DNA of 64,000 nucleotides. Source: Bacteroidetes bacterium endosymbiont of Geopemphigus sp. Lineage in GTDB: Bacteria > Bacteroidota > Bacteroidia > Flavobacteriales > Blattabacteriaceae. The stretch covers positions 81,369 to 145,368 of the forward strand of contig NZ_PEIH01000004.1 of NCBI RefSeq assembly GCF_002904345.1, written 5' to 3'. This document shows positions 1-64,000 of this stretch, piece by piece. The notes beneath the pieces were generated by a model, which saw only the letters and a list, made by a program, of their open reading frames with translations, made no database searches and was not told where the DNA came from. Each line of letters starts with the position of its first letter. Within the stretch, counting starts at the first letter, position 1. Made by a program: the position numbers and the translations under genes.

Positions 1-2
1 AA

Positions 3-116
3 GGCTTCTCTTCTTTCTTAAGAATCAATCATAAAACAGAAAAGACTATTGTTGAAAACACCTTGTCTTTTCTTAAAGAAAATAAATTTAGAACTACAAA
101 TAAATTTTACCTTTAA
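3..116 (+). CDS. 3' end of an unidentified gene (truncated by window edge)
   Basis: An open frame enters from the left edge and stops at a TAA at 114-116, giving about 37 C-terminal residues with the run SFLRINHKTEKTIVENTLSF. The pattern of a short LRI-type strand followed by a T-E-x-x-I helix resembles the C-terminus of PLP-dependent aminotransferases, but this is too short to claim. The reading frame could also be chance, because the neighbouring DNA is decayed. Confidence 0.3.
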   Translation, partial: GFSSFLRINHKTEKTIVENTLSFLKENKFRTTNKFYL

Positions 117-149
117 ATAGGATCTGATATAAGTTGCTTTATAAAAACT

Positions 150-836
150 AAAGACATTTTATCTCTAATTCTTATAATTTTCTCGTCCTTTTAAAACGGG
201 TTTCTGCCTTTTCACAAGATCTTTTCTTTGATAAATCCAGTGGTTTTGGTAAGTTCTCTCCAGAGTATTCTGCTAAGGGAGCGGGTGTAATTTTCTTTTT
301 ATTAAAAGTCTTCTTTTTCTGTTAATAAGCTGATTTCTTGAAAATCCTCTGAAGTCTCACCTTTACTTAAAGGAATATGATCTGCATAGCTTTCACATTC
401 GAATAACTTTCACATTCGACAAGAAACATATCGTTATATTCCCGAATCTTCTGGAAGAAGCTTTTTATTTCATCAGAAGTATTATTTTAAGAAGTGAAGC
501 TCAAGGATTTCGGGTTCTTATCCACAGGTCCACTAAATCTGCTTTGTTCAGTGGGTTTTGCGTCTATGTTTTGTAATGAAGAATCTTCTAAAGAATATAT
601 AGTTATATAAGATTTACACTCCAATAGTTCTTCAGATATATTATCGAGTTTATTGTTCATTTCTTTAATAAGAGGGCTCCAAAATTTTTCCTATCTTCAT
701 GATAGGCAAGACCTTCCAGTACTGATGATCAGCGCTCAAGGCGTCCAACCGATGTATCTGAAGCTTTAAACAATTGAGTCTTTGTAAGGGATGAGGAAAA
801 AACGATAAAAAATAAAAGGAGATAAATTTTTCTCAT
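150..836 (-). pseudogene. Decayed secreted protein, translationally coupled to rnhA
   Basis: The ATG at 836 overlaps the rnhA stop in an ATGA arrangement. It begins a typical signal peptide (MRKIYLLLFFIVFSSS) but hits a TGA after about 35 codons. Beyond it, short open stretches continue in shifting frames on the same strand, including one starting MNNKLDNISEELLECKSYIT, down to roughly position 150. A 17-bp tandem duplication lies at 390-419. I do not recognise the family. It was probably a periplasmic or lipid-anchored protein co-transcribed downstream of plsC and rnhA. The lower boundary is a guess. Confidence 0.45.
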
Positions 837-1339
837 AAAGAAATCTTCCCATTTGGGATTTGTAAACTCTCGTAGATTTCGTCTATTTTAAACGGGCCAT
901 TTTTAGCAGCTTGAGTGGCTATATAATCGCATTGTTCATTCTCAGGATGCTCATTGTGTCCCTTGATCCATTTAAAAGATACCTGATGTAAACGATAAAA
1001 TTTAAGAAAACGACGCCAGAGATCTGAATTTTTCTTCCCTTTAAAATTTGATTTTTCCCAGAAAAATACCCAGGCTTTATCCACCGCTTGAGTTACATAT
1101 TTCGAATCAGTAAATACTGTAACCTGCGATTTCTGTTTAAGATGCGCTAGACCAGCGATGACGCCCCAGAGTTCCATGCGATTGTTGGTAGTGAGACGAA
1201 AAGCTTCGGAAAATAACTTTCGATGGCCACTATCGGACATTTCCATGATCAAGCCATAAGCGCCTGCCCCCGGATTTCCCCTGGAAGAACCGTCTGAATA
1301 TATACGCACCCGTGGAATGGCATTTTTAGAATCCGACAT
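833..1339 (-). CDS. rnhA: Ribonuclease HI
   Basis: Cytoplasmic endonuclease that degrades the RNA strand of RNA-DNA hybrids, acting in replication primer and R-loop removal. Numbered from the upstream in-frame TTG at 1357, the catalytic acidic residues are D22 (YSDGSSRGNPG), E62 (NNRMELWG), D84 (VFTDSKYV) and D144 (ENEQCDYIA), with the handle region between. All four family active-site carboxylates are present. I prefer the ATG at 1339 over the TTG, giving 168 residues, the usual size. The start overlaps the end of plsC by 14 nt and the stop overlaps the next start, so the three formed one operon. Confidence 0.93.
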   Translation of the reverse strand: MSDSKNAIPRVRIYSDGSSRGNPGAGAYGLIMEMSDSGHRKLFSEAFRLTTNNRMELWGVIAGLAHLKQKSQVTVFTDSKYVTQAVDKAWVFFWEKSNFKGKKNSDLWRRFLKFYRLHQVSFKWIKGHNEHPENEQCDYIATQAAKNGPFKIDEIYESLQIPNGKISL

Positions 1340-2087
1340 CACGATTTTTTCGCGCAAAATCCTTTAGCTGATTTTCAATTATCCGGTAACATTTTTCTTT
1401 CAAAGCATCCTTATCTGATAAAGTCATGCCTTTGGTGGAAATAGGTGCATGTCGCCGGACATAAACTTTTCCGGGCCCGCCCCTGAAAAAATTATAAGGA
1501 AACCTTTGTTTCATCCCATAAACGCTAAAAAGCAATAGAGGAATTTGCTTTTCTATAGCTAAGGCAAAAGCACCGCCTTTAAAATGCGCAAGCATATTTG
1601 ATGTTTTTGGTACTCCGCCTTCTGGAAAGATACAGATGCTTCGGCCTAAATCGATTTTTATTTTGGCTTCTTTCAAAGCGTGAGTGCCACTGATACGGCT
1701 TTTCCTATCGACAAGGATATTACTTTTTCTATAAACATACCCGAAAACGGGGATTTTCGAGAGCTCAGACTTTCCTATAAAGACCATAGCGTGTCGACTC
1801 ACAAGAGCATAAAGCAGCATGATGTCCATAACAGAGGTATGATTGCTCAGTACAATATAGGGTTGATCCTTACTAAGCCGGGTTTCTTTTTTAACTTTAT
1901 AAACTATGCCCATAAGCGAAAGATTCCCTACTCCCCAAAGACGATGTAGACGATAGGCTAAAGGATAATATTTCTCCTTAAAAAGGAAAGGAATGGAGAT
2001 TCCTCCACAAAAAGGAACCAGCACAATATTAATGACTATAAACCATAAACGCCATAAAAGAGATGAAAATCCTCTTATCCAATGCAT
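1326..2087 (-). CDS. plsC: 1-acyl-sn-glycerol-3-phosphate acyltransferase
   Basis: Transfers an acyl chain to lysophosphatidic acid to make phosphatidic acid at the inner membrane, the second step of phospholipid synthesis. An N-terminal hydrophobic segment (residues 8-34) anchors it. The catalytic HX4D motif is H83-D88 (SNHTSVMD), and the substrate-binding block IFPEGG has E156. Length 253 is normal for the family. The ATG at 2087 is the only good start. It lies upstream of and overlaps rnhA. An intact PlsC here and GpsA at 53.6 kb show that glycerophospholipid synthesis is retained. Confidence 0.92.
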   Translation of the reverse strand: MHWIRGFSSLLWRLWFIVINIVLVPFCGGISIPFLFKEKYYPLAYRLHRLWGVGNLSLMGIVYKVKKETRLSKDQPYIVLSNHTSVMDIMLLYALVSRHAMVFIGKSELSKIPVFGYVYRKSNILVDRKSRISGTHALKEAKIKIDLGRSICIFPEGGVPKTSNMLAHFKGGAFALAIEKQIPLLLFSVYGMKQRFPYNFFRGGPGKVYVRRHAPISTKGMTLSDKDALKEKCYRIIENQLKDFARKNRDVGF

Positions 2088-2681
2088 TTTATTAAAAAAT
2101 AATACTTAAAGTTGATCGCTAAAGATCACGGTAATTTTCTTTTTACAGAGAAATAAATGATTAAAAATAAGACTTTTCAAAGACGTGGATTTAAAAACAA
2201 GGAATTGTAATTAATAAGTTATTCAACTTTAGAGAGACCTTCCGATAAAGAAGATCTTGAATATAAATCTTCCATTTAAAGTAAATTATAATAAAACCTA
2301 TAGTAAGCTTTTGAAAACCTTAAGACCAAATGATCCCTGCCAGAGAGTAGGAATAGAGCTTAAAAAAAGCAAAAACTGAGCTTGATGGAGACACCTTAAA
2401 TTCTTTATAGAAAATTAAAAACGGATATAAAATGCATAATATATGTCTTTAATGTTTAAAAATAAGTTATAAAATATATAAATAGAATATGTACTATTAG
2501 TCATGAATATAGTGTTTTAGATAAAAAAATTAATATTTATTATCCAATTCATTTAACTATAATAAGTCATATGCTATTTTTAATTGAAAAATAAGAGCTA
2601 TTTTCTCACTCAAGGAATGACTCTTGTTTTTGAAGATTTTATCACATTCATTGAATGTGTACCTTCTTTAAAATCATTTTT
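2088..2681. other. AT-rich non-coding stretch, no gene seen
   Basis: About 600 bases between the plsC start and the end of the SGNH pseudogene. Stops occur densely in all frames. I see no recognisable protein remnant, tRNA or hairpin. It probably contains the upstream region of plsC and otherwise fully decayed sequence. Confidence 0.5.
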
Positions 2682-3725
2682 TTATAATTCAGATACCAAA
2701 AGAATATTACCGCTATATTTGCTGTTGGTGTCCTTTATAAACTGCAATAATCCTGTTTTCTTTCTCATTGGGATGCATTCCATCTTTTAGAAACATGGAA
2801 TTATAATCACCTTTTCTATATACTCTTGCGTTTCGGCATATACATCTAAGCTCAATTGTATTAATCAGTCAGTTTTTTAACAATACTATTGTAACTATTT
2901 ACTATGTCTTTGGTCTTGGCATTAGCCGCTTGTATGATTTCTTCTAAGTTTTTTGAACTTCTTGGATTATTCTTAAATTTTCCTCTTAAATAAAAGACAG
3001 CGATTTTATGAATGGAATATCGGTAGGATTGCCATGATTAGCGATAATTCCTTTTTGAATACCGCCTTTTGTAATAAGCCTATCCATAATTTTTCGCATC
3101 TCTCCTTCATAACTAGATTGAGCGATATCTAATGCAGTATTCAGATTGCTGATAAGATTTTCTTTTAGTGAATCATCAATTTTATCTTCTCTACCAAGAA
3201 TACGAATTGAATTTAAGGGATATGTTAATATCATTAATTCCTAGCCAAAATTCCTAGCCAATAAGCATCATAGCATCTCTAATTGGGGTGGCATTATCTG
3301 AAGAAGCAAAGAATTACCCTCTGTTGTTTCTTGTATCATCAGGGTTATTGTCCAGAGCATGTTTGGTTTCCATATTGGCAATGCCCAGATTATGGGTGGG
3401 TTCCGAGGTATAGGGTAGAGGTGCCGTTTTTTGTTTCATCTTCCTGACCGTCCATAAGTAGTTGATTAAATACCAGGGTTGGATTCACCTTTTGAAATTG
3501 ATCGGCGATAAACTTTGGATAACTTACTTCCTGAATTATACGAAGCAAGCTTTTACCTCTTTTAACATCATAACCACTTGTAATAGAATATCCAATATCC
3601 ATATAAGCAGTTAAATCCGGTGGAGAGTAATAACTGGTTTTAGGCGCATCATTATCCTTAAAACATCCAAAAAAGAAAAAGCCTATAAGAAAAGTAAATA
3701 TTTTGTTTTGTGTAAATTTTAACAT
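2682..3725 (-). pseudogene. SGNH/GDSL-family lipoprotein, pseudogene
   Basis: Starts at ATG 3725 with a lipoprotein-like signal (FLIGFFFFGC). Block I is seen as DIGYSITSGYD, equivalent to the GNSLTAG motif of Bacteroidota GDSL lipoproteins. The frame breaks near 3390. It continues in other frames as NLGIANMETKHAL, FASSDNATPIRDAMM, FWLGIND, KGIIANHGN, the block V catalytic DGMHPNEKG (near 2775) and FIKDTNSKYSGNILLV, ending at 2682. Together these follow the order of a full-length family member (about 350-400 residues). There are at least three frame disruptions, one of them a 13-bp tandem duplication at 3236-3261. The protein would have been an outer-membrane lipase or esterase-like lipoprotein. 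Confidence 0.8.
3236..3261. repeat. 13-bp perfect tandem duplication
   Basis: AATTCCTAGCCAA occurs twice head to tail, at 3236-3248 and 3249-3261. It lies inside the SGNH pseudogene just before the FWLGIND block and adds 13 nt, so it shifts the frame and introduces stops. It looks like a replication-slippage lesion. Confidence 0.9.
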
Positions 3726-4651
3726 ATTGTTATATTTTTATTAAAATATAAATATAATAAAAGTTATTTATTTTAAATATAAAAACTTGCTTAAAAAACA
3801 AAGAGCTCTCGGAAGAGTTTTTGTTTAAACTCAAAAAATATGCAAGCAAGCTAACATGGAGATCTTACAGTGAACTAAAAAGGAAAATCTTTTTATAAGA
3901 TTAATGACTTTTAAAAAGTAGAAAAAATCTCATATTATATTTACTTTACCTTTAAGGTAATAAGCTACGGGAGTTATGAGAGATCTAAGCAAATCATATA
4001 GATTTGTCTTGATTCTCATAAATGAGTTATAATATTTACAGCGCTTAAAAAACAGAAAAAAATAAGAAAATTTTAGGAAGGATACAGTAAAAGGAAAAGA
4101 CGATAACATCTTATATAATGTAGTAAAATCGTGGTATTTCCACTATAAAACGTTCTTTTTCAACGAGAGTAGCGAGAAATTCGTTTTTTTTAAGAATAGT
4201 TGAGATCATCACAAGATGCAAAAACGTAAGGAAAAGATCTTGATTTCAAAGAAAAAAATCCAAAACCCTCGAGTGTATTACTAATACAATATAATTAGCC
4301 TACTCCATAAATTCGGTATTGAGCATGGATGAAAACTATCCTTATGTTCGCTCTAAAAAAGAGAAACGGTCAATTTCAGGAAAACGGGAAAAGATTAAAA
4401 ATTAATTAAACTCTATATCTGCGTTAAATAAGAAAAAATCATATGAGTTGGTCATTTTTAAAAAATGTGAATTATTCTTCACCTTCTCGTGTGCCGAATT
4501 TACATTCGATGGAACATTTCCAGTTTGTCTTTAAAAATAAAATCTATGAGAGCTCAGGATAGTTCTCTGCCCGAGGTGATTCTTGATATGTAAATATTAT
4601 AGTATCTCTTTGTTACATCTATAAAAAATCGAATGAAAATTGACTTTATTC
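3726..4651. other. Decayed or non-coding stretch, no gene identified
   Basis: About 930 bases between two pseudogenes. Short open stretches exist, for example a 39-codon plus-strand frame at 4443-4562 beginning MSWSFLKNVNYSS, but none has a family signature or a convincing ribosome binding site. I treat the whole stretch as eroded sequence. Confidence 0.5.
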
Positions 4652-5722
4652 TCATGAATTATCAGATTTATAAGCAAACGACGTTGCCCACAAAGCGAAG
4701 CAACCGATAAAAAAGTGGGTATTCCAAGCCAATGGGATGGTCCTATGGAAAAACAATATCTCCTATCAATAAACTTCTCATTGCCATTCCAAAATATAAA
4801 ACAGAATTATTTAAAAGACAGGGAAGATGTTCCGAAACGCTCTGAGATCTCGAGTAATCTATGTTGAATCGGAACCAGATACATTCACCCGTGACTTCCC
4901 AGGTAAAAAGCTCCAGGTAAACGAAAAAAACCTGATTATATACCAAAACCAGAGAAAGAAACGAAACACTTTGCTCCACCAAGGAAAAAAAAGTATTTTC
5001 TTGCTTCCCAGCTTATCCCTCGCATAACCGACTAAAGCGTTCCCTAAAAGCGCTCTCGCGCCAAAACACACCAAGGCAAGTAGTAAAATCTGCTCTCCTT
5101 CATAAGTAACATCGCCTAATATTAAACTAATATAACTGTAAACTATCTGTAACGAGATATAATCCGATCTTTTAAAGAGTGTCTTCTTGCCAAGACGACC
5201 AAAGAAGGAAGGAGTCACTATTCGCTCAAAAGGGGTATGGTGCTTAAAGGTGACTATTCCAAGTAAAGAGTGGCTTGACAACTGAAAAATTGCCTGATAA
5301 ATCTTCCCAGCGTAATTCCCAGCGCAATAAACAGGATCATCCCACCCATCACTACTGAGAGAACATACCCTTTTTTTTATCAGACACAACTAAAGCTACG
5401 ATGGAATGACTGTAGAGTAAAAAAAGAAGTTCTGGAAGCTGCAATTACCCTGTCCAGGGCTATTATAAAGAAAGAGATATATAAAATTCCGATACTATAT
5501 TGCCCAAGATGAAAAGAAATAAAGCGACCAATACAATCGTTTTGCTATTTATTCCCTCTGTCTGTTAAACATGAACTTATCGGAATAAACTGACCCGCCG
5601 TAGTGGGGTGAACTGTAAATCGCTTGCGATTTTATCAAGCATCCCCGGGCGATGATGAAGGCATCTTTCCTCACAGCAAATGTTCCTATAGCGAAAACCC
5701 AAATGATATTTTGTAGCTTCAT
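4652..5722 (-). pseudogene. MFS transporter (DHA1/AraJ-type exporter), pseudogene
   Basis: From ATG 5722 (MKLQNIIWVFAIGTFAV) successive frames reproduce a drug:H+ antiporter-1 type permease. The first helix reads AIGTFAV..DAFIIAG, followed by IASDLQVTPTTAGQFIPIS. Later comes LLALVCFGARALLGNALVGY joined to ARDKLGSKK, the G-x3-D-x2-G-x-K-K loop motif between helices. The last helix is WNTHFFIGCFALWATSFAY, ending near 4652. The span, about 1.07 kb, matches a 390-residue, 12-helix protein. At least four frameshifts or stops are present. It was probably an efflux protein of the inner membrane. Confidence 0.75.
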
Positions 5723-5943
5723 AGTGATTTACACATATTATAAATGCGCTTTGGGAATACTTTTAGATACAATTTTTTTTCAAAAATTTCTGTTGTTAAT
5801 TCAGAATATTTTGAGACTTTTGTGATAGTATGTTATAAACAATTTACAAAAAAAACGCCGTAATTTCAGATATATACGGAATATAAGTATTCAAATTGAT
5901 ATATCCACCACAACTCTCAAGAGCACTTTATGAGGTTTTACAG

Positions 5944-6030
5944 CGGAGAGAAAGGGATTCGAACCCTCGACACCATTTCCGGTGAACACGCTTTCCAGGC
6001 GTGCGCCTTAAACCGCTCGGCCATCTCTCC
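5944..6030 (-). tRNA. tRNA-Ser (anticodon GGA)
   Basis: The reverse complement folds as a class II tRNA. The acceptor stem is GGAGAGA pairing with TCTCTCC, with discriminator G. The D-arm starts TGGCCGAGCGG. The anticodon stem CACGC/GCGTG closes the loop CTGGAAA, giving anticodon GGA. A long variable arm (TTCACCGGAAATGGTGTC) follows, then the T-loop GGTTCGAATCC. The 3' CCA is not encoded. It decodes UCC and UCU serine codons. It sits alone between two pseudogenes. Confidence 0.95.
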
Positions 6031-6189
6031 AGAATTTAAGCCCGAAATTTAGTCATTTATTTTATCTCCCGGAGCATTTCCATATTCAAACCGGCTACTT
6101 TTTATAAAGTAAATAAACCGATTAGTAATAAGCTATCGCCTGGCCGATAATATACAGATCTTCAACAGGGGTGAACAGGTTTTTTCTCA

Positions 6190-6640
6190 ATCCCAATAAA
6201 ACGAAGCTTTATCTGAAAAAACGGCCCGAAAAGCACCGGTGCGTCAGGTAAGATAGAGAACTAAAAATACCAGAGCTAATATAAAACCCAAAAGCAAGGG
6301 ATAAGACTCTTTTATATTCTGAACCACCTCATAAGTATAGATAAGGTTAATTGACCGCTATAACGTCAAAGCGCACCTTAAATTCTTCCCAGAAATTGAA
6401 TTCGGAAAAAAAGAAAAACATGTGATAAAAAGCATAAAAAAATAAAAAAAGACAGAGATCGATATGTCTAAGATCGCCGATAAATTTTCCCAGAAACATA
6501 AGTAAATAAAGGCTATTGGGAAGGAAAAAACATACTACGCGAAGGTTAAAGAAAAATCTCGTCAAAAAATTCGCGAGAGACTATACGTATCGGATATAAT
6601 CTCAGAAAATCATCTCACTAGCAAAGTAACTCTGAGGAGA
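6190..6640 (-). pseudogene. LTA-synthase/sulfatase-family membrane protein, N-terminal remnant
   Basis: One clean segment reads LCLFLFFYAFYHMFFFFSEF, then EEFKVRFDVIAVN, and in another frame LIYTYEVVQNIKESYPLLLG and a final helix. This is the membrane domain of the LTA synthase-like sulfatase family of Bacteroidota (motif ...RFNFIAVDYLVYT.E.i.NI.ESYP). The catalytic alkaline-phosphatase-type domain that should follow is gone, and the tRNA-Ser gene lies there instead. Such enzymes transfer phosphoglycerol or phosphoethanolamine to envelope glycans, which infers a lost surface modification. Confidence 0.6.
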
Positions 6641-6694
6641 AAAGAGGATACTAAAAAAGTATATACTAACGCGAATCTTCCAGGTAATATTTTA

Positions 6695-7681
6695 TTAATT
6701 CAAATCATTTGCTGAAAAACCTAAAGCATGACGCACCCTTTTAAGGGTTTGTTGAGCCACTTTCGAAGCGCGTTGACTGCCATGTACAAGGATTTCATCC
6801 AAAAGGGCTTCATCCTGTACAAAGGAATTAAATTTTTCACGCTCTTTAGCAAAATGTTTCAAAAAAAATTCATATAAAGCTTGTTTGACTTGTCCGTAAC
6901 CATAGCCCCCGGCGAGGTAATTTTCTCTCATATGATCTATTTCTTCCTCAGAGGCCAATAATTTATAGAAGCTAAACACCAGGTCTTTTTCCGGATCCTT
7001 AGGAGCTTTTAAAGGCATGCTATCAGTTTGAATACTCATAATCTGTTTGCGCAGATCCTTATCAGGGGCGAAAATATTGATGGTATTTTTTCTGGATTTA
7101 CTCATCTTTTGACCATCGGTACCGGGTATATGCAAAAGATTCTCGAGCATCATGGCTTCAGGGAGCACAAATACTTTTCCCATTTTACGATTGAAACGCT
7201 GGGCTACCTCACGCGCGATCTCGAGGTGTTGCAATTGATCTTTACCTACGGGGATTTTTTCAGCATCATATAAAAGAATATCTGCAGCCATAAGCATCGG
7301 ATAGGTAAACAAACCAGAGTTTACATCTTCGATGTAATCCTTTTTATCTTTGAATGAATGAGCCAGTTTAAGACGCTGGTAAGGATAAAAACAATTCAAA
7401 TACCAAGCGAGCTCAGTAACCTCAGGCACGTCGGATTGACGATAAAAAATTATCCGATCTGTATCGAGTCCACAAGCCAGCCATGCAGCGACTACCTGAT
7501 AAGTGTTTTCCTTTAAGAGTTTCGAATCTTTGATCTGAGTAATTGAGTGCAAATCAGCAACAAATAAAAAAGAAGGCTCTGAGCAAGCATGTGCCCACTT
7601 AATAGCGGGCAAAATCGCCCCCAAAAGATTACCCAGATGAGGAACTCCAGTGCTTTGCACACCGGTTAATATTCTTGGCAT
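6695..7681 (-). CDS. trpS: Tryptophanyl-tRNA synthetase
   Basis: Class I synthetase charging tRNA-Trp. The HIGH-type motif is seen as PHLGNLLGA just after MPRILTGVQSTG, and the KMSKS loop is exact (DGQKMSKSRKN). The C-terminal anticodon-binding helical part is complete. An in-frame upstream ATG at 7732 would add 17 residues unlike the family. The ATG at 7681 gives 328 residues starting MPRILTG, matching the normal N-terminus, so I use it. It lies directly downstream of the dead Bat operon. All flanking genes are broken while this essential gene is intact. Confidence 0.93.
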   Translation of the reverse strand: MPRILTGVQSTGVPHLGNLLGAILPAIKWAHACSEPSFLFVADLHSITQIKDSKLLKENTYQVVAAWLACGLDTDRIIFYRQSDVPEVTELAWYLNCFYPYQRLKLAHSFKDKKDYIEDVNSGLFTYPMLMAADILLYDAEKIPVGKDQLQHLEIAREVAQRFNRKMGKVFVLPEAMMLENLLHIPGTDGQKMSKSRKNTINIFAPDKDLRKQIMSIQTDSMPLKAPKDPEKDLVFSFYKLLASEEEIDHMRENYLAGGYGYGQVKQALYEFFLKHFAKEREKFNSFVQDEALLDEILVHGSQRASKVAQQTLKRVRHALGFSANDLN

Positions 7682-7754
7682 TTTTAAACGATTTAGAGAA
7701 TTTCGTAAAAAATCTCTGGCGAAGTAAGCCAAAAATCTTTCATCGCCAAAGCAA

Positions 7755-8568
7755 TTACCAGTCTTTTCTTGTAGCTTCCTTTAATTTACGTTGCATTATT
7801 TTGTGCTGAACTTCCCTTTCACGATCTTCTAAGGCCTTCATCAACTCATTTTAATACACAGAATGCTTTTTCGAGGCAGACGCGGAAACTTAACTTTTTT
7901 CTTGCGGACATCTCCCGGAGATTTTTCCTCTACCTATGCCATCGGGATCTCCAAAACAATTTTTTTCAGAAGCGCGCTCCTCCTGAACTAAAAATAAGTT
8001 TTTTGATGAAGAAAATCAGATGCATCAGAGACCTGTGATGTGTCAAGGTCAGCTGAAGGAGGCGTTTCAGGATTTTCCGAAGAAGATAAATTATCATCAG
8101 TTAAGCTATCATTGTTTTGATCTTGCACGGTTTGTGTAACCTTAAAAAAGCACTTAGCGAGTGTAAATATTATAGCGCGCTTCATCATCGTAAGGATTCA
8201 ACTGCAAAGCTTTCTGAAAAGAATCCATAGGACTTTTCATATTCCTGGCCTTTAACATAAAAGTATCTCCAAGATTGAAATAAACTTTAGCTCTGTAAAG
8301 AGGCAACTCAATTTTTGATAAGGCTTTTAGATAGTAAGTCTCCGCTTCTTTATAACGCTTTAGCTTTATAGAGCGTATTTCCCACATTGCAAGCTATTTT
8401 TCCATCTCAGGGTTTTATATCAAAGTTCTTCTGTAGAAGCCTTCCGATTTAAAAAATTCAGCGCCTGAATAATACCGGTCGGCTTCTTTTAGTAACGGAC
8501 TTAACTGTTCGGGTATCTCTAAAAAAAGACAAAAAAAATAACATCAAAAAAAAGTATATCGCCTTCAT
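7755..8568 (-). pseudogene. batC: batC-like TPR protein, pseudogene
   Basis: ATG 8568 starts a signal peptide (MKAIYFFLMLFFLSF). A frameshift follows, then LLKEADRYYSGAEFFKSEGF. Two TPR units follow at 8387-8154 (YKEAETYYLKALSK; SFQKALQLNPYDDEARYN), then an acidic and Asn/Ser-rich linker. The family C-terminus appears as LMKALEDREREVQHKIM...TRKDW with a stop at 7755. BatC carries TPRs and a conserved terminal W, and belongs to the Bacteroides aerotolerance operon. At least four disruptions are present. It is third in the order batA-batB-batC. Confidence 0.75.
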
Positions 8569-9250
8569 GATTTTCGAAAGATATTTTTAGAAAATCTTGA
8601 TGTCGATTGAATAACAAATATGTCTTTTAAAGATATTTCCAATATAATCAATATGAGTGCTGTGCCTATAAAAACTTGAAAATGATGCGCATAAGAATGC
8701 CATTTTCTCCACTGAGAAGAGCGTTGGTTCTTTAAACCTCTTGCAAATCAACTACCGCCAAATCTATAACATTTTCTTCTATGTATTTTCCATGTGTATA
8801 AAAGCCAACTCAGTAAGTAGTCTTTTATTAAGTCGGCTTATCACTCATTGTCCGTTGAATTTCTTAATAACCTTTGCCCATTTTTGAACTTTTCCGTTAG
8901 GTACTCTTTCCCCTTGCTCTATGCCGATATTATATATCGGAAAAGATTTTTGCGCCAGGGTCATGGCTTTATCTATACCTTGACAAGCCGAAGCTTCCGG
9001 ATCCATGAGGTTCCTTATCAGGAATCGGATCCGGCCAGAGCCAAAATAAGAAAAGTTGTTGCCGAAATTTTAAGAGAAGTTCTTGTCCAGAATAAAGAAA
9101 TAGGGGGAAAGATTTTCATATGATGAAATGAATTAGAAAAGGAACACCGACTGTTTCTTTCCAGTGAAAGAACCTTATATATAAGAATATTAATAAAAGT
9201 AATAGAACTAAATAATAAAAATTTTCTCTGTTTGCCCACTGCAGCATCAT
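8565..9250 (-). pseudogene. batB: batB (vWFA membrane protein), pseudogene
   Basis: ATG 9250 overlaps the batA stop as ATGA. The start MMLQWANRENFYYLVLLLLL matches the F-ANPEYLYLLLLL opening of BatB. A second block, SLFWTRTSLKISATTFLILA, matches the second hydrophobic region in another frame. Near the end, SSQWRKWHSYAHHFQVFIGT and LILIILE match the C-terminal anchor. The span is only about 690 nt against about 1 kb normally, so much of the von Willebrand A domain is deleted. BatB works with BatA in the inner membrane in oxygen and stress tolerance. Confidence 0.65.
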
Positions 9251-10235
9251 AACATATGTTTATAAAAAGTAGCTCGTAAGAAAAATTCAAGCAATAAAAC
9301 AGCAAGAGCAAAGCAGGCAAAGTACTCTTGATAAGCATAATTCGACTGCCGAGAGAGAAGGGATTTATCAAGATAATCAATCTCTTGATAGATTTCTTGT
9401 AAGCGTTTATTATCTAGTAGCCCTGAAATATTTACCCTGTGTTTTTGGGCGATTTCTTTCAAAAGATCTTCGTCAATTTCCACCGGTTGTCTTTCATACT
9501 GAATTTCGCCGGTAGCCGATATGATACAAGCCAGAAAAAGAGCTTTGCCATTAATACCTATTCCGTATAGTATATACTTTAATGCCATAGCGAGAAGCAA
9601 GATCCATGGTTGCTTTGTGGTCTACAAAACCATCATTGTTCACCCTATCGGTCATTAAAAGAATGATCTTGCTTTTAAGTGGTGATGTTTCTAAGGTGAT
9701 TTACTACTATACCAAGAGCATCTCCTAAAGCCGTGCCTCTGTTAAGCTCGCGGGTATGCAGTAAACTCACTTCGTGAGATAGCGCTTCTATGTCAGAGGT
9801 AAGAGGAATTTTTACAAGAACTTCACCGGAAAAGGCAAATAAGACGATACGATCGCTTTTTCACTCGTTTACAAAGTACAAGGCTTCTTGTTTTAGAACA
9901 CTTAAGTGGTTAGAAAATCCTTAGCTAACATGCTTAGATACATCAGTCACGAGTATGTCTATACCATTATCGATAGCCGGGTACATCAGATGCATTTTTT
10001 GCGAGAGGGCCAGAGCGAGGAATAGTAAAGCGAACGCCAAACGAAAAATATTTAATAAAGATCTTTGCCTTAATAAAAAACCTGGACGAATATCAGAAAA
10101 AGGCCCCAAGTTCGGAAGCGACAGAGAAGGATTTGAAGAGTGATAAAAAAACATATACTTTACAAGAAAAGGTATAAGGGCAAAAGCCAATAAAAAAACA
10201 GGTGATGGAAAGTTGAGAATTTTCCTCGATGACAT
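9247..10235 (-). pseudogene. batA: batA (vWFA/MIDAS membrane protein), pseudogene
   Basis: The N-terminus ([15 protein letters not shown]...RLAFALLFLALALSQ) matches the two hydrophobic segments of BatA, followed by NGIDILVTDVSKHVS, a damaged D-x-S-x-S MIDAS motif. After frame shifts the vWA core is visible as SDRIVLFAFSGE and TSDIEALSHEV. The last 117 codons (9600-9247) are open and clearly BatA: RQPVEIDEDLLKEIAQKHRV, LQEIYQEIDYLDKS and a terminal helix. There are at least three lesions. The gene immediately abuts the moxR remnant, so DUF58, normally between them, has been deleted. Confidence 0.8.
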
Positions 10236-10760
10236 TCTTTACAATTTGCGCCTCAGCTTCTATATCAGGATAATCCACCAGACACTTCATCATAAAACGA
10301 TCTACTTGAACCTCCGGTAAAAGATAGGTTCCTTCAATGGGAAAGTCTCATCACCAATAATAGTCACTTGTTTTTCCTGAATAGCCTCTAAAAGGGCCGA
10401 CTGCACCTTAGCCGGTGCACGGTAATTTCATCGGCCAAAAACGGAGTTGGCGAAAATAGGTCTCTTTTTAATAACAAAATCATTGCTTTTAAGATGATAA
10501 ATCAAAACTCCCACCACATCAACAGGCAAAAGGTCCGGGGGAATGAACTGTATCCTGGAAAACTTCCTTAAAGGTCTTATTATAGATTCTTACCCTATGA
10601 TCAAACGGCGCATCTCGGTGAGAAATTTCTCTATAACGGGAATCTCATGTTGAATTTTCTTATTAAGGCCTTCTACGGTTTTAGGCAAAAAAAGATTTTA
10701 TAAGAGATTAATTTCCGAATTTTTCTTTTGAAAAGAGCAGATACTGTAATAAAAGCACAT
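10225..10760 (-). pseudogene. moxR AAA+ ATPase, truncated pseudogene
   Basis: Fragments in several frames spell a MoxR-type chaperone ATPase: VEGLNKKIQHEI near the start, then GPIFAN, the Walker B/sensor region [20 protein letters not shown], and GDETFPL. These are followed by [20 protein letters not shown] and [14 protein letters not shown]. The C-terminal third is missing; the frame runs straight into batA. MoxR proteins act with vWFA partners, and moxR heads the Bat operon in Bacteroidota. It lies just downstream of atpG on the same strand. Confidence 0.75.
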
Positions 10761-10808
10761 AAACCGGCATTTAGCTAGATGATCTTAAGGTTTATTGTTT
10801 TTCCTTTT

Positions 10809-11669
10809 CTAGGAATTTAAGGCTTCAGCTCCTCCTACGATTTCAAGAATTTCCTTGGTAATGGCCGTTTGACGAGCCTTATTATAGATGAGCAGCAATT
10901 CGCTTTTAAGATCGGAGGCGTTATCCGTAGCTTTATGCATAGCGCTCATACGCGCGCCCTGCTCAGCGGCATAAGATTCAAGAATAGCGTTAAAAAGATG
11001 AATCTTTATCGCTTTAGGTATCAGTTCATTAAGAAGATCAGTTTTCGAAGGCTCAAGTAAATAATCCATCTGCAAACTATCCGGTGATTTTTCAGGGATT
11101 TCAATGGGTAGAATTTGCTCTGAGATCACCTCTTGAACTGCCGCGTTTTTAAATCTATTATACACCAGATGAATCGAATGAAAATACTTTTGAAGAAACT
11201 GATCGATTAACACATTGCAAAACAAAGCGATTTTAGTATAAGAAATAGAATCAAAAAGCGTACTATGATCTTGATAAATTTGAAAATGAGCGCTCAGTAA
11301 GTCCCTGGCTTTTTTACCTATAGTGAGCAAATAAGGAACTGGTTGATCTAAAGGAATCATCTGATGAATAACCATCCGAGCAATCGAAGCGTTAAACCCC
11401 CCGCAAAGCCCTCTGTTAGAGCTAATGGCAATGATCAATTTGGGTTGACTCCGACTTTCTTGAAGATAACCTGAAAGATCACCTGAATCCACTTCAGAAG
11501 AAAATGTAGTTAGTAAGTCTTCTATTTTCTGAGCATAGGGATGAATATTTGATAAAGCATCTTTGGCCTTTTTGAGTTTGGCCGCAGAAACCATCTTCAT
11601 GGCTCGGGTGATCTGCATGATAGAAGCTACTGACTGAATCCTCCCGCGTATTTCTTTTAAGTTGGGCAC
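10809..11669 (-). CDS. atpG: ATP synthase F1 subunit gamma
   Basis: Central rotor shaft of F1. The family N-terminal signature is clear (LKEIRGRIQSVASIMQITRA) and the C-terminal helix reads ARMSAMHKATDNASDL...ILEIVGGAEAL, the ATP synthase gamma signature. Length 286 is normal. It is last in the atp operon, 5 nt after atpA. No beta (atpD) or epsilon (atpC) gene follows; the next sequence on this strand is the moxR remnant. Regulation is presumably from the promoter before atpB. Confidence 0.95.
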   Translation of the reverse strand: MPNLKEIRGRIQSVASIMQITRAMKMVSAAKLKKAKDALSNIHPYAQKIEDLLTTFSSEVDSGDLSGYLQESRSQPKLIIAISSNRGLCGGFNASIARMVIHQMIPLDQPVPYLLTIGKKARDLLSAHFQIYQDHSTLFDSISYTKIALFCNVLIDQFLQKYFHSIHLVYNRFKNAAVQEVISEQILPIEIPEKSPDSLQMDYLLEPSKTDLLNELIPKAIKIHLFNAILESYAAEQGARMSAMHKATDNASDLKSELLLIYNKARQTAITKEILEIVGGAEALNS

Positions 11670-11674
11670 AAGAG

Positions 11675-13261
11675 CTATTTCTGAGCGATATATTTGGCGC
11701 TGAGTTCGGAAACTGCACTTTCAAGAACCTTTGTCAGGTCTTCATCGAAACGCCCTTGTTTAAAAGCATGCATCACCTCGGGATACTTATGATCTAAATA
11801 ATATAGATACTCCTCTTCAAATTCCCTGATCTTTTCAACAGGTATATTTTCTAAAAGATTTTTAACTCCAGCGTAAATAATGGCGATTTGATCTTCTACT
11901 TTGTAAGGATTATTCACACGCTGTTTGAGAATTTCTACATTTCGTCGGCCTTTATTAATAATAGCTAAAGTAGCTGTATCTAAGTCGGAACCAAATTTTG
12001 AGAAGGCCTCCAATTCGCGGAACTGAGCCTGATCGAGCTTAAGAGTCCCCGCTACTTTTTTCATCGATTTAATCTGAGCTGCGCCCCCTACACGGGATAC
12101 AGAAATACCTTCGTTGATCGCCGGTCGAACACCGGAATTAAAGAGATCCGTTTCTAAAAAAATTTGCCCATCGGTAATTGAAATGACGTTGGTAGGGATA
12201 TAAGCCGACACATCCCCTGCCTGAGTTTCTATAATAGGCAAAGCAGTAAGCGAGCCGCCTCCTTTTACTTTGTCTTTCAGTGACCCAGGCAAGTCATTCA
12301 TAGCGCGCGCCACCTGATCGTCTTGTATGATTTTAGCAGCGCGCTCAAGCAAACGCGAATGCAAATAAAAAACATCTCCCGGATAAGCCTCGCGACCCGG
12401 TGGACGCCTTAAAAGCAGTGAAGTTTCGCGATAAGCTACCGCTTGTTTTGAAAGATCATCGTAAATGATCAGAGCCGGACGGCCTGTATCGCGAAAATAC
12501 TCTCCTATAGTGGTCCCGGCAAAGGGTGCGAACACTTGCATAGGGGAAGGATCTGAAGCGTTAGCCGCCACGACCACCGTGTAAGCAAGCGCGCCATGGG
12601 CTTCCAGAGTATTAACTATGCCTGCCACAGTAGATCCCTTTTGGCTGATGGCTACATAAATACAAAAAATAGGCTCACCCCGATCATAAAATTCTTTTTG
12701 ATTGAGAATAGTATCTACAGCTATAGTAGTCTTACCTGTCTGGCGATCTCCGATAATCAATTCGCGCTGACCGCGCCCAATAGGGATCATGACGTCAATG
12801 GCCTTTATTCCGGTTTGTAAAGGCTCCTGTACCGGCTGGCGATAGATAACACCCGGGGCTTTGCGCTCTAAAGGCAGCTCAAATAAAGGGCCTTCTATCG
12901 GACCTTTTCCATCGATGGGATGACCTAAAGTATCTACCACGCGCCCTAACATACCTTCTCCTACCTTTAGAGAAGCGATACGCCTGGTGCGCTTCACACG
13001 ATCTCCTTCACGAATAGCATCGGAAGAGCCTAAAAGCACTACTCCTACGTGATCCTCCTGAAGATTAAGTACTATACCCTCAAGACCGGTATGAAATTCT
13101 ACCAGCTCGCCATAGCCCACAGCATCTAGCCCATAAACACGCGCTACTCCGTCTCCTATCTGGAGGACTATTCCAAATTCTGATAATTGGCCTTCGGATT
13201 GAAAACCAGATAATTCTTCTTTAAGTAGAGCTGAAATTTCAGCTGCTTTTATATCTGCCAT
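11675..13261 (-). CDS. atpA: ATP synthase F1 subunit alpha
   Basis: Forms the non-catalytic nucleotide sites of the F1 hexamer. The Walker A motif GDRQTGKT is at residues 171-178. The Walker B region [13 protein letters not shown] and the subunit alpha/beta signature [10 protein letters not shown] are present. Length 528 and the ATG at 13261 are both typical. It lies between atpH (9-nt gap) and atpG (5-nt gap). No damage is visible, in contrast with the flanking accessory genes, so oxidative or proton-motive-force-linked ATP turnover is under strong selection. Confidence 0.97.
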
Positions 13262-13270
13262 AAAATTTTC

Positions 13271-13834
13271 CTAAAGTTTAGTATTTTTTACATAGTTACG
13301 ATCTATAAGGCTTTGACGAAGTCTGTGAATTTTTCCGCTAAGACTCATATTCCATTCTTTATCTCTTATACGAAGTATAAAACCACCCATAAGAGTTGGA
13401 TCCACTTTTTTTAAGAAAAGGTATCTTTTTGTACCTTTGTTTTCACGCAACTTAGCAAGAATTTGACTTTCAAGTTCACCGCTTAAGAGGGTCGCTGTGA
13501 TAAGAATTGCATTTTCCCATCGCTTTTTATCCTTGTATATCTCTAAAAATATAGCTGCGATAATCTTCAATAAAGAAGTTCTTTTATGCAGGCTTATTAG
13601 TTCTAAAAACTTAAGGGTTGTCTCAGAGAAAAAGCGAAACAAACGACGCAGAATTATCCTTTTTTTTTGAGGATTTAGTAAAGGTGTTTTAAGGAATAAA
13701 TAGAACTCACGACTTTGATCGATCAAATTCAAAATCTGTTGCATCTCGTCATAAACCTTATCCAATTCACCGGAATAAAGGGAATAATCAAGAAGCCCCT
13801 TTGCATAACGCTTCGCTGTTTTAAAATTCTGCAT
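13271..13834 (-). CDS. atpH: ATP synthase F1 subunit delta
   Basis: Peripheral-stalk subunit linking alpha to b. The sequence opens FKTAKRYAKGLLDYSLYSGE, matching the OSCP/delta family start. The conserved C-terminal region DPTLMGGFILRIRDKEWNMS is intact. Length 187 is normal. The gene is 3 nt from atpF and 9 nt from atpA, in the standard F0-to-F1 order. Divergent in sequence as usual for delta, but the two family landmarks and the position make the call safe. Confidence 0.9.
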   Translation of the reverse strand: MQNFKTAKRYAKGLLDYSLYSGELDKVYDEMQQILNLIDQSREFYLFLKTPLLNPQKKRIILRRLFRFFSETTLKFLELISLHKRTSLLKIIAAIFLEIYKDKKRWENAILITATLLSGELESQILAKLRENKGTKRYLFLKKVDPTLMGGFILRIRDKEWNMSLSGKIHRLRQSLIDRNYVKNTKL

Positions 13835-13837
13835 TTG

Positions 13838-14335
13838 TCAGGGAAAATCTTTGAGATCAGCTAGCAGATTTGAAACGAGTTTTTCTTGTTCTTTATCGTT
13901 CTTAAGTTCTTTTTGAAGAAGCTTTTCAGCAATACTTATCGAAAGATCCGCTACTTGATTTTTAATGTCAGCTAAGGCTGCTTTCTTTTGATTTTCGATG
14001 AGGATTTTTGTCTGAAGAAGTATCTCATGACGCTCATTTTGCGCGTTTTCCTTTGCCTGATGTATAATCTGATCGCTTAAGGTGCGCGTTTCTTTCAGTA
14101 AAAGATCGCGCTGAGCACGGCTTTGTTTGAGCCAGATTTCCTTTTCAAGTTCTAGGGAGTTCATTTCTTGCTGAGCTTTTTGAGCCACCCGCAAAGAAGC
14201 TTGTAAATACTCTTCACGATCCTCGATAAGCCTCAATATAGGCTTCCAGGCAAATTTTGCAAGCAAAAAAAATAGAAGAATAAAAAGAATCGCCTGCCAA
14301 AAAATCAAACCTATGGAAGGCGTTACTAAATCCAT
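13838..14335 (-). CDS. atpF: ATP synthase F0 subunit b
   Basis: Peripheral stalk of the synthase. One N-terminal membrane helix (IGLIFWQAILFILLFFLLA) leads into the motif KFAWKPILRLIEDREEYLQ and a long charged coiled coil to the C-terminus, the standard b-subunit architecture. Length 165 is normal. A 53-nt gap separates it from atpE, the widest inside this operon, and it is followed within 3 nt by atpH. Confidence 0.93.
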   Translation of the reverse strand: MDLVTPSIGLIFWQAILFILLFFLLAKFAWKPILRLIEDREEYLQASLRVAQKAQQEMNSLELEKEIWLKQSRAQRDLLLKETRTLSDQIIHQAKENAQNERHEILLQTKILIENQKKAALADIKNQVADLSISIAEKLLQKELKNDKEQEKLVSNLLADLKDFP

Positions 14336-14388
14336 ATGCTCATCGATTGAATAAAATTCATTCAGCTTTTAAGTTTCGTCAAAAAATC

Positions 14389-14631
<243 letters not shown>

Positions 14632-15702
14632 TTAATGTGTTTCATACTGTTCATGATCTTCCAGGGCTATCCCGATAAAAAGAGCGGATAAAGCTGTAAA
14701 TATAAAGGCCTGCAGAAAGGCCACGAGCACCTCAAGCAATGAAATAAATAAAGCAAAAGGCATAGCAAATCCCGCGGCAAGCATATTTTTAAAAATAAAA
14801 ATCAGACAAATAAAACTTAATATGATAATATGTCCGGCGGTCATATTGGCAAATAGCCGAATGCAAAGCGTTAAGGGTTTTATGAAAACTCCTGCAAATT
14901 CTATAGGAGCTAGCAAAAAACGCACAGGCATGGGAACACCAGGCATCCAGAAAATATGCTTCCAGTAAGCTTTTTTCGCCCTCATATTAACGATGATAAA
15001 AGTCATCATTGCCAAAACTAAGGTAGTGCTGATATTACCGGTCACATTTGGGGCAGCCGGCAACAACCCAAGAATATTGTTAACGAGTATAAAAAAAAAG
15101 ATCGTAAGCAAAAAAGGTAAGTAAGGTCGATATTTTTTAGCGCCGATATTGGGAATGGCCAACTCATCTCTGACGAATAGCACCACGGACTCTAACAATC
15201 TGGCAGGGAAAGAGCCAGGTAAGTGTCCTTTATAGGAAGCGGACATACTTAAGAAAACACCACAAAGAATTAATACGGATAAAAAAGTAGCTACAACATT
15301 TTTGGTAATCGATAAATCTAAAGGTCGCTCGTTGGCGATATGAGCCGAGGTGTCCTGAAGCAGGAGTCCGGAAGCGTTGGTTTTATAGATCTTCTCATGG
15401 ACTATACGGTAATATTTCCCAGCATCTTTAACAACTTTCTTACCGTGCTCAAAACGAGAAGCCGAGAATATATGCCAGCCCTCATCCCAGAGAATCACCG
15501 GCAAGGGAAGGCTTAGGTTTTTTTCTGCGCTTCCCCACAAATGCCATTCGTGAGCATCACGTATATGCTCAAGGATTACCTCAGCCGGATTCAAAATCTT
15601 TCCTTGATGAGGAGGCGTCTCAGGGAGCTGAGAATAACCAGAAAAACTCAGTAATACAAAGAAGAAAGAAAAAATAATGACCTTGCTTTTCAAAGCATAC
15701 AC
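14632..15702 (-). CDS. atpB: ATP synthase F0 subunit a
   Basis: Membrane stator and proton channel. A signal peptide (residues 1-24) and a roughly 110-residue periplasmic arm precede the channel domain, as in other Bacteroidota. The essential arginine is R282 in LCIRLFANMTAGHI. The first codon is GTG at 15700-15702, because the only nearby ATG is out of frame. Length is 356. It is the first gene of the operon and has a well-placed TAnnTTTG promoter. The usual upstream atpD-atpC pair is absent, so those genes must lie elsewhere. Confidence 0.95.
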   Translation of the reverse strand: MYALKSKVIIFSFFFVLLSFSGYSQLPETPPHQGKILNPAEVILEHIRDAHEWHLWGSAEKNLSLPLPVILWDEGWHIFSASRFEHGKKVVKDAGKYYRIVHEKIYKTNASGLLLQDTSAHIANERPLDLSITKNVVATFLSVLILCGVFLSMSASYKGHLPGSFPARLLESVVLFVRDELAIPNIGAKKYRPYLPFLLTIFFFILVNNILGLLPAAPNVTGNISTTLVLAMMTFIIVNMRAKKAYWKHIFWMPGVPMPVRFLLAPIEFAGVFIKPLTLCIRLFANMTAGHIIILSFICLIFIFKNMLAAGFAMPFALFISLLEVLVAFLQAFIFTALSALFIGIALEDHEQYETH

Positions 15703-15717
15703 TTTTTAAAAGTCGTG

Positions 15718-15749
15718 CAAATTTAAATATTTTTAGTTGCGAAACACAA
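15718..15749 (-). promoter_or_regulatory. Bacteroidota-type promoter of the atp operon
   Basis: On the minus strand TAAATTTG (15725-15718) matches the Bacteroidota -7 element TAnnTTTG. A TTG lies 21 nt upstream (15749-15747) as the -33 element. The start site would be about 8 nt before the GTG of atpB. A 9-bp inverted repeat, AAATGAAAA/TTTTCATTT with 6-nt spacer, sits just upstream at 15751-15774 between atpB and dus and could be an operator. Confidence 0.6.
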
Positions 15750-15789
15750 CAAATGAAAAAATAACTTTTCATTTATCATTTAAACTACA

Positions 15790-16785
15790 ATGGTTTTTAT
15801 AGGAGATTTAAAATTAAACGATTTTCCGCTAATTCTCGCGCCCATGGAGGATGTGAGTGACCCCCCCTTTCGTCGCTTGTGTAAAGAAGAAGGCGCTGAT
15901 TTGATGTTCACTGAATTTATCTCTATAGAAGGATTGATTCGACATGCGGAAAAAAGCGTCAAAAAGCTCGATATTTTCGAATACGAACGCCCTATAGGTA
16001 TTCAGATTTTTGGTGCTGAACGAGAAGCTATGATAGAAGCTACGGAAATCATCAACGAGCAAAAACCTGATATTATAGATATTAATTTTGGATGTCCGGT
16101 AAAAAAAGTAGTTTGTAAAGGTGCAGGGGCGGCTATTCTTAAGGATATCGACAAAATGATTTCCTTAGCTAAAGCCGTGGTAGAGCATACCTCTTTGCCG
16201 GTAACGGTTAAAACTCGTCTGGGTTGGGATGAGCAGACTATAAAAATTGAGGAAGTGGCAGAACGACTACAAGATGTTGGCATACTAGCGATTTCCATTC
16301 ACGGAAGGACCCGCGCGCAAATGTATAAGGGTAAGGCCAACTGGAGCAGAATCGCTACTGTAAAAAATCATCCTCGCATAAAAATACCGATATTCGGAAA
16401 CGGCGATGTGGACAGCCCGGAAAAAGCCTTGGAGATGAAAGATAAATATGGACTCGACGGGGTGATGATTGGCAGAGCAGCCATAGGATACCCATGGATC
16501 TTCAGAGAGATCAAACATTTTCTTCTTACAGGGGAAAAACTTTCCACTCCAAGCTTAGAAGAGCGGATAAATGCAGTTAAAAAACACCTCAGATGGACCA
16601 TAGAATGGAAAGGTGAGCGACTCGGGCTACTGGAGATGCGCCGCCATTACGGCAATTATTTTAAAAGTCTCCCTAATATAAAGCCTTTTCGTCAGCAACT
16701 CATTATCACCTCCGCTTATGTGGAGGTGATGGCAAACCTTGAGAAAATTTTAGCTACTGCAAAAGAATTTACCAAAACAGAATAA
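15790..16785 (+). CDS. dus: tRNA-dihydrouridine synthase
   Basis: FMN- and NADPH-dependent reduction of uridine in tRNA D-loops. It is a TIM barrel with the N-terminal LAPMEDVSDPPFRRLC motif and the catalytic cysteine C102 in DINFGCPVKK. FMN phosphate-binding elements GNGDVDS and DGVMIGRAAIG are present, followed by the C-terminal helical tRNA-binding domain. Length 331 matches the DusB type. It diverges from atpB, 88 bases away. No damage is seen. Confidence 0.92.
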   Translation: MVFIGDLKLNDFPLILAPMEDVSDPPFRRLCKEEGADLMFTEFISIEGLIRHAEKSVKKLDIFEYERPIGIQIFGAEREAMIEATEIINEQKPDIIDINFGCPVKKVVCKGAGAAILKDIDKMISLAKAVVEHTSLPVTVKTRLGWDEQTIKIEEVAERLQDVGILAISIHGRTRAQMYKGKANWSRIATVKNHPRIKIPIFGNGDVDSPEKALEMKDKYGLDGVMIGRAAIGYPWIFREIKHFLLTGEKLSTPSLEERINAVKKHLRWTIEWKGERLGLLEMRRHYGNYFKSLPNIKPFRQQLIITSAYVEVMANLEKILATAKEFTKTE

Positions 16786-17852
16786 CTAATACCATTAAAA
16801 TTTATTTATTTTATAAAATAAAATGCTAATCATGCGTATTTGTCAGAATAAATAACCTCCATAGATTTCATAAGCTCTCAGCAAGATTAATCTCCTCCTA
16901 AATCTATCTTAGATTCTTAAAGAGAACAAAGCTCAAATATCAAGATACGAACTCACATTATTATCAACTTCGTTATTGGGATGTAAAAATGCGACGTGCT
17001 AGAAAATATCCCCGGCTCATCAAAAGAACTTGATCAATACCACTCTTAAAAAGCTTTGAGTTTATCTTTTTGAACGCATGAATTAGGATGATGTAACAGT
17101 AAATCTGATAAATCGTGGAACAATAAAGACAGTAAATGAGTTCTTTATTAGATCTTAATGAGAGATACAAGTCTATATCTGTAAAATAGTGAATACAAGA
17201 ATAAAGAAAGTGGCCGCTCTTGGTAAAGGGAAATAAAAACAAGTTGCTTTCAAGTAACATTATAAGGGACTAGAAAACCACTTCAGATAAAATCTAAGGC
17301 TTTTGAAAGCTATAAGAACACTAAGCTAGAGTTCACCGATATCCATTATCCATCTCTCTTTTCACAAGGAATTTACAGAGTATTTAAGTAAGAAAATATC
17401 CGATAAAGACCGGACGATCGACATAAAATATGAGCTACTTAAGGCAGGGAGAAGAGGTTTTAAAGGATAAGCCCTTAGGAACAAAGATAAACCCTATATA
17501 TATAGAGAAACAGCACACCGAAAAGCTCAGTAAAAAACAAAGTGTCATTAAACCTATAGATATAACTTCTTCGAGAGCATTACGGTACAGTTGTAAGGAG
17601 ATGTAAATCCAACTAAAGAGAATAAAATATCATCTTGTTAGTTAAAACATGGAGCAGCATTCCCAAATGAAAACCTTCATTTAACTCTTTGTGATGTTAA
17701 AAAGGTGTAAATATCTTATAAATTATATTTATATTAATTTTTTATTAAATAAATAGATATATAATTTTAATATATCAATTGCTATGCGATTTTAACATGC
17801 CTCTTAATTCATTTGTCTGAATTTTAATACTGATATAAAAAACTAAACTGAT
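16786..17852. other. Decayed region, possible membrane-protein relic on minus strand
   Basis: About 1.07 kb without an intact gene. On the minus strand from roughly 17700 to 16970 there are hydrophobic fragments in shifting frames (for example LMTLCFLLSFSVCCFSIYIG; ATFFILVFTILQI), which suggests an eroded multi-helix membrane protein. I could not assign a family. The 95-codon open frame at 16973-17260 has no recognisable motif. Confidence 0.35.
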
Positions 17853-18174
17853 ATGAAAAAACTAATAAGAAGAATACGAACAATATTTTGCATTATAATA
17901 AGCATAAACAGAAAAGACAAGGATAGACAAATCCAATTCCATAAGACTGTAAAATGATAAAATAGGTACTATGAAATCTCTTATTGATAAGGGATCTGAT
18001 ATAAATGCTCATAATAATCAAGGAAAATCCCAACTTCATTTAGCTGCTCAAATAGAAGCTGCACTAGCTCTTATTGCTAAGGGGGCCGACTCTACTATTC
18101 GGGATAATTCTGAAAAAACTGCCTCTGAAAAAGGCCTCTTCACATGGTCAAACAAAAATTTCCGCGTCAATTAA
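17853..18174 (+). pseudogene. Ankyrin-repeat protein with a frameshift
   Basis: ATG 17853 begins a basic, hydrophobic N-terminus (MKKLIRRIRTIFCIIISI), possibly a membrane anchor. The frame reads QFHKTVK and then hits a stop near 17954. One frame over, the text continues NDKIGTMKSLIDKGSDINAH, then NNQGKSQLHLAAQ and ALALIAKGADSTIRDNSEKT. These are two ankyrin units with the canonical LI-x-KGA/SD-x-N and G-x-S/T-x-LHLAA positions. A single-base shift at 17945-17955 separates the parts. Ankyrin proteins of intracellular symbionts often contact host proteins. It could be expressed only as the C-terminal part from ATG 17971. Confidence 0.7.
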
Positions 18175-18574
18175 AATATGACTTTATTAAAAATCGCCAA
18201 CCTCAAAAAGAGGATAAAAATTGCGGGTATAATGTAGCAGCTAACTTAAGATCTAATCAACACAACAAATCTTTCAAAATCTTAATCCATAGTAGAAAAG
18301 TTTACTACGCCTTCGGCAAGAAGGGATAGAAAAAAAGGATTTAATATTTAATAATATATACCATCATTACTCTAGTAAGTAATATAACGATATAATCATT
18401 TTTTATGCTCTTTCCTTTGTATATGATTAAATTAAAGTGTTCTAATGAAGAAGTCGAACCTATATACTTCTATTCTGTCAGGGTAGGGCGCTAAACCAGG
18501 TGAGATAAGTGTATCTGAAGAGACTTAAAATTGCAATGAGAAGCACAGATTATAACACATACATACAATATAAT
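18175..18574. other. Non-coding or decayed stretch
   Basis: About 400 bases between the ankyrin gene and the riboswitch. A 61-codon open frame at 18144-18329 overlaps the ankyrin end but has no family signature. Otherwise I see only short AT-rich sequence. Any promoter of the riboswitch transcript would lie in the last part. Confidence 0.4.
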
Positions 18575-18690
18575 TTATCAAGAAAGGTAAAGGGATTTGA
18601 CCCTGTTAAACGTTAGCAACCCTTTTTTTTAAAAGCAGATGCTTCTTCCGACCGAAAAAGTCTTTAACGGAAAAAAAGTAGAAAATAGTA
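18575..18690 (+). promoter_or_regulatory. SAM-I (S-box)-like riboswitch, probably degenerate
   Basis: The segment at 18575-18622 follows the S-box core: TTTATCAAGAAAGGTAAAGG, then GATTTGACCCTGTTAAACGTTAGCAACC. This compares with the consensus CTTATC-aGAG-GG-GAGGGA-TGGCCC--TGAA-CC-GCAACC. A second part, AGATGCTTCTTCCGACCG (18637-18654), resembles the GGTGCTAATTCC segment between P3 and P4. It stands about 100 nt before a cystathionine gamma-synthase/lyase pseudogene, a classic SAM-I target. Several helix positions look mutated and the closing P1 strand is weak, so it may no longer switch. Confidence 0.7.
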
Positions 18691-18793
18691 ATCTTACCTG
18701 TATTTATTTTTAATTTATCATCTTTCAATGGACGTTCTTTCCGTCTTTCATGATATATTAATTACTTCTCTAACATCAATACAATTATTAGCT

Positions 18794-19922
18794 ATGAAAA
18801 CAGAAACAGCCCTTCTCAGCGCTACCTATGTTGACACTCTGACTGGCGCCCTCTTAACACGCATCTACCAGACTTCCACCTATGTGCAGGAGGCTCCCGG
18901 GATAAACAAGGGATTTGATTATACAAGAACCAACAATCCCACAAGAAAGGTACTGGAAAAGCCTTATTTCGGACCTTGATGGCAGTTATACAGGTTTTTC
19001 CTTTACCTCAGGCATGGCAGCTATCGACGCTGTACTAAATTACTAAACGCAGGAGACAAAATCACTGCCATAGACGATATTTACGGAGGTGCCTACCGCT
19101 TACTCAATACGATTTACAAGCGGTTTGGGATAAATATAAAATTTATTGACACGAACACAATAGCGAAAATTTGATAAAAGCCATCACCCCTAAAACACGT
19201 ATGCTATAGCTGAAGTCTCCTACTAATTCCACTTTAAAAATCTCCGATATCAAAATCTTAGGAGAAATAGATCATCAACATAAGATTCAGGTAGTGGTAG
19301 ATAACACCTTTGCTTCTAGAATTTTACAACAACCATTAAATTTAGGCACGGATATCGTCGTTCACAGCGCGACAAAATATCTCTCTGGGTACTCCGATGT
19401 GCTTGCCGGATTGGTAGTGACCAAAGATCAAGAGACGGCTGAAAAATAAAGTATATCCAGAACGCCAGCGGCGCGGTATTGGCTCCTTTTGATTACTAAC
19501 TAAAACCCTTTGCGGTATTCAGACCATTTCTTTTCGCATAGAAAAACAATCGGAAAACGCCATGAAAATCGCTAAACATCTTCTTCAATCTCCCTTACAT
19601 TGACAAACTTTACATTAACAAGCTTTACTATCCCGGTCTACCCACGCATAAAAACCATAAGATCGCCACACGGCAACAAAAACGCTTTGGAGGATATAGC
19701 TTGGGTTTCAATTTGAAAAAAGCTTAGGAGACACCAAAAACCTCATCTGTCATCCAGAAAGTATGACACATAAATACCACTCCAGAGAGCGTCCGAAAAG
19801 TTGCCGGCATTCAGGACTCGCTCATACACATTTCCTGCGGTATAGAACACACAGAGGATCTTGTAGAGGATCTGAAAAATACATTTCATTCCGCTCTGAA
19901 AGTATTGGGAGAATCAGCTTGA
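18794..19922 (+). pseudogene. Cystathionine gamma-synthase/gamma-lyase family, pseudogene
   Basis: PLP-dependent trans-sulfuration enzyme of methionine or cysteine metabolism. From ATG 18794 the frame reads TYVQEAPGINKGFDYTRTNN and PTRKVLE. After a shift come GFSFTSGMAAIDAVL, AGDKITAIDDIYGG, VVVDNTFASRILQQPLNLG, the PLP-lysine block HSATKYLSGYSDVLAG, then FGGYSLGFNLK and SCGIEHTEDLVEDLKN, ending at TGA 19920-19922. The order spans the full 380-residue family, with at least six frameshifts or stops. Its 3' end overlaps the cysS 3' end by 37 nt. It is the gene controlled by the adjacent S-box. Confidence 0.85.
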
Positions 19923-21568
19923 GTCTTTACGGAGGTCGTTCCGTCTCGGTTATCGCGGAGCGTATAGCCGAGCTTTAAGAGTTCATCTCGAATTTCATCT
20001 GAGAGCGACCAGTCTTTATTTCTGCGGGCTCTCTCACGTGTTCTGACGAGAATATTGAGCAATTCCTTGGATTTATCTGGATCAGGCGGTAATCTATTTA
20101 ATAAAGGGGATTTTGTTGAAGAATCTTCTGCTGAAAGCTCTTTCAATGAATAAGAGATCTTTGAAGATACCTTGATGGAGGAGAAATGTTTTTTAATATC
20201 AAAACTTAAGGATCTTTTTAATCTTACTAAAGGGCTTTCCAAGCCTAAAACCTCTGAACAAAAACTTTGCACAGTCGTTTTCAAAAAATTCAGATCAGAG
20301 GAACTTAAAGATGCTTTACCTTCAGAAATCGCCTCCATTAAAGGGTATATCTCAAAAAGATGGGCAATCAAGCGAGGGGTGTTGAAATCATCATTCATGG
20401 CTTCATAGCAACTCTCTCTCCATGATTGCACATCAAAGGTAGAGGTTTTACCTTCTTTTTTTGAAGACGAGAGCCTTTCCAGATCCAGGAAAGCCATCAT
20501 AAGTCGATTATAACCTTTTTCGGCGGCGACGAGCGCGCGGTTTGAAAAATCTAAAACACTGCGGTAATGGGTCTGCAGCATAAAAAAACGCACAACCTCA
20601 AAAGAAAAAGACCTTTCAAGAAAAGGATTTTCACCGGTGAAGATATCGAAGGGCAAAAGCATATTGCCGCTTGACTTGCTCATCTTCTGACCGTTAATGG
20701 TAAGCATATTGGTGTGCATCCAATAGTTTACGGAACTTTTTCCGTAAGCTCCTTGCGCTTGCGCGAGTTCACATTCGTGATGAGGAAATTTTAAATCCAT
20801 ACCGCCCCCGTGAATATCAAAAACCTCCCCTAGATATTTCGTGCTCATGGCGGTACATTCAATATGCCAGCCCGGAAAACCCTCTCCCCAGGGAGAAGGC
20901 CAGCGCATAATATGCCCTGGGGAGGCTCTTTTCCAAAGAGCAAAATCCTGCGAGTGTTTTTTTTCCTGCTGTCCTTTTAAAGCGCGCGTATTCACCAGAA
21001 GTTCTTCCATCTTGCGATGGCTTAAAACGCCATAGCTTTCATACTCGGGATTATTATCAACAAGCCGAGCGTAAGCCTGCAGATCAAAATAGACCGAACC
21101 TCCTGACTCATAAGCGAGCTCATGATCCATGAGTTTTTTAATAGTCTCAATCTGCTCTGAAATATGACCTGTAGCGGTAGGTTCTATATCAGGAGGCACA
21201 GTATTGAATGATAATAATATATCATGAAAATTAAGGGTATATTTCTGTACGAGCTCCATAGGCTCGAGACGCTCGAGACGAGCTCTTTTCGAGATTTTAT
21301 CCTCACCCTCCCCTGCTTCATCTTCTAAGTGACCTACATCGGTGATATTGCGCACATAACGCACCTTATAGCCTAAATGTCTGAAATAGCGAACTACCAG
21401 ATCGAAAGAAATAAAAGTACGGCAATTTCCCAGATGTACCCAATTATAAACTGTCGGACCACAGGTATATATCCCTACGGATCTCTTCACTACAGGTGTA
21501 AAAACTTCCTTTTGTCCACTAAGAGAATTGTATATTTTTATTTCCTGATGAGCCGGCTGATTTTGCAT
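19886..21568 (-). CDS. cysS: Cysteinyl-tRNA synthetase
   Basis: Class I synthetase charging tRNA-Cys. The zinc and HIGH region [18 protein letters not shown] is near residue 33, [10 protein letters not shown] and [10 protein letters not shown] supply further zinc ligands, and KMSKSSGN is exact. Length 560 is about 65 more than Bacteroidales homologues that I recall. A Ser/Lys-rich insert lies between VLGLESPL and [14 protein letters not shown] (roughly residues 440-500), and the C-terminus runs past the expected end into the neighbouring pseudogene. Core and anticodon-binding parts are otherwise intact. Confidence 0.93.
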
Positions 21569-21605
21569 ATTTTATTCAGAGAAAATTACTTAAATCATTT
21601 ATTCT

Positions 21606-22286
21606 CTACAAGCCGATCGATGCGCTTGCCCCGGTATAATGCAAGAATTCCCTTCGGGTGTTCGCGTCGGCTTTAAACACTCCCTCAAGTTCAGCCGTTA
21701 CGGTGCTGCTTTCGATATCGCGAATGCCGCGTGAGTTTACGCAAAGATGTTTGGCGTCGATGACGCAAGCCACATCTTGAGTTCCTAGCATTTTCTGCAT
21801 GGAACGAACGATTTGCATGGTCAAACGCTCTTGCACCTGAGGTCTTCTCGCGTAATAATCAACGATACGGTTGATTTTTGAAAGGCCGATCACTTTGCCG
21901 TTAGAAATATAACCTACATGCGCGCGACCCACGATGGGTAAAAAATGATGCTCGCAGGTAGAATACACTACGATATTTTTCTCCACAAGCATCTGGTTGT
22001 ACTTATATTTGTTCTCAAAGGTGGAAGATCGCGGAAAACTCTCAGGATGAAGACCCGAGAAAATGTCCTTTACAAACATCTTAGCCACTCGCCTGGGGGT
22101 ATTATGCAAACTGTCATCGTTAAGGTCTAGTCCTAATATTTCCATAATCTCACGAAAATGAGATTCTATGCGCTCGATTTTCTCCTGATCCACGATTTCA
22201 AAAGCATCTTTTCGCAAAGGTGTATCGTAATTAGAGGAAAAATGTGAATGTTCCTCATCAAAAGCGCTATTTATTTGTTCATTCAT
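21606..22286 (-). CDS. folE: GTP cyclohydrolase I
   Basis: Converts GTP to 7,8-dihydroneopterin triphosphate, the entry to folate and other pterins. Zinc ligands are visible as VVYSTCEHHFLPIVGRAHVG (Cys and His) and KHLCVNSRGI (second Cys). The family signature VQERLTMQI is present. I start at ATG 22286: the in-frame TTG at 22307 falls inside the -7 promoter element and would leave no leader. It lies 37 nt upstream of cysS on the same strand, so the two are probably co-transcribed. Confidence 0.94.
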   Translation of the reverse strand: MNEQINSAFDEEHSHFSSNYDTPLRKDAFEIVDQEKIERIESHFREIMEILGLDLNDDSLHNTPRRVAKMFVKDIFSGLHPESFPRSSTFENKYKYNQMLVEKNIVVYSTCEHHFLPIVGRAHVGYISNGKVIGLSKINRIVDYYARRPQVQERLTMQIVRSMQKMLGTQDVACVIDAKHLCVNSRGIRDIESSTVTAELEGVFKADANTRREFLHYTGASASIGL

Positions 22287-22304
22287 GCGCAATAAAATAA
22301 AGGA

Positions 22305-22312
22305 CAAAGTTA
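22305..22312 (-). promoter_or_regulatory. -7 promoter element of folE-cysS
   Basis: Minus-strand TAACTTTG fits the Bacteroidota TAnnTTTG -7 consensus exactly. A start about 7 nt downstream would give a leader of roughly 12 nt before the folE ATG at 22286. No clear TTG -33 element is visible at the usual distance. Confidence 0.5.
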
Positions 22313-22395
22313 TAAAATTGAGTCCGCTTTATATTTTTTAAAGCCCTAAGATCTGAAAAGAATTCATTTAATTTTACGTCTTCAGAACAAAAATT

Positions 22396-23370
22396 ATGCA
22401 AAAAAACCTCTACCCGCTTCGCTTTGAGCCCTTTTTCCAATACAGAATATGGGGCGGAGATCAACTGCGCAAACTTTTAAAAAAGCCGATCCCTTCTGGG
22501 AATATTGGAGAGAGCTGGGAGATTTCAGATGTTCAGAGCTACTTAAGTGTAGTAACTAATGGATCTTTAGCCGGTAGGCATTTAAAAGAACTTATTACTC
22601 TTTATAAAGAGGAATTACTGGGAGAAAAAGTTTATGAACGCTTTGGGAATCAATTCCCGCTGTTAATAAAGTTCATCGATGCGCACGAAAAACTCTCCAT
22701 ACAAGTGCATCCTGATGATAAGCTGGCAAAACAACGACACAATTCCTTTGGAAAGAATGAAATGTGGTACATTATGCACACTGAGGAATCGGCTGAATTG
22801 ATCGTAGGTTTTAAAGAGAACATTTCAAAAGAGAACTACCGAAAATTAACTTCATCAGAAAAAGAAGAAGTACTTAATAAAGTAAAAGTACAAAAAGGGC
22901 AAGTATACTATTTGCCCGCAGGTCGCATACACGCTATAGGCGCAGGGGTATTACTGGTTGAAATTCAGCAGAGATCGGATATTACCTATCGTATTTATGA
23001 TTACAACCGTAAAGATAAAAACGGTCAAATACGGGAGCTTCATACGGAATTGGCTCTTGATGCCATCGATTTTTCCTTATATAATCGCTATGACACACCT
23101 TATAAAATTAAAGAGAACTTATTCTCAAAAATTATCGATACGTCTTATTTTAAAATAAAAATTTTATCATTTCATGGAAAGATTAAAAAAAAATACGAAC
23201 CTAAAGAAACCTTCAGGGTATTCATCGTGGTGGAAGGAAATCTGGAAATTAAAACCTCCACCACTACCGAAAAGTTAAAAATAGGTGACACCTTGCTCTT
23301 ACCGGCCTTTGTAGATGAAGTACATTTTATTTCTGCCCCCGGAGCGAAAGTTTTAGAAGCCAGCCTTTAA
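22396..23370 (+). CDS. manA: Mannose-6-phosphate isomerase, class I
   Basis: Zinc enzyme interconverting fructose-6-phosphate and mannose-6-phosphate. The zinc site is seen in LSIQVHPDDKLAK and NEMWYIMHTE, with the later His in LPAGRIHAIGAGVLLVEIQQ, typical of the short class I form. Length 324 is normal. It feeds GDP-mannose synthesis together with manC at 32.7 kb. A phosphomannomutase gene is not in the window. The ATG at 22396 follows directly on the folE/manA divergent spacer. Confidence 0.92.
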   Translation: MQKNLYPLRFEPFFQYRIWGGDQLRKLLKKPIPSGNIGESWEISDVQSYLSVVTNGSLAGRHLKELITLYKEELLGEKVYERFGNQFPLLIKFIDAHEKLSIQVHPDDKLAKQRHNSFGKNEMWYIMHTEESAELIVGFKENISKENYRKLTSSEKEEVLNKVKVQKGQVYYLPAGRIHAIGAGVLLVEIQQRSDITYRIYDYNRKDKNGQIRELHTELALDAIDFSLYNRYDTPYKIKENLFSKIIDTSYFKIKILSFHGKIKKKYEPKETFRVFIVVEGNLEIKTSTTTEKLKIGDTLLLPAFVDEVHFISAPGAKVLEASL

Positions 23371-23828
23371 AAACACCTGACGAAATTGACATCCTCTCTA
23401 TCTTAGAAGAAGAGTATTTCTTCCGTACCTAGAGAGCTTAGCGACTCCCCAGTGGATTTCTGCTTTTACGAAGGATCTCAACTGCATCAATTCCTCCACA
23501 GGAAAGTTGTAGCATTCTCTGTCATTAAAATATTTTGGACACCGTTGACATTGGTATTCGCTCTATGATTAAATAAAATCAAACACCTAAAATGATATTT
23601 AAAACCCCATATGGCTTTAGGGAAATTTTAGCGAAATCATCCCCAATGATAAAGCTCAGCTGTAACAGGAATTCCAGGATAATATCTGACCGTTTTTTTA
23701 TTTAAAATTCAATTAAAGCTTATTTAATTTTTCACGATTTAACTCTTCATTAGTAAAAAAGGTTTTTTCTTTCTTTGAAGAAGATTAACGCGTCGCTCTA
23801 AATGAAAAAGCACCACACTTAAAGCCAT
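23371..23828. other. Decayed stretch, no gene identified
   Basis: About 460 bases. The minus strand has short open pieces such as ENATTFLWRN, and the plus strand has SDSPVDFCFYEGSQLHQFLH, both interrupted. I suspected an insertion-sequence relic but found no transposase motif or terminal repeats, so I leave it unassigned. Confidence 0.4.
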
Positions 23829-24370
23829 ATGAATCAAGAAGAAAAAGATCTTAGAATAAAATTTCATGAGAACGAAAAGAAATTTAACAAGCATGTAAAG
23901 TGGCTAAAATTATCTCTTGATACACATATAAAGCATTTCGGAGCGAATCTTGAAAGCATAAAGGAGTTTTACAGAAATAAAAGCGTTTATATTACTGGTG
24001 TTTTTCCGAGCAAGCTTGCTTTTTTGAAGGAACTCAAAAAAGAACGTTTATTGTTGATGCTTTATTAGCTATGGGTTCTCAAGAAGATGAAAAGTTTCAG
24101 AGAGATCTAGAAATGAAAAAAGAGAATACAGAGCAATGCAAAGTTTCATTTAAAATTTTATGTAACGGCTTTTCGTCCATTCAAAATTATGAAAGCCCTG
24201 GTGTAGTATGCATGATGATTTAAATAATATGTTCGCCTTTTTAGATGAGCGCTCATAATCATCTCAAGTCAAATCTGTGGGAATCTCCACAAACAAAAAG
24301 ACAAACCATTATCCACTATCAAGAGTATATCTCTTTTCTAAGATCTAAGATTAAAGCTTTTGAAGAACTG
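23829..24370 (+). pseudogene. Unrecognised coiled-coil-like protein, pseudogene
   Basis: ATG 23829 opens 70 clean codons rich in Lys, Glu and Leu (MNQEEKDLRIKFHENEKKFN, then HVKWLKLSLDTHIKHFGANL). After a shift near 24040 the text continues TFIVDALLAMGSQEDEKFQR and CKVSFKILCNGFSSIQNYES, and after another, QEYISFLRSKIKAFEELL. Composition suggests a helical cytoplasmic protein of about 180 residues. No family is recognised. It precedes the M1 peptidase relic on the same strand. Confidence 0.45.
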
Positions 24371-24379
24371 CTAACCCTT

Positions 24380-25135
24380 GCACTATAACCTCTTAGAGTA
24401 GATCCGATGAATCAACAACTCTTCAGGGAGTAATGTAATTCGTTTGCAGATTGATAGCGTAAAAGCTTATAGAAAAATCTATTTTCCTCTGTGAGAGGGG
24501 TCTTCGTATTCCTTTAAAAACCCTGATCTGAAGTTCATATCGGTCAAGTCCTTGAATTCACTCTCTATTTTCATGTTCAGAGCCTCAAGAGATCGTTAAT
24601 CCTCCCCGGAAGGGCGGTTTTATCTGGAAATATGATGATATATAAGCGTCCATGGATTAGTGTGGCCGGTCGTCAGAGTATAGGAGCGCATATAGTGACC
24701 TTGTAGAGACCACCAAAGTGAAAAACCTTATGAGGGCATGTATATTTATATCACAGCGCCTGCTGATCTCGAGGCAATCTCAAATGGAAAGCTTAAAAAA
24801 ATATCACTTGAGAAAAACCGATGGAAAAAATGGCACTTGTAAGTCATCACGCCTATCAATCCTCATAATATAGCTTTATACATAGGAAAATATGCTCATA
24901 AAAAGAGCTACTTTAAGGGAAGAAGGGAAAACTACCTCTTGATTTTATTTCCTAGAAATAAAACTTATCTTGTGCGCTTCCTTTACAATAGCATACTTAG
25001 ATGCTTTGAGTTCTGGATAGGAGCTTATCCTTATACACAATGCCATCTTCGAGATAAGGTTACCCTACACTAGAAAATCTATTCCTTTTATAAAAAATTT
25101 CCAGATATTGCTGTGCGCGAATGCATGGGATTTTA
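24380..25135 (+). pseudogene. M1-family metallopeptidase, N-terminal remnant
   Basis: Fragments in several frames follow the N-terminal beta domain of M1 aminopeptidases: LRVDPMNQQL then SNVIRLQIDSVKAY; NPPRKGGFIWKYDDI; PWISVAGRQSIGAHI; ACIFISQR; and VITPINPHNIALYIGKYAH. The last is the signature ssPInnYnItlniGkY. RCFEFWIGAYPYTQ follows. The GxMEN and HExxH catalytic region that should come next is missing or unreadable. The enzyme would trim peptides. At least seven disruptions make this an old pseudogene. Confidence 0.72.
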
Positions 25136-25164
25136 AAAATAGCCTCGATTACCAAAAAGATTCT

Positions 25165-25389
25165 TTAATTAAGTTTATAAATGCCACCGGATGCTAGAAT
25201 ATGGGCATAAGCAATGAGTTTTGATTCCTGACGTCCTAGCTGCACAGGGCGTTAAAGTCTTTTCTATTGGCATCTGGATAAGTGCATTTTTGTTCAACGA
25301 TAAAAATTTTTCTGCCTGAGTTGCAATAATTCGTAAAGTTCCTTTTTGCAAAGTTCCGCGAAACTCTTAGTAGACCAATATGCTGTCAT
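25165..25389 (-). pseudogene. ElaA-like GNAT acetyltransferase, N-terminal remnant
   Basis: From ATG 25389: WSTKSFAELCKKELYELLQL, then, one frame over, RQKIFIVEQKCTYPDANRKDFNAL, then SKLIAYAHILASGGIYKL. This matches the ElaA pattern W-k-F-eLs-eLY-iLqLR-eVFvVEQ-CpYqD-D. The acetyl-CoA-binding C-terminal half is absent. It lies immediately downstream of the TrmH-type pseudogene on the same strand and runs into the M1 relic from the other side. Confidence 0.65.
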
Positions 25390-25405
25390 GATTTTTTATT
25401 AAATT

Positions 25406-26175
25406 CTAGTTTTTGTCGTAGAGCTTCAATAATATGATAGCCGTAGCATTTCTCACATTTAGCGAGTCTATTCCCCCCCTGCATCGGAATTTTAAAAAAA
25501 CATCAGCTACCTTTATTATATTTTCCGAGATATCGTAAGATTCTGCCGTCATAATCAGATCAACTCCAAATCGTAAATCACTATCGTATAAGTTCATGGA
25601 ATTTTTTAGTACGCTTGCTATCAGTTATATTTTTCGTTCTTCTCAGCCAGAGAACTAGCTTTGATGCGTTGGCAGTCACGATTTTTTGAGTGAATATTGG
25701 TTCCGAGGTTTGCCCGAATTACATTAGGGTGAAAGATATTCGGTTTTAAAATCACAAAGAATCACCCTCCTCTACGGCAACGGCTTGCGTGCTTCGAAGA
25801 ATGGCACCCCGTTCCGGGGTTTCGATATCCTCAAGGAATAAGTAATAAATTAGCCTCTCGATTACGTTTAGCCTTTCCAGGCTAAGGTTACGTCGATGAG
25901 AAAGCCCTACTACACCTCCGCTGCTTTTGCGGTAGGCTATTTTTAAAAGTATTTCTGCTAATTTTAGTAATCATAGGAAATCTCTCTGAGATAGTTCTCT
26001 CCTGGAAAATTTCCTTGCAAAGGAAAAGCTCTTTTGGTGTATATCCTTGTAAAGTTTTTTCAATTTTCCTTGAGTCTTCGACAATAATTATATTTTGCCC
26101 CCTGCGTAAGCTGGGTTTTTTCTGGGGCTTTAAAAGATTTTTAGTTCTTGGATTTTTCTCGCTGGAGATATTCAT
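25406..26175 (-). pseudogene. TrmH/SpoU-family RNA 2'-O-methyltransferase, pseudogene
   Basis: ATG 26175 starts 95 open codons of the substrate-binding N-terminal domain (RRGQNIIIVEDSRKIEKTLQ). In other frames follow SSGGVVGLSHRR, LLEDIETP..GAILRS and NIFHPNVIRANLGTNIHS. The last clean frame has LRFGVDLIMTAESYDISENI and RGGIDSLNVRNATAIILLKL, equivalents of the SpoU motif 2 (lifGsE) and motif 3 (IPM-G-DSLNVS). It spans the normal 250 residues with three or more lesions. Loss means one ribose methylation of rRNA or tRNA is dispensable. Confidence 0.82.
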
Positions 26176-26289
26176 TTTTAGAAGATGCTATTCTTAAGTC
26201 GAAGAGAAACTTTGTCTTTTTGTATCTTTATATTTTATTATCTCAAAGAGCATCTTTCCCATAATGGGAGAGTATAAATATTTTAACGT

Positions 26290-26935
26290 ATAATTATTAA
26301 AGACTTCAGTAAACAAGCTTCGATATTAAATCATCGCATTGCAGAACTTCGGGATGTTCAATTGGAGAAGGACTATAGGGTCTTTCATGAAAATCTCGAA
26401 AATATTGGTACTATTTTGGGATATGAACTGAGCAAATCCTTGAATTTTTTTCCGAAAAACGTCTCTACCCCTCTGGGTATAAAATCGATGGATATATTAA
26501 CTCAACAACCTTTTCTATGTATCATTCTCCGCGCGGGCCTTCTCCTACATACAGGTCTTTTAAGATTTTCATCAGGCAGAGACCGCTTTTATCTCTTTTT
26601 TCCGCCAGTATAAACAGAATGCTAAGAGTTTTGAAATCGTTGTGGATTATCCTCGCTACATCTTCTTTAGAAGGAAAATAGTAATCATCTTAGATCCTAT
26701 GCCTGCAGCAGGTGAGAGTTTGATAAATGTTTATAAGACTTTACAAAAATATGGCACACTGCATTCTCTTCATCTGGTTTTGGTGGTAGCAGCACACCCG
26801 GATATCGACTACATAAGAAAACATCTGCCCGAAAAAACCAAACTTTGGGTTGCTTCGATAGATGAAGAACTTAATGATAAGAGTTATATCGTTCCGGGTT
26901 TAGGCGATGCCGGTGATTTGGCTTTCGGAAAATGA
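26290..26935 (+). pseudogene. upp: Uracil phosphoribosyltransferase, frameshifted
   Basis: Salvages uracil with PRPP to UMP. Two long open blocks make up nearly the whole protein: FSKQASILNHRIAELRDVQL ... TPLGIKSMDILTQQ ... CIILRAGL, and after a single shift near 26570-26577, QAETAFISFFRQYKQNAKSF, the PRPP loop IILDPMPAAGESL and the uracil-binding PGLGDAGDLAFGK. The expected initiator is ATA at 26290 rather than ATG. The 3' end overlaps the asd 3' end by 36 nt. With one frameshift only, this is either a very young pseudogene or a sequencing artefact. Confidence 0.82.
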
Positions 26936-27946
26936 ATTTGAGATTTCATTTTTTTTTAAAACCAACTCATGCTCCAATAAATATTCTGCAATTTGCACAG
27001 CGTTTGTCGCGGCGCCTTTCCGTAAGTTATCCGCTACTATCCATAGCTGTAAGCTTCTTTCTTGTGAAAAATCTCTACGTAATCTTCCTACAAACACCTC
27101 ATTTTTGCCATGGGCGTAAACAGGCATAGGATAATAGTTATTTCTTGGGTCATCTTGCACGATTAACCCGGGAGCGTTTCTAAGTATCTCGCGCAGTTCT
27201 ACCAGTTCAAAATCTCTCTCAAATGTAATATTAACACTCTCTGAATGCCCTCCGATAACAGGAATGCGAACCGCTGTAGCGCTTAGCGTCATATGGTCAA
27301 CGCCCATGATCTTTTTGGGTTCACGCATTAATTTAAGCTCTTCTTTAGTGTATCCGTTTTCTTCAAAAGAATCGCATTGAGGAAGCGCGTTTTGATGGAT
27401 AGGATGTGGATAAATGCGTTCACAACTTACTCCTTGTATTTCCGCGTTCAGCTGATCAACGGCTTTTTTACCCGTCCCTGTAATCGATTGGTAGGTGGAT
27501 ATAAGTACACGTTGTATACCGTATCTCTTATGCAGAGGGTTGAGCGCCATGACTAGTTGTATGGTAGAACAATTGGGATTGGCGATGATTTTATCTTTTG
27601 TCGTGAGCTTATGTGCGTTGATTTCCGGTACGATAAGTTTCTTAGAGGGATCCATACGCCAAGCCGAGGAATTATCTATGACCGTTGCGCCCACTTCGGC
27701 AAATCTAGGCGCCCACTCTTTAGAAATGTCCCCTCCGGCTGAAAATAAAGCAATATCAGGACGGAGGGCAATGGCTCCGTTCAGATCAATGAGTGGATAT
27801 TTATTTCCTTTAAACGATATTTCCTGACCTAAAGATCGTTTTGAGGCTATAGGGATCAACTGTTTTACCGGAAAATTTCGCTCTTCCAGCACCTTTAGCA
27901 TTACACGACCTACCATACCTGTAGCTCCGATAACGGCAATTTTCAT
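26900..27946 (-). CDS. asd: Aspartate-semialdehyde dehydrogenase
   Basis: NADPH-dependent reduction of aspartyl phosphate, the branch point to diaminopimelate, lysine, threonine and methionine. The dinucleotide loop VIGATGMVGRVM is N-terminal. The active cysteine lies in IANPNCSTIQLVMAL, and the catalytic His region IPVIGGHSESVNI is intact. I use the ATG at 27946; an upstream in-frame GTG at 27961 adds only five residues. The C-terminal tail NSFSESQITGIA reads into the end of upp and is probably an extension caused by loss of the original stop. Confidence 0.94.
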   Translation of the reverse strand: MKIAVIGATGMVGRVMLKVLEERNFPVKQLIPIASKRSLGQEISFKGNKYPLIDLNGAIALRPDIALFSAGGDISKEWAPRFAEVGATVIDNSSAWRMDPSKKLIVPEINAHKLTTKDKIIANPNCSTIQLVMALNPLHKRYGIQRVLISTYQSITGTGKKAVDQLNAEIQGVSCERIYPHPIHQNALPQCDSFEENGYTKEELKLMREPKKIMGVDHMTLSATAVRIPVIGGHSESVNITFERDFELVELREILRNAPGLIVQDDPRNNYYPMPVYAHGKNEVFVGRLRRDFSQERSLQLWIVADNLRKGAATNAVQIAEYLLEHELVLKKNEISNSFSESQITGIA

Positions 27947-28177
27947 AAGAGTATTTTTCACTTCTCACAAATATCAGAAATTATTTTTCAATGAATGAAT
28001 TTTTAGCTTTTTTTAATGATTTTCTCATCTTTTTAGCGCAAATTTTTAATTGATTATGAATAACAAAGGCTGTTTTAGAATTTATAATATTTTTGCTTTA
28101 AATATTGCCTCTTCATTAATGATAAAACATGCTGATATCTTTAATCGCAAAAATCTGTATTTTGAATCTTTTTACTC

Positions 28178-29038
28178 ATGACTGAGTCTATGACCGGATT
28201 TAGCCGGATGGAAAAAGAACTTTTCGACAAGAAGGTCACTATCGAGATCAGAACGCTCAATAGCAAATATCTAGATATGAGTTTTCGTTTACCTGCCATT
28301 TATCATGATAAAGAATGGACTTTGCGTAAAAAAACAAGCGAATTCCTCATCAGAGGTAAAATTGAAATAAGTCTTCACTTACAATCCATAAGATCCTCCC
28401 AGAGGTACTCCTTGGATGCTGATCTTATACGTTCCTATATGCAGATTATTAAGACTATAGTTCCTGGATTTAAGGAAATACGCTATTTTTCTCTTGCGAT
28501 GAAGATGCCTGACGCCTTAATCGCTTCTGCAGAAGCACCTGATGAGAAAGAGTGGCTTTCCATAGAAAGTCTTTTTCAAGATACACTTATCTCTGTAGGA
28601 GAGGTTCGCAAAGAAGAAGGAAAATTTTTAAGTAATGATTTTACTCATCGTGTTCAAAATATACTGCAACTTCTTGATCAGATAATTCCTTTTGAAAAAG
28701 AACGTAAAGCGCTCATTCGAGAAAAAATAGAAAAACAATTTAATAATCAAAATATTTCTGCGGATCCGATTCGCCTCGAGCAAGAATTATTGCTTTATCT
28801 TGAAAAGATAGATATCACAGAAGAGCGTATTCGTTTAAGAAAACATTGTGAATACTTTGCTCAGGTAGTAACTCAGGAGAAATCTCAGGGAAGGAAACTG
28901 GGTTTTATAGCTCAGGAAATCTCTCGTGAGATTAATACACTTGGTGTAAAATCCCAGCATATCGAAATTCATAAATCTGTAGTTTTGATGAAGGAAGAGC
29001 TGGAAAAAATCCGAGAGCAATTAGTTAATATTCTCTAA
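28178..29038 (+). CDS. yicC: YicC-family protein (endoribonuclease-like)
   Basis: Member of the YicC/YloC family, implicated in RNA turnover and stationary-phase survival. The family start MTESMTGFSRMEKEL is exact. The C-terminal DUF1732-type part ends GRKLGFIAQEISREINTLGV, followed by KSQHIEIHKSVVLMKEELEK, the most conserved region. Length 286 is normal. Its TAA overlaps the gmk ATG by one base (TAATG), so the pair is translationally coupled, the usual arrangement in Bacteroidota and other phyla. Confidence 0.93.
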   Translation: MTESMTGFSRMEKELFDKKVTIEIRTLNSKYLDMSFRLPAIYHDKEWTLRKKTSEFLIRGKIEISLHLQSIRSSQRYSLDADLIRSYMQIIKTIVPGFKEIRYFSLAMKMPDALIASAEAPDEKEWLSIESLFQDTLISVGEVRKEEGKFLSNDFTHRVQNILQLLDQIIPFEKERKALIREKIEKQFNNQNISADPIRLEQELLLYLEKIDITEERIRLRKHCEYFAQVVTQEKSQGRKLGFIAQEISREINTLGVKSQHIEIHKSVVLMKEELEKIREQLVNIL

Positions 29039-29607
29039 TGAGAAACGGGAAAATTATTATTTTTTCAGCTCCCTCGGGAGCTGGAAAAACAAGCATAGTA
29101 CATCGCTTGCTTCAAGCGATGCCTGATTCTCTCGGCTTTTCGATTTCATGCACCACGCGGACCCCTCGTCAAAATGAAATTGATGGAAAAGACTATTACT
29201 TTTTATCTCTTGAGCTCTTTCAAAATAAGATAAGTCAAGGTGATTTCGCTGAATGGGAAGAGGTATATCCAGGGCGTTTTTACGGCACTTTAAAAAGTGA
29301 AATCGAGCGTCTATGGTTACAAGATCGACATGTTGTTTTTGATATAGATGTTCAAGGTGGATTAAATTTAAAAAACCTGTATCCCACGCAATCTTTAGCT
29401 ATTTTTGTACAGCCACCTTCATTAAAAGAGCTGGCAAGGCGCTTGCATATAAGATCTAGTGAAGCATATGAAGATTTTCAAGTGCGTTTACAGAAAGCTG
29501 AAAGTGAAATAACTTATGCAAAGGTTTTTGATAAAGTCTTAATAAACGACGATCTTTTGGAAGTTTTATCCAGAGCAAAGGAATTGGTAGAAAATTTTAT
29601 TACCTGA
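29038..29607 (+). CDS. gmk: Guanylate kinase
   Basis: Phosphorylates GMP to GDP with ATP. The P-loop SAPSGAGKTS is at residues 10-19. The GMP-binding signature SCTTRTPRQNEIDGKDYYFL is intact, followed by FAEWEEVYPGRFYGT and the core strand VVFDIDVQGG. Length 189 is normal. It is coupled to yicC by a one-base overlap. It is a housekeeping gene with no sign of decay. Confidence 0.96.
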   Translation: MRNGKIIIFSAPSGAGKTSIVHRLLQAMPDSLGFSISCTTRTPRQNEIDGKDYYFLSLELFQNKISQGDFAEWEEVYPGRFYGTLKSEIERLWLQDRHVVFDIDVQGGLNLKNLYPTQSLAIFVQPPSLKELARRLHIRSSEAYEDFQVRLQKAESEITYAKVFDKVLINDDLLEVLSRAKELVENFIT

Positions 29608-29717
29608 GTTAAAACCATTTTGAGTTAATCATTATTTTATCGTCTGTTTTTGATTTTTAAGATCAAGAGTGACGTTTTTAAAATTTTGACAATAATAAAG
29701 AATATCACATATATAGT

Positions 29718-32297
29718 ATGGATTCTAATATTTTTTCAAATAATACTTTCCAGGCTTTTAAAGAACTGGTAGATACCAAGTTTCACCTTTATAACAGCCT
29801 TTTTGCCTCTTTGCCTTTCGATCCGGTAGAAAAAACCGGCGTTTTTTTATCTCTTTTTTCTCTTCACTCTCAGGACTGGATTAAGAATAACCGTAGTCCT
29901 CAAGAGATGATACGCAGTTTTTTCACTCAATACACTACTTATACTAAACCTCGTCAACAAATCGATCTTCTTTTTCGTTTCATTCAATATACCGAAAGAC
30001 AGATAGTGCTCTTTGATGCTTTAGAAGACGCGGCCTTTTCTAAAACCCATGATATGCAAGGAGGAGGTACTTTACGGCATTTGCAGTATGAGATGAGCAG
30101 AGTTCGTAATCAGAAAGAGTTCTCTGCAAAAATTAAAGACTTTACAGTGCGGCTGGTGCTTACGGCACACCCTACGCAATTTTATCCTGGTAAAGTATTA
30201 GCCATTATCAATGATCTTTCTAAGGCGCTTGAAAAAGGCCATACGGCGCAAGTAAATATGTATTTACAACAGCTTGGTAAAACTCCCTTTTTAAAGAGGA
30301 ATAAGCCCACACCCTATGATGAAGCAATTAGTTTAATATGGTATTTGGAGAATGTATTTTACCAGACGGCAGGGCGCATTATTTCTCAGCTTCGTCGTCG
30401 TTTCCCACGAGTTTTCCCTTTAGAACATAATGCACCAATTTGTATGGGCTTTTGGCCCGGAGGGGACAGAGATGGCAATCCTTTTGTCAGAGCTGACACT
30501 ACCTATAAGGTGGCTCAAGCACTTCAGCGCAGCATTATAAGGTGTTATTATAAAGAGGTAAGACAAATGAAACGTCGTCTTACTTTTCCTTATGTCGAAG
30601 AGCAGATCGCTCAGCTTGAACTAAAATTATACCATCAACTTTTTGTTTCACAAAGCATTCCGCCTGATTTTGAAAAAGAATTGTGTAATTTGCTTTGTGA
30701 TATACGCGCTACTTTAATTGATCAACATGATGGACTATTTGTAGGGCTTATTGAGGAACTTATCGTAAAGATCAGATGGTTTGGACTTTACTTCGCCTCT
30801 GTAGACATACGCCAGGACAGTTCAATTCATACGGCTTTAATAGAAGCTGTTGCTTTGCGTACTGATATTCTTCCTGTTAATTATAGAGAGCTCTCCGAAA
30901 CTGAAAAAATGACAGCTCTCCTGAAAATAAATAATTTTGTTAATCCTGAGCTTTTGCAAGATGATTTGCATCGCGATACCCTTGAAACCATTCATATAAT
31001 TCTGCGTATTCAGCAAGCAGGTGGTCAAAGGGCTTGTCACCGCTATATTATCAGCCATACTACCAGTGCTTTAAATGTTTTAGAAGTATATGCGTTATTT
31101 CTGATGAGCAACTGGAAACCCGATGAACTTACTTTAGACATCATTCCTCTTTTTGAAACTATTGATGATTTAAAGCATGCGGCTTTGGTGATGAAGACCC
31201 TTTATCAAAATTTTATATATCGCGAGCATATTAAAAGACGCGATAATAAGCAAACGATTATGTTGGGTTTTTCAGATGGAACTAAAGATGGAGGTTATCT
31301 TATGGCCAACTGGAGCATTTATAAGGCTAAAGAAGCCCTTACGAAAATCTCCAAAAAATATGATGTAGAAGTGATTTTTTTTGATGGCAGGGGAGGACCG
31401 CCTTCCCGAGGCGGGGGCAAGACACATCAATTTTACGCTTCTATGGGACATAGTATAGCTAATAAAGAAATCCAACTCACTGTGCAGGGGCAAACTATTA
31501 GTTCGAATTTTGGAACTATAGACGCTGCGCAATACAATATAGAACATCTTATGCATGCCGGTATGATTGACGCTTTGCGTCCGTCTCCCCAGGAGCTGCT
31601 CTCAGGTGATTCCAAAAAATTATTTCAAGATTTGGCAGATGAAAGTTATCGAGCTTTTTGCGAGCTTAAAGAGCATCCTTTATTTATAGATTATCTTAAT
31701 GAGATAAGTCCTTTGCGTTATTATTCTGCAGCAAATATAGGTAGTCGCCCTTCTAAAAGGGATGTTTCCGCGGCGCTGAATCTGGAAAATTTACGAGCCG
31801 TGCCTTACGTAGGCGCCTGGAGTCAGATTAAACAAAATGTGCCTGGATTTTACGGAGTAGGTATAGCTTTGGAAGTACTTGATAAAGCAGGCCGATGGTC
31901 AGAGCTTCGGCAGCTCTATAGATATTCTCTTTATTTCAGAACCCTTATGGATAATTGCGAGATGTCAATGAAAAAGAGTTGTTTTTCGCTGACCTCTTAT
32001 CTATCAAATCACCCCAAATACGGAGAAATATGGCATAAAATTCATGATGAATTCCTGCGCACGCGTAAATATGTATTGCGTGTTTCAGAAACTGAAAAAT
32101 TAATGACCAACAATCCGGTAGACCGACAATCCATTCGTATTCGTGAGCGTATTGTTCTGCCTTTATTAAGTATTCAGCAGTATGCCTTAGCTACTCTGCG
32201 GGAGGAGTCGCTTTCTGAAGAAGAAAAGAAAATTTATGAAAAACTCGTAGTGCGTTGCTCATTTGGAATTATTAATGCCGGACGCAATTCAGCTTGA
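29718..32297 (+). CDS. ppc: Phosphoenolpyruvate carboxylase
   Basis: Carboxylates PEP to oxaloacetate, feeding aspartate and the reductive branch to succinate. The catalytic histidine is in LVLTAHPTQFYPG. The bicarbonate/PEP site appears as FWPGGDRDGNPFV, FFDGRGGPPSRGGG and NIGSRPSKR. Length 859 is typical of the Bacteroidota form, and the C-terminal asparagine tail (INAGRNSA) corresponds to the usual MRNTG. Stand-alone transcription unit with gaps on both sides. Together with asd it supports oxaloacetate-derived amino acid synthesis. Confidence 0.95.
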   Translation: MDSNIFSNNTFQAFKELVDTKFHLYNSLFASLPFDPVEKTGVFLSLFSLHSQDWIKNNRSPQEMIRSFFTQYTTYTKPRQQIDLLFRFIQYTERQIVLFDALEDAAFSKTHDMQGGGTLRHLQYEMSRVRNQKEFSAKIKDFTVRLVLTAHPTQFYPGKVLAIINDLSKALEKGHTAQVNMYLQQLGKTPFLKRNKPTPYDEAISLIWYLENVFYQTAGRIISQLRRRFPRVFPLEHNAPICMGFWPGGDRDGNPFVRADTTYKVAQALQRSIIRCYYKEVRQMKRRLTFPYVEEQIAQLELKLYHQLFVSQSIPPDFEKELCNLLCDIRATLIDQHDGLFVGLIEELIVKIRWFGLYFASVDIRQDSSIHTALIEAVALRTDILPVNYRELSETEKMTALLKINNFVNPELLQDDLHRDTLETIHIILRIQQAGGQRACHRYIISHTTSALNVLEVYALFLMSNWKPDELTLDIIPLFETIDDLKHAALVMKTLYQNFIYREHIKRRDNKQTIMLGFSDGTKDGGYLMANWSIYKAKEALTKISKKYDVEVIFFDGRGGPPSRGGGKTHQFYASMGHSIANKEIQLTVQGQTISSNFGTIDAAQYNIEHLMHAGMIDALRPSPQELLSGDSKKLFQDLADESYRAFCELKEHPLFIDYLNEISPLRYYSAANIGSRPSKRDVSAALNLENLRAVPYVGAWSQIKQNVPGFYGVGIALEVLDKAGRWSELRQLYRYSLYFRTLMDNCEMSMKKSCFSLTSYLSNHPKYGEIWHKIHDEFLRTRKYVLRVSETEKLMTNNPVDRQSIRIRERIVLPLLSIQQYALATLREESLSEEEKKIYEKLVVRCSFGIINAGRNSA

Positions 32298-32702
32298 GTT
32301 GTTTTCTAAAGGATTTTCCGGGTTTTTTTTGCCTTCGATAAGATGTACTTCTATAAGTTCAGTTTTCTCTAGTTTAGTCAATCTTTCTGGTGCACGCTAT
32401 AAAAGTTTATTTTTCAAATGCTTTTTTTCAAGATAAGATTTCCTTTTGCAAGAGTCATCATTGGATGTTGGTTTAATAAGTTAACTTTATTGGAGTTAAA
32501 ATGATAGTTACGTTTAAGAGATTCTTTACATATCTCTTGTAGATAACGTTCGATAGCTTCCATACTAAAAGCTCCCTTTTAACACGATTTTTATTAATTT
32601 TAGTAAAGGAGAAATAAATATCCAGAATAGATTTTGTTTGTTAACAGATCGACAAAGTAGTACCTTTCAGTTGTTTTCTTAGCAAGAAAGATCGATAAAG
32701 TT
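32298..32702. other. Intergenic stretch with possible gene relic on minus strand
   Basis: About 400 bases between ppc and manC. On the minus strand an ATG near 32563 opens about 49 codons (MEAIERYLQEICKESLKRNY ... TLAKGNLILKKS) and then breaks, with further lysine-rich pieces downstream. The composition is protein-like, but I cannot name a family. No terminator hairpin was seen after ppc. Confidence 0.35.
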
Positions 32703-33785
32703 ATGAGTAATCGACACCATTATTGTTTAATTTTATGTGGAGGTATTGGTAGTCGTTTTTGGCCTATGAGCACAAGGGTCTATCCTAAACAATTCCACGA
32801 TATATTAGGTACTGGAAAAACGCTCATACAACAAACCTTTACACGGGTAAAAGCACTTATACGTATAGAAAACATTTTTTTAGTTACCCAGTCTGATTAT
32901 AAAGATTTAGTTTTAAAGCAGCTTCCTGAACTTAAGGAGAGCAATTTGATGCTAGAGCCTTTCATAAGAAATACGGCGCCTAGTATCGCGTATGCCTCAT
33001 TTAAGATTCATAAGCTTGATAAATGGGCTATTGTTTTTGTTGCGCCTTCAGATCATCTTATCCTTGAGGAAGCGCGTTTTTTTGAAATCCTCATTTGTGC
33101 TTTTCAAAAGGCCGCTCATAGAGAGATTCTTATCACTCTTGGTATTACTCCAACCCGTCCTGATCCAGGTTATGGGTATATACAATTTCATCCTGGAGGT
33201 TCGAATTCTATAAAAAAAGTCAAAACTTTTGTTGAAAAGCCTGCTTGCGAGATTGCAGAGCAATTTCTTGAATCAGGTGATTTTTTATGGAACTCCGGTA
33301 TTTTTATATGGCATACAAAAACAATTCTTAAAGCTTTTGAAATTTATTTACCAGAAATATTTACTCCGTTTTCAGAAATTGTCGATACATTCGATAGTAT
33401 TAAAGAAGTACAAGCCATAGAGGCTATTTTTCCTACCCTTCAGTGCATTTCCATCGATTATGGAATATTAGAGCGTGCCCAAAATGTTTATGTTATTGAG
33501 GCTGATTTTGGCTGGAGCGATTTGGGTACTTGGGGTACTCTTTATGAGAAAATTTCCAAAGATAAAAATGGGAATGCCTGTGTTGGGAAAAAGATTTTAT
33601 TTTATGAAGCTAAGGACAATATAGTTTTTCTTCAAAGTTCCAAAGCAGCTATTATAGAAGGTTTAAATGATTATATAATAGTGGATACTGAGAAAGCCCT
33701 ATTGATATGCAAAAAAGAAAATGAGCAACAACTCAAGATTTATATCAATGATTTGAAGATGAATCGTGGGGAACAATTTTTATAA
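32703..33785 (+). CDS. manC: Mannose-1-phosphate guanylyltransferase
   Basis: Makes GDP-mannose from mannose-1-phosphate and GTP. The pyrophosphorylase loop is LCGGIGSRFWPMSTRVYPKQ. VAPSDHLI, the product-binding FVEKP, WNSGIFIW and FGWSDLGTWGTLYE follow in family order. It is the short form (360 residues), with no fused isomerase; ManA is encoded separately at 22.4 kb. The stop overlaps the ATG of the LysM gene by one base. GDP-mannose implies some retained surface glycan or cofactor glycosylation. Confidence 0.93.
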   Translation: MSNRHHYCLILCGGIGSRFWPMSTRVYPKQFHDILGTGKTLIQQTFTRVKALIRIENIFLVTQSDYKDLVLKQLPELKESNLMLEPFIRNTAPSIAYASFKIHKLDKWAIVFVAPSDHLILEEARFFEILICAFQKAAHREILITLGITPTRPDPGYGYIQFHPGGSNSIKKVKTFVEKPACEIAEQFLESGDFLWNSGIFIWHTKTILKAFEIYLPEIFTPFSEIVDTFDSIKEVQAIEAIFPTLQCISIDYGILERAQNVYVIEADFGWSDLGTWGTLYEKISKDKNGNACVGKKILFYEAKDNIVFLQSSKAAIIEGLNDYIIVDTEKALLICKKENEQQLKIYINDLKMNRGEQFL

Positions 33786-35461
33786 TGAAAAATACAAAAA
33801 ATGTCCTTCTTACCTCTATCTTTTTTCTATGTTCTCTTGTGTATGCGCAAACTACACATAAGGTGCAAGAAGGTGATACACTTTACGGTCTTAACAAACA
33901 ATACAATCTTAGTATTGAGGAAATTACTCGATTAAATCCGCAAATAATAGGGAATTCCATTCAATTGGGCGATATTATTCGCTTAACTGATTCTAAAATA
34001 TCTGTTTATGAGGTACAGCCTAAAGAAACTATTTATAGCCTTAGTAGGCGTTTTAGAGTTTCTCAGGAGACACTTTTACTTCTTAATCCTGAGATAAGAA
34101 ATGGCCTTAAAACGGGTATTCTTTTACGCATTCCATCATCAGATGGAGAAATTTCTCAGCCTGTAAAATCAGCTCATCAGGAAGTTCTGAAAATCCTTCC
34201 TAAGGAACTTGTTCGCTCTGTAACAGCCTATCCTGAAGATGGTTTTATAAGATACTCAGTAAAAGAAGGGGATACTTTGTTTACTATTGTACGTACCTAT
34301 AAACTAAATCTTTCTAAGCTGTTGCAAAACAACTCGGAACTTACCTATGGATTGAAAGCTGGCATGATTTTAAAAATACCCATGAGCAGTGGAAATAAAG
34401 ATATCAGACTGGAAGATAATACGAAAAAGATGTCACTGACAGAAAACCTTAACATAGTTATGTTACTTCCTTTGTATGAAAAAACGCCTGAAAAAAATCA
34501 GGAACTTAGTCAACATGCAGCCGATTTTTACTCCGGAGCCAAATACGCCATCGATTTATTATCTTTAAGAAAATCTATTCATGTGAAACTTTTTGACACG
34601 GAGAATAACAAAAAAAAAGTAGAAAATTTTTTAAACGCCTATGATTTTTCTCAAGTGCATGCCGTTATAGGTCCTTTTTTTCGATCTAGCGTAGAACAGG
34701 TGGCACAAGCCCTTCAAAAGCAAAGAATTCCTGTAATCTCGCCTCTTGCTTCATCAGAATCTTTAGACACCTATCCAAATGTTATTCAGGCTGAAGTAAG
34801 GGATCAGTTTCTGGCCGATCCTATAATAGAGGAAATTAAAAACTCTTCATTAAAGACTCAGACAATATACCTGCTCAGCACATCTCAGGAAGAGGTTACC
34901 ACGACTTATTTACGTGATCAACTCTTAAAATGGCGTCCACAGTTGCAAATCTTAAGTGTTGACAAACTTTCAAAAGTCCCTTTGGACGCTTCTCCTTTTA
35001 TCGCCATCCTTATCTGTGATAAACCCGATATGGGTAAGGCTTTTATCGAAGGTATTCGGCGTTTTAGACCCGAACAACTCTTCCCTTTAGGCGTAGGATA
35101 TAATCCTGTTTATTATAACAATCTTACTTGGCTTAAAAACTATGGAATAGTTTTCACCATGAAATATCATGTTAATAAACATACCGAAACTGACAGGAAA
35201 GTTCTGGAAACTTTAGGATTTAATGATAAGAAAATGCCGGATAAATATAAATTGTTGGGTTTTGACGTAGCTTATGATATTCTTGAGCGACTTACCGAAA
35301 ACAAAAAAATTTTGCGCTCTATGGACACTAAACCACGTTCTCGCGTAGCTAATAAATTTCAGTATGAAAAAATATACGGGGGAGGGTATACCAACAAAGG
35401 AGTATGGATCGTTCGTTTTAAATCCTCTTTAAAATCTTCAGAAAATGAACCTTCAGAGTAA
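33785..35461 (+). CDS. LysM-repeat periplasmic protein with substrate-binding-like domain
   Basis: A signal peptide (residues 1-21, cut after LVYAQ) is followed by three LysM modules: HKVQEGDTLYGLNKQYNLSI (about 25-67), YEVQPKETIYSLSRRFRVSQ (about 74-115) and YSVKEGDTLFTIVRTYKLNL (about 154-198). From about residue 220 comes a type 1 periplasmic-binding-like fold (NIVMLLPLYEK; VIGPFFRSSVEQVAQALQKQ). Bacteroidota encode such proteins as cell-wall-associated factors of unproven function. It is coupled to manC by a one-base overlap. Length 558, no lesions. Confidence 0.85.
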   Translation: MKNTKNVLLTSIFFLCSLVYAQTTHKVQEGDTLYGLNKQYNLSIEEITRLNPQIIGNSIQLGDIIRLTDSKISVYEVQPKETIYSLSRRFRVSQETLLLLNPEIRNGLKTGILLRIPSSDGEISQPVKSAHQEVLKILPKELVRSVTAYPEDGFIRYSVKEGDTLFTIVRTYKLNLSKLLQNNSELTYGLKAGMILKIPMSSGNKDIRLEDNTKKMSLTENLNIVMLLPLYEKTPEKNQELSQHAADFYSGAKYAIDLLSLRKSIHVKLFDTENNKKKVENFLNAYDFSQVHAVIGPFFRSSVEQVAQALQKQRIPVISPLASSESLDTYPNVIQAEVRDQFLADPIIEEIKNSSLKTQTIYLLSTSQEEVTTTYLRDQLLKWRPQLQILSVDKLSKVPLDASPFIAILICDKPDMGKAFIEGIRRFRPEQLFPLGVGYNPVYYNNLTWLKNYGIVFTMKYHVNKHTETDRKVLETLGFNDKKMPDKYKLLGFDVAYDILERLTENKKILRSMDTKPRSRVANKFQYEKIYGGGYTNKGVWIVRFKSSLKSSENEPSE

Positions 35462-35469
35462 AGGTTTTC

Positions 35470-36036
35470 TTAGAAGAATTTTCGGGCTTGGCGCATATTT
35501 GGATTTTGTAGATTTCGGCCTATATTGACTCTTTTCATCTGCTCTCTCATCATTTTGATCTGCTCGCTCAGGATACCCGCGCTGTCGAGATCTCTGGCTT
35601 CGGAAAGCAAGATTTCGGCTTGTCTTTTGTGACCGTTGCTTAAGGCTGCCGCCGAAAGATTTAATTTTGCCATGGCCCTATCGTGTTTAAATTTCAAGCC
35701 GATCTCCAGGGCCTTTTTCATATGCTTCTCTGATTGTGTGATGTTGGATTGCGCCGTGAGTATCCCGCTAAGAAAATAATAATAAGCTCTTTGACTTTTA
35801 ATGAGTTGTGATTTAGGATTTTTTACATGACCCAACCATTTTCCGAGTCCCTCCATATCTTGTTTTCGTATACGGAAAAACCCTAGTAATAAGTACTCGT
35901 TTCTAAAAAATAGAAAAACAGGTATCGCGCTTAGAAATATGAAGAAAATGCCCAAACCATATTCGCTTTTCTTAAAAGCGAATATGGTTCCTATAAGTAG
36001 TGAAAAAGTAATGAGTATCTTAAAATATTTATGCAT
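35470..36036 (-). CDS. Small membrane protein with TPR-like region
   Basis: Two N-terminal membrane helices (residues 5-23 and 27-47) precede a soluble helical part with TPR-like spacing, such as QSEKHMKKALEIGLKFKHDR and AKLNLSAAALSNGHKRQAEI. This organisation occurs in a Bacteroidota-specific family often labelled DUF2892/tetratricopeptide. The function is unknown; it may be an inner-membrane scaffold. It converges on the LysM gene with an 8-nt gap and follows the esterase gene after a 35-nt gap on the same strand. Confidence 0.6.
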   Translation of the reverse strand: MHKYFKILITFSLLIGTIFAFKKSEYGLGIFFIFLSAIPVFLFFRNEYLLLGFFRIRKQDMEGLGKWLGHVKNPKSQLIKSQRAYYYFLSGILTAQSNITQSEKHMKKALEIGLKFKHDRAMAKLNLSAAALSNGHKRQAEILLSEARDLDSAGILSEQIKMMREQMKRVNIGRNLQNPNMRQARKFF

Positions 36037-36071
36037 AGATTCTATTTATGAGAATGAGCAAACTTGAAATC

Positions 36072-36725
36072 TCAACGATTAGCGATCCATTCGAGCATAT
36101 CTTTATAATTTGATTCATTCAATTCGTGTCCCTCTTCATATTCTTTATAAGTATGACAAATATGATGTTTTTCAAGCAGTCCCGGACCTTTTTTTGCCCA
36201 ATTTATAGGAATGATCTCATCGTGTATCCCATGGGATATGAAAAAATCAAGAGAAGAAAAGTCATTATCTATATTTTCAGGAAGGAGTTCTTGGTATGGA
36301 AATCCACTTAAAGCAATAACTTTATGTACCTCTTGAGGTTTTGAAAGGGCAATGGCATAGCTCAAAATCGCTCCCTGGCTGAATCCGCATAACCATACGT
36401 TTTTTTCATCAAGCCGGTAATGAACAAGAACCTCCTTTATAAAACTTATGATCTTATCTCGTGAGATCAATGCCTGATTGATATCTGAGGAAATTCCCTC
36501 TGCCGACATTTGAATGTTATACCAGGAAAAACTATTCGGCCCTATAGAATAAAAGCCGCGCAAACTGACGACAAAGAAATTCGGCGGAAGCTCCCTCGCG
36601 ATCGCAAAGAGATCATTTTCGTGGCTTCCATAGCCGTGAATCATTAGAAATAAAGGAGGTTTTTCAGTTAATTTTGAAGGTTTTCTTATTATATGTTTGA
36701 CAGAAAGACTGTCTATAAATTGCAT
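36072..36725 (-). CDS. Alpha/beta hydrolase, phospholipase/carboxylesterase family
   Basis: Serine hydrolase of the YpfH/Abhydrolase_2 type. Residue order is normal: oxyanion region FLMIHGYGSHENDL, nucleophile elbow WLCGFSQGAILSYAIALS, acid in SHGIHDEIIPI and catalytic histidine in YKEYEEGHELNE. There is no signal peptide, so it acts in the cytoplasm. Length 217 is normal. The natural substrate is unknown; short-chain acyl esters are typical for the family. Confidence 0.85.
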   Translation of the reverse strand: MQFIDSLSVKHIIRKPSKLTEKPPLFLMIHGYGSHENDLFAIARELPPNFFVVSLRGFYSIGPNSFSWYNIQMSAEGISSDINQALISRDKIISFIKEVLVHYRLDEKNVWLCGFSQGAILSYAIALSKPQEVHKVIALSGFPYQELLPENIDNDFSSLDFFISHGIHDEIIPINWAKKGPGLLEKHHICHTYKEYEEGHELNESNYKDMLEWIANR

Positions 36726-36778
36726 GATCTATAAATATTTTTTAATAAAGTATCTGCCAAGGCGGCATTATATAAAAA

Positions 36779-37083
36779 TCATTCGGCTTTGAAATTTTTA
36801 AAAGCTCCCAGACCAAAAAGAGCAAAATCGTATTTCATGGGATCTTTTTTATTCATATTTCTTAATTCTCCGTTTAATTCCATGACCGAATCAATATCGT
36901 TCGTTTTGCGAGATAGTAAGCCAAGTTTTCTGGCTACTCTTCCCGAGAGTACATCTAAAGAACAAGAGAGTTCAGAAGGAGATGGATTTTTCCACAGACC
37001 CAGATCTACTCTACTTTTATCCCCTCTGACTATCTAGCTTTTGATCGAGGAATATTTTTAATTGATCTTTTTTCACTAATCTC
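36779..37083 (-). pseudogene. TIGR02757 (DUF2400) family, C-terminal remnant
   Basis: In one frame: VDLGLWKNPSPSELSCSLDV, LSGRVARKLGLLSRKTNDID and DPMKYDFALFGLGAFK. This is the conserved C-terminus of the TIGR02757 family (WxxixPseLxiPLDxHxxrvaRkLGLl ... DPvKYDFALFGLG). The N-terminal two thirds are missing; lolD now abuts it. The role of the intact family is uncharacterised. Confidence 0.72.
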
Positions 37084-37749
37084 TCAAATAAGATTTCCTT
37101 CGTGCATATGAAGCTGCCTGTCGGCCCTCTCTGCAAGCTCTGGGTTGTGTGTTACGATAAGAAATGCTTGTTTAAAACGCTCGCGCAAGGAAAAAAAGAG
37201 CTCGTGTAGCTCTCGGGAATTCTTAGCATCCAGATTTCCAGAAGGCTCATCAGCAAAAATCACTTTTGGATGGTTAATCAGCGCCCTGGCGATGGCCACG
37301 CGTTGCTGTTCGCCTCCCGAGAGAACTGCAGGTTTATGACCTAGCCTCTCTCCGAGGCCGAGTTGCTCGAGCAATTCTTTTGCTTCTTTTTGCAGGGATT
37401 TTTTTTCGCGATTACCTATATAACCCGGTAAGCATACGTTTTCTAAAGCTGTGAATTCAGGCAAGAGATGGTGAAACTGAAAGATAAAGCCTATGGATGT
37501 ATTGCGAAGCTCTGCAAGTTCCTTATTTGAAAGACTTTGAATATCTTGCCCAAGTAATTTTAGTTTTGTATTTACCCCTTTGCGCAGCGTGAGACGCTCT
37601 AAGCTGCCCAATATCTGAAGCAAAGTACTTTTGCCGGATCCAGAGTCTCCCGTTATAGAGACCACTTCACCTTCTTGTATATCTATATCAACACCTTTCA
37701 GCACCTCTAAAGATCCGAAGGATTTATAAATGCTCCGCGCTTGAATCAT
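37084..37749 (-). CDS. lolD: ABC transporter ATPase, LolD/MacB type
   Basis: ATPase that would drive lipoprotein release or a related MacB-type export. Walker A GDSGSGKST, Q-loop FIFQFHHLLPEF, ABC signature LSGGEQQRVAIARAL, Walker B VIFADEPSGNLD and the switch His in LIVTHNPE are all intact. The FQFHHLLPEFTALENV stretch is characteristic of LolD. I start at ATG 37749 (MIQARSIYKSFG), because the longer frame from 37776 adds a non-family nonapeptide. No permease gene is adjacent, so the LolCE partner must be elsewhere. Confidence 0.88.
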   Translation of the reverse strand: MIQARSIYKSFGSLEVLKGVDIDIQEGEVVSITGDSGSGKSTLLQILGSLERLTLRKGVNTKLKLLGQDIQSLSNKELAELRNTSIGFIFQFHHLLPEFTALENVCLPGYIGNREKKSLQKEAKELLEQLGLGERLGHKPAVLSGGEQQRVAIARALINHPKVIFADEPSGNLDAKNSRELHELFFSLRERFKQAFLIVTHNPELAERADRQLHMHEGNLI

Positions 37750-37801
37750 AAAAAAAAGTTTTTCAAATATAAACATAAAAAATCCTGCAAAATGTTTTTC
37801 C

Positions 37802-37809
37802 TACATTTG
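37802..37809 (+). promoter_or_regulatory. -7 promoter element of sucC
   Basis: TACATTTG fits TAnnTTTG exactly and stands 21 nt before the sucC ATG at 37831. It lies in the divergent spacer with lolD. No convincing -33 TTG is seen at the right spacing. Confidence 0.45.
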
Positions 37810-37830
37810 TAAAGCCTATAAATTTGCATC

Positions 37831-39024
37831 ATGAATTTACACGAATACCAAGGAAAAGATATTCTCCATTCATTTGGAGTAAAAGTTCCCATGGGGATAG
37901 TAGTCCTTACTCCGGATGAAGCGGTAAGTGCAGCAGAAAAAATCGCCACAGAGAGCGACTCCTCTCTGTGGGCTGTAAAAGCTCAGATTCATGCCGGCGG
38001 CCGTGGAAAAGGCGGCGGTGTGAAAATTGCTAAGTCCCTTGATGAGGTGCGTGAAAAATCTTCACAAATTCTTGGCATGCGTTTGATCACTCCACAGACT
38101 TCCAAAGAAGGCAAACTCGTGCATCGCGTGATGATTGCTCAGGATGTTTATTATCCGGGTGCCTCGGCACCTAAAGAATATTATGTTTCAATGCTAATGG
38201 ACCGCACTAAAGGGAAAAATATGATCGTATACTCTAGTCAGGGAGGAATGGATATTGAAGAAGTAGCCGAGAAGAATCCTGAAAAAATATTCACTGAAGA
38301 AATCGATCCGGCTTTTGGTATACGGGACTTTCAGGCGCGAAAAATCGCTTTTTACCTTGATTTGAACGGTAAGGCTTTTAAGGAGTTCGTTTGCTTTATT
38401 AAAGCCCTTTATGAAGCTTATGTGGCCTCAGATGCCTCCCTTTTTGAAATCAATCCGATGCTAAAAACCTCGGACGATCAGATTATGGCCGTAGACGCTA
38501 AAGTAGTGCTAGATGATAATGCCCTTTACAGACATTCTGAGTATGCGGCTATGCGTGATACGGATGAGGAAGATCCCGCAGAGGTGGAAGCCTCCAGAGC
38601 GGGTATGAATTTTGTAAAACTTCATGGTAATGTAGGTTGTATGGTCAACGGAGCGGGCCTGGCTATGGCTACGATGGATATGATCAAACTCTCGGGTGGT
38701 AGTCCGGCGAATTTTTTAGATGTGGGGGGTACTGCCGATGCAGAGCGCGTGGAGAAAGCTTTTCGCATTATTTTGAAGGATGAATCTGTTTGTGCTATTC
38801 TGATTAATATTTTCGGAGGTATCGTCCGTTGTGATCGTGTGGCGCAGGGTATTATCGATGCTTATAATAATATGAAGGAAAGTTTTTCTGTACCGCTTAT
38901 CGTTCGTTTACAAGGAACCAATGCCGAGCAGGCTAAAAATATGATCAACCAGAGTGGCTTGCGAGTACATTCGGTTATCACTTTAAAAGAAGCTGCCGAG
39001 AAAATTCAAGAGGCGCTTAGTTAA
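37831..39024 (+). CDS. sucC: Succinyl-CoA synthetase, beta subunit
   Basis: ATP-grasp subunit that, with SucD, interconverts succinyl-CoA and succinate plus ATP. The start MNLHEYQGKDILHSFGV is the family start. The glycine-rich ATP-grasp loop KAQIHAGGRGKGGGVKI and the metal-binding FEINPM are present, as are GAGLAMATMDMI and FGGIVRCDRVA. Length 397 is normal. No sucD follows; dnaX is next after 33 nt. The alpha subunit must be encoded elsewhere or lost. Confidence 0.95.
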   Translation: MNLHEYQGKDILHSFGVKVPMGIVVLTPDEAVSAAEKIATESDSSLWAVKAQIHAGGRGKGGGVKIAKSLDEVREKSSQILGMRLITPQTSKEGKLVHRVMIAQDVYYPGASAPKEYYVSMLMDRTKGKNMIVYSSQGGMDIEEVAEKNPEKIFTEEIDPAFGIRDFQARKIAFYLDLNGKAFKEFVCFIKALYEAYVASDASLFEINPMLKTSDDQIMAVDAKVVLDDNALYRHSEYAAMRDTDEEDPAEVEASRAGMNFVKLHGNVGCMVNGAGLAMATMDMIKLSGGSPANFLDVGGTADAERVEKAFRIILKDESVCAILINIFGGIVRCDRVAQGIIDAYNNMKESFSVPLIVRLQGTNAEQAKNMINQSGLRVHSVITLKEAAEKIQEALS

Positions 39025-39057
39025 ATTTATCTTAGAGAAAAACCTTTTTTTATCTGT

Positions 39058-40833
39058 ATGCAAAAGCAAGTCTATGTCGTTTCATCCAGAAAATATCGCC
39101 CCGCGGATTTCGAGGATGTGGTGGGGCAAAAATCCATTACAGATACCCTGGATCGTGCTATTAGAAGTGGACGTTTAGCTCAAGCTCTTTTGTTTTGTGG
39201 TCCTCGCGGGGTAGGAAAAACCACTTGTGCTCGTATCCTGGCTAAGAAAATCAATGGCTTATATCAAACATCGGATAGCATCTCGAATGATTTTAATATT
39301 TTTGAGCTCGATGCCGCTTCCAACAACTCAGTGGATGGTATACGTGCTCTTATAGATCAATTGCGCTTTGCTCCACAACAAGGGCGATACAAAATTTATA
39401 TTATCGATGAGGTACACATGCTATCTCAGGCAGCTTTCAACGCCTTTTTAAAAACGCTCGAAGAGCCCCCTGCACATGCTATTTTCGTATTGGCTACCAC
39501 TGAAAAGCATAAAGTTCTTTCTACCATTCTTTCACGCTGTCAAGTATATGATTTCCGGCGTATTTCTCTGGAAGATATCTACAAACAATTAGAAAAAATT
39601 GCCAAGGCTGAGGGTATAAAAACAGAACAAGAAGCTCTTCATCTGATTGCTCAGCGTGCCGATGGAGCTCTTCGTGATGCCCTTTCGATTTTTGACCGTC
39701 TGATCTCTTTTTCCGGAAAAAACCTGACATCATCTCAGGTCAGGGAACAATTGGGTATTCTTGATCAAGAATATTATTTTAAGGCTACAGAGTTGATACT
39801 TATTCATGATATCAGAGCGGTTTTAGCGCTATTTAATGAAATATTGCAAGAAGGCTTCGATGGACGGATTTTTATTGCTGGTTTGGCCGAGCACTTAAGA
39901 CATCTTATGATGGCTTCCGGTTCAAAAAGCCTTTCCTTGATAGAAATGCCGGAGGCTATGCAAGCCAGATATATCGAGCAAGCTTCTTATACTTCGACGG
40001 ATTTTTTACTAAAGGCCTTGCAGGTCTGTCAGCGTGCTGAAATGGATTCTAAGTTAAGCCTAAATTCTCGTCTTTCACTGGAGATTTCGCTGATGCAGCT
40101 GACCTCTTTCGGCAATGCGAATACTCAGGGCGAAAAAAAAAATAATATTCCTCTCCATTCTGGAGTTCTTTCAAAAATTGCATCGAATGCAAACGAGATG
40201 ATATCTGGTTCAAAACTTGGAATACCTTCTTCTGCCTCTGTTACATCTCCTAAGGAAAAACCCTTTCAAAGAAAAGTCTTTATCAAGGAAATATCGAAAT
40301 CTGTAAAGAAAGAACCTCTTTTATCCCCATCCGGTACGCTTTCGGACAAGACCTGGAAGAAATCTCCTGTGGAGGGTTCTGCTTCAGTGTCTTTTAGTAT
40401 TCGCGAGGCCCTTAAAGACCCTCTACCTGCTACATCTGCTGTTGTAGAAACACCCTTAGCCAAAGAATCTTACTCAAAAAAAGATTTTAGAAAGGCCTGG
40501 GAGGCATTTTCCAGATATCAAATACCTTCTGAAAACTCTTCACTTCGGCATGTCTTAAGCGCTGTAGAATATGAATTCTCTGAAGATAACTTAGTAATTT
40601 TATACTTTTCTTCAAGAGCAGCTCTGACGGAATTTTCTACAATATGCGAACCTATATTGAATCATCTACGATATCATTTGAACAACTTTCATCTATATTT
40701 TGAAACGCGTGTCAAAGCTTTTCAAGAGAAAAAAACTGTTTATACCCCTGAAGAAAAATTTGCTTTTTTGTCAAAAAAGAATCCTCAACTCGAACGGCTC
40801 AAAGAAGCTCTGAGTTTAGATTTTTATGACTGA
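39058..40833 (+). CDS. dnaX: DNA polymerase III subunit gamma/tau
   Basis: Clamp-loader ATPase. Walker A GPRGVGKT is at residues 48-55, the Walker B/DExx box IIDEVHMLS is present, and the SRC sensor TILSRCQVYDF is intact. The four-cysteine zinc module normally between Walker A and ELDAASNN is missing: residues 64-82 read KKINGLYQTSDSISNDFNI with no cysteine. A Ser/Lys-rich linker (about 355-465) precedes the tau C-terminal domain. The stop overlaps the bioD stop by 10 nt on the opposite strand. Length 591. Confidence 0.93.
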   Translation: MQKQVYVVSSRKYRPADFEDVVGQKSITDTLDRAIRSGRLAQALLFCGPRGVGKTTCARILAKKINGLYQTSDSISNDFNIFELDAASNNSVDGIRALIDQLRFAPQQGRYKIYIIDEVHMLSQAAFNAFLKTLEEPPAHAIFVLATTEKHKVLSTILSRCQVYDFRRISLEDIYKQLEKIAKAEGIKTEQEALHLIAQRADGALRDALSIFDRLISFSGKNLTSSQVREQLGILDQEYYFKATELILIHDIRAVLALFNEILQEGFDGRIFIAGLAEHLRHLMMASGSKSLSLIEMPEAMQARYIEQASYTSTDFLLKALQVCQRAEMDSKLSLNSRLSLEISLMQLTSFGNANTQGEKKNNIPLHSGVLSKIASNANEMISGSKLGIPSSASVTSPKEKPFQRKVFIKEISKSVKKEPLLSPSGTLSDKTWKKSPVEGSASVSFSIREALKDPLPATSAVVETPLAKESYSKKDFRKAWEAFSRYQIPSENSSLRHVLSAVEYEFSEDNLVILYFSSRAALTEFSTICEPILNHLRYHLNNFHLYFETRVKAFQEKKTVYTPEEKFAFLSKKNPQLERLKEALSLDFYD

Positions 40834-41468
40834 TTTTCTAACCATTTTAGAATAGTTTTTTGCCATATGTTTGCATAATTTTTGATGATAGTAATATTCA
40901 AATAGTCTTCCTCATTGAGTCTTCCGATGAGGGGAAATTTGCAATGTTCCCGGATAATATTTTCTGTCGAGGACTGTGCTTTCCCATTAAAAATCAATCC
41001 TATTTTAGCTATATTTATTTCTTTTAAATAGTTTAAGGATAATAAAGTGTGGTTAATGCTACCCAGGTAATGTCTGGACACCAGAATCACTTTGTAATCA
41101 GTTTGAATCAAATCAGCTATAGTATATCTCTCGGATAGTGGCACCAACAGGCCTCCTGCGCCTTCGATGATTAAATGATTTGAGGTAGAAGGCGCTTGAA
41201 TCTTTTCTTTTTTTAAAGTGATATTCTCAAGTCTTGCCGCTGCATGTGGAGAGAGCGGATGATGCAATCGGTAAGTTTCGGGATGAAAACGGCTTTTTTC
41301 GTTTTGAATCATTGAGCTTACTTTTTTTGTATCACTATTTTGAAGATCTCCGCATTGTATAGGTTTCCAATAATCAGCCTTGAGAGCTTGCGCAAATATG
41401 GCGGAAACGATCGTCTTTCCGACTTCCGTTCCTATCCCGGTAATAAATATTTTATGTATTTCTTTCAT
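40824..41468 (-). CDS. bioD: Dethiobiotin synthetase
   Basis: Closes the ureido ring of dethiobiotin from diaminopelargonate, CO2 and ATP. The P-loop GIGTEVGKTIVSAIFAQ is N-terminal, with WKPIQCGD and the carbamate-site block LIIEGAGGLLVPLSE. Length 214 is normal. The start overlaps the bioF stop (ATGA-type). BioA and BioB are not in the window, so this is half of the pathway. It converges on dnaX with a 10-nt overlap. Confidence 0.92.
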   Translation of the reverse strand: MKEIHKIFITGIGTEVGKTIVSAIFAQALKADYWKPIQCGDLQNSDTKKVSSMIQNEKSRFHPETYRLHHPLSPHAAARLENITLKKEKIQAPSTSNHLIIEGAGGLLVPLSERYTIADLIQTDYKVILVSRHYLGSINHTLLSLNYLKEINIAKIGLIFNGKAQSSTENIIREHCKFPLIGRLNEEDYLNITIIKNYANIWQKTILKWLENQS

Positions 41469-42673
41469 TTTCTATCTAGATGATATTCTATTAAAGCGAG
41501 CAATTTATCTATCTGCTCAGGTGTGTTAAAACTGTGAAGGCATATACGAAGGCGAGACTTTCCTTCGGCTACGGTTGGAGGCAATATAGCTTTTACCCCA
41601 TAGCCATTTGTTCGTAATTTTTTTTCCAGTCTGCGTAATTCTTCCTCTTTTTTTAATAAAAATACTTGTATAGGTCCTTCAAGGGACGGAATATATTCTT
41701 CCAGTTTTTCTCGAGAGGTACTTTTACGAAAGTATCTGAAATTATCCCACAGTGTTTCACGTTCGCTCGATGAATTTATAAGATGCCTGTGTGCCGCTTG
41801 TATTTGGGCTAATACAGCCAGAGGAAGGGCGGTGGTATAAATAAAAGAGGGCGCGAAATTTACCAGATAGTCTTTTAATTCTTTCGATCCTATAACTGCC
41901 GCGCCAAAAGCACCAAAAGCTTTTCCAAAAGTGTAGATCCTTGCAAAAACCTCATCCTCTAAACCTAACTCTACTACTCTTCCTTCACCCTTAGGACCGT
42001 AAATTCCCCCACTGTGGGCTTCATCTACGATAAGGAAAGTTTCGGGATAATTTTTGCATAGCTGAACGATTTCTTTCAAGGGAGCCAGAGTTCCACTCAT
42101 AGAATAAAGGCTTTCCACTACAACATATTTCGTTCCCTGCGCTTTACAAAGTTTCTTCTCGAGTTCTTGAAGGTCATTATGTTTGAATTTAAGTTTTTCA
42201 GAGAAATTTAATCTTATGCCATTATATATCGAATTGTGAATGTATTCGTCAAATATAATACTATCTTTGCGTTGCGCAATACAAGAAAAAATACCTATAT
42301 TAGCATTGTATCCAGAATTAAACAGAAGAGCAGAGGTGCCATTGTAAAATTGAGATAGTTCTTTCTCAAGATTTTTATAAAAACAAGACTCTCCACTGAT
42401 CAGACGTGATCCACCTGCTCCGAACTTTTTCCATTCTTTGAGAGTCTGTATAGTAAGGGACTTTATTTTAAAGTTTCTTGTAAGACCGAGATAGTCGTTC
42501 GATAAAAAATCAATAGTATGTTCAGGTAAACATTCCAAAATCCTATGATTCCGATGTTTATGGCGTTGGGCTAACTTATCTGTTAAAGATTTAGGTATTT
42601 TCACGTGAAAATAAAAAAATGAGCCATTTTGGCAGAATTTAAATGAATAGAAACGAAAGCTTGCTATTGGCAT
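41465..42673 (-). CDS. bioF: 8-amino-7-oxononanoate synthase
   Basis: PLP enzyme joining pimeloyl thioester and alanine, the first dedicated step of biotin assembly. Visible blocks are DFLSNDYLGLT, FGAGGSRLISG, SGYNANIG, the PLP aspartate VDEAHSGGIYG, the PLP lysine TFGKAFGAFGA and the C-terminal RLRICLHSFNT. The ATG at 42673 adds about 23 residues unlike the family; a GTG at 42604 (KIPKSLTDKLAQ) may be the real start. It is coupled to bioD downstream. Confidence 0.92.
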   Translation of the reverse strand: MPIASFRFYSFKFCQNGSFFYFHVKIPKSLTDKLAQRHKHRNHRILECLPEHTIDFLSNDYLGLTRNFKIKSLTIQTLKEWKKFGAGGSRLISGESCFYKNLEKELSQFYNGTSALLFNSGYNANIGIFSCIAQRKDSIIFDEYIHNSIYNGIRLNFSEKLKFKHNDLQELEKKLCKAQGTKYVVVESLYSMSGTLAPLKEIVQLCKNYPETFLIVDEAHSGGIYGPKGEGRVVELGLEDEVFARIYTFGKAFGAFGAAVIGSKELKDYLVNFAPSFIYTTALPLAVLAQIQAAHRHLINSSSERETLWDNFRYFRKSTSREKLEEYIPSLEGPIQVFLLKKEEELRRLEKKLRTNGYGVKAILPPTVAEGKSRLRICLHSFNTPEQIDKLLALIEYHLDRK

Positions 42674-42707
42674 GATTTATAGCTTCTACTCAAGAGGAAC
42701 AAAAATA

Positions 42708-42715
42708 TAGTTTTG
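42708..42715 (+). promoter_or_regulatory. -7 promoter element of clpC
   Basis: TAGTTTTG matches TAnnTTTG and lies 23 nt before the clpC ATG at 42738, in the spacer shared with the divergent bioF. No clear -33 box and no obvious CtsR-like repeat are visible. Confidence 0.45.
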
Positions 42716-42737
42716 ATAAATTTTAAATAATAATATC

Positions 42738-45266
42738 ATGGGTGATAATTTTTCATCAAATCTCAAGGATGTTTTGATATATAGTAAAGAAGAGGCCCTG
42801 CGTCTAGGCCATGAGCAGATAGGTACAGAGCATTTATTGTTAGGTATATTGCGCAAGGGAGAAGGCAAAGCCATAGACATTTTTTATTCATTAGAAGTAA
42901 ATCTGCAGGAAGTTAGGAAAAAGATAGAAACTCTGGCTCCACCCCGTCCGCTTGCGGGAGAAAATAAAAATAAAGGTATTGAAATGACCAAACAGGTGGA
43001 GCGTGTTTTAAAAACCACCTTTTTAGAAGCTAAGTTGTTTCAATCCAAAACCATTAACACAGCTCATTTGCTCTTATGTATATTGCGTAATGCAAATGAC
43101 CCGATAACTAAGCTCTTGGGTAAATTTGACCTGGACTATGAAAGGGTCATGGAAAAGGCTAAGCTTCAGCACCAGGAGAATATTGAAAGAGACTCCGTGT
43201 CGGAGGCCGTTTATTCTGATGAAGAAGTCGAGGGAAATCCTTCTTACAGGGAAGATTCTTATTCTATAGGAACATCCACAAAAAGCAAAACACCGGTTTT
43301 AGATAATTTCGGCCGAGATCTTACGTTAATGGCTGTGCAAGGAAAATTGGATCCGGTGGTAGGTCGTGAAAAAGAAGTTGAACGAGTCTCTCAGATTCTC
43401 AGCCGGCGAAAGAAAAATAATCCCTTGCTTATCGGTCAGCCGGGTGTTGGAAAATCCGCTATCGCTGAGGGTTTAGCACTTCGTATAGTACAGCGAAAAG
43501 TTTCCAGGTTGCTTTACAATAAGCGAGTCTTAACCCTGGATTTAACCGGTTTGGTAGCTGGAACGAAATATAGAGGACAGTTTGAAGAGCGCATGAAGGC
43601 CTGTATGAATGAGCTTGAAAAAAACAAAGGTATTATATTGTTCATCGATGAGATTCATATGATCGTTGGAGCAGGGGGAGCCCAGGGTTCCCTAGATGCG
43701 TCCAATATTTTCAAGCCTGCTTTGGCGCGGGGTGAAATTCAATGTGTCGGGGCAACTACTTTAGATGAGTACAGGAAATGTATAGAGAAAGATGGTGCAT
43801 TAGCGCGACGTTTTCAAAAAGTTCTCATAGAACCTACCTCCGAGGAGGAAACCATAGAAATCCTTAGCCGTATAAAAAACAAATATGAAATGCATCATAA
43901 TGTCGTATATACTGATGAAGCTATTGAGGCTTGTGTAAAGCTTACCGTACGGTATATTACCGATCGTTACTTACCTGATAAAGCTATCGATGCGCTTGAT
44001 GAAGCCGGCTCTCGAGTGCACATAAAAAATATCAAAGTTCCTAAAGAAATAATTTCTTTAGAGAAAAAGCTCGAGACCATTCGGGAAGAGAAATCTAAAA
44101 TGGTAAAGAGTCAAAAATACGAAGAGGCTGCGCATCTTAGAGACAAAGAGAAAAATATCGAAAGAGAATTAGCTGATTTTCAGAAACATTGGGAAGAAGC
44201 TTCTAAGGAACATCGTGAGGTCGTCTCGCAAGAGAACGTTGCAGAGGTGGTGTCCATGATGAGTGGCGTACCTGTAAGTCGTGTGGTGCAAGCCGAGATG
44301 AAAAAATTGATTCATATGCCCGAGCTTATCAAGCTAAACATTATAGGGCAGGATGAGGCTGTTGAGAAGACGATAAAAGCTATACAACGCAACAGAACAG
44401 GATTAAAGGATCCTCATCGTCCGATAGGAACCTTTATATTTCTGGGACAAACCGGTGTTGGAAAAACACAATTGGCAAAAGTGCTGGCACGGGAACTTTT
44501 TGATAGCGAAGATGCTTTAGTACGTATAGATATGAGTGAATATATGGAAAAATTCACCATTTCCAGATTAGTAGGCGCTCCTCCGGGATATGTAGGTTAT
44601 GAAGAGGGAGGACAACTTACTGAGATTATCCGTCGCAAGCCTTATTCGGTAATCTTACTCGATGAAATCGAAAAGGCCCATCCAGATGTGTTCAATCTTT
44701 TGCTACAAATGCTCGATGATGGTCATATCACCGATGGTTTAGGACGGAAAATAGATTTTAGAAATACTATTATTATTCTAACCTCTAACATAGGAACCCG
44801 TGAGCTTAAGGATTTTGGAGCAGGTATAGGCTTTGGCACAGCTGCTAGAGAAAAGAACTCCGATAAACATCTAAAAGGTACTATATATAACGCCTTAAAG
44901 CGCGCTTTTGCGCCGGAATTTTTAAATCGTATAGATGACATCGTCATTTTCAATTCTCTTAAGAAGGGAGATATTTATAAAATTATTGATATAGAATTGA
45001 AAAAGCTTTCCGATCGCACTTCTCAGCTGGGTTATGATTTACATATTTCTAAAGAGGCCAAAATTTTTATCGCAGAGAAAGGATACGATAAAGATTATGG
45101 AGCACGTCCTTTGAAGCGCGCCTTGCAGAGATTTGTTGAAGATTTGGTCGCTGAGCAAATTATAAATGAAAAGATTTGTAAAGGTGACTCGATTTTTTTA
45201 CAACTCGATAAGAAGAAAGAAAACTTATGTGTTGCAAAAGGAGATACTGTTAAAAGTCGTTTATGA
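42738..45266 (+). CDS. clpC: ATP-dependent Clp protease ATPase subunit ClpC
   Basis: AAA+ unfoldase feeding ClpP. The N-domain has two Clp repeats (EALRLGHEQIGTEHLLLGIL; INTAHLLLCILR). AAA module 1 has Walker A GQPGVGKS. The middle UVR motif is KYEEAAHLRDKEKNIERELA. AAA module 2 has GQTGVGKT and DEIEKAHPDVF. It ends with the C-terminal D2-small domain. Length 842 is normal. Its 3' end overlaps the GT9 3' end by 6 nt. The peptidase partner, clpP, is at 56.0 kb. Confidence 0.95.
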   Translation: MGDNFSSNLKDVLIYSKEEALRLGHEQIGTEHLLLGILRKGEGKAIDIFYSLEVNLQEVRKKIETLAPPRPLAGENKNKGIEMTKQVERVLKTTFLEAKLFQSKTINTAHLLLCILRNANDPITKLLGKFDLDYERVMEKAKLQHQENIERDSVSEAVYSDEEVEGNPSYREDSYSIGTSTKSKTPVLDNFGRDLTLMAVQGKLDPVVGREKEVERVSQILSRRKKNNPLLIGQPGVGKSAIAEGLALRIVQRKVSRLLYNKRVLTLDLTGLVAGTKYRGQFEERMKACMNELEKNKGIILFIDEIHMIVGAGGAQGSLDASNIFKPALARGEIQCVGATTLDEYRKCIEKDGALARRFQKVLIEPTSEEETIEILSRIKNKYEMHHNVVYTDEAIEACVKLTVRYITDRYLPDKAIDALDEAGSRVHIKNIKVPKEIISLEKKLETIREEKSKMVKSQKYEEAAHLRDKEKNIERELADFQKHWEEASKEHREVVSQENVAEVVSMMSGVPVSRVVQAEMKKLIHMPELIKLNIIGQDEAVEKTIKAIQRNRTGLKDPHRPIGTFIFLGQTGVGKTQLAKVLARELFDSEDALVRIDMSEYMEKFTISRLVGAPPGYVGYEEGGQLTEIIRRKPYSVILLDEIEKAHPDVFNLLLQMLDDGHITDGLGRKIDFRNTIIILTSNIGTRELKDFGAGIGFGTAAREKNSDKHLKGTIYNALKRAFAPEFLNRIDDIVIFNSLKKGDIYKIIDIELKKLSDRTSQLGYDLHISKEAKIFIAEKGYDKDYGARPLKRALQRFVEDLVAEQIINEKICKGDSIFLQLDKKKENLCVAKGDTVKSRL

Positions 45267-46301
45267 AGAGATCTTTAATATCTGACATACTTTATCGATA
45301 ATCATTTTTTCTGTTAACTCCTGTAGACAAGCCTGGTCTTTGCGCCAGCATTTTCGCTCCCCGAAAATCGAGCACGGACGGCAGGAAAGCGATGATTGTA
45401 TAGCATCCACAGGATTTTGTTGATATCCATAAAAGCCTGCAAAAGGATGTGTTGCTCCCCATATAGAGATTACCCTTGTGCCCATCATAGAAGCTAAGTG
45501 CATATTAGAAGAATCCATTGTAAGTATCAGATCCAATTTGTTCATGATATAAAGTTCCTCAGACAGATCGAATCGTCCGATAATATCGATCACTTTTGTA
45601 AACTTTTTGGCCCAGTTCAAAGCGACATTTTTTTGGTGAGCTCCACCTCCAAAGAGAAAAATTTTAAGATCTTTTTTATCAAGAGTTGCTATAACGCGCT
45701 CCATTTTATCAAGAGGATAGGTTTTTTCACTATAATGGGCAAAAGGAGCAATTCCTATCCATTTTTCATTCTTTTTAAGGCCCAGAAATTTTTCTACCCA
45801 AGCCAGTGTGGCGGTTTTAGGGGGTGAAAAATCTTTTTTAACTTCTAGACCAAGTTTTTTGAAAACCTCCGCATAGCGTTCTATTATAGGTAGTAACGGC
45901 TGAAATTTTTTACCGTATTTTCTAGTGAGAGATTTCCTCTCTTTCCTGTATTTTTTAATTACGGAAGTCTCTATTTTTTGATAGTTCCGAAAAAAAAAGC
46001 ATAATATTTGAGAGCGAAGTACACCATGTAGATCGGCAATTTGATAAATACCTATTGCTTTTAGTTCTCTATATAAGGTTAAAAGACCAAAAAAACCTTT
46101 ATGTTTCGCATCATCTTCTAGTAAAAATACCTTTAAATGTGGAAAGGCTTTAAATAAAGGCGCGAATTTCTTCTTGGTAAGAAATATAAAATGATGTTTT
46201 GGGTATTTTTGACAAAGCGCATTTACAAGGGGCAAGGAAATGACAATATCTCCCAGCGAACTATTGCGTATGATGAGAATATTCTTTCTCTCTTGCTTCA
46301 T
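45261..46301 (-). CDS. Glycosyltransferase family 9 (heptosyltransferase-like)
   Basis: The start ILIIRNSSLGDIVISLPLVN is the GT9 N-terminal Rossmann motif, and the donor-site region TMDSSNMHLASMMGTRVISI plus WGATHPFAG is canonical. A Cys-rich end (SCRPCSIFGERKCW) also occurs in ADP-heptose transferases. Length 346 is normal. It starts one base after the DUF4254 stop. Members extend the lipopolysaccharide inner core, so this suggests at least a rudimentary LPS. The specific acceptor is not known. Confidence 0.88.
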   Translation of the reverse strand: MKQERKNILIIRNSSLGDIVISLPLVNALCQKYPKHHFIFLTKKKFAPLFKAFPHLKVFLLEDDAKHKGFFGLLTLYRELKAIGIYQIADLHGVLRSQILCFFFRNYQKIETSVIKKYRKERKSLTRKYGKKFQPLLPIIERYAEVFKKLGLEVKKDFSPPKTATLAWVEKFLGLKKNEKWIGIAPFAHYSEKTYPLDKMERVIATLDKKDLKIFLFGGGAHQKNVALNWAKKFTKVIDIIGRFDLSEELYIMNKLDLILTMDSSNMHLASMMGTRVISIWGATHPFAGFYGYQQNPVDAIQSSLSCRPCSIFGERKCWRKDQACLQELTEKMIIDKVCQILKISS

Positions 46302-46928
46302 TTATTCTTTCTTGTAAAGAACGGGATTGAGATTTTCATCATTGTACATTTTCATCTGTCTGTAGATTTTCATCTTTTTTTTACCATTTTGCAAATCTTC
46401 AAGAAATTCTTCTATAGATGTACATAAGTCCTCTTGTTGCTCTTTTAGTATTTGTAATTTTTCTCTGCATTTTTTGCGATGTGTAAAGGAGACTTCTGTA
46501 CGCGAGATCTGCTCATGCATGTGGTAGATTTTAAGAGCCAATATAGAGAGTCTATCCAGAGCCCATGCCGGACTTTCAGTGTTTATTTTGGCATCTTTAT
46601 CTAACAAAACATTTCTGTAGCGAACAACAAACCAATCATCGATCTTTTCTACCAAGTCAGTGCGTTTTTGATTGGAATCATCAATAGATCTTTTCAGCGA
46701 TAGTCCTTCCTCGGCTTTGATACCTGGCATTCTGATGAGATCTTCCATATGCCATTGTACAGTGTCAATCCAGTTTTTTTTGTACAGTAGATTTTCTATG
46801 CTACCCTTTGTATAAGTACTAAAAAAAGGCGCCTGAATACTATCATGTAAATGATAATTTAATAGACTCTCATTAAAAATGTTCCAGCATCTTTGCGTGA
46901 AAGTTGGCTTTTCCATGGAAGAGATCAT
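46302..46928 (-). CDS. DUF4254 domain protein
   Basis: Bacteroidota family of unknown function that is usually found directly beside a GT9 gene, as here (no gap). Helical, charged sequence with the recognisable stretches LLYKKNWIDTVQWHMEDLIR, SPAWALDRLSILALKIYHMH and the C-terminal EEFLEDLQNGKKKMKIYRQM. Length 208 is normal. Either M1 (46928) or M5 (46916) could be the start. The conserved pairing suggests a role in glycan transfer or lipid A-core assembly, but this is inference. Confidence 0.82.
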   Translation of the reverse strand: MISSMEKPTFTQRCWNIFNESLLNYHLHDSIQAPFFSTYTKGSIENLLYKKNWIDTVQWHMEDLIRMPGIKAEEGLSLKRSIDDSNQKRTDLVEKIDDWFVVRYRNVLLDKDAKINTESPAWALDRLSILALKIYHMHEQISRTEVSFTHRKKCREKLQILKEQQEDLCTSIEEFLEDLQNGKKKMKIYRQMKMYNDENLNPVLYKKE

Positions 46929-47119
46929 TTTTTCTTTTTACGAGCGCTTGTGTTTTTTCTGCGAGAACTCCTTGTTGAGCAAGAAAACTTTTGCTTTCTA
47001 CTTTTGCCATCGGAAATTTCATTCTTGCCTGAATGTAAGTTTTTTCCAGCATTTTTTTTTATAAAGGCTACACGATTTCGGGTTGTTCTGGACTGATTTG
47101 AAATTTGATAAGCTTGAGA

Positions 47120-48050
47120 AGTGGTATAAATTTCCATTTTTTTTGCATAAAAATTGACGAGCTTGTGTTTTTAGGCAGACGCAAGGGATTTTGTTGACCT
47201 CCGGGAATAACACCCAAATTATACTAGAGATTGAGAAAAGTGAGTTCTTCACGTGAAATTTCGAGTTCCTTAGTCAGAATACCCAGGTGTATTTTTTTCA
47301 TGAATCGTAACTGAAGCTATCTGATTAGCTCACAGGTAGATTTTCAGCTTCGATATGATGCTCTTTATAGTAATCATCACATAGTTGATCGCAATGAATT
47401 TGGGGATATAATTTCTGGTTTCTTTAGGAAGAGTTTTGCTAAGTTCCCGAAAATCACGCGTTCCCTGACGACTTATCGCACGAACGGTTCCGGTCCCGGA
47501 ATTGTAAGCTGCTAAAACAAAAATGCCCAGTTTCCCAGATGTTAAATATCGGTCGGCTGCTTCCGTAGATTTTACCGGATCGTTTCTATCATCATGTAAG
47601 GTATTTTATTGAGGTCATACATGCGTCCCGTCGCTGGCATGAATTTCCATAAACCATGAGTTCCTGCTGCGCTAGAGGTAATTCGTGAATTCAGATTTGA
47701 CTCCACAATAGCTAGGTACTTTAATTCTTTGGGAATATTGTACTTTTCCAGTGCCCTTTTAAACAAGGAGGAATAAAATTCAGCTAACGAAAATATTTTC
47801 CCATATGCTTTCTTATTCTTAGGTAACTTTCCACGACAGCATGTACCGATCCGGTATATATGAAAATATTCATTTTACATAACTGCTAGAGTTTTTTAAG
47901 GTGCTCTTTGAGTTGATCAGGACTTATGTATAGTTATTGATAGTGTTCTTGTTTTCTTTTTTTGAGAAAAGCCTCGACTCCTGAAATCCATCCTTCCATA
48001 GGTCTATGTATATAAAGAATATATTGAAGATCAGATCAATTCATAATCAA
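47120..48050 (-). pseudogene. MltD-like lytic transglycosylase, pseudogene
   Basis: The clean block at 47766-47572 is an SLT domain: LEKYNIPKELKYLAIVESNL, then NSRITSSAAGTHGLWKFMPA and TGRMYDLNKI, with the catalytic glutamate in AIVESNL. Upstream fragments (SPDQLKEHLKKL; IYTGSVHAVVESYLRI) match the N-terminal MltD region. Downstream are KTLPKETRNYIPKFIAINYV and LNISREELTFLNL...VIPGGQQNPLRLP. The protein would cleave peptidoglycan at the outer membrane. There are many stops and shifts. Confidence 0.82.
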
Positions 48051-48224
48051 CTGATTATTATCAATAGTATCTTTTTTGTCGAGATCTCGATTAAATTAAG
48101 CAACGGGAAATAGTGGTAGTAAAAAAAAGTAAACCTAGAATCTGTCGGTTGCTTTTTTTAAGCATATAACGTTATTCGCATGAGCACAAATGGATAAATC
48201 ATCTCTGCGTAACAAATTTTAAAG

Positions 48225-48458
48225 TTATTTTGAAGCGGAAAGATCTTCTTTATTTTTTTTCTCGTCATCAGAATACTTTTGTTCGGTTTTTTTAGCTTCT
48301 TCAGCTTCGCCTTGCGTAGCTTTTTTAAATTCTCTCAATCCTATTCCTAAACCTTTCATAAGTTCGGGAATTTTTTTTCCACCAAACAAAAGAAGACCAA
48401 GCGCAATGATGACAAGCAATTGACTGGTGCCAAAGCTTCCTAAAACTGTAGATGTCAT
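48225..48458 (-). CDS. tatA: Sec-independent protein translocase TatA/TatE
   Basis: Small inner-membrane component of the twin-arginine export system. One N-terminal helix ([20 protein letters not shown]), the FGG-x-K-x-P hinge, an amphipathic helix ([15 protein letters not shown]) and a charged tail. I start at ATG 48458 ([13 protein letters not shown]); the upstream ATG at 48494 adds 12 residues and nearly touches the dead envC. Length 77. tatC is not adjacent: the dead mltD is next on this strand. Confidence 0.88.
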
Positions 48459-48497
48459 AATTATTTTTATAATGTTTAAAGGTAAATTTAACATTTT

Positions 48498-49760
48498 TTA
48501 TAGACCTTTGATCCACTGTGGGGGATTTTGTTTGCTGGTATTGTACCAAACTTGAAAAGTTAAAAGAGTATCTCCTTGAGAATTCGTATACACTTCTCCT
48601 ATAGATTGGTTCATCTTTATCTTACTTCCTTTGTGTACATATACCTCTTGTAGATTGTTGTATACCGTGTAATAATTTCCATGCTGGGTTAATAAAGCCT
48701 TCCCTCCTCCGCTTGTAAAGTACACCGCACTGACGATTCCTTCAAATACGACTCTTTCCTGAGCGCTCCTGGAAGTTCGAATATCTACACCGCTGTTATC
48801 TATAAATCCCTTCGAGGTCTGGATAAACTTGTCGTCCGAAATGGTTAACAACTATTCCTTGAATCACAGGCCAGGGAAGACGACATTTACGGATTAAAGC
48901 ACTCTCTTCGCTCGAGAGTCGTCTCTCAGGAAAGCGGTTCACCGGCGTTTTCTTGCCCGAAGCTCTCTGAGCTTTGCGAGCGCGCTCTACCTATTCACAT
49001 CTTTTTTTTGCTTCTCGTTGCGCTTTAAGCTTAGCTAATCGAATTTCTCTGGCGATCACAACGATTGAATTTGCCTATCGAGCTCTCTTGCCTGTTTTTG
49101 CTTGTTGTGGCTATGAGGTTTTTACACTTTTTTTTGTAAAGTCTCTGCAGGTTCGTTCTGTTCGAGTTTTTCAGATTCAAGAGTATGCTTTTCTTTTTTC
49201 TGACTCTGCATAACCTGCTTTTTTTTGCTTGTTTCCCTCCTACAGTTGCTTAAGATGCTACCCAAGAGAAATTTGTTTTTCGCGAATACTTTGTAGCCTT
49301 ATCTTTTTGAAAATCGATGTACGTCTTTAAATACTTCATTCTTTTAAAAACCTCTGTAATCTTTTCAGAGGATAAAATTCAATAATGAACCTTTAATAGA
49401 TTTGTTTTTATAAGATTTGATAAGTATATGTTTTATAGGTGTCTTTTAATAAAATCAATTCCTCTTTCAGTTTTCCATGATTTTATATTTTCATTAGCCA
49501 ATGGCGCTCTTAATTTTTTTACATTCCTTTTGGATTGTTTCAATAAGTTCAGTGCGAATGTTTATCTTTCTCGAAAGTGCATTGAGCTGATGAAGTGTGC
49601 TGAAAAATTCTTTTTTATTTTTCTGGATTTCCAGATTGATCTTTTTGATCTCTGACTTAAAGGTCTGGTTTTTTTTTGAAGTCCCGATTTTCCCTGAGCA
49701 CATACGTCCAGCGTGAACACTTTTGAGAAGATCATCAATTCAAAGAGTAAAACCTTATAT
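48498..49760 (-). pseudogene. EnvC-like murein hydrolase activator (M23), pseudogene
   Basis: The last 117 codons (48851-48498) are an open LytM/M23 domain: NSGVDIRTS, GGGKALLTQHGNYYTVYNNL and TLLTFQVWYNTSKQNPPQWI. Just upstream in another frame is RLPWPVIQGIVVNHFGRQ, the invariant entry to the domain. The N-terminal coiled coil survives as KSEIKKINLEIQKNKKEFFS and LNALSRKINIRTELIETIQK. The zinc-binding HxxxD/HxH positions are not all present, as expected for EnvC-type activators. Several shifts are present. It is normally needed for septal amidase activation and cell separation. Confidence 0.83.
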
Positions 49761-49775
49761 ATCCGGAACACATAT

Positions 49776-50588
49776 TTAGAGCTGCCTTTCTGTATAGCCC
49801 TCGGGTATGGAAAATGAGATATCAGGCATAGAACCGTCAATTTTGATCTCCTGAAGATCTACAGATAGTATGGGCTGGATTTGATCATTAACAAATACAC
49901 GAAGTGTGCCAGGAAAATACTCCTCGTTTACCTTTTCCCAATTTTCAAAGAAGACACTTATTTTTTCTCCATCGCTAAGCTTGATGATCTCTTTTTTTAG
50001 ATGAAAGTTTCCATCTATTTCAAGCTTATCAGTATACCCTTTTACTTGATCTCCGCTGTTTGTAGTGAGTTTTGAGGAAGTTGAACGCAACTTATAAATG
50101 TTTTCACTCATCGAAAGAGCATAGTTTTCGGCATCTATCTGAAATAAGGATCTGCCCAAAAGAAGATTTTCCAATTGAGAATAATTGAAAAAATAGGCTT
50201 TCAAATATTTTCCAGCTAAAGAAAAATCTCCTTTCAGAAAAGTTCTTTGAAGTTTTTCATAAGCTTCTGTCTGATGCGGCTGAATCAATGCTCTTCCCAC
50301 CTCAAAACCCAGAAAAGAGGCGCTAACCCATATTTTTTCTCCCTTTTCAATGCGCATCTTCGCGTTAACACGATAGTCCTTTCCTTTGCTCAGGAGTTGA
50401 ATTTTTCCCTTTAGACTAATACTTTTCGCTTTAATTTGATTCTTCTCCCGATATTGTTTTAAAATACTTATTAATTTTAAAAGCTCAGGTTTTTTGTCAA
50501 CCAATTTTTCCGGCGCTTTGCAAGCGCAGATCATTGCTATCAGAATGAATGCTATCCCTTTCCATAGATAATCTCTGTCTTTATGCAT
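49776..50588 (-). CDS. DUF4292 lipoprotein
   Basis: Bacteroidota outer-membrane lipoprotein family of unknown function with a LolA/LolB-like beta fold. The N-terminus has a lipoprotein signal (LWKGIAFILIAMICAC). The conserved region is KAKSISLKGKIQLLSKGKDY then RVNAKMRIEKGEKIWVSASF, with LGFEVGRALI. I use ATG 50588 because the frame's first ATG (50609) overlaps the upstream gene. Length 270. It follows the nucleotidyltransferase and precedes the EnvC pseudogene, which is the standard gene order. Confidence 0.82.
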   Translation of the reverse strand: MHKDRDYLWKGIAFILIAMICACKAPEKLVDKKPELLKLISILKQYREKNQIKAKSISLKGKIQLLSKGKDYRVNAKMRIEKGEKIWVSASFLGFEVGRALIQPHQTEAYEKLQRTFLKGDFSLAGKYLKAYFFNYSQLENLLLGRSLFQIDAENYALSMSENIYKLRSTSSKLTTNSGDQVKGYTDKLEIDGNFHLKKEIIKLSDGEKISVFFENWEKVNEEYFPGTLRVFVNDQIQPILSVDLQEIKIDGSMPDISFSIPEGYTERQL

Positions 50589-50598
50589 CGACTGAATT

Positions 50599-51606
50599 TT
50601 AAAAATCAAACACAGAATAATCCCCTAAACTGATTTCTCTTGTAACTCCCTGATAATGAGTGCTATTTCCGATCATCGAATTGGATAAATTGGCATGGAT
50701 GATCTCCGTGTGATTTTGTATCAGTGAGGTCTCTATATTACTATTTTTTACCTGAGTGTGCTTACCTATCGATACAAAGGGTCCGATTTTACTGTTTTCA
50801 ATCATCGCGCCTTCTCCTATAAAACAGGGCTCTATGATAAGACTGTTTTTAATCGTGGCATTATAGCTATAAGAGGATTTATCCGCATGTTCAAATTCAA
50901 GTACTTTAGTGTTGGTATCGATAATAGCTGATTTATTACCACAGTCCATCCACTTATCAACTTTTCTATGTGAAAATCGTATGCCTTTTTTTCGCATATT
51001 CTCTAGAACGTCTGTAAGTTGATATTCCCCCTTATCTTTCAAATCTTTATCTATCAGATATTGAAGTTCATTCTTTAATTTTTTTCCTTCTTTTATGTAA
51101 TAGATTCCTATGATAGCCAAATCAGAGACAAACTCATCAGGTTTTTCAACGAAGCCTGTTATATAACCTTTCTCATCATAAGTAACTACTCCAAAAGCTT
51201 GTGGATTCGACACTTGTGAAGTCCATATAAGGCCTTCAGCTGGAGTTTCCAGGCTGAAATTCGCCTTGAAAAGGGTATCGGCAAAAGCAATGATTACAGG
51301 GCCTTCCAAAAATTCTTGCGCGCAAAGCAAAGCATGAGCGGTACCGAGGGGCTTTTCCTGACGGAAAATTCGACCTTTTACGCCGAGTTTCCGGGTGATA
51401 TGAAGCAATTGTTCTTCCGTCTCACGACCAAAGTCTCCGATGATAAAGGCTACTTCTTTGACGTCTTTTTTAAGTATCCGATGAATCTCTTCCACCAGTC
51501 TTTGAACAATAGGCTTCCCTGCAATGGGGATCAATGGTTTGGGAACAGTAAGGGTATGCGGCCGCAGTCGTGAGCCTTTTCCTGCCATAGGTATAATTAT
51601 TTTCAT
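50599..51606 (-). CDS. Sugar-nucleotide pyrophosphorylase (NTP transferase with left-handed beta helix)
   Basis: N-terminal nucleotidyltransferase with the loop IPMAGKGSRLRPHTLTVPKP (residues 5-24), VIAFADT, FVEKP and WMDCGNK. From about residue 245 there are hexapeptide repeats (NSLIIEPCFIGEGAMIENSK; IGPFVSIGKHTQVKNS) forming a beta helix. It is of the glucose-1-phosphate thymidylyl/uridylyltransferase type. Substrate is not decidable from sequence. It lies 13 nt after dut in the conserved Bacteroidales cluster. Confidence 0.87.
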   Translation of the reverse strand: MKIIIPMAGKGSRLRPHTLTVPKPLIPIAGKPIVQRLVEEIHRILKKDVKEVAFIIGDFGRETEEQLLHITRKLGVKGRIFRQEKPLGTAHALLCAQEFLEGPVIIAFADTLFKANFSLETPAEGLIWTSQVSNPQAFGVVTYDEKGYITGFVEKPDEFVSDLAIIGIYYIKEGKKLKNELQYLIDKDLKDKGEYQLTDVLENMRKKGIRFSHRKVDKWMDCGNKSAIIDTNTKVLEFEHADKSSYSYNATIKNSLIIEPCFIGEGAMIENSKIGPFVSIGKHTQVKNSNIETSLIQNHTEIIHANLSNSMIGNSTHYQGVTREISLGDYSVFDF

Positions 51607-51619
51607 AGCTTTTTAAGTT

Positions 51620-52060
51620 TTACATCCCTGTACTTCCAAAACCTTTTTCTCCACGATTGCTCTCTTGCAATTCTTTGGTTTCTTGCCATTCAACCTGAGT
51701 ATACTTTTTGATCACCATCTGGGCGATTCTCTTTCCTGACTGTATTTCAAAAATCTCTTTAGAAAGATTTATGAGTAATACTTTTATTTCCCCTCGATAG
51801 TCACTGTCTATAGTACCCAGTGCGTTGGCACAGCTGATGCCTTTTTTTAAAGCTAAGCCGCTTCTCGGTCGGATTTGCGCTTCGTATCCTTTGGGCAGTT
51901 CTATATAAATTCCTGTTGGTATAGCTTTCCGCTCCATAGGCTCTAAAAGTATGGGAGATTCCAGATGAGCCTTAAGATCCATTCCGGCAGCCCCTTCGGT
52001 TTCATATCGAGGAAGTGTGTTGGAAGAAACATTTCGTATTTTTATTTTTAATTTACCCAT
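51620..52060 (-). CDS. dut: dUTP diphosphatase
   Basis: Hydrolyses dUTP to dUMP, protecting DNA and feeding thymidylate synthesis. All five motifs are present: AAGMDLKAH, IRPRSGLALK, ALGTIDSDYRGEIKVLLINL, KRIAQMVI and the C-terminal RGEKGFGSTG. Length 146 is typical of the trimeric enzyme. Its start overlaps the flippase stop by 8 nt. Confidence 0.96.
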   Translation of the reverse strand: MGKLKIKIRNVSSNTLPRYETEGAAGMDLKAHLESPILLEPMERKAIPTGIYIELPKGYEAQIRPRSGLALKKGISCANALGTIDSDYRGEIKVLLINLSKEIFEIQSGKRIAQMVIKKYTQVEWQETKELQESNRGEKGFGSTGM

Positions 52061-53549
52061 GTAATATTTTTATCAATGTTGATTTTTCTATAAAAAAGAC
52101 GACATACAAATATAGCAATTGTCCTATAACGTTATAATATGGAAATTTTTCTCCCAAGCAATAACCTACCAAAACACCTAGAATAAGATGACCGCACAAC
52201 TGCGTTACCGGGTAATTTATTCTGTAGTATTTTTGTCCCCACCAATAGGAGATCAACATCATACTTCCATAAGAGACCAATGTCCCCCAGGCTGAGGCAA
52301 CATATCCTAGTTGTTGTATCATCAAAAAATTTGATAAAACAGTTACTAAGGCTCCAATAAGGGATATATAAGTTCCGATGATGGGTCGATCCTTTACTTT
52401 ATAAGTGATAGAGAGATTTGTATAGATGCCTAGAAACAAATTGGCCATCATTATAACGGGTATGATGTTTCGAGCACTTTGATAGTTCGCTCCGATCATA
52501 AAATGGCTAATCCAGTTCAAATTGCTCCATAATAACGCAAAGAAAACCGTCCCAAACAATGTAAAAAGATAGGTCAATTGACTATAGGTTTCTTTCGCGT
52601 TAGCGTCTTTAGCTTTTCTAAAATAGAAGGGCTCTATGCCTAATCGAAAAGCTGTGGCATACAGAGCCATAAAGGCCGCTATTCTATAGCAGGCAGCATA
52701 AGCGCCGTTGACTTCATCTGAAAGCCATCTTTTAATGAGGATCTTATCTAAGTTTTCATTTATGGCAAAGGCCAGTGTTCCGAGCATAATGGATGTACCA
52801 TAAGCGAGCATTTCCAGGGCAAGCTTCAGTCGGAATTTTTTAAAACGGATCTTTATAATTATATCGAACAAGCAAAGAAAGCTTATAATGGAGGCGATCA
52901 TATTTGCATAAAATATATAACCGGTTTTATCCGTATATCCTTTAATTCCGTTTAAAAAACTGAAGAAATCTGCAGGAGATTCGCTATTTCCGCTCAACAG
53001 CCAAAATGTGACAAAAGCTTGCAGACACGCATTTATAATTCGTATAAGCGTATATCGAAGCGCTTTGTTGTGAATACGCAGCCAAGCCATAGGAAGGCTA
53101 GAGATGGTTTCGAAAAAGATAATCAAAAAAAACATCGAGAAATATTCCCGATGAGCTTCGTAACCTGCAAAATATGAGATTTCTTTTACAAAGAACATGA
53201 CGATAGTCAGGAAGGTCAGCGCGATGAACAAAAGGCTGAGAATGCCACTGGAGAACACTTTATTGCGGTCGGTATTTTTTTGTTTATAAACAAAACGAAA
53301 ATAAGCGCTTTCAAGTCCAAAAGTCAGTATACTGATCAATAAAAACGAAATAGCATACATATCGGCATAGAAGGAAAAGCCTTCTTTATCCAAAACGCTT
53401 GTAAAGAACTTTAAAAAGCCATAATTAATCAGACGTGGAAGAACGGCGCCTATGCCGTAGATAATGGTATCTCCAAAAAGTTTTTTGTACAAAAAATGAT
53501 GAATTAAATCGATAGTTACAAAGTTCCGACTTTTAAGTCGAAATTGCAT
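52053..53549 (-). CDS. Oligosaccharide/polysaccharide flippase (MOP superfamily)
   Basis: About 12-14 membrane helices along 498 residues (for example FLLISILTFGLESAYFRFVY; LALEMLAYGTSIMLGTLAFA; SYGSMMLISYWWGQKY). The N-terminal DTIIYGIGAVLPRLINYGFL is the typical opening of Wzx-like members in Bacteroidota. It probably moves lipid-linked oligosaccharides or lipid II across the inner membrane. It is the first gene of the cluster flippase - dut - NTP transferase - DUF4292 - envC. Confidence 0.85.
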   Translation of the reverse strand: MQFRLKSRNFVTIDLIHHFLYKKLFGDTIIYGIGAVLPRLINYGFLKFFTSVLDKEGFSFYADMYAISFLLISILTFGLESAYFRFVYKQKNTDRNKVFSSGILSLLFIALTFLTIVMFFVKEISYFAGYEAHREYFSMFFLIIFFETISSLPMAWLRIHNKALRYTLIRIINACLQAFVTFWLLSGNSESPADFFSFLNGIKGYTDKTGYIFYANMIASIISFLCLFDIIIKIRFKKFRLKLALEMLAYGTSIMLGTLAFAINENLDKILIKRWLSDEVNGAYAACYRIAAFMALYATAFRLGIEPFYFRKAKDANAKETYSQLTYLFTLFGTVFFALLWSNLNWISHFMIGANYQSARNIIPVIMMANLFLGIYTNLSITYKVKDRPIIGTYISLIGALVTVLSNFLMIQQLGYVASAWGTLVSYGSMMLISYWWGQKYYRINYPVTQLCGHLILGVLVGYCLGEKFPYYNVIGQLLYLYVVFFIEKSTLIKILHG

Positions 53550-53590
53550 CCCATAAGTAATGATTATCTATTAATAACTTTTCTTTTCAA

Positions 53591-54598
53591 ATGTGCAGAG
53601 AGCCTACCTCTACAAATGTTGCCGTTATAGGGAGCGGCAGTTGGGCAACCGCTTTGGTTAAAATATTTTCTGAAAATCTTCCTAAAGTAGGCTGGTGGGT
53701 GCGATCAGAAAAGATCGCTTCCCATATTCAAAGGTTTGGTCGTAATCCCTCTTATCTTAGCTCTGTAGGATTTCATGTGCATCGTTTAGATATACGTGCA
53801 GAGTTGAGCAGCCTCATAAGAGATTATCAAATCATCGTATTAGCTATGCCTTCTATCTTTCTCAAAGATACCTTTCAGGGGGTAGCTCACTCTTTATTTA
53901 AAGAAAAGAAATGGATTTCCTCCATTAAAGGGCTCTTGCCAGATGATACGAATCTGGTAAGCGATTATCTAAAAACTGCTTGTAATATTAATTCAAGTGA
54001 TATAGGTATCCTCTCAGGGCCTTGCCATGCCGAGGAAGTCGCCATGGAGCGTTTATCTTATTTAACGGTGGCCTTTAATGATATTTCTCAAGCGCGATTC
54101 ATCGCTGGAACTCTAAAACGCCCTTATGTAAGCGTTTGTGTATCGGATGATGTTATGGGTATTGAGTATGCTGTAGTATTAAAAAATATATTTGCTCTTG
54201 CTGTAGGTATGGCCAATGGCCTTGGTTATGGAGATAATTTTCAGGCAGTTCTTATATCAAATGCCATGCAAGAGATGGCCTCTTTTCTGGAGGTTTTTTG
54301 CCCTCAGACTAGAGATATCAATCGATCGTCTTACCTGGGCGATTTGTTGGTTACCTCCTACTCTTCTTTGAGTCGCAACAGAACATTGGGATATACCATT
54401 GGCAAGGGATGTGCCGTTTCAGAGGCACTCTCTGAGATGCCTATGATAGCGGAGGGTTTTTTCGCCACGAAAGGTGTTATAAATCTCATCGGCAATGATT
54501 CATTATCCATGCCCATTGCGCGGGCGGTTTATAAAATTCTTTATGAAAAAGCGCCTGCTGGGGAAGTCTTTAAACATCTGCATAAATTTCTTAGTTAA
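53591..54598 (+). CDS. gpsA: Glycerol-3-phosphate dehydrogenase [NAD(P)+]
   Basis: Makes sn-glycerol-3-phosphate from dihydroxyacetone phosphate for phospholipids. Dinucleotide loop VAVIGSGSWATALVKIF, middle signature SGPCHAEEVAMERLSYLTVA, catalytic lysine in EYAVVLKNIFALAVGMANGL and the C-terminal YLGDLLVTSYSSLSRNR. Length 335 is normal. It diverges from the flippase gene. With plsC at 2 kb it shows intact glycerolipid synthesis. Confidence 0.94.
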   Translation: MCREPTSTNVAVIGSGSWATALVKIFSENLPKVGWWVRSEKIASHIQRFGRNPSYLSSVGFHVHRLDIRAELSSLIRDYQIIVLAMPSIFLKDTFQGVAHSLFKEKKWISSIKGLLPDDTNLVSDYLKTACNINSSDIGILSGPCHAEEVAMERLSYLTVAFNDISQARFIAGTLKRPYVSVCVSDDVMGIEYAVVLKNIFALAVGMANGLGYGDNFQAVLISNAMQEMASFLEVFCPQTRDINRSSYLGDLLVTSYSSLSRNRTLGYTIGKGCAVSEALSEMPMIAEGFFATKGVINLIGNDSLSMPIARAVYKILYEKAPAGEVFKHLHKFLS

Positions 54599-54650
54599 AT
54601 TTTCTGAGGATCGTTATGCTTACCTAGAGCAGGCTCTCTTTTATATTTAA

Positions 54651-54658
54651 TATCTTTG
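54651..54658 (+). promoter_or_regulatory. -7 promoter element of tig
   Basis: TATCTTTG is an exact TAnnTTTG element 21 nt before the tig ATG at 54679. An imperfect inverted repeat AGAGCAGGCTCT lies upstream at 54626-54637 and may be the gpsA terminator or an operator. No -33 TTG is evident. Confidence 0.5.
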
Positions 54659-54678
54659 CCAGTTGAAAAGAGATAAGC

Positions 54679-55992
54679 ATGAACATTAACCGACAGCAGT
54701 TGGATCAGCTCAATGCAGTATTGACCGTATCGCTCAGCGAAACAGATTATAAAGATAAAGTAGAAGAAAACCTTCGCAATTATAGAAAAAAGGCCCAACT
54801 GCCCGGTTTTAGAAAAGGACAGGTACCTCTTGGAGTCATACGTAAGCAATATTACAGAGCTTTAGTTAATAAAGAAATCCAGCGTTTGATCGAGCAAGGT
54901 CTTAATGAATATATCACTAAAGAAGGTCTGCAAATTCTGGGAACCCCCTTACCTAAAGAAGAAAATTTTATAGACCTACAGGCAAAAGAGTTCTCCCTTG
55001 CGTTTGACTTAGGCTTTGCGCCCGAGTTTGACATAAACTTAGATGAAATAGCTGTTGATTATTATCATATTCACGTCAAAGAAGAAGAGATAGAGGAGCA
55101 AATACAAGAACTACGACGTCGTTTTGGAAAGTTCTTACCTAAAGAATTTGTAAATCAAGAGGATTATATTCACGGTAAGATAGACCCCCTTGATTCCAGA
55201 GAAAACGAAGGGAAAAAATATACGTTTACCCTCAAAGATCTTCCGAAAGAGACCCTTGCTAAGTTCTTCCAGTCTAAAGTTGGTGATCGTATTCAAGTGA
55301 ATACTTCCGAGTTGTTTCCAGATGATGAGCAGTGGAGGCGTTTTGATCGAGGATCGCAGCTTGTGCATTTTCAGGCATATTTTACCATAGAACAAATCTT
55401 TGAAATTCAGCCGGCTGACCTGGATCAAGAGCTTTTCGACAAAACATTAGGCACCACAGGTAAGGTAAGGTCTTTAGAAGAATTTCGTGAGAAGATTAAA
55501 GAAAGCCTTTCACAATCTTATAAGGCTGAGTCCGAGAGATTTTTTCTGCATTTGATTTTCGATCACTTGTCTGATCGTATACACTTTGATTTGCCTTCCG
55601 CTTTTTTACGGCGATCGATGAAACAGTCCCAAAAAGAGGTGCCTCCAGAAAATGAGTTCTTGCAGGAATATGAGCAGGCTGAGAAGGCTTTGCGTCATCA
55701 ATTGCTTGAAAGTAAACTGGCACAGCAACTGCAAATAAACATTAACCCTGAGGAGGTGAAAGCTTTCGCGCTTTCGTTAGCGCATGCTCAGAGAGGTAAA
55801 AACGCTATTGATAAGGCTGCCGCGGATCAATTTGCTGAGCAAATCTTACAGAGTCAAAAAGAAGCTCTTCAGATTTATGAACGTCTTTTTAAAGAGCGCT
55901 TGACAGAAGCCTTGAAAGCTCGTTTGCCATTAAAAAATAAAAATATTTCCTGGCCCAATTTCCTCGAGATCCTTCAAGGGCATCAGCATTGA
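54679..55992 (+). CDS. tig: Trigger factor
   Basis: Ribosome-associated chaperone. The ribosome-binding signature is present as KKAQLPGFRKGQVPLGVIRK (residues 34-53), followed by the long helical arms and C-terminal cradle. The middle PPIase (FKBP-like) domain is divergent, as usual in Bacteroidota. Length 437 is normal. It is followed by clpP (45 nt) and clpX, the common order. Confidence 0.93.
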   Translation: MNINRQQLDQLNAVLTVSLSETDYKDKVEENLRNYRKKAQLPGFRKGQVPLGVIRKQYYRALVNKEIQRLIEQGLNEYITKEGLQILGTPLPKEENFIDLQAKEFSLAFDLGFAPEFDINLDEIAVDYYHIHVKEEEIEEQIQELRRRFGKFLPKEFVNQEDYIHGKIDPLDSRENEGKKYTFTLKDLPKETLAKFFQSKVGDRIQVNTSELFPDDEQWRRFDRGSQLVHFQAYFTIEQIFEIQPADLDQELFDKTLGTTGKVRSLEEFREKIKESLSQSYKAESERFFLHLIFDHLSDRIHFDLPSAFLRRSMKQSQKEVPPENEFLQEYEQAEKALRHQLLESKLAQQLQININPEEVKAFALSLAHAQRGKNAIDKAAADQFAEQILQSQKEALQIYERLFKERLTEALKARLPLKNKNISWPNFLEILQGHQH

Positions 55993-56037
55993 AGACCTCT
56001 GGAATATAGCGTGGTAAATTAGATAAGTTAAAATAGT

Positions 56038-56733
56038 ATGTTTAATAAGGAAGAATTCAAAAAATACGCTCTAAAGCATCAGTTGATAAGTAGTCTTGCG
56101 CTCGACCATTATATCACCTCAATGACTCCGTATATCATGGAAGAGCGTAAATTGAATGTGGTCCAGATGGACGTTTTTTCGCGTTTGATGATGGATCGCA
56201 TCATTTTTTTGGGTACGTCTATTGATGATCAAGTGGCCAATATCGTTCAGGCGCAGCTTTTATTCTTGCAATCGGTGGATTCCAACAAGGACATACAGAT
56301 TTATATCAACTCTCCCGGGGGGAGTGTCTATGCCGGTTTAGGAATTTATGATACCATGCAGATTCTTAAACCCGATGTGGCTACCATATGCACAGGCATG
56401 GCAGCCTCTATGGGTGCAGTTTTGCTTTGCGCGGGGGCTAAAGGTAAACGCTCAGGCCTTAAACACTCGCGTGTGATGATTCATCAACCTCTTGGAGGGA
56501 TCCATGGACAAGCTTCTGATATAGAGATCACCGCACGAGAAATTTTAAAACTAAAAAAAGAACTTTATCAAATTATCTCTATCCATTCGGGTCAAACTAT
56601 GAAAAAAGTAGAAAACGATTCTGACAGAGATTATTGGATGACTTCAGATGAAGCCAAAAGTTATGGAATGATCGATGAGGTATTGGTTCGAAAAATGGAA
56701 GGCAAGGAAAATAAAAAATCAAAACCACTCTAG
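56038..56733 (+). CDS. clpP: ATP-dependent Clp protease proteolytic subunit
   Basis: Serine peptidase chamber used with ClpX and ClpC. The catalytic serine is S124 (TGMAASMGAVLLCAG), histidine H149 (HSRVMIHQPLGG), and the Asp lies in the DSDRDYWM region near 198. The oxyanion stretch INSPGGSVYAG is intact. Length 231. A single copy is seen in the window. Confidence 0.96.
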   Translation: MFNKEEFKKYALKHQLISSLALDHYITSMTPYIMEERKLNVVQMDVFSRLMMDRIIFLGTSIDDQVANIVQAQLLFLQSVDSNKDIQIYINSPGGSVYAGLGIYDTMQILKPDVATICTGMAASMGAVLLCAGAKGKRSGLKHSRVMIHQPLGGIHGQASDIEITAREILKLKKELYQIISIHSGQTMKKVENDSDRDYWMTSDEAKSYGMIDEVLVRKMEGKENKKSKPL

Positions 56734-56867
56734 TTTTTATGAGAATAATTTCCGAAAATTCTTTATGTTTTTCTTTCATTTTATTTTCTTAAAAATTATT
56801 CATGGAATTCTTTCCCTTTTTAATTAAAACTATAATTAAGTCATTATATAAATAGTAATTATAAGCC

Positions 56868-58100
56868 ATGAAAAAAGAAGCTAAGTGTATATTTTGCGCT
56901 CGTTTAAAAAGTGAGGCAGGTTTGCTTTTGACAGGTTTGGAGGGACATATATGCGCTCAATGTGTGGAACAAGCCCATCAGATGATCCATGAGGAATTTC
57001 ATCAAAAAAAAGAAGTGCTTTCTCAGGATTTTTCCGGGCTTAAAAGTCCCAGGGAGCTTAAAGATTTTCTCGATCAATACATTATCGCTCAGGATGAAGC
57101 AAAAAAGATTTTATCCGTAGCGGTGTATAATCATTACAAGAGACTGTCTCATTACCTATCAGATAAAGAGGAAGAAGTAGAGCTTGAGAAATCAAATGTG
57201 CTTATTATTGGTCCTACAGGAACCGGAAAGACGCTTTTAGCGCGCAGTATTTCGCGTTTTTTACAAGTTCCTTTTACTATAGTTGACGCGACAATTCTTA
57301 CTGAAGCGGGCTATGTGGGAGAAGATGTTGAAAGCATATTGACGCGCTTGCTGCAAGCGGCTGATTATAACGTGGCGGCTGCTGAGCGCGGTATAGTGTT
57401 TATAGATGAAATCGATAAGATTGCGCGTAAAAGCGACAACCCCTCTATCACGAGAGATGTTTCGGGAGAGGGAGTTCAGCAGGCGCTTCTGAAAATTCTT
57501 GAGGGCTCTATAGTAAGTGTTCCTCCGCAGGGAGGGCGCAAACATCCCGATCAGAAAATGATCTCTATAGACACACGCAATATATTATTTATCGCCGGAG
57601 GAGCTTTTGATGGCCTGGAACGTATTATCAATAACCGTCTCAACTTATCGGCTATCGGCTATCAGAATACCTTACGTTCCGTGGTGGAACAAGAGGAGAT
57701 TTTGCAATATGTTAGCCCTACAGATATTCGTGCTTTCGGTTTAATTCCCGAATTGATAGGAAGACTTCCGGTGATCAGCCATATGCATTCTTTAGATGAA
57801 AAAGCACTCCACAGAATTATGACCGAGCCTAAAAATGCCCTGATCAAACAATACAAAAGACTTTTCGAAATGGATAATATTTCCCTGGAAGTCACCGATA
57901 AAGCTATAGATAAAATCGTAAAAAAAGCCCTCATCATCGGCCTTGGTGCAAGGGGATTGCGAGGAATTTGCGAAAAAATTTTTAGTGATTTTATGTTCAA
58001 TATTCAAAAGACTCAAAACCTTTTGAAAATCGATGAAATTATCGTGGAAGATCAATTAAATCGTAAGGAAAAGTCCACTGGGTATAAAAAGGCTTCATAA
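56868..58100 (+). CDS. clpX: ATP-dependent Clp protease ATPase subunit ClpX
   Basis: Unfoldase partner of ClpP. The N-terminal zinc finger is [12 protein letters not shown]...HICAQC. Walker [25 protein letters not shown] pore-side motif, Walker [14 protein letters not shown] and the arginine-containing [12 protein letters not shown] with sensor GARGLRGI are all present. Length 410 is normal. It lies 134 nt after clpP, so it may have its own promoter. Confidence 0.96.
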
Positions 58101-58296
58101 TACTGTATTTTCATACATTCTTTGATACAAAGGCTTCTTTTAGCATTTTTTATTCAAAAAAAATATCAAAATAATTATAATTATTTTATAATACTTATAT
58201 ATTTATAAAGCATATATTTATATATATAATACATGAAAATATTGTATTTTATTAAAAAGTTTTATACTTTTTACTTTATATTAAATGCTATATATT

Positions 58297-59941
58297 ATGA
58301 AAAACCTTTTTTATCCCCGTCATCCTTTTAGTTCTGGACGAACTCTTTGCTAAAGGGCTTGTTCGTAGGAGACGGAACTGACATTCGTTCAAAGCAAGAT
58401 ACTACTCTATGCTGAGGGCGAATTAGAAATTGCCGCTACGGGTAAATTAGATAGTTACGGAAATATTGAATTGGACGGCTCGTTTAAAAACGCCGGAGAA
58501 AACAATTTTATACTCCGCGATAACAGAGAATATGATTATAGGAAATTTATTATGAAGTCGGGCTATAATGTGGATGGATTGGTTCTTATTGAAAGAAGTA
58601 CAGATTCGGTATCAAATTCTATGGGATTGCCCTTCACTTCATCTAGGTCGATTAGAATTTATAGAGGTGACAACTCCAATCGGCCTTTAAGAAATGAAAA
58701 ACTTGGTGTGTGGGATATCGTGGCAAATACTAGGAATCCAAATTTCAAAGATCTCAAATGAGGTACCGGCTTCTGATAAGCTTGGTATGTTGCGTGCTTT
58801 AATCCTTAATTTTCAACTCCTCTCATAAAAAAGTATTTCGATTAGCGTACAGTATGATCCCTTGCCTAAGACTCTAGCATATGTAGCTGTGGTAAAAAAT
58901 GGCAGAGAGGAATAAAAATTTTTGAAGGTCCTTTCGACAGCGAATCAAGCAATAAAAATTAATGGAGAATTCATCTCTATCCCATGCCCAATACCTACCT
59001 TTCCAATATCGATCTTCGAAAAGCGAAAAATTTCGATCAAATCTGCGGAGTATATATTACTTCAGTCTATAAAGACAAGAAAAAAATGACCACCATAAAC
59101 TCTAAAAGATATATGGCTACTATATCGATGATAGTAGTAAAGTGTTTGGAGATGAGCGGCGCTCTTTCAGTGATACAACTAATGATTCTATGCCCGATCC
59201 TGATGACATAAAACTTCAACTATTTAGCGAAGGGGGATTTTATGTATATGCTTCTATCTACCTGAAGGTAAAATACCTAATATATTAGCCCTAAAACCTA
59301 ACAGAAATAAATTTATATGTAATGATGTAGGAACTTTAAATGAAAATTAACCTGATGGGTTTCTTTATATCAATTTGGTTCCTAAATATGTCCTGTGAAA
59401 TTTAGACTCACAAGAGGTCAAGAATCCATAAAAAAGAAGATATTACGATTACGGAATCCACTACTGGAGCTATGGAATTTTTCATTGTGGATCAAAATGA
59501 TAATAAAGTAGAAGGATTAAGTCTTAATAAAAAGCTTTTAGAGTTTCCGAAAGCAAGTAATACCGCACAGGAGAATCGCTATGCTTTGAGTTTTGGCAGT
59601 CCTGATCTCAACGTGCATTGTTGGAGGACATCTTACAGAACTAGAAACTCTTCTTATCAGCTCCCTTATCAGGGAGACAGTGTTTACAGAAAAATCAACA
59701 CACAATTTCTTTCAATATCGCCTCTTTAAGTAGAGAAAATAGGGATATTCCCAATAAATCTGTAATCAGAGTTATTAATCCCATGGTGGATAGTCCTGAA
59801 TATAATATATATTATAATAATTTCATTTCTATTAACGGCGAAGAATAGGACATAAACCTCCCGCTACTTGAAACCTCTTCATATATAGTTCAAATAGAAT
59901 CTAAAGAGGGAAAAGTTATTGAAAAAGCTAACATTAGGTAA
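58297..59941 (+). pseudogene. Secreted surface protein with possible T9SS C-terminal domain, pseudogene
   Basis: ATG 58297 starts a signal peptide that shifts frame in a T run (KNLF...PVILLVLDELFAKG). Then follows GLFVGDGTDIRSKQDTTLYA, EGELEIAATGKLDSYGNIEL and DGSFKN, the opening style of Bacteroidota surface proteins. The open block at 58471-58761 continues it. Much further on, a block with VIRVINPMVDS, INLPLLETSSYIVQIESKEG and KVIEKANIR resembles a type 9 secretion C-terminal sorting domain. Multiple stops occur between. The T9SS assignment is inference. Confidence 0.6.
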
Positions 59942-59958
59942 TAATTAAAAGAAGCATT

Positions 59959-60180
59959 ATGAAAATAAATAAATTTGTGTTCTCTATATTTTTGCTTTTC
60001 GCTTATTTTATCGTTAAATTAGAAGGCACTTGTGTTAGATTTGAATGTGAAGAAGAGTGACCCAACGAGGTCCCTATTAATCAATACATACTTTTATTAT
60101 CGGCGCTAACTTTGATAATCGGATCTTTGGTTTCTGCCTTATTACTAAAGAAACTTAAAAGTAAAAAAGATATATATTGA
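59959..60180 (+). pseudogene. Small membrane-anchored protein interrupted by one TGA
   Basis: 74 codons from ATG 59959 to TGA 60178-60180, with a single in-frame TGA at 60058-60060. The first part is a signal peptide-like helix (KFVFSIFLLFAYFIVKL) with a Cys pair (TCVRFECEEE). The second part is P-N-E-V-PINQYILLLSALTLII and a basic tail, like the PxDxPID-type short membrane anchors paired with surface proteins in Bacteroidota. It sits 17 nt after the surface-protein pseudogene and just before a strong terminator. Function unknown. Confidence 0.5.
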
Positions 60181-60184
60181 ATAT

Positions 60185-60232
60185 AAATAGTTTTAAAAAA
60201 CCCATCCACAGATGGGTTTTTTAAAACTATTT
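60185..60232 (+). terminator. Strong intrinsic terminator (22-bp perfect stem)
   Basis: Positions 60185-60206 and 60211-60232 are perfect inverted copies separated by CACA. The inner part is AAAAAACCCATC-CACA-GATGGGTTTTTT, followed by a T-rich run, a classic rho-independent terminator. Flanking bases extend the pairing to 22 bp. It ends the transcript of the small membrane protein and could work in either direction. Confidence 0.85.
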
Positions 60233-60279
60233 AAGCAGGTTTGATAAACGCTGTAATCATTTTATCTATTATTTATCTT

Positions 60280-61540
60280 ATGAAAATCTATCTCTGTGAT
60301 CTTTATACTTTTTTTTAGCGCCTTTTTTAGCGCTCGCGTAATTTACCATAGAAGGAAAAATAAACGGTTATGCCGACAGATTTGGTAACACTAAAAATAT
60401 GATGTTTATAAAACGGAAACTCTTATAGAATTTATCACGAATTCTCAAAGGAGTTTTGCGCAAAAGATTCTCATCTCTTATGAGAGAATACTCTTAATGG
60501 AATTTGATGATGAGCAGGTTTTTCAATTATTTTCTGACAATCAGGAGTTAGACTAGCTCGTCGCCCATGAGAAAAATAGATCCAGGTTAAAAATTTTATC
60601 TTATCTCTTAGAGCTTTATTTCCCAGAAGATGCTTTTTACGCTTTGGTCAAGAGTCAAATGAATGAACTCTCGAGTGCCGCCCTTTGACACCTCAAAGAT
60701 CATCTCTGTTTTGAATATAATGTAGATAGACTTGGATGCTTTTTTAAAAGAGATGAAAAAGAATATTTCCGCCCGGGAAACACAGAAAACCTAGGAATAT
60801 AGGGACTTTATCGCTGAACGTTTTAAAAACGATCCGATGTATCTTGAGGACTCAGGTAAATTTATATTTTTACTACAAGCTCATATCGGTATGGGAAATG
60901 TTATTCACAGCTCACCTAAGAAAAACAATAAATATCTTAATAAAGATTATCGACGCTTTATTAAGTGATGTAGATAGTAATACCCAACGGAGATCAAAAA
61001 ATGTTATTGGGTTTCCTGGACATCTTCAAAACCTATGATATGAAAGAGCAGCTCGTTTGTTTTATCAAGAAAGTAGAAAGCATGATTTGTGAAGCTTTTC
61101 CTGAATTAAAGGGAAAAATACAAACATATAAATAGGTACAATCTGATAAAAATAGTTCCCGATATTGATTTTAAATAGGCTGTCTATGGGAAATTTGAAA
61201 AACTCTCTCAAATAAAAACTCTTTATAAACTATTAATGTTTTCAGCTTCCTGGTGTTCAAACTGTCAGAAAGAATTACCTCTTATCAATCAACGATATGA
61301 AGAATTGCAAAAAAAAAGACGTAACACTCATAGGTCTTTCTATGGATAAAAGAAAAAAACCGTTTCGAGTTTTTTTAAAGAAAAGAAAATAGCATAATCA
61401 CTTCGATGATAAAGGTTTTCACTCCCCTGCCACGCTCTCTTACGGAATTACGGCTACACCCACCTTTTTTACTTGATGCCCGAAATAAAATATTCGCTAT
61501 AGAAAACCAATTAGGGGAAATCCTTAAGGATATCAAATAA
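60280..61540 (+). pseudogene. TlpA/thioredoxin-like secreted protein, pseudogene
   Basis: Fragments from ATG 60280: FTIEGKINGYADRFGNTKNM near the N-terminus, then ETLIEFITNSQRSFAQKILI, and a long helical middle part. The clear C-terminal thioredoxin fold reads LMFSASWCSNCQKELPLINQ, RYEELQ, LIGLSMDK, PATLSYGITATPTFFLLDAR, NKIFAIENQLGEILKDIK. The C-x-x-C redox motif (WCSNC) and cis-Pro (TPT) are recognisable. It resembles periplasmic DUF4369/DUF5106-TlpA proteins. At least eight stops or shifts. Its last 8 nt overlap the rodA 3' end. Confidence 0.78.
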
Positions 61541-62777
61541 GACTGCTGCGATCTGAAGCATTCAGGCGTACAAATATAAATAATAAGGCAGTAAAACACC
61601 ATAAGGAAGACCCTCCGTAGCTGAAAAATGGCAGTGGTATTCCTACAGTAGGCATGATCCCCATGACCATGCCTAAATTGATAATAACGTGCAAAAGAAA
61701 AATACTGCCCACGCAGTAGCCAAACACTCGTGAAAAAGCTTCTTTCTGTCTTTCAGCCAATAAATAAATGCGTCCGATAAACAGCAGGTAGACTATTAAT
61801 ATTACTGTGCTTCCTACAAATCCCCATTCTTCACCTACAGTGCAGAAAATATAATCGGTATGTTGCTCAGGAACGAATTTACCCCTAGTAATACTTCCTT
61901 TTCGAAAACCTTTTCCAAGCAATTCTCCTGAACCTATAGCGGTTTTCGAGTAGAGAAGATTATAGCCTCTGTCCAATCGATATTCCTTATCAAACTCATT
62001 TTTAAAAAGTATCTCTATGCGGTCGCGGTGATGTTGCTTTAAAAATTTTTGAAAAATCAAAGGCGAGAGTAACACAAAAACGCATACCGCTATAAATGCC
62101 AAAGTGGATTCCATCCAGTACCTTAAACCTTTTTTGGGAAGTAAATAAAGGTAGAGTAAAAAAATTAAGAGCAGACTTCCGATAATGATCCAGGAAGAAA
62201 AGTTAAGCGCCAGCAAAAATAAAAAAATAAAAAAAGCTATGCTCAGCAGTACACGCCATGACATACCTTCGCGATAAAGCATGAGTATAAAAGAAAAAAA
62301 CACCAAAATAGAGCCCGGATCCGGCTGTAAAAGAATTAGCGCAATGGGAAGACCAAGAATGCCCACGATCATTAAAAACGTTTTTTGATCTTTTATACGC
62401 GTATCGCTCACGCTTAGAATGTTGCCCAGCGCTAGGGATATAGAGATTTTTGAGAGCTCAGCCGGCTGAAAGCCGACAGGCCCGAGGCTATACCAGGATT
62501 TTGATCCATTGATAGTTTTTCCAAGAAACAAAACCCCTATGAGTAGTAACAGAGTAAGGAAATAGAATACATAGGAGCCATTTTTATAATCTACAGGCCG
62601 GAGCAAGAGAAGTAAAAATATTAAAAAAGAGCTCATTAAGATCCAAAAAAATTGTTTTTCAGCTTTTTCCTCCGATACCGAATAGATATTGATCCATCCA
62701 AAAATCGCTAGCGTCAGATACATTACGATGATCCACCAGTCAAGGTGCCCCAGCAGGGTCTTTTTCCGCGTGCTCAT
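61533..62777 (-). CDS. rodA: Rod shape-determining protein RodA (SEDS glycosyltransferase)
   Basis: Peptidoglycan polymerase of the elongation machinery, working with PBP2. About ten membrane helices along 414 residues. The SEDS hallmarks are seen: SWYSLGPVGFQPAELSKISI (with the catalytic Asp region following), LILLQPDPGSILVFF, FVPEQHTDYIFCTVGEEWGF and PLPFFSYGGSSL. It starts 6 nt after mrdA, in the standard mreBCD-mrdA-rodA order. Intact, so side-wall synthesis continues. Confidence 0.94.
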   Translation of the reverse strand: MSTRKKTLLGHLDWWIIVMYLTLAIFGWINIYSVSEEKAEKQFFWILMSSFLIFLLLLLRPVDYKNGSYVFYFLTLLLLIGVLFLGKTINGSKSWYSLGPVGFQPAELSKISISLALGNILSVSDTRIKDQKTFLMIVGILGLPIALILLQPDPGSILVFFSFILMLYREGMSWRVLLSIAFFIFLFLLALNFSSWIIIGSLLLIFLLYLYLLPKKGLRYWMESTLAFIAVCVFVLLSPLIFQKFLKQHHRDRIEILFKNEFDKEYRLDRGYNLLYSKTAIGSGELLGKGFRKGSITRGKFVPEQHTDYIFCTVGEEWGFVGSTVILIVYLLFIGRIYLLAERQKEAFSRVFGYCVGSIFLLHVIINLGMVMGIMPTVGIPLPFFSYGGSSLWCFTALLFIFVRLNASDRSSLI

Positions 62778-62783
62778 TAATTT

Positions 62784-64000
62784 TTATTTTTTTTCAGAAT
62801 GTCTCGTCGTGATATAATCATATATCCTCTGCAGGCCATTATTCATCATACGACCTTCCAAACTCTTTCTTTTTACTTCGCTTGCGATATATTTTTCTGC
62901 CACCAGGCTTGCAATTGGGCCGGCCCATTTTGAGCCCCAGCTGCCATTTTCGATCATTACGGCAATGGCAATCTGAGAATTTTCCACAGGGGCAAATAGG
63001 GTGAATATGGAATGATCCGGCAGTGAAATTCTTTTGTTTTTTACTCTGATAAAATTTTCCGACGTACCTGTTTTTCCTGCCATTCTGATACCGGGTACCT
63101 GAAATTCCGAAGCTGTTCCTCTAGGGAGGAAAACCTTTTCCATGCCCCGGATCACCGATTCAAAATATCGTGCCTCGACCTTGGTATATTTAGGTTTCGT
63201 ATATCGAGCATCTTTTATAGGCAAGCCTCCTATGGTTTTTACAATATGAGGGGTGTAAAAAAAACCTTTATTAGCCACAGCCGCCATCACATTAGCCAGT
63301 TGCAGAGGCGTAGTGCTGATCTCACCCTGACCTATGCTGTTGGAAAGGGTTGTTAATGCGTTCCACCTCTTGGCGCCATACTGTTTATCATAATAATGCC
63401 CACTGGGAATACGACCCTTCTGGCCTGTATCCAAATCATTATTTAGAAATCGCCCCAACCCAAAGCTTTGAATAATTTCACTCCATTGATCCAGATTTCT
63501 TGCCGAAATTCCTGAGTTCTTACCCAAAGCTTGTATATATACTTGCGCAAAGTAGCTATTACATGAACGCTCTACCGCCGTTTCCAGGTCTTTTGGACGC
63601 CCGTAAATGCCACAATGGCATTTCATCTTTTTATTGCCGTAGCTAAAACCGTGCTGACAAACAAAATTAGCAGAAACATCTACCGTTCCCATTTGAAGAG
63701 CGGCGAGCTCTGTAAGGATCTTAAAAGGAGAACCCGGAGGATAAAGCCCATCGGTAGCTCTATTAAATAAAGGCCGATTGATGGTGTCTTTATAAAGACG
63801 AGAGATTTCTTTAGAACGGTCTTTTCCTGCAAGAAGGTGAGGATCTAATACTGGAGTGGAAACCAAAGCTAAGATTTCGCCTGTTTTAGGATCGATAGCT
63901 ACAACACTTCCTTTTTTTTTGTACATCAGCTTTTCCGCGTATTCCTGTAATGACCAGTCAATGGTTAAATAGATATCAGATCCGCTTTTGGCTTTCTTAT
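62784..64000 (-). CDS. mrdA: Penicillin-binding protein 2 (5' part beyond window)
   Basis: Transpeptidase partner of RodA. The reading frame is open to the right edge (DIYLTIDWSLQEYAEKL precedes MYKKKGSVVAIDPKTGEILA), so the N-terminal membrane anchor and pedestal lie outside. The catalytic motifs are present: SxxK as YPPGSPFKI, SxN as ERSCNSYFA and KTG as MAGKTGTSENF. It ends with the family C-terminal PIASLVAEKYI. It is upstream of rodA with a 6-nt gap. The visible part is intact. Confidence 0.93.
   Translation of the reverse strand, partial: KKAKSGSDIYLTIDWSLQEYAEKLMYKKKGSVVAIDPKTGEILALVSTPVLDPHLLAGKDRSKEISRLYKDTINRPLFNRATDGLYPPGSPFKILTELAALQMGTVDVSANFVCQHGFSYGNKKMKCHCGIYGRPKDLETAVERSCNSYFAQVYIQALGKNSGISARNLDQWSEIIQSFGLGRFLNNDLDTGQKGRIPSGHYYDKQYGAKRWNALTTLSNSIGQGEISTTPLQLANVMAAVANKGFFYTPHIVKTIGGLPIKDARYTKPKYTKVEARYFESVIRGMEKVFLPRGTASEFQVPGIRMAGKTGTSENFIRVKNKRISLPDHSIFTLFAPVENSQIAIAVMIENGSWGSKWAGPIASLVAEKYIASEVKRKSLEGRMMNNGLQRIYDYITTRHSEKK

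Follow-up and report, generated by a model that had tools for sequence, protein, structure and literature searches.

The ankyrin-repeat locus at positions 17853–18174 is most probably (probability roughly 0.88) a pseudogene, the non-functional remnant of a gene for a short exported protein with ankyrin repeats, left over from the ankyrin gene set of a decaying genome. Positions refer to the window, the whole 64,000-nucleotide stretch that was analyzed (G000:C1:81369-145368), which lies in a 1,317,719-base genome assembled into 5 contigs and 92% complete. The reading frame is interrupted and there is further damage, as is usual for a pseudogene, with the lesions gauged against paralogues within the same genome. 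The locus is best read as an ordinary decayed member of a known ankyrin-repeat kind, belonging to a set of ankyrin lipoproteins under loss. Its features are listed in Table 1.

Table 1. Features of the ankyrin-repeat locus, with positions counted from the first nucleotide of the window.
Feature	Position	Strand	Description
Piece 1	17853–17954	+	34 codons from ATG 17853, stop at 17955; signal-like N-terminus and first residues of an ankyrin unit
Piece 2	17953–18174	+	+1 frame; rest of first unit, shortened second unit and C-terminal end; first ATG 17971, stop 18172–18174
Ank_2 match from own-genome search	17965–18105 (G000:C1:99333-99473)	+	E 3.9e-4, 21.3 bits

The initial annotation described an ankyrin gene whose two halves are separated by a single base, and the one-base frame change is real: piece 2 lies in the +1 frame relative to piece 1 (17853–17954), is free of stop codons from 17953 to 18171, and shares only a few bases of overlap with it. 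An Rfam search of 16000–20500 returned nothing at gathering score.

Ankyrin units in the gene were likewise borne out, with profile scores that fall below the family cut-offs. Piece 2 matches Ank_2 (Pfam PF12796) at E 5.3e-4 and 20.9 bits, under the 27.3-bit cut-off, and PF00023 at E 0.0054 and 17.4 bits, under the cut-off of 21.1. Ankyrin chains in the PDB match its residues from about 7 to 59 as one continuous stretch, in a match list whose lowest E-values add up many repeats of the matched chain. The PDB and own-genome searches thus both support ankyrin homology for piece 2.

The two halves also appear to be parts of one gene. In an alignment with a 580-residue paralogue, piece 1 ends and piece 2 begins at consecutive ankyrin positions, with no gap between them. 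The 13 C-terminal residues of piece 1 were scored in fixed register against 17 units from the other ankyrin loci of the genome and reached 4.6. Of 20,000 stop-free stretches drawn at random from the window (mean −12.7, standard deviation 4.3), 6 scored as high; this figure is somewhat optimistic, as the register alignment had been seen before the test. Shuffled sequences scored as high in 11 of 20,000 cases, and the remaining two frames at the same place gave −9.7 and −16.2. Mutual scores among real units run from −0.1 to 18.8, which places the end of piece 1 among the ankyrin units, if as a poor one.

To speak of a single frameshift understates the damage, which includes a second unit three residues short, a missing lipobox cysteine and a fragmented gene next door. 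The distance from LH to LI in the second unit is 10 residues, compared to 13, 13, 13, and 15 in the 580-residue paralogue, and the PDB alignments set 52 query residues against 55. In the first unit the 13-residue spacing appears only when it is counted through the frame change. The N-terminus of piece 1 had been called membrane-anchor-like; it does have a short hydrophobic stretch, and it aligns loosely with four lipoprotein-type paralogous N-termini (26% identity to the first). A lipobox motif has a cysteine after the hydrophobic stretch, and by this weak alignment (26% identity) three of the four paralogous N-termini have one at that place while piece 1 has none, so that the likeness to a lipoprotein anchor holds only in part. 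The frame change is the sole lesion that disables the gene alone; the three-residue shortening and the loss of the cysteine could be tolerated.

Searching the genome with piece 1 found no copy besides itself. A DNA search of the same genome with 16786–18727 gave 11 rows; none of the other 10 lies over 17853–18174, so this search revealed no second copy of the locus. Those of the rows at about 17.70–17.77 kb fall in AT-rich DNA.

A search of the genome for more ankyrin genes and intact paralogues, proposed in the initial annotation, gave 23 rows for Ank_2 at E ≤ 0.01; grouped by position, they make up 16 loci. Only one has a long frame, the 580-residue one (overlapping G000:C1:182964-183470), which is unbroken and has a lipoprotein-like start and five repeats; at the other 15 the longest frame is 57–145 residues. 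Among Ank_2 rows at E ≤ 0.001, 16 of 18 from this genome lie in frames shorter than 150 residues, vs. 4 of 54 from relatives of the same order. Separately, a 200-residue open frame at another place in the genome (L123; G000:C1:58859-58876, minus strand) has an FSCND lipoprotein-type start like those of the ankyrin paralogues; no ankyrin unit was spotted in it by eye.

None of 60 further genomes from the family has an Ank_2 row, and 9 of 39 order relatives do. The family comparison partly reflects size, as the 60 family genomes are 0.2–0.6 Mb, a quarter to half of this one. The domain is not rare as such, being present in 5 of 14 control genomes. Searching 60 genomes with piece 2 (E ≤ 0.01) matched three, namely this one and two of the order, the latter at 37–38% identity and in frames of 172 and 454 residues. 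Gene order was checked in the best 80 of 592 relatives’ loci, all from distant Bacteroidota: none matches piece 2, the 580-residue protein, cysS or atpB, and hence no orthologous site, intact or otherwise, was found in this set, in which one locus matches the fragment of a PLP-dependent enzyme that was also searched with.

The locus can be compared with three known arrangements. It shares with the 580-residue ankyrin lipoprotein-like gene the spacing of the first unit, KDKD before the unit, LIDKG within it, an M-K-K start and a hydrophobic stretch; that gene, however, has five repeats, a long N-terminal part, an unbroken frame and a cysteine at the lipobox place, whereas the locus studied here consists of about two units and lacks that cysteine. 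The 172-residue ankyrin frame of the order relative (G038:C1, locus L036) is also short, begins with a signal-like stretch and ends alike at the C-terminus, but is longer and unbroken. It matches residues 7–66 of piece 2 at 37% identity and an E-value of only 3.5e-4, which does not establish it as an orthologue. The third comparison is with Wolbachia, which belongs to a different phylum. There, too, many ankyrin genes occur within one reduced symbiont genome, 23 to 60 per strain as reported in PMC3563639; the present genome differs in that 15 of its 16 ankyrin loci have short frames only.

We also considered the Dot/Icm ankyrin effectors (NCBIfam T4SS_Ank models) and rejected them, as piece 2 reaches 20.1 of 600 bits, far under the curated cut-off. 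The 580-residue paralogue scores 111.7 of 600 bits against T4SS_AnkY; we read these scores as general repeat similarity. This long-framed protein has the look of a lipoprotein that is exported, which does not speak for an effector injected into a host.

The locus probably descends from a lipoprotein gene whose product carried a signal peptide and two or more repeats. Ankyrin units in general act as protein binders, and in a small exported protein of this kind they would have bound another protein. Selection may then have been lost, with drift and damage following. In the gene as it stands the frame is gone, as is part of a repeat, and the export signal is probably gone as well, so most likely no mechanism is left and no useful product would be made now. 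The initial annotation had offered a young pseudogene as one possibility. Pseudogene is the best-supported reading; a young age is not supported, because the damage goes beyond the frame change, both here (the short unit and missing cysteine) and in the fragmented neighbor and the 14 further ankyrin loci whose frames are all short.

Among the other readings, a single-base error of sequencing or assembly within an otherwise working small ankyrin gene would fit frames that lie one base apart with the register otherwise intact. It could account for the frame change itself, but for nothing beyond that base: the shortened unit, the missing cysteine, the 14 other short-framed ankyrin loci and the fragmented neighbor are left unexplained. 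The junction has no long homopolymer, and the 39 frames of at least 140 residues that cover 65% of the window indicate that frame errors are not everywhere. We consider this reading very unlikely. A phase-variable switch, in which slippage at the junction toggles the protein on and off, would in its off state show just such a one-base frame change, close to the beginning of a surface-type protein. The annotation had placed the change in a homopolymer-like stretch; however, the longest run in 17940–17960 is only AAAA, a commonplace one (483 A runs of exactly four on the plus strand of the window), and there is no simple repeat. Six-A runs do occur in the gene at 17856 and 18113, both distant from the junction, and they too are commonplace (96 runs of exactly six in the window). 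With no run longer than AAAA and no short tandem repeat tract at the frame change, where a long simple repeat would be usual, a slippage switch is not supported; we rejected the class of phase-variable (contingency) genes and regard this reading as extremely improbable.

The locus might instead still work, either as a 67-residue mini-ankyrin or through programmed +1 frameshifting, which would fuse the two pieces as they are translated. Piece 2 is indeed open for 67 codons from ATG 17971, and the small overlap of the frames means that a shift would have to happen right at the stop. Yet a product from that ATG would have at most 67 residues and no signal peptide, and its repeats, of which one is shortened, would not add up to two complete ones; we know of no +1 shift site that the junction resembles; and the arrangement occurs in no relative among the 60 genomes searched, the two order matches being only 37–38% identical. 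Continued function is accordingly very unlikely. A broader version, in which the lineage formerly had a large exported ankyrin set, unlike all sampled members of its family, and is now losing it while 17971–18174 is perhaps still expressed as a mini-ankyrin with a leftover host-directed role, is likewise very improbable.

As a pseudogene the locus carries little weight alone. Taken with the 15 of 16 short-framed loci and the 0 of 60 family genomes with Ank_2, it points to a lineage losing its ankyrin set during genome reduction, and such a lineage could help to date and order ankyrin losses.

The gene that follows the locus, for a Cys/Met metabolism PLP-dependent enzyme (18692–19446), has come apart into three fragments, matching parts 9–59, 84–129, and 144–220 of a 381-position profile. 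A Pfam check of 10 given frames of the window matched 9 and left 1 without a match; the M23 match spans its complete domain and gives no sign of decay.

Upstream of the locus, 16850–17158 is a decayed copy of a repeat that occurs as a family in this genome, 71–74% identical at the DNA level to G000:C4:770035 and C4:17376. Searching with the 141-residue frame of the best copy gave 11 rows, the query’s own place counted. We suspect an integrase-type mobile element; the best copy had no match in Pfam, PHROGs or NCBIfam. A further copy of this family sits near an ankyrin remnant elsewhere in the genome, which repeats the arrangement seen here (G000:C4:269704-269889 and C4:270143-270232). Ankyrin genes may have travelled with the element, but the pairs are few and this proximity could be due to chance. 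Elsewhere in the window, the uracil phosphoribosyltransferase (UPRTase) gene (26287–26932) and a transglycosylase SLT domain (47333–47874, minus strand) are each split over two frames, and a VWA fragment is present at 9678–9860.
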